Of a DNA stretch of 28,360 bases, positions 1 to 28,360 are shown piece by piece. Positions within the stretch are counted from its first letter, which is position 1, and the number at the start of each line of letters is the position of its first letter. The notes below the pieces were generated by a model that was given only the letters and a program-made list of their open reading frames with translations, had not been told where the DNA came from and made no database searches. The DNA is from a virus. The stretch is taken from positions 1 to 28,360 of IMG/VR virus record IMGVR_UViG_3300009164_000273. One strand, 5' to 3'. The translations under genes and the position numbers were made by a program.

Positions 1-122
1 ATAAGCTTACCATCTTTTGTTTGTCTCTCTTTTGATGTCGCTGTGGGAGATTGCACACGTCTGCAGATTTTACCATCACTGATGGTAAGGTAGATAGCAG
101 AATTTTTAATTATTGATCCCAT
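1..122 (-). CDS. Conserved-looking hypothetical protein, 5' part only
   Basis: An open frame starts at ATG 122-120 and runs without a stop to the left edge (40 codons seen). The protein begins MGSIIKNSAIYLTISDGK and continues with ICRRVQSPTATSKERQT. It follows the upstream gene (stop at 147) by 24 bases in the same operon, and no other frame offers a better gene here. The pattern of a short beta-strand-like start followed by DGKICRRV resembles small unnamed proteins I associate with Bacteroidetes phages, but I cannot assign a function. The C-terminal part lies outside the window. Confidence 0.5.
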   Translation of the reverse strand, partial: MGSIIKNSAIYLTISDGKICRRVQSPTATSKERQTKDGKL

Positions 123-146
123 TGGTTTAATTGTGATAGTAAGTTA

Positions 147-413
147 TCAGCTTTTATTTTTTAATTTTAATTGATCTCTATACCATTCAGCACCAATAAA
201 AAAACCTAATGAATCAGCTGAAGCTATTTGTAAATCTGTATCTTCTAATCTACATCTTAATCTTTCAATAGATGCTAATTTAATTTCAGCATTAGTTATT
301 TTTTTTTGTCTTTTTTTTTCCATTTTTTTTGCCTTAGCAAACTCATCTGGTCTAATTTCACAAGTCATTTTTCTTGATTGATATAATTCCTCTAACCATT
401 CTACTGGAGTCAT
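147..413 (-). CDS. Hypothetical protein, 88 aa, helical and lysine-rich
   Basis: The protein opens with MTPVEWLEELYQ, has a strongly basic stretch around residues 27-38 (many Lys, some Arg) and a mixed-charge second half. It looks soluble and mostly helical, with no signal peptide or membrane segment. The start ATG lies 3 bases after the stop of the PD-(D/E)XK nuclease gene, which suggests translational coupling. Openings of the form MTxVEWLxE are frequent in small proteins of Bacteroidetes phage early operons. That is recollection of a pattern, not a functional assignment. No domain is recognised. Confidence 0.7.
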   Translation of the reverse strand: MTPVEWLEELYQSRKMTCEIRPDEFAKAKKMEKKRQKKITNAEIKLASIERLRCRLEDTDLQIASADSLGFFIGAEWYRDQLKLKNKS

Positions 414-416
414 AAC

Positions 417-1169
417 TTACAATTTATGTGTTAATGAATAAGTTTTAATTTTCGGTTTCATGTCGCTGTTTTGTGCATCCCATAAAAGCTTAGTTGCGTT
501 AAATAGTTTTAAGTCATTTGCACGCTCATTATCTTCACGAATAATTAACTGCCAACCTGCACCCTGTATAGCACCATTTTTACCGGCTGTTCTAGTCTTA
601 GCATTTAGCCAAAGTATTGCGACATGGTCGATAACATTGATTGACTTGTAGGCCTCTTTTATCAGCTCATTATAAGCCGCTAATTGTAGCCAGTAATGGT
701 CGTAAATGGTATTTGATGTCTTGATGTCAATTAGGTAGTTTTTGCCGTTAATCTGTGCTATACGATCAACTGTTCCAGCATAGCCTAACTGCTCACTAAT
801 AAAGTTAATTTCGCTGAACATTATCTCTTGATCTACTTGTTGCCTGTACTCAACATAACGCTCAAACATGGTCCACTCGGACATTTTGTAACCGATGTTG
901 CCTCCGTTATCTAATAAGTTAACCTCTTCACCAGCATCGTAACGCTCAGTAAGGCTATGAACGATAGAACCACGTCTACCGGCTTCATCTCTGATGGTAT
1001 CTGCCTCTTCCCCAACTTGTTTAAGCCATTGGAAAAAATGGGCATCTTTAGGATAAGCTTGTAGAATGGTTGTAACTGATGGAATAAATGCACCTGATTC
1101 TGATGAATAGAATCTGTTGTCTGTAAATGTGATTTGCTTTTGATTAGTATCTATAAAATAATTGCTCAT
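417..1169 (-). CDS. PD-(D/E)XK superfamily nuclease (RecB/Cas4-like)
   Basis: A probable DNA exonuclease or endonuclease of the RecB/Cas4 branch, 250 aa. The visible core is: RRGSIVH with His71; Glu120 in a strand; the D motif in GTVDRI (Asp135); the D-x-K motif in LIDIKTS (Asp148, Lys150); and the following helix motif QLAAYNEL (Gln162, Tyr166). This order (H, E, D, DxK, QxxxY) is the standard arrangement for metal-dependent RecB-like nucleases. No helicase or Cys cluster is attached, so it is not a canonical Cas4. It sits in an operon of small unknown genes. In phages such nucleases commonly serve recombination or degradation of host DNA. The family is clear; the role is inferred. Confidence 0.88.
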   Translation of the reverse strand: MSNYFIDTNQKQITFTDNRFYSSESGAFIPSVTTILQAYPKDAHFFQWLKQVGEEADTIRDEAGRRGSIVHSLTERYDAGEEVNLLDNGGNIGYKMSEWTMFERYVEYRQQVDQEIMFSEINFISEQLGYAGTVDRIAQINGKNYLIDIKTSNTIYDHYWLQLAAYNELIKEAYKSINVIDHVAILWLNAKTRTAGKNGAIQGAGWQLIIREDNERANDLKLFNATKLLWDAQNSDMKPKIKTYSLTHKL

Positions 1170-1180
1170 GTTGTTTGATT

Positions 1181-1324
1181 TTAGGATGATTTAGTTTTAA
1201 GATTCTGTCTTGTTTTTGTTGTTTTAGTATCAGGTCTATTAAAGTACTGAACTTTTTTTTTGTGTTCAATATCTTCTGTCGATTTGAATAATTTGTCATA
1301 AATTTTCTTTAAGATTTTTACCAT
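1181..1324 (-). CDS. Small basic protein, 47 aa
   Basis: ATG at 1324-1322 opens a frame ending at TAA 1183-1181. The start overlaps the stop of the upstream gene within ATGGTAA, a typical arrangement for translational coupling, and the stop lies 11 bases before the nuclease start. The protein begins MVKILKKIYDKLFK, has a run of three Lys in the middle and ends in a Thr/Lys-rich tail. It is very basic and might bind nucleic acid, but no family is recognised. Support comes from packing and coupling, not homology. Confidence 0.5.
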   Translation of the reverse strand: MVKILKKIYDKLFKSTEDIEHKKKVQYFNRPDTKTTKTRQNLKTKSS

Positions 1325-1665
1325 ATATAATGCTCTTTTTTTAAATTCATTTCTAATCTATCAATAGCCTTAGTAAAATCAACACAAGTGCAAATGATGA
1401 AGTCATAAATATCTTGCTCTTTGTAATCACTCTCCATTTCATCCCAATAATTATCAAATGTCAAGTGGTAAGATTTTGTTACAAGTTGACCAGTGCTGAT
1501 ATCCTGAGTTTCAAAGTATAGACGGTCATGTCTAAGTAGATACTGGATAAAAGCATGTATAGGAATTACGATGCTGTTTGGAGTATAATTATTTTCACTG
1601 ATTTGCACGATAATAGTATCATGTCTAAGTACAAAGTCATGGATGTTGAACAATCTTTTTTTCAT
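1318..1665 (-). CDS. Hypothetical protein, 115 aa
   Basis: I take the start at ATG 1665-1663, giving MKKRLFNIHDFVLRHDTIIV. This choice is preferred because an A-rich leader precedes it and it reduces overlap with the upstream AT-hook-like gene to 29 bases. An in-frame start at 1746 would add 27 residues that lie entirely over that gene. The protein is rich in aromatic and acidic residues, with no signal peptide or membrane span. Its stop overlaps the start of the 47-aa gene. Function unknown. Confidence 0.6.
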   Translation of the reverse strand: MKKRLFNIHDFVLRHDTIIVQISENNYTPNSIVIPIHAFIQYLLRHDRLYFETQDISTGQLVTKSYHLTFDNYWDEMESDYKEQDIYDFIICTCVDFTKAIDRLEMNLKKEHYIW

Positions 1666-1825
1666 ACTGTTTAATTTTAAATAATGAATAATCTTGTAAA
1701 ATGTTTCTAGTTGCCAATGTGCCACCAAGTTTGTCAATTTGCTCATCTGATAAATAGACGATAACTGGCTTCTTTTTTTTGCTTTCAGGGATTGGCTTTC
1801 TCCCTCGTTTTTTTGTTTCTGTCAT
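1637..1825 (-). CDS. Small AT-hook-like protein, 62 aa
   Basis: The chosen start at 1825-1823 gives MTETKKRGRKPIPESKKKKP. The KRGRKP core matches an AT-hook, the short minor-groove-binding motif for AT-rich DNA. The next segment, VIVYLSDEQIDKLGG, has the strand-then-helix pattern of ribbon-helix-helix-like small phage proteins. An in-frame ATG at 1858 would add 11 hydrophobic residues overlapping the 28-aa gene and is less likely. It is second in the operon after the promoter at 1942-1974. A DNA-binding or early regulatory role is an inference from the motif. Confidence 0.6.
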   Translation of the reverse strand: MTETKKRGRKPIPESKKKKPVIVYLSDEQIDKLGGTLATRNILQDYSLFKIKQYEKKIVQHP

Positions 1826-1829
1826 TTTT

Positions 1830-1916
1830 TTAAAGTTGGTTAAAAATGTAATCACCAAGTAAGGCGATTATGATAAAAATTGTTACGATGATTGTGTCTT
1901 TAGTTGATTGCTTCAT
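1830..1916 (-). CDS. Tiny single-span membrane protein, 28 aa
   Basis: The frame begins MKQSTKDTIIVTIFIIIALL and ends with GDYIFNQL and a TAA stop. Residues 9-20 form an uninterrupted hydrophobic stretch that could cross the membrane once, with a positively charged N-terminus favouring an N-in orientation. It is the first frame after the operon promoter (TSS expected near 1935) and its stop is 4 bases before the start of the AT-hook-like gene. The spacing fits a real gene. At this length a chance frame cannot be excluded. Function unknown. Confidence 0.45.
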   Translation of the reverse strand: MKQSTKDTIIVTIFIIIALLGDYIFNQL

Positions 1917-1931
1917 TTTGTTAGATTTTTG

Positions 1932-1946
1932 ATTTGAGATTCAAAT
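1932..1946. promoter_or_regulatory. Palindrome overlapping the -7 element, candidate operator
   Basis: ATTTGA, 3 bases, TCAAAT is a perfect inverted repeat covering the downstream half of the -7 element and the expected transcription start. A protein bound here would block the promoter. AT-rich palindromes arise easily by chance, so this stays a candidate. Confidence 0.35.
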
Positions 1947-1974
1947 ATAAAGAAACTTATTTTAATTAACCAAA
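1942..1974 (-). promoter_or_regulatory. Bacteroidetes-type vegetative promoter
   Basis: On the minus strand TTTG (1974-1971) is followed after 21 bases by TATATTTG (1949-1942). This matches the known Bacteroidetes consensus of a -33 TTTG/TTG element and a -7 TAnnTTTG element. It points left into the operon starting at 1916 and lies in a very AT-rich gap without genes, downstream of the late terminator. A 15-base palindrome overlaps its -7 end. Confidence 0.7.
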
Positions 1975-2016
1975 TAAAAATAATATTTTTTATTATTTTT
2001 TTTATTATATCCTAAA

Positions 2017-2035
2017 TGTCAGCGTAAAACTGACA
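2017..2035. promoter_or_regulatory. Inverted repeat TGTCAG-N7-CTGACA upstream of the promoter
   Basis: Six-base perfect arms separated by 7 bases, about 43 bases upstream of the -33 element and just past the late terminator. No T-tract follows on either strand, so it is not a terminator. Its arms are richer in GC than the surrounding AT sequence. It could be an activator or repressor site. The rest of the 1917-2154 gap holds only the promoter, the palindrome and the terminator. Confidence 0.35.
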
Positions 2036-2045
2036 AAATAGATAT

Positions 2046-2078
2046 AAAAAAAAACCTCCAATGTAGAAACATCGGAGG
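2046..2078 (-). terminator. Rho-independent terminator closing the late/lysis operon
   Basis: On the minus strand CCTCCGATGT, loop TTCT, ACATTGGAGG forms a 10-bp stem with one G-T pair, followed directly by nine T residues. It lies 76 bases beyond the endolysin stop and separates the virion/lysis operon from the next promoter. Confidence 0.88.
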
Positions 2079-2154
2079 GAATGAAAAACAAATCTACCCT
2101 AGAAGATGGCTCAAAACGTAGATACGTTAAGCCGTTATTTACTAACAAACGAAA

Positions 2155-2604
2155 TCATATTTTAAAGTATAATTCTGCCTCACATGTTCTGCGCCTGGTG
2201 AGACCTTTAAGCTCCATCAATTCCCCACCTACTCTAGCTTTGTTCCAACGCATGAACTCATCTTTTATTGTAGGATCATTAGGATTGGTTAATATCTTTT
2301 TTCTTAGTGTTGATTTAGCAAATGCTCCAATACCAAGATTGTAAACAAAAGATAACAACGAATCAAATTGATTTTGATTAAGATTAAGGCCATGCAAAGC
2401 ATTAGATTTATTTTTTAATTCCCACATCAGCATCTGCTCAGCTTGTTGCTCATTAATGGTATCACCCATTTTTATTTTTCTACCATCAGTGTACATGGTA
2501 CTTCCCCAACCTATGGTAACTACAGATGCCGGACATAAGTAAGCCTTAGCTTTATAACCCTCAAATAACTTAATTAAGTTTATGCAATTTTTTGACGCTA
2601 TCAT
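2155..2604 (-). CDS. Endolysin, T4/P22-type lysozyme (GH24)
   Basis: A muramidase that cuts the glycan backbone of peptidoglycan at the end of infection, 149 aa. The GH24 catalytic pattern E-8-(D/C)-5-T is present as Glu15, Cys24 and Thr30, followed by IGWG. Cys replaces the Asp of T4 lysozyme, as is known for several phage endolysins of the lambdoid 21/P1 group. The C-terminal half has the helical features of the fold (NQFDSLLSFVYNLG, then the Arg-rich RRRTCEAELY end). No signal peptide or SAR anchor is evident (the N-terminus is MIASKNCINLIKLFEGYKAK), so it probably needs a holin. It overlaps the spanin-like gene by 4 bases and is the last gene before the terminator. Confidence 0.93.
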   Translation of the reverse strand: MIASKNCINLIKLFEGYKAKAYLCPASVVTIGWGSTMYTDGRKIKMGDTINEQQAEQMLMWELKNKSNALHGLNLNQNQFDSLLSFVYNLGIGAFAKSTLRKKILTNPNDPTIKDEFMRWNKARVGGELMELKGLTRRRTCEAELYFKI

Positions 2605-3110
2605 TTTTTAAGTTGTATTATGTTACACATTATGCTTAGTAAAAGTGCTATTATAAGCCACATTATCCAACGATTTTTTGCTGTTACTTTATTTTGAAGC
2701 TTATTATTTTGTTGTATTAAATCATTGCATTTATTGTTACATGATATTAGCTCAAGCTCACATGATCTGATAGATGCGCTATCTTTTACAACCTTAGTTA
2801 TTGTATTCGTTTTATACTGTCTTGCTATAACTGTTGGCCCCTCAATTAATTGTGTTTTGCTAAATGTAAGCCATACTGTATCAACCAAATCATTGTCATA
2901 ATCATATCCAGGACATTGCACTTCTACAAAGTCATATTCTACTTTGGTAACTGTATCAATCTTAGATGTAACGCATGGGAACGTATCTCTACAAAAGTTA
3001 GCTAATACTTCCGGATGTCTTTTATTTACTGCATTAACCTTATTAATTGCCCTTTGTGTAGGATTACAACTACATATCAGCATCATCAACACTGGTATCA
3101 AATATCTCAT
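2601..3110 (-). CDS. Candidate unimolecular spanin (lipoprotein with C-terminal membrane span)
   Basis: A 169-aa protein with two membrane anchors of different kind. The N-terminus MRYLIPVLMMLICSC reads as a lipoprotein signal with lipobox ending at Cys15. Residues about 148-165 (WIMWLIIALLLSIMCNII) form a C-terminal transmembrane helix with a Lys-Lys end. Between them lie about 130 polar residues, with a likely coiled coil at 113-146 and six or more Cys. This layout, an outer-membrane lipoprotein end and an inner-membrane span in one chain, is that of u-spanins such as T1 gp11, which fuse the two membranes in lysis. It lies directly upstream of the endolysin, with a 4-base overlap. Assignment rests on topology and position. 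Confidence 0.68.
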   Translation of the reverse strand: MRYLIPVLMMLICSCNPTQRAINKVNAVNKRHPEVLANFCRDTFPCVTSKIDTVTKVEYDFVEVQCPGYDYDNDLVDTVWLTFSKTQLIEGPTVIARQYKTNTITKVVKDSASIRSCELELISCNNKCNDLIQQNNKLQNKVTAKNRWIMWLIIALLLSIMCNIIQLKK

Positions 3111-3318
3111 TGAAAATGTTATTTAAAGATTCACTAATTATATTAATGGCTTGGTATTGTATGTTTTTTATTATCTCTTTGTCTGCTGCATTCATTAAGC
3201 CAGTATCTAATAAATCTATAGCCCCTAATGAGTTGTATGCAGCTGCAATATACTCGCTGTTTTTGTCCTCAATTTCATAGCTTAAATCATCATCTAAAAT
3301 TACTTTTTCATCTAGCAT
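3070..3318 (-). CDS. Hypothetical acidic protein, 82 aa
   Basis: Begins MLDEKVILDDDLSYEIEDKN; strongly acidic at both ends with a helical middle. No membrane span or signal peptide. It overlaps the metallophosphoesterase gene by 7 bases upstream and the spanin-like gene by 41 bases downstream, so translation of the three is probably linked. Function not recognised. The position in the lysis region does not by itself make it a lysis protein. Confidence 0.6.
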   Translation of the reverse strand: MLDEKVILDDDLSYEIEDKNSEYIAAAYNSLGAIDLLDTGLMNAADKEIIKNIQYQAINIISESLNNIFNEIFDTSVDDADM

Positions 3319-4310
3319 AACTTACCTTTTATGATTGAATAATTTTTTACGGTGTAATCTCCATCCTTAGCTATTTGTATGTGAGCAAATCCATGCATGG
3401 TATTACCTACCAATGGTGAGTAATCTGCTCTAAGCTCACATAAGCACCCTGTACTCCAACAACTGATTATTTTGCCGTCTAAATCAGTTTCAGGATGGTG
3501 GCTTGGTCTATGTAGGTGTCCAACAATTAAAGACTGCTTTGCCCTTAAAAATGCCCCACGTGAAGGGTTAACTGGTGTGAAAGCTCCTTTGAAGATGTGA
3601 TGGCCATGAGTGATTGATAATTTACCGGCTTTAACCAAAACTTTATCATCTAATATCTTTACTTTGACGCTATTTAGTTGTAAACGCTCCTCTAAGAAAA
3701 AATAATCATCATTCCATATCTCTCTCACTTTTGAATATAAAAACTTTTCCCAACGGATGCAATGGTTACCTTTTAACCAATAAATTAATGCTTTTGGAAA
3801 TGCTTTGCGTAGTTGAACTAAAAACTCTCTTGTCGCATCAAACTCCTGTTTAACACTTCTTTTTTTAGGATCTGATTCAAACTTACTTATTTGATGGTTG
3901 TCAATTAAATCACCGTTTATGAAGATAGTATTTACCTTTTCTTTTTTGCCATAATCTAAGGCAATAGTAACTGCTTCAATATTATGGTAAGGGATGTGTA
4001 AATCTGAAATAAGCAGAATATTATTACAGCTAGTAGGAAGTATAAAAGGATCTCTTTTCTCTTCATAAGATTCAGGTAAATTGTAAGGATTTAAACTTCT
4101 TTTTTCAGTCATAAAAAATTCAGTATTTTTTGTCCATTTTCTTAACTCGCTACCTTTTTTGCCTTCTATATATCTTAACGCACTTCTACAATCCTCAATA
4201 TTTTTAAATGATAAATTATTATCTGCATAAACTATCCTAGCCAACTTTAATGTTGGCATATCAGGAAACTTTTTTCTATATTCCTTAGCTATTTCACTTT
4301 TCTTTTGCAA
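3312..4310 (-). CDS. Calcineurin-like metallophosphoesterase
   Basis: A 332-aa protein with the complete metal-binding motif set of the calcineurin/Mre11 fold: SDLHIP (Asp103, His105), GDLID (Asp134), GNH (Asn182, His183), the HGHH motif (His235, His237) and GHLH (His265, His267). Family members cleave phosphomonoesters or phosphodiesters of proteins, nucleotides or DNA using two metal ions. The first about 60 residues are basic and helical, with an SEIAKEYRKKFPDM opening that could be a small helix-turn-helix-like segment, followed by a linker. The gene lies between the holin candidate (17-base overlap) and an acidic small gene, an unexpected place for such an enzyme. The substrate cannot be told from sequence. 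Confidence 0.9.
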   Translation of the reverse strand: MQKKSEIAKEYRKKFPDMPTLKLARIVYADNNLSFKNIEDCRSALRYIEGKKGSELRKWTKNTEFFMTEKRSLNPYNLPESYEEKRDPFILPTSCNNILLISDLHIPYHNIEAVTIALDYGKKEKVNTIFINGDLIDNHQISKFESDPKKRSVKQEFDATREFLVQLRKAFPKALIYWLKGNHCIRWEKFLYSKVREIWNDDYFFLEERLQLNSVKVKILDDKVLVKAGKLSITHGHHIFKGAFTPVNPSRGAFLRAKQSLIVGHLHRPSHHPETDLDGKIISCWSTGCLCELRADYSPLVGNTMHGFAHIQIAKDGDYTVKNYSIIKGKLC

Positions 4311-4518
4311 ACAATTTACCGGTTGAGTTGGTAAATAAATTTTTCATTATGTAAGCCAATGCTGATGTAATAGCCATTGTGCCAATAGCCTTCCAGTCAA
4401 ATACTAAGCTTCCAGCTTCAACAGTTTGATAAACAATAGTAATAACGGTTGACAATACAGCCATAATAAGACCTTTTAAAAAGTCATTATTATTAAGTGT
4501 TAAAAATGTACTTTGCAT
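4294..4518 (-). CDS. Candidate holin, 74 aa, two membrane spans
   Basis: Two hydrophobic helices are visible: about residues 15-32 (FLKGLIMAVLSTVITIV) and 45-62 (IGTMAITSALAYIMKNLF), joined by a short loop with EAGSLVFDW, with a Lys-rich C-terminus. Length, topology, charged tail and the neighbourhood of spanin and endolysin genes fit a class II holin, which forms the inner-membrane lesions that release endolysin. Proteins of this type with FDWKAIG in the loop are familiar to me from Bacteroidetes phages as unnamed membrane proteins. The holin role is inferred from topology and context. Confidence 0.65.
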   Translation of the reverse strand: MQSTFLTLNNNDFLKGLIMAVLSTVITIVYQTVEAGSLVFDWKAIGTMAITSALAYIMKNLFTNSTGKLFAKEK

Positions 4519-4526
4519 AATTATAG

Positions 4527-4739
4527 TTATTTGGTTTCTAAATTTGTAATTCTATTTTCGTGATTTTCAATATCTGTTTTCATAACATCAATATCTTTAT
4601 TGATAGCTACATCAGATAGCAATATTTGCTCAATTTTCTTTTCAAATCTATCCATTTTCTTTATGAAAATATTGCTTACAAAAGCTACTAGACTAAAAAT
4701 AGCCATCATTAAAATATTTGTCAATTGTGCGTTATCCAT
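4527..4739 (-). CDS. Small membrane-anchored coiled-coil protein, 70 aa
   Basis: Residues about 8-27 form one transmembrane helix (ILMMAIFSLVAFVSNIFI). After a Lys/Arg-rich border, residues 30-70 have heptad-like spacing of Ile/Leu/Val and many charged residues, as in a coiled coil. It is adjacent to the holin candidate (8-base gap) and overlaps the 64-aa gene by 8 bases. It might be a lysis partner, such as an antiholin or second holin, with the architecture of XhlA-like proteins reversed. Only topology supports this. Confidence 0.6.
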   Translation of the reverse strand: MDNAQLTNILMMAIFSLVAFVSNIFIKKMDRFEKKIEQILLSDVAINKDIDVMKTDIENHENRITNLETK

Positions 4740-4926
4740 TGCTTGTATAGTTTAAATATTGTGCATCTTCGGGAATATCATCATAACTAATTTCAAATGA
4801 TTCAGGGTGTTCTACAATAGATGGGTGCTGTTCTAAAGGCAATGTCCATCCTGTAGTATTAACAACGGTATAAGCTAACTCTATTCCCTTCCCCGATAAT
4901 ATTAATTTTTGTCTTATGTGTTTCAT
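4732..4926 (-). CDS. Hypothetical protein, 64 aa
   Basis: Begins MKHIRQKLILSGKGIELAYT, then a Pro/Glu/His-rich middle (EQHPSIVEHPESFEI) and an acidic C-terminus. Soluble, no membrane span. It starts 2 bases after the stop of the fibre-like gene and overlaps the next small gene by 8 bases. Its position directly after a tail-fibre gene would suit a fibre assembly or capping role, but nothing in the sequence shows it. Confidence 0.6.
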   Translation of the reverse strand: MKHIRQKLILSGKGIELAYTVVNTTGWTLPLEQHPSIVEHPESFEISYDDIPEDAQYLNYTSNG

Positions 4927-4928
4927 AG

Positions 4929-7310
4929 TTAATTAGTCCAATATTGAATAGTGAGATTTACTTGTGCTATACTTGAGCCAACCCAACTGGCAAACAATTC
5001 AACTCCATTATTTGCTGAATTATTCCTCATCATTCCTCGCGTTGCTGCAGTAGTAGCCATTAAATTTGCACTGGTAGCCAACTGAACATTTAATACATAA
5101 ATGTATTGTGATGCCCCTGTTAATCCTGTTGGTTGTGCTGGTGTCGGTGCGTTACTTGGTAATGTTAATAGTATTGCCGATGTTGCATTTCCATTTGTTG
5201 CGTAAACTAAAGAAATATTTAATGTAACACATTTACCGACTTGCGTTAATCTATAAGAATGATTGGTTGCCCCTGAAGGTGCTGTTGTAGCAGTCCATGT
5301 TATTGAGCCGTCAAAAACTCCAGATGTATCTCTAAATGTTTGAGCTGTTGCGTTTGCCGTTACTGGTGTTTTATTGGCTAAAATTGTATAAGCTGAAATT
5401 GATTTGCGTTGTAAAGTTGATGTATCTGTTATGTTTAATTTACCATTAATTCTATTACTTAAACTTGCCGTATCTGCACTATTTAATTTGAGGTTGATTC
5501 TATTACTTAAACTTGCCGTATCTGCACTATTTAATTTGAGGTTGATTCTATTGGACAAAGAAACAGTGTCATTAGCACCTAATTTGCTATTAAATGTTGT
5601 CCAATTAGCTGATGATAAAGCACCTCTATTTGTTGCTGATGCAGTAGGTAAGTTAAATTTATGAGTTGTCCCTGTAGATACTATTTTAAAATCAGTACTA
5701 TCTGTTCCTGTTACCATTGTTTGAGCTGCTCCTGTTAGGGAATTAATAGCAGTAATTCCAGTACCAGCCATTATACCACTTTGTTGAGTAACAGTTAATA
5801 TTGCAGAGGGTATTGCAGGATGTGGTGATGTGGCAACAGCAGCTACTATTTCAACATTTGTATTGCTTGTTGCCCACATTAATTGTATATAATCTCCTGC
5901 TGCTAAATCAAGTACATAATTCCAAGCTGCAACAACTGGCGAAGCATTAGCACTACCTGTAAGAACTACTTTCCCTGTAGTTGATGGAATATCAACACCG
6001 TTTTTCCTAATCCAAATATCTGCAATCATATTTCCACTGCCACCTGTTTTCTCAAGCTGTAATGAAAATTGTATATTATAAATACCTGTATTTGCTAATG
6101 TAACTCTTGTTGGATTACTACTACCATCATTAACTACAGTAACACCATTTGTTAAATCTGTTGTATTTAATTTTATAGCATAAGCAGTATTAATAGATGC
6201 AGCAGTTTGTGATGTATTATCTTGAAATGCTCCATAATATCCACTTGCTGGAGGATTAGTTCCCACACTATCTTTGATTGCATAAGTGATATTGTTCTTT
6301 TTATAAAAAATACTATCCTTACCTAAAGTTCTAAAAATAGTATCTACAGCAACACCCCCTGCAGATATTGTAATGTTGCCATATGCATCTGCAGTATTAC
6401 CATTTACAGAAATAGGAATTGTTCCACCTATTTGTGGTACTTGAAGTGATACATTTCCACTTGAATTTGTTCCAATTTCAACAAATTGACCATCACCACC
6501 ACCAAATTTTAAATAACCACCAACACCGTCATTCACTCTTAATAATTCATCGGAAGTATTTGATCTTGTAACAACAAAACTTCCATCATAATACCTGTTT
6601 AAAGCAATTGAATCACCGTCATTTGCTATTCTTAATCCTAAAACTGATATTTGATTTGTTGTTGTAGCACCTGCATTTGTTACCTGTTGTAATGTTGGTG
6701 TTGTAATAGCATCCCTTACATCACTAAGCTTAGCCAACGTATCTGTTGCGTCTAATGTTTGTACTGGTAAATATATTGTAGCTCTAGTGCTATCCTGCCC
6801 TTTTAACTTTTGCGACATGTACTTATTAATAAACTCAATAGTAGCTTGTGGATAAGTGTATTGATAAAGTCCACCACCAATTGAATCACCAAGAGCCATA
6901 AAAGGCATCCAGTTGTTGTCTAATGGTGAAATGTATATTTGATTGCCTGATGATCTACCAAGTAAATTAATATCTCTATTGTAAGATGTATTGCCATTAT
7001 TTAATACACTTTGCAAATCCTGTGTACCTCCACCTGTTGTAGTTACATTAATTGTATCCCAACCAAGTTGATTAGTCCACATATAAAGATAACCTCCACA
7101 CGTATCTATTGCCAATGCCCCATCTTTAACCGTACTACCACGTAGATTGGGAACACCACAAAAACTCGGTAGATGTAATGTTGAATCCACTTTCAAACGC
7201 TTCATTTGATATCCTGAAGCAGTCATAGGTGTATACTGTGCTGGTTGAGCATAGGTAATAAGTGTACATAGTATAAAGATTACCGTTAGTATGTATTTAT
7301 ATTTCGCCAT
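4929..7310 (-). CDS. Tail-fibre-like protein with N-terminal signal peptide
   Basis: A 793-aa protein rich in Ser, Thr, Asn and Gly and in short beta-strand patterns, as in phage fibres and receptor-binding proteins. It begins MAKYKYILTVIFILCTLITY and then AQ, a basic start plus hydrophobic core with a likely cleavage near residue 21, as in Bacteroidetes Sec substrates. The first about 90 residues include a PSFCGVPNLRGS segment and an AIDTCGGYLYMWTN strand pair typical of fibre anchors. Residues around 590-640 hold 16-residue repeats of the form DTASLSNRINLKLNSA. The region about 350-505 looks like a C1q/TNF-type jelly roll, and the last about 130 residues like another C-terminal beta domain. 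It follows the tail-tip genes with a 14-base overlap. Host recognition is the likely role; a signal peptide on a virion protein is odd. Confidence 0.75.
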   Translation of the reverse strand: MAKYKYILTVIFILCTLITYAQPAQYTPMTASGYQMKRLKVDSTLHLPSFCGVPNLRGSTVKDGALAIDTCGGYLYMWTNQLGWDTINVTTTGGGTQDLQSVLNNGNTSYNRDINLLGRSSGNQIYISPLDNNWMPFMALGDSIGGGLYQYTYPQATIEFINKYMSQKLKGQDSTRATIYLPVQTLDATDTLAKLSDVRDAITTPTLQQVTNAGATTTNQISVLGLRIANDGDSIALNRYYDGSFVVTRSNTSDELLRVNDGVGGYLKFGGGDGQFVEIGTNSSGNVSLQVPQIGGTIPISVNGNTADAYGNITISAGGVAVDTIFRTLGKDSIFYKKNNITYAIKDSVGTNPPASGYYGAFQDNTSQTAASINTAYAIKLNTTDLTNGVTVVNDGSSNPTRVTLANTGIYNIQFSLQLEKTGGSGNMIADIWIRKNGVDIPSTTGKVVLTGSANASPVVAAWNYVLDLAAGDYIQLMWATSNTNVEIVAAVATSPHPAIPSAILTVTQQSGIMAGTGITAINSLTGAAQTMVTGTDSTDFKIVSTGTTHKFNLPTASATNRGALSSANWTTFNSKLGANDTVSLSNRINLKLNSADTASLSNRINLKLNSADTASLSNRINGKLNITDTSTLQRKSISAYTILANKTPVTANATAQTFRDTSGVFDGSITWTATTAPSGATNHSYRLTQVGKCVTLNISLVYATNGNATSAILLTLPSNAPTPAQPTGLTGASQYIYVLNVQLATSANLMATTAATRGMMRNNSANNGVELFASWVGSSIAQVNLTIQYWTN
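5449..5544 (-). repeat. Two tandem 48-bp repeats in the fibre-like gene
   Basis: Two apparently identical 48-base copies (5449-5496 and 5497-5544), with the start of a third copy at 5545-5550 before divergence and a diverged unit on the other side. In frame they encode the 16-residue unit NRINLKLNSADTASLS. Near-identity at DNA level indicates recent duplication or ongoing copy-number change in the fibre shaft. Confidence 0.9.
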
Positions 7311-8115
7311 AAGTTATTCCTGGTACTCCAGTGCCTTTAAATGTTGCTGAAAATGTTGTCATATTATCAAATGATGCTGTCTCATTGATTGATTCAATAT
7401 AAACATTACAATCCTTTAGTAAATAATGATTATCATCATCAACCTCGTAATATCTTATTTGAATTATCTCTCCAAGTATTAATTTATAATACAAAAAACC
7501 CATACTTATTTTAGAAGGAAAGTAACCATTAACACCACCTGAAAATGCTGAATCAATATTTACTCCAGGTGCAGGACTAAATTCGTATGAACATTGAGAA
7601 TTATATCCATTTATTGTTGATCCCAATCCTGGTCTAGCAGTTATAATTAAACTATTGCCACTTATTACAGATTGATAACCACTAACACCAGCATTTATAC
7701 CATCATTCATATAAGTTAAAAAAGCTGCAAAATTTGCAAAAGTACCAGTTGAAGTAACAAATAAATTTACCCAACTACTAATCTCAAAAGCTCTTATTAA
7801 ACAAAATAAATTACCATCAGTAGGAAATTCTCCACTATCAGCTATATCAGTTAAATCTAGTGTAGTTGTTGCTCTTGTTTCACCAGTTTCAGGCTTATCC
7901 AAAAAAACCAATCCCTCAATACTTCCACTATATTGCTTGCCTGATGGTAAAAATGTTTTAAACGCTCCTGATTCAGTTACTGATGTTTCTATAAAATCTG
8001 TGGATATGTCAAACGTTACTGATCTAGCACAACCAATAGGAACATAAACATCACCAACAAAATCTTGGTTTTGTAAAACGCTTAGTATTACATCTTCACC
8101 TCTTACTAATCCCAT
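7297..8115 (-). CDS. Tail protein with major-tail-tube-like N-terminal half
   Basis: A 272-aa protein starting MGLVRGEDVILSVLQNQDFV. Residues about 26-72 (CARSVTFDISTDFIETSVTE, then FLPSGKQYSGSIEGLVFL) follow the pattern of TP901-1-type major tail proteins: a strand with a substitution-tolerant core, a SxSGxxKxFLPG-like turn, then SGSIEGLV. The true major tail protein is encoded upstream of the tape measure, so this copy, located after the tail-tip gene, is more likely a distal-tail or adaptor ring between tube and fibre. A middle segment (about 110-190) looks like a separate beta domain inserted in the fold. The start is 3 bases after the tail-tip stop. The structural role is likely; the exact position in the virion is inferred. 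Confidence 0.6.
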   Translation of the reverse strand: MGLVRGEDVILSVLQNQDFVGDVYVPIGCARSVTFDISTDFIETSVTESGAFKTFLPSGKQYSGSIEGLVFLDKPETGETRATTTLDLTDIADSGEFPTDGNLFCLIRAFEISSWVNLFVTSTGTFANFAAFLTYMNDGINAGVSGYQSVISGNSLIITARPGLGSTINGYNSQCSYEFSPAPGVNIDSAFSGGVNGYFPSKISMGFLYYKLILGEIIQIRYYEVDDDNHYLLKDCNVYIESINETASFDNMTTFSATFKGTGVPGITYGEI

Positions 8116-8118
8116 TGC

Positions 8119-10383
8119 TTAGTTGTTTTCATAAAGATAATTAAATTCGTACAATATATTAAATAAATAGTTGGTAAAATCAGTAAAATTGTCTACATAA
8201 TCAGTGTCACTATTAAATACTTCCCACATTGTAAACTCAGCTGAATCATTTTTATAATCTATAGCTACACTACCTAATAACATTTTATTGTGTAATGATG
8301 CTCCAGTAAACCCATTGCTAAATATTGCTAGATTGCTAAGCACTCCATTTGAATTTCTAATACTAAGTAAATTGCCATTAAATTTCGTTCTAGGAATGTA
8401 ACGCTGAAACATGTAAGTCTCAGTAACCAACTGCCCTAGATTTTGATAGGTAGCATCAGGTATGCCTGTATTGTAACCATATCCAAACTTCCATGTAGTA
8501 CATTTATCTTGTAATATGCCAGTTTGAGTTGTTAAAAATAATGTACCTGATATTGATGAACGTTCTGTATTGTCAATAAATATTTCAACATCATTTACAT
8601 TATTTAATTTTTTTGATTGGCTTGCATTATGACTATGACCAGTAACTTGACCTTGACCAGCAATAACAAATTTTAATTCAAATCTTAATCCTTTGTACCT
8701 AGTTTCATCTGAAGGTGATGCTGTTGCTTCAGCTAAATAAATATTTAAAATACCATCAAATGGTGCTTTTGCATTTTCAATATTGACATTTTGCCATTGA
8801 TTAGTATTTTGTCCTGAAGGTATATAAACTGTATATCCTGGAAATGCAGCCCAAGTATAATCATCTTGTAAAAATAATGTTGTTGTTCCATTAGTTATTC
8901 TAATAGCAAATTGTATACTATTTGGTCCAGGTTGACTTACATCAGTAGAAAATTGAAATGTATAATTAAAAATATCACCTTGATTTAATGGTATATTTTG
9001 CGATTGAACAGATCTTGGGGCATCCCAAGTACTTCCAGTAACTACAACATATCTTTCTACTTCATTACCTCCATCATTTATTACTCTAATAAATCTATTT
9101 GGTGATGGTGATGGATGGGCATCATAATCAAACCAACATGGCAAATCATACTCTCTATTGGTAAATCCTCCACCAGTTGTTACTTGTCTTAAAGGCCCTA
9201 AATCAGTAAATTGGCTATTACATAACAAATCCTCAGGCTGTACATAATTAAAGGTCTCTAATGTCCTCCTATAAGGTCTAATGATAGATTTAAGTAAACC
9301 AGTCTCAATACTATTATTTGATAAAAAATCATAAGATTTGTTTATTTGTAATAAATCTACATAATCAAAATCACTATTGTAATTGTAATAATATATAACC
9401 GTTTGACCTTCCTCAAAATCTAAAAATAAATCAGGATAACGCACTATCCACCAACTGCCCAAAGATTGAAAGCATGACATGTTAAAACGCTTCATAATTA
9501 TCTCTAACACATCATAGCAACTCATGTACTCATTACCTTTTAAAAATGTGTTACCTAATAAGGTAACATCTTCAAGTATTCTAGTCTCACCAGTATCTAA
9601 GAAAATCTCACCATCGGATGGAGTAATGTGATTGTAAACATTTAAACCCATATCTGTTACATAAGTAGAACGTAAACATAACTTTATAAAAGTCATTAAT
9701 GGTATGTAACCATCTAATGATACTACTTGTCTATACGTTATATCAAATGTGCCTATCACTAATGCTGGTATATCTTCAATTATTTGAATACACCAACCTG
9801 TATAAAATAAATCAATTTCACCCAAATTGGTAACCATTGTAAATGGTGTACCATCTATTGTAAAAGTTTGACCAGGTTGCACATTCCAAGTTGCTACGTT
9901 TATTACAATATATGGGCCAGCTGGAACAAACGCACAACCTACATTTGTTAAAGTAGTTACATCACCAAATAAAAAAGCCGCTCTATCTAAATTTATATCT
10001 TTTATAGTCCCTAAGTTATCGGATGCAGTTAATGTAATTGTATGTATAAAATCTATCTGCACTTCACTACAATCATCTTGTTGTATAAATCCATCAAATA
10101 ATGTACCTGCAGTTGTATCTTCAATTAACTTAACCCTAAACTCATTGTCATTGTCTGAATAAAAATCTGATAACGATAAGCCACCTGATGTAGTAAGATT
10201 TATTGTTAGTGTACTACCTTTTATAGGTGCCAATGGATCATCTTCCTGCCACTCATGTATAACTGGCGTGCCAGCTAAAATAAATGGGATAGAAGCACCC
10301 TCATAACTATCCTGATAGATTTCTACAATGTATCTAAGTTGCGTTCTAATTGAATCAAATGAGCTTGTGTATTTTAATCCCAT
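8119..10383 (-). CDS. Tail-tip / baseplate-hub-like protein
   Basis: A 754-aa protein immediately downstream of the tape measure (1-base overlap at the stop), where siphoviruses encode the distal tail and hub proteins. The first about 250 residues (MGLKYTSSFDSIRTQLRYIV, EWQEDDPLAPIKGSTLTINL, FDGFIQQDDC) show the beta-rich pattern of the first domains of tail-tip proteins. Residues about 285-330 contain a helix-rich MSCYDVLEIIMKRFNMSCFQ stretch. Residues about 380-570 (from a CNSQFTDLG strand to YKGLRFELKF) read as a jelly-roll carbohydrate-binding-like domain with NPxxW-type loops. No lytic domain motif is seen. The tail-tip role is inferred from order and fold pattern; I could not identify a named family. 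Confidence 0.6.
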   Translation of the reverse strand: MGLKYTSSFDSIRTQLRYIVEIYQDSYEGASIPFILAGTPVIHEWQEDDPLAPIKGSTLTINLTTSGGLSLSDFYSDNDNEFRVKLIEDTTAGTLFDGFIQQDDCSEVQIDFIHTITLTASDNLGTIKDINLDRAAFLFGDVTTLTNVGCAFVPAGPYIVINVATWNVQPGQTFTIDGTPFTMVTNLGEIDLFYTGWCIQIIEDIPALVIGTFDITYRQVVSLDGYIPLMTFIKLCLRSTYVTDMGLNVYNHITPSDGEIFLDTGETRILEDVTLLGNTFLKGNEYMSCYDVLEIIMKRFNMSCFQSLGSWWIVRYPDLFLDFEEGQTVIYYYNYNSDFDYVDLLQINKSYDFLSNNSIETGLLKSIIRPYRRTLETFNYVQPEDLLCNSQFTDLGPLRQVTTGGGFTNREYDLPCWFDYDAHPSPSPNRFIRVINDGGNEVERYVVVTGSTWDAPRSVQSQNIPLNQGDIFNYTFQFSTDVSQPGPNSIQFAIRITNGTTTLFLQDDYTWAAFPGYTVYIPSGQNTNQWQNVNIENAKAPFDGILNIYLAEATASPSDETRYKGLRFELKFVIAGQGQVTGHSHNASQSKKLNNVNDVEIFIDNTERSSISGTLFLTTQTGILQDKCTTWKFGYGYNTGIPDATYQNLGQLVTETYMFQRYIPRTKFNGNLLSIRNSNGVLSNLAIFSNGFTGASLHNKMLLGSVAIDYKNDSAEFTMWEVFNSDTDYVDNFTDFTNYLFNILYEFNYLYENN

Positions 10384-12224
10384 TATGTTGTACGTGCATA
10401 AGTAGCACTATATTTTTTATTACTAAAATAAATATCTTGACCTCTTAAAATGCCGTAAATCTCTAATCCACCAGTTACACCACCTAACATGTTAGATGTT
10501 TGAGCTGCAGGGATTACTTGACTGCCTCTTGGTAAATTAATCAACTCAGGTCCACGCTCCCCAACTAATGCCATACCACCAGGTGCATTACGTGTACCAA
10601 CTGCAAATGCATTTTGAGTACTAGTTGCACTTTTTATTAATGAGCCTAAAGCTACCAATGCAACCCCTGCAGCAATAACTAAAAAAGGATTTGCTAAAGC
10701 TTGAGCAATTGCAGCTTGAGCTACTAATGCAGCTGCACCAATTGCAATAATTTGCTCACCTAAAGTAGCTACTACTCCACCTAATGCATTAAATATACTT
10801 TGAAAAATATCACCGAAATTAGCAGTACCATTTATTGCAGCTGCTAATCCTTCTCCAAGTCCTACACCTATTGCAGATATTGATGATTCTAATGCTGATG
10901 CTAATGCATCAGTTATATTTACTGCATCTTTTTTTATATTATCTATACTACCTTGTGGAATTGCAAATGGTATAGCTATTGGTGTAAGATTTATTTTCTC
11001 TTGTAATGATTTAACTAAATCTTTAGGTTTTACTTCATCCAATGATCTTTTTAATCTATTTAACTCAAATACTAATGGCAATGTAAAAGCTGGATTAGCT
11101 TTAAACTTTGTAATTGCAGTTGTTATAAAAGATTCAAACGCTTGTATGTTTGCTTTTGTTGCCGGCTCATTAAATGCTAAAGCTATTCTCTCATTAGCTA
11201 CTAATGTAGCTATAAATGCATTGTATGCATCTTTTAATGTTTCAACTTTTTTTACTGATTTAGTATTAGTAACATTTTTTCTACGTTCCTCAGCTTCTAA
11301 TGCCTGTACCGCTAATTTTGATAATGCAAGTTGATTTTGATAATCTTTGTAAATTTTCTTTTGCTCATTTACCTTTTTAGCTGCATCTACAGCAACTTGA
11401 ACATATCTTTTTTGCTCATCAGTAAAGCCAGCTAACTGATCAGATGTAACATTAGAAATATCATTAAATGAACGTATAGCATTTCTAAAATTATTCGTAG
11501 ATTCAAAAGATCCTTGTTGTGTCTCTGCGAATCTATTTAAAGCACCTTCAGCATCTTTATATAATTGAATTGATTGACCAACATCTAAATTAGCCTGTGC
11601 TGTTTCCTCTCCTAATATTCTAACATTTAAAGCTGCAGATTTTGCAGATGCAGCCGCACCACCAAAATTTATTTTAAACTCTAAATCTTTTGTAGCCTTT
11701 ATAAAATCTAATTCTGTTTTTAAGTCTTTTAAATCATTACCTACATTTTTTATGTCTGTAGATAATCTAACTAACGAACCACCATAAATATCTGATGCAT
11801 CTGCTGCCTCTTTACTTGTTCTACTCCACGCAGTAAATCCAATCTGAGCAAAACTTATAGCTGCAGTAACTACACCAAATGCCAACCCAAGACCAGCAGG
11901 CCCACTCAACCCACCAACCAACGCTTTTAATGCTCCACCAGTGCTACCAGTCTCAGCTTTTAATCTACCAAATGATTCAACTAACGGATTGATGTTATTG
12001 GCAATACCTATAAAGCCAAATGGAGCATCCTGAGCTATTCTAGATAGATTTTGTATTGATTGCCCGGCTTGTGTAGCTCCATTGTTTAAATTACTTCTTA
12101 ATGCATCTCCAGTTTTCTTAGCCTCAGTAGCTGTAGTTTTTAATGCATCAGTAGTATTTTTAAGACCACTACTAACCTTATCAAATCCGGTTGCCGTAAC
12201 TATTATCTCTATCTCTTCTGCCAT
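10383..12224 (-). CDS. Tail tape measure protein
   Basis: A 613-aa protein with the composition of tape measures: N-terminal helix with many Thr/Ala/Lys (DALKTTATEAKKTGDALRS), a hydrophobic Gly/Ala-rich region near 95-135 (LSGPAGLGLAFGVVTAAI), a long helical middle, and a second Ala/Ile/Leu-rich hydrophobic stretch around 450-540 (IGVGLGEGLAAAINGTANFG). The C-terminus has the hallmark APGGMALVGERGPELINLPR and GSQVIPA, common to many siphovirus tape measures. At about 0.15 nm per residue the tail would be about 90 nm, short for a siphovirus. It starts at TAATG shared with the stop of the chaperone frame. Confidence 0.92.
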   Translation of the reverse strand: MAEEIEIIVTATGFDKVSSGLKNTTDALKTTATEAKKTGDALRSNLNNGATQAGQSIQNLSRIAQDAPFGFIGIANNINPLVESFGRLKAETGSTGGALKALVGGLSGPAGLGLAFGVVTAAISFAQIGFTAWSRTSKEAADASDIYGGSLVRLSTDIKNVGNDLKDLKTELDFIKATKDLEFKINFGGAAASAKSAALNVRILGEETAQANLDVGQSIQLYKDAEGALNRFAETQQGSFESTNNFRNAIRSFNDISNVTSDQLAGFTDEQKRYVQVAVDAAKKVNEQKKIYKDYQNQLALSKLAVQALEAEERRKNVTNTKSVKKVETLKDAYNAFIATLVANERIALAFNEPATKANIQAFESFITTAITKFKANPAFTLPLVFELNRLKRSLDEVKPKDLVKSLQEKINLTPIAIPFAIPQGSIDNIKKDAVNITDALASALESSISAIGVGLGEGLAAAINGTANFGDIFQSIFNALGGVVATLGEQIIAIGAAALVAQAAIAQALANPFLVIAAGVALVALGSLIKSATSTQNAFAVGTRNAPGGMALVGERGPELINLPRGSQVIPAAQTSNMLGGVTGGLEIYGILRGQDIYFSNKKYSATYARTT

Positions 12225-12502
12225 TATTTAATCTTTAAATTGTGTCGCTCTAAAATAGCTTTGTATCTATCTGCCGTCATTGGCTCAACCTCTTTTTTAT
12301 CACTCTCATCCTCCATTGGCCAAAACTTATTAATCTTACCTATTGCCTTACTTCCAGCCATAGCCTCAGCTACACGAAAAGAGGCAAAACGAATGACCAT
12401 AGCCGATTCCTTTTGCCTCTCTAAATATCCCTCACACGCTGCATAAAACTCATGAGGCATTGAGCAGTAATATTCATCAACACTCCACCCTAACTTGCCC
12501 AA
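12224..12502 (-). CDS. Tail assembly chaperone, T-part (probably reached by -1 frameshift)
   Basis: This frame lacks an ATG near its start: the nearest candidate is TTG at 12502, but the frame stays open in the -1 phase back into the A9 run at 12541-12549. Read through from there it adds SHREQCYDNLKFALGKLGWS to the front. Lambda gpG-gpGT and many siphoviruses make such a fusion from two overlapping frames located just upstream of the tape measure, and these frames have exactly that position and phase. The fusion would be about 211 aa (106 + 105). The T-part contains GYLERQKESAMVIRFASFRV and ends HNLKIK. Its stop overlaps the tape measure ATG in TAATG. Confidence 0.78.
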   Translation of the reverse strand: MGKLGWSVDEYYCSMPHEFYAACEGYLERQKESAMVIRFASFRVAEAMAGSKAIGKINKFWPMEDESDKKEVEPMTADRYKAILERHNLKIK

Positions 12503-12510
12503 TGCAAATT

Positions 12511-12858
12511 TTAAGTTGTCGTAGCACTGCTCTCTATGGCTTTTTTTTTCTCCTCATTATCTCTTATCTCTTGACCTTGCTTTATAAGGTCATTCCATAC
12601 TTTTGTCTCGTTAAGCAAAAGTGTTACAGCTTGTATCTGTTCATTTTTATTCTCCATCTCATCTACCCAATCACACACATTTTCCCAAGTGTATTCCACA
12701 TCTTCACGCTTTAATCTGCTATAACCTAACATACCACCGTATACCATAGCATACATAAAACCTGATGTAGTCTCACCATCGTTAAACTCATGAAGCTTCT
12801 CAATGGCTAATTGGTTAAATTTAATTCCGTACTCACGTCCGTTTAGTTTGATTTTCAT
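12511..12858 (-). CDS. Tail assembly chaperone, G-part
   Basis: A 115-aa mostly helical protein beginning MKIKLNGREYGIKFNQLAIE, with an acidic middle (DVEYTWENVCDWVDEMENKN) and a Lys-rich end. Beta hairpin then helices, location between major tail protein and tape measure, and a following out-of-phase frame all fit the gpG class of chaperones that coat the tape measure before tube assembly. Termination in its own frame occurs just after the A9 run, giving the short form with tail AIESSATTT. Frameshifting at the run gives the long form. Confidence 0.8.
   Translation of the reverse strand: MKIKLNGREYGIKFNQLAIEKLHEFNDGETTSGFMYAMVYGGMLGYSRLKREDVEYTWENVCDWVDEMENKNEQIQAVTLLLNETKVWNDLIKQGQEIRDNEEKKKAIESSATTT
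12541..12549 (-). promoter_or_regulatory. Nine-A slippery run, programmed -1 frameshift site
   Basis: The G frame reads GAG GAG AAA AAA AAA GCC. A one-base backward slip on the A9 run leads into the T frame as AGC CAT AGA, which stays open to 12224. Simultaneous slippage on A AAA AAA is a known -1 site, and transcript slippage on A9 would also work. The phase between the two ORF starts (356 bases, 2 mod 3) is that of a -1 shift. Confidence 0.78.
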
Positions 12859-12879
12859 TTTTGTTTGTTTTAGATAATA

Positions 12880-12919
12880 GTTAATTTGATTGACCTAATT
12901 ACAAGCCAATCAAATTAAC
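12880..12919 (-). terminator. 13-bp hairpin between major tail protein and chaperone genes
   Basis: GTTAATTTGATTG and its exact complement are separated by a 14-base loop, in the gap right after the major tail protein gene. No T-run follows the stem, so it is not a canonical terminator. It may be an mRNA-stabilising or attenuating hairpin that lets the tail-tube message exceed that of the chaperone and tape measure. Confidence 0.45.
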
Positions 12920-12931
12920 CTATGTTATTAA

Positions 12932-13363
12932 TTAAGCTGTTACAGTTATTGTAGGCTCTCCTTGAGGCTGTATAGTTCCAGTGAATGTTCCGATAGAATC
13001 GAATGCGTATGTGCTGCTTAATTCAGACAAAAATCCTGTTCCACTTTCTATCTCATCTCCAGTTACTGGTGTTTCAGGTGCTATCTTCCATCCTATTGTT
13101 GTTTTACTTCTCAACAATTGACGAAGTGATGTACCACTGATTTTACCACTATCCGGATCTTGTAAATGTTGTCCTTCAAAAGAATAAGACAACTCTAATG
13201 TGCCTGGACTTTTATCCGGTCCACAAGCTGACGCTGCATCAACAACTGTTACTGAATCAGCTTTGCTTACTGAAGTTAAACAAACTACTGTATCGTAATC
13301 TGTTCCACCCGCTGGATCAATGAATAATAACATCGTACCACCGGCTACTTTGTGTTCTGCCAT
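12932..13363 (-). CDS. Major tail (tube) protein
   Basis: A 143-aa beta-rich protein, starting MAEHKVAGGTMLLFIDPAGG. Order (after tail terminator, before chaperones and tape measure) and the pattern of a substrand-rich N-terminal half (VVCLTSVSKADSVTVVDAAS), a SYSFEGQHLQDPDSG turn, and a C-terminal ..FDSIGTFTGTIQPQGEP strand pair fit the tail-tube fold shared with Hcp and TP901-1 MTP. A small tube protein is in line with siphovirus tails. It is followed by the 12880-12919 hairpin. It is probably one of the two most abundant proteins made by this phage. Confidence 0.8.
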   Translation of the reverse strand: MAEHKVAGGTMLLFIDPAGGTDYDTVVCLTSVSKADSVTVVDAASACGPDKSPGTLELSYSFEGQHLQDPDSGKISGTSLRQLLRSKTTIGWKIAPETPVTGDEIESGTGFLSELSSTYAFDSIGTFTGTIQPQGEPTITVTA

Positions 13364-13383
13364 TTTATTTAAGTTTTAATTTG

Positions 13384-13809
13384 TTATGAAATTACGAAAA
13401 TATCTTGTTTAAAAATCAATATCCTTGAAATAAATACTTTTCCACCCAAATTACCAAATCTTTCTGTCCTATCTGTTTGTAAGGTCAAATTACACATTTG
13501 TAATCCAAAGGCTGATAAATCTATGTTTGACACCCCTTGTGGCTTTATTGCGTCTATAATTGCCCCACACGCTGTATTTAATGTTTTGCTGTTGTTGTAT
13601 TTGTACTCCCAACTGTGAACGCTCAACTGAATAGTAAGATTTACATCTGATGAATTGTTTGTACTGGTCTCAGTTGATGTTGCATCATTAATGACACAAT
13701 AAATTTTATGCTTTACATCATCCGGCTCCTCCCCCTCATAAACAGGAATATCCAATCCATTCACTATCTCATAGTAAGCTTGTAATATTGCACTGTTTAC
13801 ATCTCTCAT
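13384..13809 (-). CDS. Tail terminator / tail completion protein (DUF3168-like)
   Basis: A 141-aa protein beginning MRDVNSAILQAYYEIVNGLD. The layout (helix, then VPVYEGE-like strand with IPVYEGEEPDD, a long central strand LTIQLSVHSWEYKYNNS, a helix and two closing strands) and the position between the gp10-like gene and the major tail protein are those of the ring that caps the tail tube, SPP1 gp17/lambda gpU type. It starts 2 bases after the gp10-like gene stop. Confidence 0.72.
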   Translation of the reverse strand: MRDVNSAILQAYYEIVNGLDIPVYEGEEPDDVKHKIYCVINDATSTETSTNNSSDVNLTIQLSVHSWEYKYNNSKTLNTACGAIIDAIKPQGVSNIDLSAFGLQMCNLTLQTDRTERFGNLGGKVFISRILIFKQDIFVIS

Positions 13810-13811
13810 AA

Positions 13812-14405
13812 TTATAGCATTTTTTTAAATACAGCCCTTAATTTTCTTTTTAATACAGGCAAAGTTTTATTTACAGATGGATATAAAAAAGGTTTTGCTG
13901 GTATTCCATTTCTTAATATACTTAAAGCTATAGCTTGTGCTGCATCTACCAATCTTTCATCATCTGCTTTTGAATTTTTTAATCTTTTTCTTGTCTTAAC
14001 TGAGTACCTTGCCGTTATGCCTTTTCTTTTTACCCAATCTAAAATTGCATTTAAAAAATCATAATAATCACCACCTGCTTTACCTTTAAATGTTGCTGCA
14101 TATGCTTGCCAATCTGCAGGCAAACTGCTAACATAAGCTGCTGCATATTTCCTAGTACCAAACTCAATATATGCTGCATATTTTGCTGTTGCTACTACTT
14201 TTGCTGTACCATTACCATAAATAGGACTTATTGACCTTAATAAAGCTCCTTCATCACTACTATTTGCACTAACTAAAGATTTAGCATTTGATGCTGTATC
14301 ATCAGCCCATGCATTAAGCTCTGCTTGTACCATGCCTTGCATTTCTCTTGATAATACATCAAACTTTTTAATTAACTTATCTAATCCTTTAGCTTGTAGC
14401 TCCAT
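13812..14405 (-). CDS. HK97 gp10-like head-tail / tail completion protein
   Basis: A 197-aa protein with the gp10 family signature: an N-terminal GLDKLIKKFDVLSREMQ helix, the AAYIEFGTRKY motif around residues 77-87, and the closing AKPFLYPSV motif near 173. Family members are usually 110-150 aa; the extra length is an Ala/Tyr/Lys-rich insert between the two motifs (about residues 90-160). It starts within the stop of the head-closure gene (1-base overlap). Confidence 0.82.
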   Translation of the reverse strand: MELQAKGLDKLIKKFDVLSREMQGMVQAELNAWADDTASNAKSLVSANSSDEGALLRSISPIYGNGTAKVVATAKYAAYIEFGTRKYAAAYVSSLPADWQAYAATFKGKAGGDYYDFLNAILDWVKRKGITARYSVKTRKRLKNSKADDERLVDAAQAIALSILRNGIPAKPFLYPSVNKTLPVLKRKLRAVFKKML

Positions 14406-14986
14406 TAGTAATATAATATGGTTGCAACCTCGTTAACTTCAAAATAAGCACCCCATGTAAACTCACCTGTAGCACTATTATACAACACTTCCTTACCTAC
14501 TGGACTGCCCGATGTAATTACCAGGTATTGTATGCCGTCTTTAAAGGCACCAAATACATTTTTACCAACTAACCCATTGTAAGTAAATTGATACTCGCCA
14601 CCCTCAGCTATGTAGTTGTATACTTTGATATTGCCTGTGTCCATTGGTGCGTCTGAGTTAATATTTTCATCTAATTTTGTTGCCTTAATATATTCAAAAG
14701 ATTTAGCTCCCTCCGTTCTTATTTGTATTGAATTAATCTTGTAAAATTGTGATTCGTACTCTATAATATCGTTACTTCTTGTTGGTCGCTCACGCTCATA
14801 CCTTAACACAAAATTCTGGTCATAAGTCCATTGATTTTGGTCATAACTTTTTGCCGTAGAGCCGTCTCTATCAATAACCTCAGCCCACTTTGACCAACTA
14901 CCAGTAAGTACACTAACCAATCCACCAAACTCATTCAAGCTTGTTGTGTATCTATTGATAGTAACTCTACGATTTAATTTATACAC
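14405..14986 (-). CDS. Head-tail joining / head closure protein with extra C-terminal domain
   Basis: The first about 105 residues have the phage head-tail joining pattern (MYKLNRRVTINRYTTSLNEF, WAEVIDRDGSTAKSYDQNQW, IEYESQFYKINSIQIRTEGA), as in SPP1 gp16 and HK97 gp9-like stoppers, which are normally about 110 aa. Here about 85 residues follow (from ENINSDAPMDTGN) with aromatic strands such as GGEYQFTYNGLVGKNVFGAF, which look like an added small beta domain. Position after the gp6-like connector gene (8-base overlap) supports the call. Role of the extension unknown. Confidence 0.7.
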   Translation of the reverse strand: MYKLNRRVTINRYTTSLNEFGGLVSVLTGSWSKWAEVIDRDGSTAKSYDQNQWTYDQNFVLRYERERPTRSNDIIEYESQFYKINSIQIRTEGAKSFEYIKATKLDENINSDAPMDTGNIKVYNYIAEGGEYQFTYNGLVGKNVFGAFKDGIQYLVITSGSPVGKEVLYNSATGEFTWGAYFEVNEVATILYY

Positions 14987-15497
14987 GCTTGTAAAGGTTT
15001 AAAATTATCTTAGCTATTGGACTAATGTCATCCACTCCTACTGATCTGTTGTCATACAAATAATACACCTGGTTAAGTAATGCCGTCTTTAATGCCTCCG
15101 GTAATGTTGTGTACCCTGTTGTATAATCAATGGTAATGTTATTTTGCAAAGGTGTTTTTAAACGCTTAAACTCATTGCCACCAATTGTGTAATTTGTATC
15201 TAATATCAACACCGTTCCTTGCTCATTCTCAACACTATTAATGGCTATCATTGGGCCATAAGGAATGTAAATATCACCGTTCATATTGTTAAGCACTGCT
15301 ACTACATCATGCTCTACAAATCCAACACCAGTGTAAGCTTCACACATTTGCCTTGCAGCAGTAATCAATAAATTAATCAAATCATCATCAGTACTGATGT
15401 CTATCTTACAAAAATTCTTTGCCTCAGTTAATGTAACCGGCTCCGTAATTTCCCCATCCTGAAATTGAACATCTAAGACACTGTTATAATCTACCAT
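14979..15497 (-). CDS. gp6-like head-tail connector (adaptor)
   Basis: A 172-aa protein with the gp6/gp15 adaptor signature: EPVTLTEAKNFCKIDISTDD followed by LINLLITAARQMCEAYTGVG. These are the alpha helices that form the ring under the portal. The C-terminal part (YTTGYTTLPEALKTALLNQV, YYLYDNRSVG) also matches the family. It is the first gene after the terminator that follows the capsid gene; only 14 bases separate its start from the terminator. Confidence 0.85.
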   Translation of the reverse strand: MVDYNSVLDVQFQDGEITEPVTLTEAKNFCKIDISTDDDLINLLITAARQMCEAYTGVGFVEHDVVAVLNNMNGDIYIPYGPMIAINSVENEQGTVLILDTNYTIGGNEFKRLKTPLQNNITIDYTTGYTTLPEALKTALLNQVYYLYDNRSVGVDDISPIAKIILNLYKRV

Positions 15498-15511
15498 GAT
15501 TTATTTATTTT

Positions 15512-15538
15512 AAAAAGCCCCACCCCTAGAGGTGAGGC
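15512..15538 (-). terminator. Terminator directly after the capsid gene
   Basis: On the minus strand GCCTCACC, 6-base loop, GGTGGGGC forms an 8-bp GC-rich stem (one T-G pair), followed by TTTTT. It lies 31 bases after the MCP stop, with no promoter visible before the next gene 15 bases on. Partial read-through would set connector and tail genes below capsid level. Confidence 0.8.
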
Positions 15539-15569
15539 CTTTATCATCATCAAACAAACGAACTATTTA

Positions 15570-16772
15570 CTATACGTTACCGAAATCAGCATATAATGCA
15601 GATGCAGGCATCATTAAGTTAACATCTTCTAAACACTCAATACGTGCAGTGATTAAGTTTTTAGTGAAGTTGTCTGCATCTTCCATTGAGAATTCAACAG
15701 TGATAGCTTCAGTTTCAACTCTCTCAAGATAATCTCTATCAATGATTAAGATTTTATCATCAGTTACCCAAGATGCTGGTAAGATTGGTGTACCACTTAT
15801 TGCTACGTTTCCGTTAACACTTGACAAGATACCACCTGATCCTTGATAGTAACCATTAACATACAAAAGCTTGTTTAAACGAGCCAATTGTGTGTGTGAT
15901 ACTAACGCATAAGATGCATTGTAGTTAGCAGTCATTTGAGCAGCAATTGCATCAACGATAAATTTGATATCATCAGTCTCAGCTGATGAAGTAGATCCTG
16001 TTGCAGCAGCACTAACTGTAGAGAAAAATGCAGAATTCTCAGCTTTGTAGAAATCTCTAAGCAACAATCTTGGAAGAGTTGTTTGCATAAATGGTAATTG
16101 CTTAGCCATTTGCTTTGAAAAACGTGCAAAGCCTGCAATATAATCTTCAACAATTTTGATTTCTGATAAATCATAATCTACTTGACCTTTGCTAGCTCCT
16201 TCAGTTTGTACTGCAATTGCACCTTCTCCACCAGTCTCACGATATTGAACATATAAACCAGTTGGACTGATTGCAGTTGGCATCAAATCTCTAAAGTTGA
16301 TTTTTTGAGATGGCAATAAAGCTTGTGTAGCTGCATAAGATGCAACACCATCACCAGTTAAGTTGTTAGACAAAGTCATGTTACCAACAGCTTTGATTTC
16401 CATACGGAATGGCTTACCCTTCTTTACGTTTTGGATTTGGTCGAAATTCTCTTCCATTCCTTCAGTAAATAATTGACCAAAAGATTTTTTCTCCATGCTA
16501 GATGCAGATGAAGATTTAACTCTTGTTTGCAACAAATCAAATCCTTTCAATATTGCAGCTTGCTCAGCTTTCAATTTGTTGAACTCATCTGTCATAGCTT
16601 TTACAGCCTCAGCTGAATCACTACCGTTGCCAAATGCGTTGATTTTCTCATCAACTGCTGTTACTACTGATTTCAATTGATCAGCAATCTCAGACTTAGT
16701 TTTTTCAGATATTGAAGTTTCAAGTGTTGACTTTAACGCTTCCAATTCTGACATTAATTCTTTCTTTTCCAT
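15570..16772 (-). CDS. Major capsid protein, HK97 fold
   Basis: A 400-aa HK97-type coat protein. Residues 1-95 are a charged helical delta domain (scaffold; MEKKELMSELEALKSTLETS) expected to be removed by the upstream protease, before about the Ser-rich SSASSMEKKS segment. The rest has the fold's landmarks: the E-loop/spine region (FRDLMPTAISPTGLYVQYRE), IAGFARFSKQMAKQLP, and a C-terminal half with ALVSHTQLARLNKLLYVNGY and IPxxxV-like GTPILPASWVTD, DKILIIDRDYLERV. The gene follows the protease by 24 bases and is closed by its own terminator. Confidence 0.95.
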   Translation of the reverse strand: MEKKELMSELEALKSTLETSISEKTKSEIADQLKSVVTAVDEKINAFGNGSDSAEAVKAMTDEFNKLKAEQAAILKGFDLLQTRVKSSSASSMEKKSFGQLFTEGMEENFDQIQNVKKGKPFRMEIKAVGNMTLSNNLTGDGVASYAATQALLPSQKINFRDLMPTAISPTGLYVQYRETGGEGAIAVQTEGASKGQVDYDLSEIKIVEDYIAGFARFSKQMAKQLPFMQTTLPRLLLRDFYKAENSAFFSTVSAAATGSTSSAETDDIKFIVDAIAAQMTANYNASYALVSHTQLARLNKLLYVNGYYQGSGGILSSVNGNVAISGTPILPASWVTDDKILIIDRDYLERVETEAITVEFSMEDADNFTKNLITARIECLEDVNLMMPASALYADFGNV

Positions 16773-16796
16773 GTCTTTATGGTTTTTGTAATTTGA

Positions 16797-17540
16797 TTAA
16801 ATTTTATTTCTAAACTGCCTAATTATATCTATTGTATCATCTGCTGGCTGAATGGTGTTAACCGGTTCAGTAGTATTAGATTTCATATCTAGAATTAATT
16901 GAGCTAATTGTTTACTATGTAACAACAACATCTGTATTGTATCATCTGTTGCCGTTGTATTTCTGCAGAACTTGTCAATAGCAGCCGTCTTAGCCACTAT
17001 CATATCTACATCTAAATTCTTATCACCCTTAAGTGATGTGATTGGAGTTAATGCATTTGCACCCCATGCCGTCAATGAACTACCCTCATATAACTTTACC
17101 TCAGTAATCTCAAATTGTCCTAATGATGGATTACGTAAATAGTTTTCATAGGATTGGACTTGATTACGCTTGATAATTTTAAAACCTATTGAATGCTCAG
17201 TTATTAATCCACTCTCAACCATCTTTATAAAATCCATACCGCCCTCATGTGTGCCTACCTGACTCTCATAATACAATCCATTTGCATCTTCCTTTAAACT
17301 AAGTAATTTACCCAAAGGTTGTGATGGATCATGATTAAGTAAATGCTTAATTCTAGGTTGTGCTGATGCCGGGCCTTGCTCACTAATTGTCTTAGTAAAT
17401 GCTCCAGGCTTCATAATGTCTCCATCTGCATCAACATTGTTGAACTTGCTAAAGTAACCAGTAACAATGCCCTGTATTGGATTCATATCCATTATCTCAG
17501 ATGCTATTGAAATGTCCTTTATTGTGTAAATACTGTTCAT
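16797..17540 (-). CDS. Prohead maturation protease (HK97 gp4-like, peptidase U35/S78)
   Basis: A 247-aa serine protease that trims the capsid's delta domain. The N-terminal core reads GIVTGYFSKFNNVDADGDIM, then LLNHDPSQPLGK with His70 as likely catalytic histidine, YESQVG with a possible catalytic acid, and LITEHSIGF with Ser117. The order and spacing agree with the HK97 His/Ser arrangement. The C-terminal 70 residues are polar and probably disordered, as expected for a self-cleaving scaffold-like tail. It is separated from the MuF-like gene by a 141-base gap containing the tRNA-like element. Confidence 0.92.
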   Translation of the reverse strand: MNSIYTIKDISIASEIMDMNPIQGIVTGYFSKFNNVDADGDIMKPGAFTKTISEQGPASAQPRIKHLLNHDPSQPLGKLLSLKEDANGLYYESQVGTHEGGMDFIKMVESGLITEHSIGFKIIKRNQVQSYENYLRNPSLGQFEITEVKLYEGSSLTAWGANALTPITSLKGDKNLDVDMIVAKTAAIDKFCRNTTATDDTIQMLLLHSKQLAQLILDMKSNTTEPVNTIQPADDTIDIIRQFRNKI

Positions 17541-17590
17541 TGATATAAAGTTACTATTTTATTTTAAATAAATGACCAAAATAATTTTGC

Positions 17591-17678
17591 ACTTGGTAAG
17601 GGATTTGCACCCTTATCTCCCTACTATGTAAGGGCGTTTCCTAATGTTGGTATTTATTCCCAATTACGCCAACCAAGT
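17591..17678 (-). ncRNA. tRNA-like structured element
   Basis: 88 bases on the minus strand, starting 3 bases after the MuF gene stop. It has a perfect 7-bp acceptor-like stem (ACTTGGT with ACCAAGT), a TG at positions 8-9, a 5-bp T-arm-like hairpin (AAGGG, loop TGCAAAT, CCCTT) directly before the acceptor strand, a middle hairpin CCCT, loop TACATAGT, AGGG, and a GCGT/ACGC D-stem candidate that competes with the middle stem for one C. The D loop is 28 bases and contains its own TTGG/CCAA hairpin. A CAT triplet lies in the middle loop, but position 33 is not T and the loop has 8 bases. No CCA is encoded (GCA follows). It is either a highly derived tRNA or another RNA imitating one. The remaining gap holds no gene. 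Confidence 0.45.
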
Positions 17679-17681
17679 ATC

Positions 17682-18473
17682 TTATCTTCTAATTATTCTA
17701 CCGTTCCTATCCCTCTTCGCCTGAAATGCAACCGTACATCTGCAATTTACTACCTCACTAGCTGGGACTGCCAGCCCATTTGGTTGTGTTCTCACACCAG
17801 GTTGCATCATCCCAATATCACCAAGCTTAGCATTTGTCAAAGTAAATGGTGTATCAATTGGTAGCCTTGTACCGTCAACCATCTTATGATCATGCCTTGT
17901 TCTGTTATCCTTTACTGCTATCCATACTTTCTCCATTACATTACCAGATTCATTTGCGTATATCATAGCAGCACCATTAGCACTGGTAACTGTCTCAGTC
18001 CTTGCTATCCTCCTTGCCCTCATTGCATTGAATGCCGGACTAACCAATAACTGCCTTACTATATCATCAAATGAGGCACCTGTTACTGCTGCATCACTTA
18101 ATACCTGTTGTATGAATGATGTGCTGTAACTTGTCATTAGGTTTGCATCATTCAACAAATCAATACCATAGTATTGATTCATCAACTCCACTATCCTTTC
18201 ATTAAATCCCATTTGACCTGAAACAAATGCATCATCAGCCTTTATTGATTCCGTTCTAGTTACTCTAGCCCACGCTGGCCCCACCGTCTTATACAATGAT
18301 ACTAACACCTCATATATGGGGAACACCGGTAATGTCATTGGATCTTGTGTCTTTATAAATGCATCCAATTGAATCTTTAAAGCTTTATGAAACTTAGGCT
18401 CATACAACTTCTCATACCTTTGTTGAAACTTGTTCCACTTATTCCAATATGCCTGTTGTTCCTGTTGTGTCAT
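17682..18473 (-). CDS. Head morphogenesis protein, SPP1 gp7 / Mu gpF-like (MuF domain)
   Basis: A 263-aa minor head protein with a MuF domain in the C-terminal half: RARRIARTETVTSANGA (about 152-168), WIAVKDNRTRHDHKMVDG (about 184-201), and the closing PASEVVNCRCTV with the CRC pair. Family members enter the prohead with the portal and help assembly or DNA ejection. The N-terminal half is helical. It overlaps the 62-aa gene by 4 bases (ATGA) and lies in the usual place after the portal. Confidence 0.93.
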   Translation of the reverse strand: MTQQEQQAYWNKWNKFQQRYEKLYEPKFHKALKIQLDAFIKTQDPMTLPVFPIYEVLVSLYKTVGPAWARVTRTESIKADDAFVSGQMGFNERIVELMNQYYGIDLLNDANLMTSYSTSFIQQVLSDAAVTGASFDDIVRQLLVSPAFNAMRARRIARTETVTSANGAAMIYANESGNVMEKVWIAVKDNRTRHDHKMVDGTRLPIDTPFTLTNAKLGDIGMMQPGVRTQPNGLAVPASEVVNCRCTVAFQAKRDRNGRIIRR

Positions 18474-18658
18474 AAACTAACTGTTATGCTTAACCCTTGT
18501 GGACTTAATTTATTTGCTAATGCTTTTTTTACTTGCTCTACCTTCCATTCCCTTTGTTGTTTTTTTAATGGACATGATGGCACTGGCAACTCACTGATAA
18601 GCATCAATGAGATTTTACTGTGTATCATCTGTGTAATTTGCTCTATACTTTTTTCCAT
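18470..18658 (-). CDS. Small hypothetical protein between portal and MuF genes, 62 aa
   Basis: Begins MEKSIEQITQMIHSKISLML and contains a basic helix (QQREWKVEQVKKALANKLSP) with two Cys/Pro in the middle. It starts on the last base of the portal stop and ends overlapping the MuF start by 4 bases, so it is coupled to both. The packing strongly suggests it is translated. Function unknown; a helper of portal or MuF assembly would fit its place. Confidence 0.65.
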   Translation of the reverse strand: MEKSIEQITQMIHSKISLMLISELPVPSCPLKKQQREWKVEQVKKALANKLSPQGLSITVSL

Positions 18659-19998
18659 TACAACATTGGTAAATCAGGAACACTCATAGTTAAATCCGTT
18701 ATCACTTGCTTACCTGAATCAATTATAATCTGATTCATTACAGGCTCATCTATCATCTCAAAGTCTTGTATCTCTCTCTTTTCATTTGGTGTTATCCACC
18801 ACATTGCACCCAATGCCTCAGCTTGCGTTTTCATATCATCCTGCATAGCCGGAATGTCGCTTATGTCTATCTCTATTGTTCTGCTCACTCCATCCTGATA
18901 CATAGGCAATATGCCCCTTATCAATGCATCCCTAAACAAATGTATGTTTGGTAAGATTGAGTTTGTGTATAGCATTTTTAATGCTGTATTCATGTTGTTG
19001 TAAGTACTGCTATCTGTATTGTTTAGCAACACCTCAGGGAACTTATAAGCATTGCAAATCTTTGTGAAGTCTATCTTTTGTAAATCAGCTACCTCCATAT
19101 CTGCTAACCTCAATCCCAACTCTAAATATCCCATCTCACCAGCTGCGAAGTATGGCGCACCCTTGTTACTGCTATTTCTTAAGTACTTGCTAAAGTCATT
19201 CTTACGTTGCCCCAATGATTCAATTGCAAAATCAGACTTCTCATACACAATACCTGGCACCCCACCATTCTGCATTTGTGCTACTGATGCATTCATTCCA
19301 GCATCTAACCTGGTAACACGTTTAGTCAATACTTGCAAAGGACTTAGGCCCCTGAACTGCTGACCATTTGTAATGGTTGGATTGTAATACTTCACATGAA
19401 TTATCTCATCTGTTGTAAACTTACCATCAAAGTTTGTATCAAAGTATCTATACCCTACTACTGCCTGAGGGAACGTATCACTAACCAACACCGTTACATT
19501 CTGATTGTTCAATGCATGAAGTGTAACCATGCCAGCATTAGGCCCAAGCTCCAACACTTCTTTGTATAAAAAAAGCTCACCAGTGATGTATAAGATTGTG
19601 TAATATTTTATCTTATCTTCATAGCTTATGCCATCCAACATTTTCATAAAGATATCATCAGGCTGTAAATCTTGTAAAGCTTTAGTTTTATAGTACTTCT
19701 TTTGTAATGCTTTCATGTCATACTTTTTGTATGACTTCATTGCATTATCATCCACAATCTCATAACCATAGAATGGAATCCTTGCAGCAGTCTCAGCTAG
19801 ATAGCTTATCACTGAATAAATATCATCAATTGTGCAGTACTGGTTGATTGCCTCAATAGTCTGCCAACTTGGGAAGATTGCATTACTTGCATTGATAGTC
19901 ATTCCCATTGATGTACTTTGTAAAGCTTTTACTTGTTGCTGTAAGTCCTTTACTATCTTAGGAACTCCAAACAGCCTGTCAATCATTCTCATAAGCAA
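18658..19998 (-). CDS. Portal protein, HK97 family
   Basis: A 446-aa protein, placed between TerL and MuF. Landmarks of HK97-type portals are visible: IDDIYSVISYLAETAARIPF near residue 80, GELFLYKEV around 140, the DEIIHVKYYNPT segment (about 200), GLSPLQVLTKRVTRLDA, and the C-terminal wing/crown with FPEVLLNNTDSSTYNNMNTA near 320-340. Twelve copies form the vertex through which DNA is packaged. The gene overlaps TerL by 20 bases. N-terminus MLMRMIDRLFGVPKI has two alternative starts; the first is used here. Confidence 0.94.
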   Translation of the reverse strand: MLMRMIDRLFGVPKIVKDLQQQVKALQSTSMGMTINASNAIFPSWQTIEAINQYCTIDDIYSVISYLAETAARIPFYGYEIVDDNAMKSYKKYDMKALQKKYYKTKALQDLQPDDIFMKMLDGISYEDKIKYYTILYITGELFLYKEVLELGPNAGMVTLHALNNQNVTVLVSDTFPQAVVGYRYFDTNFDGKFTTDEIIHVKYYNPTITNGQQFRGLSPLQVLTKRVTRLDAGMNASVAQMQNGGVPGIVYEKSDFAIESLGQRKNDFSKYLRNSSNKGAPYFAAGEMGYLELGLRLADMEVADLQKIDFTKICNAYKFPEVLLNNTDSSTYNNMNTALKMLYTNSILPNIHLFRDALIRGILPMYQDGVSRTIEIDISDIPAMQDDMKTQAEALGAMWWITPNEKREIQDFEMIDEPVMNQIIIDSGKQVITDLTMSVPDLPML

Positions 19999-21487
19999 AC
20001 ATTAATTTTGGTTTTAACTCAAACATTTCACGCATCATAAACATATCCAACAAATCGGGGCTATCCCCGTTTAACTTAACTTTCATTTCATCCTTGCCCA
20101 CTATCCTAAGCTTACCATCATAATCACTCTTAGCACGTTGGATAGCCTTGCGCTCATACATAAACCTTTGCCTCACCGTCATTGTACTATCGTACATCTT
20201 AGATGCTACATTCTTACTAATTTTCATCTGTCCATCACCAACCCTTCCACCTGATCTGTAATAGCATTGTGTCTTTAGATTAAAGTAATTCTCTTTTATC
20301 AACCTTCCACTTGCCTCATCCTTTACACTCATTGCTGATGCCCCACCATTGAACGGTACTGCACCCTTTATGAATCCATCCACATAACTACCTACACCAT
20401 CAGCGTCATAACAAATATAACGATTTTCTACGGAATACTTTTGAGCCATACGATTAATTAAATCTATCACTTGCTTACCATCACTCTTATCCATTATCTC
20501 CATGTCCACTAACTCCATACCTTCCCAATATCCAACTACAAGCTTATTGCTTCCCTTCATTGCAATATCTGCAGTGATGTACTTGCCTGTCTTATTAACT
20601 CCTTTTACATTCTCAAACAACCCTGCAAAGCTATCATACTCATACACATCATTAGGACTGTTGCTCACCTTCCACCTTCCTTCAAGTAGTTGCCTCCTGG
20701 TGTCCTCATCCTGACTAAGCAAGTTACCTGGATAAGAAGGATCATTCTTTAACCCTTCCTTATTATCGTAAATGCTTCCACTAACAAACGTAATGGACTT
20801 GATAAAGTCTTGTGGTTGTAATCCTGATGCCTTTATCATTGGCTCAATGATATGCTCAGCTTTCTCATACACTTCCTCATAGCTATCACCCCAAATGTAA
20901 TCATGGCCATACTTGATAAAGTATCTTAGCTTACCTCTACGCTCCAGTATTGGAAACCCTGTCTCACCATCTATCCACCAGCTTATGAGTTTATACACCC
21001 AACTCTCAGGATCAGGATTGCATGTAGCCCTAACATAAGGCTTCACCTGGCATGAGCTACGGTTACGTGATAGCAGATAAAAAAACATTGATTCAGTAAA
21101 ATGTGTAAGCTCATCAAATCCTAAGAATGGAATCTGTGATCCCTGCCAATCATATTTATTTTTCTCATACTCCAAATGCCTGAATGAAATCTTTACACCA
21201 CTTGGGAACTTCCAGTCTAATGATGATTCCCTTGCATCACCCTTAACTATTGGATAAAGCTTTGTACTGGTGTCCCATAATCCACCCTCATTTCTTATCT
21301 GTACGCTGGTCCTACGGAATATTACACCACCAAATCCTTTGATGTCTATGTGTCTAATAGGATCTAATAAAAGTGCAAATGTCTTACCTACAAACGCAGC
21401 TGCACCACCAATGACAATATCAGCCTTACTGGATAAAGCTATAGTTTGGTAGCCTGTTTGTGGCCTTATATATTCGATGTTATTCAA
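19979..21487 (-). CDS. Terminase large subunit
   Basis: A 502-aa packaging ATPase and nuclease. ATPase: Walker A in GGAAAFVGKT (Lys35, with Ala at the first P-loop position), Walker B in IPFLGFDE (Asp125, Glu126), and the coupling motif RATCNP (about 153-158). Nuclease: YITADIAMKGSNK around 295-305, YICYDADGVGSYVDG around 360, and SPDLLDMFMMREMF near the end supply the acidic residues of the RNase H-like domain. It overlaps TerS by 8 bases and the portal by 20. I cannot tell from sequence alone whether packaging is headful or cohesive-end. Confidence 0.96.
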   Translation of the reverse strand: MNNIEYIRPQTGYQTIALSSKADIVIGGAAAFVGKTFALLLDPIRHIDIKGFGGVIFRRTSVQIRNEGGLWDTSTKLYPIVKGDARESSLDWKFPSGVKISFRHLEYEKNKYDWQGSQIPFLGFDELTHFTESMFFYLLSRNRSSCQVKPYVRATCNPDPESWVYKLISWWIDGETGFPILERRGKLRYFIKYGHDYIWGDSYEEVYEKAEHIIEPMIKASGLQPQDFIKSITFVSGSIYDNKEGLKNDPSYPGNLLSQDEDTRRQLLEGRWKVSNSPNDVYEYDSFAGLFENVKGVNKTGKYITADIAMKGSNKLVVGYWEGMELVDMEIMDKSDGKQVIDLINRMAQKYSVENRYICYDADGVGSYVDGFIKGAVPFNGGASAMSVKDEASGRLIKENYFNLKTQCYYRSGGRVGDGQMKISKNVASKMYDSTMTVRQRFMYERKAIQRAKSDYDGKLRIVGKDEMKVKLNGDSPDLLDMFMMREMFELKPKLMFAYEND

Positions 21488-21803
21488 TTGGCTCTATTGT
21501 TTCATCTATCGGCTCTATTGGCTCAATGAAGTTATCTCGGCCATTGTCCGGTAGTTGTATTACTTGGAATGTTTTGATGTCCTGTTCTACGTTCATCTGT
21601 ATCTGATCTGTTGGCTTACCTACTCCATGCTCCCAGCAAAACTTAATCAATATAGGCTCCTTGCTATTCAGTAACGTAACAAAGCCATTGTGAATACTAC
21701 CGTAGTACTCCTCAATAGCTTTTATTGCGATGTTCCTGACATCTAACTCAAATTGTTTTTTAGGCCTTCCTGCTCCAGGTCTAGCCCCTCCTGTTCCTGC
21801 CAT
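21480..21803 (-). CDS. Terminase small subunit-like protein
   Basis: A 107-aa protein beginning MAGTGGARPGAGRPKK, the basic glycine-rich opening common to many small terminase subunits, followed by helices (LDVRNIAIKAIEEYYGSIHN, ILIKFCWEHGVGKPTDQIQM) that would form DNA-binding and oligomerisation parts. The C-terminus is a short Pro/Ile/Glu repeat (EPIEPIDETIEPIE), probably flexible and the contact to TerL. The position just upstream of TerL (8-base overlap) fixes the call. Confidence 0.86.
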   Translation of the reverse strand: MAGTGGARPGAGRPKKQFELDVRNIAIKAIEEYYGSIHNGFVTLLNSKEPILIKFCWEHGVGKPTDQIQMNVEQDIKTFQVIQLPDNGRDNFIEPIEPIDETIEPIE

Positions 21804-21846
21804 GATGATTTACAATTGTTTAATCAATATAAAATTAATCATTTTC

Positions 21847-22173
21847 TTAGACATAACGATAATTAAATGACCTCTTAACTAAATCTAATGCTTTTTTACG
21901 GTCTAATAGCAATACTTCCTTCATCTCGGTAAGGTCTTTAAATATCTTGCCACTATTAACCTCTAAAATGCGTTGCTTATTGTAATCTCTTTTTCTTGAA
22001 TTTATGACATGGATAAGCTCATCATTTTTGTAAACCTTGTAAAGATTTTTCATGCCATCATACATTGGAATTATGACTCCTAAAATCTCATCATCTGTCC
22101 TGGTTGTTGTAGCCACTTTATAACACATAATTCTGCTAGAATTATACACCTTAAATATCGTTGGTTTTTCCAT
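21847..22173 (-). CDS. Hypothetical protein, 108 aa, first gene before TerS
   Basis: Begins MEKPTIFKVYNSSRIMCYKV and has an even mix of charged residues with several Lys/Arg-rich stretches (NSRKRDYNKQR). Predicted soluble alpha/beta. It is the first gene downstream of the repeat-rich control region at 22233-22388, so it opens the packaging/virion operon if the promoter at 22264-22295 is real. Such a position is often held by a late regulator or TerS partner, but no motif shows that here. Confidence 0.65.
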   Translation of the reverse strand: MEKPTIFKVYNSSRIMCYKVATTTRTDDEILGVIIPMYDGMKNLYKVYKNDELIHVINSRKRDYNKQRILEVNSGKIFKDLTEMKEVLLLDRKKALDLVKRSFNYRYV

Positions 22174-22232
22174 ATCTTTTTTATCTGTTTGTAATCTATG
22201 TAATCAATTTTAACCATTTTTCTATTTCTCTC

Positions 22233-22252
22233 TATATATATATATATATATA
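22233..22252. repeat. (TA)10 tract
   Basis: Ten uninterrupted TA dinucleotides in the 187-base gap before the primase gene end. Such a tract melts easily and lies 24 bases from the first heptamer repeat, consistent with a DNA-unwinding element or with replication slippage. Confidence 0.85.
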
Positions 22253-22263
22253 CTTTAGTAAAA

Positions 22264-22295
22264 TAAATATAAAAATAGGTTACATCGGTTACAAA
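22264..22295 (-). promoter_or_regulatory. Possible promoter for the packaging/virion operon
   Basis: On the minus strand TTTG (22295-22292) is followed after 20 bases by TATATTTA (22271-22264), one mismatch from the Bacteroidetes TAnnTTTG element. Two heptamer repeats (GGTTACA at 22278 and 22287) fall inside the spacer, so a protein binding these repeats would control it. Alternatively, the phage sigma factor may use a different sequence here. Confidence 0.4.
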
Positions 22296-22503
22296 TGTTG
22301 TTATTTAATTGATTTTCAATACGTTGGGATGTAACCAATCCGTAAATAAATCGGTTACAATTAAAATAAATCGGTTACATTGGTTACACTTTCTATGAAG
22401 TTATTATGATTTTTTCCTATTTTAAAGTACTTTTTGTTGTTATCTTGTCTATTTTTGTAACCAATGTAATCAATCCCAAAAATTTGGGAACCTATTTGTA
22501 ACC
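22276..22503. repeat. Cluster of GGTTACA/TGTAACC repeats, candidate iterons or operators
   Basis: Five direct copies of GGTTACA (starting at 22278, 22287, 22353, 22373 and 22382) and three inverted copies TGTAACC (22330, 22456, 22497) lie within 230 bases. Most direct copies are preceded by TC, TT or TA, giving a 9-mer TCGGTTACA; two 9-mers are adjacent (22276-22293), and two others are spaced 20 bases apart (22351 and 22371), about two helical turns. The cluster straddles the 3' end of the primase gene and borders a (TA)10 tract, as replication origins often do. It could also be an operator array for the promoter at 22264-22295. Confidence 0.7.
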
Positions 22504-24721
22504 CTTTTGAGAATCTTTTTAAACTATAATCTCTAGGCTGTAATTCATAACGATTTAGAAAGTTTTTCCACTCATCATTTAATGGTAATTGCTGCCCTAA
22601 ATAATCTTCTATAATGGTGTCAAAATAGTCCAAAAAATCCTCACTAAATTGTAGTTTAATTTGTTTTCTATTAAGTTTTTCACTATTCATTATTGGCTGT
22701 ATGCCATTAATAAAATAGTACTGCACACAGATAAAAAGAAAGTTATAGAAACGCTGCCACTCATCATTATCCCAGTCATTAAATAATTTGTTACCAAAGT
22801 ACTGTTCAGGTGTCTTTGTAGATGAGAAAAATGGAGCAAACTCCAGTACTCTTTGCCTACGTTTAGCATGTTCTGCATTAGATGCTATGCTATAATTGGT
22901 AGTAAATGCAAGCTTAGGGCTATCATCAAAGCTTAAAAATATCTCATCTTTATTCTTTTTTTCAATGGTCATACCTTCGGTAATGGTCGGGTAATAACGC
23001 TCAAACTCTACATTCTTAGGGCAATCTTCAATGATTACAAGCTTTGTTCCAAGCTCTACCCGGCTAAATGCAAATGTTTTATCAGGCTTAAAGTTTTTAC
23101 CATCCATTGTAACTGTAGGTATAAGTTTGCTTATAGCTTTAAAGAATATACCTTTACCAGTACCACCACCTTTGGTCTCATCATCAGTCTCTTCAGCTAA
23201 AATCACTGCATAAGGTCGGCTTGAATCTTTATAACTGTGTAGTATGTAGCCAATTATAGACATTGCATAACTTATACGCTCAGGCTCATCATTACTAATT
23301 TTCTCAATAAACTTGTAATACTGGCATTCTGTAATATCAACATCTTTATTTATGTAAATATCAAAGTCATTGATTTGGCTATCCCAAATGGACTGATTAA
23401 TGGTACCATAATCTATTCTGCTAATATTACCTTTGTCAATGGTTACAATACCATTTTTGAATGGGAAGTAGCATTTATTGGCTTCATCTCTAAGTATCTC
23501 AATCTCTGACTTGTCAATATATTCAAAGAAAGCATCAGTAAATATGCTATTGGTATTCTTTATGATTTGCTCCATAACGTCAATATGTCCAGCATCAACA
23601 AGCTTCTTTTTTATAAACTTTTTTATTGATTCTGAGTAAACCTCTCTTACTTGCCTGTTCTCTTCATGTATGAGACGGTATACTTTATTTTTTGCGTTTT
23701 GAAAATACAGCTGATAGTTATTATAATGTAACCACTTTTGCAATGCATAACGCTCAATAATTACAGCTCCATTTTTGTTATGGTACCAAAACCAACCACC
23801 AGTATTAACCTCACCATAAATATCACTAAGCTCTTTACAAGCCTTTTTAGCATCATTATTTGTCTCAAGCATACAATACACCCCAAATGGATTATAACCC
23901 TTATTTTGAAAGTTTGTAGAGGTTGTATGAGGATAAAATATCCTTGTGTCATTAAATAATACAGCAGATGTAGCAGATGTGGTTGAGCCTGGTCTAAGTA
24001 GGTAAGTTTTTTTACCATCATTATTTAAAACTGACCAGCCATGTTTTTCAAGTAGTGCAAGCACATCACCTCTTTTGTTGTAATCTTCCCACACGGTAAG
24101 CTTATCGTTATTATGAGCTATTTTTGGCTGTTCTATGGTCTCAATAATTTGATTAAATTCCCTAGCACAACTCATAAGTGTATCGCGCTCATCAATAGAT
24201 AAAACTGGTATTGATTTACTATTTCCATCAATTGGGTTGTAGCCTGGTGTTGGAGGCGCACAAACATAACCACCTTCACCTCTTGTCTCAATTAATACAT
24301 AAGATTTAGCCATTGGATTGGCTTTTAATTCTGCATCATTTGGAGGCCTTTCTGCAAGCTTTTGATTTCCTTCAATAAATTCACATCTAAAGTAAATGTG
24401 GTAGCCATCAGATTTGGTTTTAACGATAAATAATTTGCTGTATAGCACAGGATCTGCATCAAGTATTTTATCACAATAATTTGTAAAATTGACACCATAT
24501 TTGCAGTCCACATCTATAACCTCTAGATTGTTAGATACAGCCCCACATATAACTGCAAGTCCTTGCACTTTAGGATGTGCAAACATTGTAATAAGTTGCT
24601 GATCAGTTGGTATGTTGTATTGGTATTGCTTCCATGATCCAATGGAGCGTTTAGTGTTGTCAGTTGAGATTACCGATAAGCCTGCTGCTGCGTAGTCCCT
24701 CGCTGATTTTAATAAATTCAT
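22361..24721 (-). CDS. Primase-polymerase / SF3-D5-like helicase
   Basis: A 786-aa replication protein. N-terminal AEP-type prim-pol: ARDYAAAGLSVIS opening, catalytic DxD in LEVIDVDCKYG (Asp70, Asp72), and GYHIYFRC (His108). C-terminal helicase: Walker A KGGGTGKG (518-524, Lys523), Walker B KLVIIEDC (Glu565, Asp566), and sensor AFTTNY (605-610). It is expected to make primers and unwind phage DNA, replacing host DnaG and DnaB. The last about 10 codons (ending VTNVTDLF) overlap the heptamer repeats, so the coding sequence is shaped by them. It overlaps the VRR-NUC gene by 62 bases. Confidence 0.9.
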   Translation of the reverse strand: MNLLKSARDYAAAGLSVISTDNTKRSIGSWKQYQYNIPTDQQLITMFAHPKVQGLAVICGAVSNNLEVIDVDCKYGVNFTNYCDKILDADPVLYSKLFIVKTKSDGYHIYFRCEFIEGNQKLAERPPNDAELKANPMAKSYVLIETRGEGGYVCAPPTPGYNPIDGNSKSIPVLSIDERDTLMSCAREFNQIIETIEQPKIAHNNDKLTVWEDYNKRGDVLALLEKHGWSVLNNDGKKTYLLRPGSTTSATSAVLFNDTRIFYPHTTSTNFQNKGYNPFGVYCMLETNNDAKKACKELSDIYGEVNTGGWFWYHNKNGAVIIERYALQKWLHYNNYQLYFQNAKNKVYRLIHEENRQVREVYSESIKKFIKKKLVDAGHIDVMEQIIKNTNSIFTDAFFEYIDKSEIEILRDEANKCYFPFKNGIVTIDKGNISRIDYGTINQSIWDSQINDFDIYINKDVDITECQYYKFIEKISNDEPERISYAMSIIGYILHSYKDSSRPYAVILAEETDDETKGGGTGKGIFFKAISKLIPTVTMDGKNFKPDKTFAFSRVELGTKLVIIEDCPKNVEFERYYPTITEGMTIEKKNKDEIFLSFDDSPKLAFTTNYSIASNAEHAKRRQRVLEFAPFFSSTKTPEQYFGNKLFNDWDNDEWQRFYNFLFICVQYYFINGIQPIMNSEKLNRKQIKLQFSEDFLDYFDTIIEDYLGQQLPLNDEWKNFLNRYELQPRDYSLKRFSKGLQIGSQIFGIDYIGYKNRQDNNKKYFKIGKNHNNFIESVTNVTDLF

Positions 24722-24971
24722 TTTGTAAATGGTTTAATGATGATGATGTAATTACGAAAAATCCTTTGTCTTGTAGTTGTTTGTGTCTATATTTTTGTAG
24801 CTCAGATAGTTTGCCATTTTCAGATTTAACCTCAATAAAAATGGTTGTGCCTAATGCATGAAGTTGCAGGTCAGGCCAACCATTTTTATTAGTTTGAATA
24901 ATTTTAACTACTAGCCAGCCTTGTGTTTCAAGCCACTTTATTATCTGATGTTGTATTTGTGATTCTTTCAT
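24660..24971 (-). CDS. VRR-NUC domain nuclease
   Basis: A 103-aa stand-alone VRR-NUC domain: ESQIQHQIIKWLETQGW opening with Glu and Gln, then NKNGWPDL (the PD motif, Asp34), TIFIEVKSENGKLSELQ with the E-x-K motif (Glu47, Lys49) and the conserved LSxLQ, then KQLQDKGFFVITS. It belongs to the Holliday-junction-resolvase-like branch of restriction-fold nucleases common in phages. It lies just upstream of the primase (62-base overlap), so a role in resolving branched replication or packaging intermediates is likely. Enzymatic specificity is not visible. Confidence 0.9.
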   Translation of the reverse strand: MKESQIQHQIIKWLETQGWLVVKIIQTNKNGWPDLQLHALGTTIFIEVKSENGKLSELQKYRHKQLQDKGFFVITSSSLNHLQNEFIKISEGLRSSRLIGNLN

Positions 24972-25182
24972 ACTTTGGTCGGGTTTCTTGAGGTATAAAG
25001 TTAGTACCTACACCGCCAACTTTGTTAATAAAATCTACTTCAACTTTTGCAGAATTAATAATTACTTGAGCTACATCGGCTATAGCTTTAGCTCGGTCTA
25101 AATCCATTGGCTTCTCAGGATCAGCTAAAGCTTCTAGACAGGCAAATAAATGGTTGCGTAAATCTTCAATTTTGTTTTGCAT
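24928..25182 (-). CDS. Conserved-type hypothetical protein, 84 aa
   Basis: Begins MQNKIEDLRNHLFACLEALA and carries LDRAKAIADVAQVIINSAKV, a helical segment I recognise in many small unnamed phage proteins located near replication genes. C-terminus is a Thr/Pro-rich tail (QETRPKYERITN). It overlaps the HNH gene by 17 bases and the VRR-NUC gene by 44. No catalytic motif or DNA-binding motif is evident. A replication or nuclease partner is only a guess from context. Confidence 0.7.
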   Translation of the reverse strand: MQNKIEDLRNHLFACLEALADPEKPMDLDRAKAIADVAQVIINSAKVEVDFINKVGGVGTNFIPQETRPKYERITNTTSDNKVA

Positions 25183-25786
25183 TGATTTGTTTTTTTAGTT
25201 TGTTATTTAATTTGATGATTTGTTTTATTGGTTCCGGGTACTGATGAAGGGTGTTTCTTTGCATATTTTCAACTTTAGTAATAAGCTCCAGGTTGTTGAT
25301 GTCAAAGTTTTGTTGATTATTGTCTTTAAACACTACTATATGATCAGCTGGAATGGGTCCATTAACTTGCTCCCAAATTACCCTATGCTTTAACCTCCAG
25401 TCATTATCTGCAATCTTTACATAAGTATAACCGTCAGTAGATTTGCTTTCTTCGCCTTCCTTCCTTGTATTATGAGGTTTTGCACCTTTTTTAAACATGG
25501 TTTTTTGGCATTTTTCATAAAGTATTTTGGACATTTTTTGTCCATAATTGTAAGGTACATTACCTTTTTTAAATTGGTAATTTTTTCCAAATTCGGCTAG
25601 TTTTTTTGCCTCACGTTCCAGCATCTTTGCTAAATACTCTTTTGACTTTTTTAAGCCCATTGAATAAGCTTTACCATACACTCCACCCATTGGTCTATTA
25701 AGTATAGTGGCAATATCAGCTGAATTCATATTGCTATAATTATCAGTCATAAATTTAATTTCTTTGTCTGTCCAAAATGTTCTCAT
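25166..25786 (-). CDS. HNH endonuclease with N-terminal Myb/SANT-like DNA-binding segment
   Basis: A 206-aa protein. Residues 1-45 (WTDKEIKFMTDNYSNMNSAD, then IATILNRPMGGVYGKAYSMG) read as a Trp-containing helix-turn-helix of the kind found in phage homing or restriction-like HNH proteins. Residues 120-172 carry the HNH_3-like core: Tyr120, LKHRVIWEQ (His134), ADHIVVFKDN (Asp148, His149) and NNLELIT (Asn164/165). The linker is Lys-rich. It lies inside the replication operon with overlaps on both sides, so it is not an obvious free-standing intruder, but it could be a homing endonuclease. Confidence 0.88.
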   Translation of the reverse strand: MRTFWTDKEIKFMTDNYSNMNSADIATILNRPMGGVYGKAYSMGLKKSKEYLAKMLEREAKKLAEFGKNYQFKKGNVPYNYGQKMSKILYEKCQKTMFKKGAKPHNTRKEGEESKSTDGYTYVKIADNDWRLKHRVIWEQVNGPIPADHIVVFKDNNQQNFDINNLELITKVENMQRNTLHQYPEPIKQIIKLNNKLKKQINAKQN

Positions 25787-27263
25787 CTATTAATAGTTTT
25801 AAAAATGATTGTGTATCAATACCGGCTTTAATGATGTTGTCTTGCATATCATTACACCAGCACCATAAGTAGTTTTCAATTTGTCGGGCATCGAATGTAG
25901 GATATTTTTTCAAACTTTGCAAAGCCATTTTTTTGTATGCTAATATTTGCACTTCATTACGTGCAACGATAGTACTAGATTTTATGGCTTGTACTGCTTG
26001 CACTGGCATAGTTTTCAAATCTTCAACAAAATAAGATGTGGTATAATTTTTCTTATTGCATACTGCTTTATAAATACGCTCCTCAATGCCATTGATGGCA
26101 AATATCCAATGTACTTTAGCAGCTTCAACTCTATCTTTAGATTGTAGCCTTGCTCTTACCTGAAAATAAGTAACTGCAGAAAAATCAATATTGTAACACA
26201 CCAGGCAATCGGCAGTAGATAGGTTTACACCTTCTCTACCACTCACAAATTGGGATAAGAAAATCATATCATCATTGGCTTGAAATTCCTCCGGTGATTC
26301 GGTACATTTTAAGCCTCTTTTTTGCGCTCCTAACATTAGGACAGTACGTTCAGCTTTAAACTTATAAAAGATAGCAAATTTTAAGCCCTTGAACGTGTCA
26401 AAGATATAATTCACTTTACTATCATCAGTGATAGCTGAATCTTGTTCATCACACATAGCCACATCAAAAATAACAGTGCCTGAGTAAAGCTGATGTAGTT
26501 TTGATAGTAGTTTCACTTCGGTATCTGCTTCAATAATATCCCCATTTTTACCTATGACAACTTTGTCAATACGTAGTCTATTGCATACTTGGTATGTCCT
26601 ATCAGACATGGCAACCTGGTGGATATGCTCATCAACTAATTGTGTAAATCCTGCCTCTTCCTGAGTATAGGATAAAAATAAATGGCTTACTACTTTGTCA
26701 ATGGCTTCTTTATTGGCATTTGTATAATCATGAATCTGTCTATTAAATACATACTTAGATTCAATGGTTACAAATCCCTCTCTAGCCCATGTATAAAAGT
26801 TTTTCTGTGTAAATGGATTAAATGAGCTTATCCAAAATTGATGATAAAGTTGGCTATAAGATTCGGGTGATGGTGTCCCACTAAGATATATGATTGGAAG
26901 GTTATGACATAGCCTCTTTAATTCTTTAGTACGTTTGGAAGGAATGGCAAAGGCACCAGTGCAATGAGCCTCATCAATTATCACCAGGTCAAAGTACTGA
27001 TCAGTGATATTATGCAGTTGCTCAAAGTTTATGACAAAGCATTTAAAGTGTTGTTTGTAATGCTCATAATCTGCTACTACGCTTAATGTAGCTTTCTTTT
27101 TTGTTACAAAGAGTATGTTTTTTGCACCATAAAGTTGACACGTATTAAGGGCAGTTAGTGTTTTGCCTGTTCTAACTTGCATGGATAGATAGGCTATTTT
27201 GTATTGTTTTAAAAGCTCGCAAGCTTTGGTTGATATCTTAACCTGGTAATCTCGTAATTGCAT
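25755..27263 (-). CDS. SF2 DEAH-box / SNF2-like helicase
   Basis: A 502-aa ATPase. Motifs: opening LRDYQ (Q-motif region), Walker A MQVRTGKT (Lys34, Thr35), motif II IIDEAHC (Asp97-His100), motif III LSGTPSP (Ser128-Thr130), and motif VI FQVRARLQSKDR (near residue 385). The second RecA domain has a SGREGVNLSTADCL segment (about 345-360) as in SNF2/RapA-like remodellers. Phage enzymes of this type move along duplex DNA and may support replication or recombination, but a role in transcription is equally open given the neighbouring sigma gene. It overlaps the sigma gene by 26 bases. Confidence 0.9.
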   Translation of the reverse strand: MQLRDYQVKISTKACELLKQYKIAYLSMQVRTGKTLTALNTCQLYGAKNILFVTKKKATLSVVADYEHYKQHFKCFVINFEQLHNITDQYFDLVIIDEAHCTGAFAIPSKRTKELKRLCHNLPIIYLSGTPSPESYSQLYHQFWISSFNPFTQKNFYTWAREGFVTIESKYVFNRQIHDYTNANKEAIDKVVSHLFLSYTQEEAGFTQLVDEHIHQVAMSDRTYQVCNRLRIDKVVIGKNGDIIEADTEVKLLSKLHQLYSGTVIFDVAMCDEQDSAITDDSKVNYIFDTFKGLKFAIFYKFKAERTVLMLGAQKRGLKCTESPEEFQANDDMIFLSQFVSGREGVNLSTADCLVCYNIDFSAVTYFQVRARLQSKDRVEAAKVHWIFAINGIEERIYKAVCNKKNYTTSYFVEDLKTMPVQAVQAIKSSTIVARNEVQILAYKKMALQSLKKYPTFDARQIENYLWCWCNDMQDNIIKAGIDTQSFLKLLIDENILDRQRN

Positions 27264-27729
27264 TAGATAAATTTTTCTTTGCGTAATAAAATTGGCTTAT
27301 TGAGTAAGATTGTGTTGTGTTTAATATTTTAGCTATTTCAATAAAGTTATAACCAGCAAGCTTTAAAATAACTACATTTCTTTGGCTTTCTTTTAAGTTG
27401 TCAATTTTTGACAATAAACTTTTTAAACGTAATTCTGTTACAATATTATCTTCTTTTGTAACAACCAAATCAGAATAATCAGCTATTGAGTAAATCTTGT
27501 CAACTGGTATGTAGTTTAGATGTTTTTTGTTGCGTCTGTAATTATCAATAAATGCAAAATTTACAAGTTTTGATAAGTATTTAAGGTTGACTGATTCGGG
27601 TGATTTTTGCCATAATTTAATAAGGACATTTTGATATATTTCGTTGATGGTATTATCATCTGTTGTGTAAGATGAGATATTGGACTTTATAAACTTGCCA
27701 TATTTTTTTATAATCAGATTTATGTCCAT
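27238..27729 (-). CDS. Phage-encoded sigma-70-family (ECF-like) sigma factor
   Basis: A 163-aa protein with the two domains of a group-IV-sized sigma factor. Region 2 reads INEIYQNVLIKLWQKS (27-43) and KLVNFAFIDNYRRNKK (55-69), matching the -10-recognition and core-binding helices. Region 4 reads LKESQRNVVILKLAGYNFIE (112-131) and IAKILNTTQSYSISQFYYAK, with a helix-turn-helix at about 126-150. Region 1 and the long linker of primary sigmas are missing. It would direct host RNA polymerase to phage promoters, possibly the late set. The start is 5 bases after the T-tract of a terminator-like hairpin. The gene is coupled to the helicase gene. Confidence 0.85.
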   Translation of the reverse strand: MDINLIIKKYGKFIKSNISSYTTDDNTINEIYQNVLIKLWQKSPESVNLKYLSKLVNFAFIDNYRRNKKHLNYIPVDKIYSIADYSDLVVTKEDNIVTELRLKSLLSKIDNLKESQRNVVILKLAGYNFIEIAKILNTTQSYSISQFYYAKKNLSNAITRLPG

Positions 27730-27733
27730 AAGT

Positions 27734-27775
27734 AAAAAAAGACCACAAAGCAGATCTTACCGTATGCAATGTGGT
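27734..27775 (-). terminator. Terminator-like hairpin just ahead of the sigma-factor start
   Basis: On the minus strand ACCACA and TGTGGT (6 bp) enclose a symmetric TT/TT gap and a GCA/TGC stem, with a 12-base loop, followed by C and seven T residues. The sigma ATG begins 5 bases after the T-run. Placement before, not after, the coding sequence suggests an attenuator or translation control rather than an operon end. Confidence 0.6.
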
Positions 27776-27781
27776 ACATGG

Positions 27782-27883
27782 TTACTCATCATCGTAATTG
27801 TTATCCTCATTGCTTATCAAATGTACATATAATAAAGAAACAATTATAACTACTCCAAATTCAATTGAAAATACTATCCACAT
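27782..27883 (-). CDS. Tiny membrane protein, 33 aa
   Basis: Frame starting MWIVFSIEFGVVIIVSLLYV, followed by HLISNEDNNYDDE and a stop. Residues about 2-21 form one hydrophobic helix, and the C-terminus is highly acidic. It follows the 79-aa gene by 10 bases and lies upstream of the attenuator-like hairpin. Orientation and spacing fit the operon, but at this length the call is uncertain, and an antisense frame in the same DNA also looks protein-like. Function unknown. Confidence 0.42.
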   Translation of the reverse strand: MWIVFSIEFGVVIIVSLLYVHLISNEDNNYDDE

Positions 27884-27893
27884 AAGTTATAGT

Positions 27894-28133
27894 TTAAGGT
27901 TTATAATATTTGTCCATTGAATATTTAATACCGGCATGCATAAAATGTAAAAAGCTCATATTATTTACCTTAAAGGTAATATCAAATTGCTTTTCACCTG
28001 GTGCTATTGGTTTGCCATCATATTCCACACACGATAATATTTCAACACCTGCCTCTTCAAGATATTTAAACCTATCTTCAGATATTATAATACTACTGGT
28101 AAAATCTCCAAAGTAATCAATTTTTATACTCAT
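27894..28133 (-). CDS. Hypothetical protein, 79 aa
   Basis: Begins MSIKIDYFGDFTSSIIISED and continues as a compact alpha/beta protein with LSCVEYDGKPIAPGEKQFDI and a C-terminal FLHFMHAGIKYSMDKYY. No membrane span or known motif. It follows the SSB-like gene by 68 bases in the same direction, and the ATG is preceded by an A-rich AAACAAACAAAA leader, which is typical for Bacteroidetes start sites. Function not recognised. Confidence 0.65.
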   Translation of the reverse strand: MSIKIDYFGDFTSSIIISEDRFKYLEEAGVEILSCVEYDGKPIAPGEKQFDITFKVNNMSFLHFMHAGIKYSMDKYYKP

Positions 28134-28201
28134 TTTTGTTTGTTTTGATGATGATAAATAATTTAAAATGTGCGTTGAATGGTCGCACCCCCATCGCTAG
28201 G

Positions 28202-28360
28202 TTAGAACGGCACGTCTGAGTTATCCTGTTCGTTGTTTGCAAACTTAGATTTAACCATGTTTTCAAGATGCTCCATCATGTCGGAATCATCCCAAACATC
28301 AACACCTTTTACCTTAATTTTTTTCATTGATGGTAAGCCATTTGGGTTATCTTTTGTGTA
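28202..28360 (-). CDS. C-terminal end of a probable single-stranded DNA-binding-like protein (5' end outside window)
   Basis: Reading leftwards from the right edge, the frame continues YTKDNPNGLPSMKKIKVKGV and DVWDDSDMMEHLENMVKSKF and ends NEQDNSDVPF with a stop at 28204-28202. The DSDVPF-like tip is the acidic C-terminal peptide typical of SSB proteins (D-D-D-I-P-F in E. coli), which contacts replication partners. The sequence before the tip does not show an OB-fold, but that part would lie off the edge. Other phage proteins imitate this tip, so the call is moderate. Its place at the head of the replication operon fits. Confidence 0.55.
   Translation of the reverse strand, partial: YTKDNPNGLPSMKKIKVKGVDVWDDSDMMEHLENMVKSKFANNEQDNSDVPF

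Follow-up and report, generated by a model that had tools for sequence, protein, structure and literature searches.

The promoter-bearing gap of this viral DNA is very probably the junction of the two ends of a gene map that is read in a single direction, with a host-type early promoter standing behind a terminator. Based on this reading, transcription of the structural and lysis genes would stop at the terminator (2078-2055), sparing the next unit from late read-through, and about 80 nt beyond it the host main sigma factor (of the sigma-ABfr type) would recognise TTTG/TATATTTG. The new transcript, beginning about 1937, would carry the leader, a 28-aa peptide, a small regulator and two small ORFs, and would continue through the exonuclease and the SSB-like protein into the remaining part of the replication block. 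A promoter of host consensus could fire once the DNA enters the cell, and for this reason TTTG/TATATTTG is most likely the early promoter; we infer its early timing, and also an autoregulation by the second gene. The reading starts from what the sequence itself offers, namely the promoter and the terminator, their conservation, the gene order and the purifying selection on the small genes. Most likely the promoter is a well conserved but ordinary early-operon promoter of a phage, working in the standard host manner.

Gene map, terminator and promoter

In the window, by which we mean the whole stretch of 28,360 bases that was analysed, all genes have one direction and lie on the minus strand (Table 1). 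Along that strand the lysozyme gene (2604-2155) is followed by the gap, by ORFs of 28, 62, about 115 and 47 aa and by the exonuclease, then by an 88-aa ORF, the SSB-like gene, a sigma-like factor, a helicase, an HNH-type ORF and a VRR-NUC-like ORF, and finally by the primase-polymerase, the terminase and structural genes, after which the lysozyme gene comes again; the HNH, VRR-NUC and structural labels are our own reading of the sequence, while the terminase label has separate support. Since both window ends fall within one SSB-like gene, the genome should be circular or permuted, and the record is evidently a nearly complete genome of this kind that was cut inside the gene, with roughly 90 codons (about 0.3 kb) absent between the two contig ends. 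The SSB-like gene has one intact homologue (Table 1) and more distant forms in loci L026, L028 and L029. The relatives occur in Bacteroidota MAGs.

Table 1. Features of the window, with strand and supporting observations
Feature	Position	Strand	Observation
SSB-like protein, N-terminal 40 codons	1..122	-	gene cut by contig end; intact homologue L007:5756-6610
PD-(D/E)XK exonuclease	417..1169	-	phrog_298, E 1.9e-39; weak Cas4-like match
47-aa basic protein	1181..1324	-	small basic protein at the equivalent place in relatives
About 115-aa conserved alpha/beta protein	1318..1665	-	start set to the MKKRLF methionine in line with relatives
62-aa RGRK-N-terminal, RHH/CopG-like putative DNA-binding protein	1637..1825	-	weak family scores, below curated cut-off
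28-aa single-span membrane peptide MKQSTKDTIIVTIFIIIALLGDYIFNQL, first operon gene	1830..1916	-	alignment, dN/dS, relatives
15-base inverted repeat ATTTGA-N3-TCAAAT	1932..1946	.	spans -7 end and start site
Bacteroidota-type promoter	1942..1974	-	-33 TTTG 1974-1971, 21-nt spacer, -7 TATATTTG 1949-1942
Second hairpin TGTCAG-N7-CTGACA	2017..2035	-	-9.6 kcal/mol, z -5.0; between terminator and promoter
Intrinsic terminator CCTCCGATGTTTCTACATTGGAGG then T9	2055..2078	-	-15.5 kcal/mol, z -5.6; compensatory changes
Further hairpin GGCTTAACGT-ATCT-ACGTTTTGAGCC	2108..2134	-	directly past lysozyme gene; terminator-type loop
Phage lysozyme gene, end of upstream transcription unit	2155..2604	-	PF00959, E 2e-34
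SSB-like protein, last 52 codons	28202-28360	-	C-terminal part of the gene begun at 1..122

The gap between the lysozyme gene and the 28-aa ORF (1917-2154, 238 nt) is the largest intergenic gap in the window and holds the promoter. On its lysozyme side stands the element with the strongest support in the window, the terminator, which the initial annotation had overlooked together with the further hairpin next to the lysozyme gene. It is a G+C-rich hairpin of 10 pairs with a run of T9, as an intrinsic terminator should be, and it is predicted to end the late or lysis transcript just upstream of the promoter. In 15 distinct sequences 99% of the cells pair, and 7 of 8 pairs have changes on both sides; no shuffled or slid version comes close. 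It is noted that the tandem hairpins at 2108-2134 and 2055-2078 have a common loop type, GT-NTCT-AC, of which the loop is largely kept across lineages and the stems vary, and that the TTTCTA terminator loop, for which a host-like origin was considered, is only weakly enriched in two Bacteroidota MAGs relative to controls. A search of Rfam for a structured RNA family gave no match. The second inverted repeat, which had been noticed before upstream of the promoter, is a real hairpin by its folding energy, but it is deleted in L002 and missing from the sister group, and because of these absences it is taken to be dispensable.

The promoter is identified by the host consensus. The main sigma factor of the Bacteroidota recognises TTTG/TANNTTTG, refined to TAHHTTTG at the second element, with transcripts starting 4-5 nt downstream of the -7 element, while the -33 element is generally weak in genes of F. 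johnsoniae (PMC6847099). The -7 element TATATTTG agrees with TAnnTTTG and with the refined form, and TTTG lies at the proper spacing of 21 nt, the spacing among relatives being 18-23 nt. This is the one strict match to TTTG-N19-21-TAnnTTTG that the window's coding strand contains, with 0.42 expected in shuffles; the three strict matches on the plus strand are all within genes that are read on the other strand. With the consensus placing the start 4-5 nt past the -7 element, the transcript is therefore predicted to begin about 1937 with a leader of about 20 nt, which is A-rich before the ATG and free of a Shine-Dalgarno sequence. This is consistent with translation in Bacteroidota, where an A-rich stretch before the start codon goes with translation without Shine-Dalgarno sites (PMC6847099). 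By contrast, scans for promoters of the E. coli sigma70 type, whose consensus is wrong for this phylum, did no better than shuffles.

The claim of a vegetative-type promoter leading an operon of small coding genes and a nuclease is supported; the promoter is kept among the relatives and opens the recombination and replication block. Among the near loci with enough upstream DNA, 26 of 28 have a promoter match leading this operon, which usually lies 800-1250 nt ahead of the nuclease gene; of the two exceptions, L011 keeps the -7 box with TTTT in place of TTTG and L029 has none. In the wider set the promoter heads the same operon in about two thirds of the loci (about 36 of 53, by our own count, in which some loci are duplicates or truncated), and the scan of this set gave no strict motif at the promoter place in, for example, L053, L057, L061, L065, L073 and L078. 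Scans of whole records gave the promoter in most of them and few other matches on the coding strand. Across 42 distinct leaders the start region reads H-T-T-T-A(+1)-T-C/A-A-A, with A preferred as the fifth base past the -7 box (31 leaders). Our literature search found no publication on mapped promoters of Bacteroidota phages.

Note also that an iteron-like array lies at 22278-22503, where 8 copies of TGTAACC, both direct and inverted, occur within 226 nt, the whole window having 16 copies against 3.8 expected. The array straddles the end of the primase-polymerase gene, is kept in L112, L113 and L114 and has a diverged form in L115; it is a candidate replication origin. For the gap that follows the primase-polymerase gene (22174-22360) a late promoter was considered and rejected, the gap having this repeat array instead of a Bacteroidota motif.

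The small genes and the nuclease

The first gene of the operon (ORF 1916-1830) is the 28-aa membrane peptide, just as the initial annotation had it. Its relatives are present in 26 other loci, the form in L029 having no more than 26 aa, and since two groups give it dN/dS values of 0.13 and 0.11, we take the ORF to be a real gene. The small genes of the operon are under purifying selection, with dN/dS from 0.09 to 0.42. Unrelated small ORFs are seen between the promoter and the peptide gene at L019:4025-4235, L024:4010-4231, L025:4111-4242 and L031:4007-4222, and none of these four gave a family match worth the name.

The second gene encodes a 62-aa protein that had been described as AT-hook-like. 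Near its N-terminus it has an RGRKP motif whose G, R and K are invariant in 18 sequences, and the description is only partly right; in the canonical AT-hook core a P follows GR, and L060 has RGRPR. The remaining sequence resembles RHH/CopG proteins instead. Eight of the 18 family members match RHH_7 (best E 8.8e-5), and the protein of the window scores 18.9 bits, below the curated Pfam cut-off of 27. The model of the monomer has no strand assigned and has helices at 27-32 and 36-59 behind an extended segment, and a Foldseek search of the PDB with it gave no structural match. The family scores, weak as they are, suggest a protein closer to a ribbon-helix-helix regulator than to an AT-hook protein. 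The strongest case for a transcription regulator in this slot comes from distant relatives (L026, L028, L029, L075, L095, L107 and L109), in which a short Xre-type HTH gene takes its place; those of L026 and L029 are put by PHROGs in transcription regulation. Most likely the second gene regulates the early promoter or later genes.

Two small ORFs had been expected between the regulator and the nuclease, and both are there. The protein of about 115 aa has a dN/dS of 0.09, and a fold search with a 112-aa form gave no confident match; the sister-group counterpart of the 47-aa basic protein has an N-terminal membrane span. The nuclease, earlier called RecB/Cas4-like, is indeed a PD-(D/E)XK enzyme by its phrog_298 match, whereas its likeness to Cas4 is weak. 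It scores 23.6 bits with PF12705 (cut-off 22), and its predicted catalytic residues D135 and D148-I149-K150 are invariant in 12 sequences. Relatives of it were found in 31 viral sequences and subsequently in 294 viral stretches; a further one is in L034, a long bacterial contig (460 kb) of a Niabella MAG, where it may belong to a prophage or to a phage that was binned wrongly. The block order, with the tiny membrane peptide, the regulator, the protein of about 110 aa, SSB and the nuclease, recurs among relatives, with the regulator swapping between the RGRK/RHH-like and the Xre-HTH type.

Two proposals on what these small genes do have to be weighed, neither of which we consider likely. The first is that the operon is an early-read island for host takeover or anti-defence. 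Its position behind a host-type promoter is what would be expected of such an island, and the extra unrelated small ORFs before the peptide, in L056, L058 and L063 as well as in the four loci above, resemble what accessory regions carry and are only weakly compatible with it. Yet the small proteins have no defence or counter-defence match in PADLOC, PHROGs and Pfam, which are not dedicated anti-defence collections, the remainder of the operon is devoted to recombination and replication, and the purifying selection on the core genes and the swaps of the regulator fit ordinary phage regulation equally. The second, which we put forward as a tentative suggestion of similarly low probability, is that the 26-31-aa membrane peptide and the exchangeable DNA-binding protein (RGRK/RHH-like or Xre) form a module dedicated to control in a large group of Bacteroidota phages. 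The peptide would then act on the host membrane, e.g., to exclude superinfecting phages or to set the time of lysis, while its DNA-binding partner would tune the single early promoter via the conserved transcript-start sequence.

The start-site palindrome and the timing of the promoter

The palindrome that had been reported to overlap the promoter does exist at the -7 end. It reads ATTTGA-ATC-TCAAAT, with arms of 6 and a spacer of 3, and as an RNA hairpin it is negligible (-1.5 kcal/mol, z -1.5). If it were an operator, the RGRK/RHH-like protein would bind over the -7 box and the start site and repress its own operon. We regard this as quite improbable, in spite of the regulator gene lying directly behind the promoter, of regulator-type genes occupying the slot across many lineages, and of inverted repeats with arms of at least 5 that use the -7 box, which are found in 14 of the 42 distinct leaders against 5.2 in shuffles. 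When the leaders are exchanged between lineages, 14.5 such repeats arise, so there is no matching within a lineage; as the -7 box is nearly invariant, this control shows only that the common downstream sequence suffices for the repeats. Moreover, the exact palindrome is absent from L002-L006, L008, L023 and L030, which carry a closely related regulator.

The enrichment is accounted for by the recurrent ATCAA transcript start. One half of the palindrome is the -7 box itself and the other half is the recurrent A-rich start (T)CAAA. TATCAA stands at the identical offset in 14 of the 42 leaders against 0.09 in shuffles, a figure that is not a probability, the leaders being homologous, and the recurrent start is present also where the palindrome does not form (TTTGCTCTATCAA). 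Thus the operator was rejected as the best reading on the swap and shuffle controls and on the absence in close relatives, and the palindrome itself, which spans the -7 end and the start site, is probably incidental. It is noted that absence of the palindromes from relatives had been named beforehand as speaking against the original claim; such absence is found in part for the palindrome but not for the promoter.

That the promoter is late or constitutive, with small genes that are not early, is very improbable: the window does encode a sigma-like factor of its own (27238-27729, phrog_1740, E 1.5e-8), but the motif, as the host consensus, requires no phage factor, and of the viral records that were searched only the window and G004 have the sigma gene, the others keeping the promoter, on which ground a phage-encoded sigma factor as a general late switch was rejected as well.

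Significance and comparison with known systems

With the host-type early promoter behind a terminator as the preferred reading, a concrete, conserved predicted transcript start and operon structure become available for small Bacteroidota phages that are uncharacterised and, with 294 viral stretches encoding a relative of the nuclease, widespread. Annotation of these phages can make use of the paired promoter and terminator, the mechanism most likely being the standard host one, and a 28-codon ORF, of a kind that gene callers usually skip, is seen to be real and under selection.

Compared with sigma-ABfr promoters (TTTG / TAHHTTTG; PMC6847099), the promoter of the window shares both elements, the 21-nt spacing and the A-rich sequence before the start codon, whereas it is borne by a phage, has an AT-rich stretch and hairpins directly upstream and has a start site that is predicted only. 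With the early operons of siphophages the window shares the order of regulator, exonuclease, SSB and replication genes behind a host-type promoter; it differs in that the 28-aa membrane peptide leads, in its regulator, which is RGRK/RHH-like in the window but of the Xre type elsewhere, and in that the genome is transcribed in a single direction throughout. By its model the 62-aa protein would share with the Arc-like repressors of RHH_7 (PF16777) and phrog_3431 the extended segment and two helices after a basic N-terminus, but it is below the curated cut-off, has an invariant GRK at the N-terminus and gives a model without a Foldseek partner. Finally, the nuclease matches the PD-(D/E)XK exonucleases of phrog_298 over most of the protein, while the nearest named phage protein, that of Leptolyngbya phage Lbo-JY46, is only 50% identical to it.
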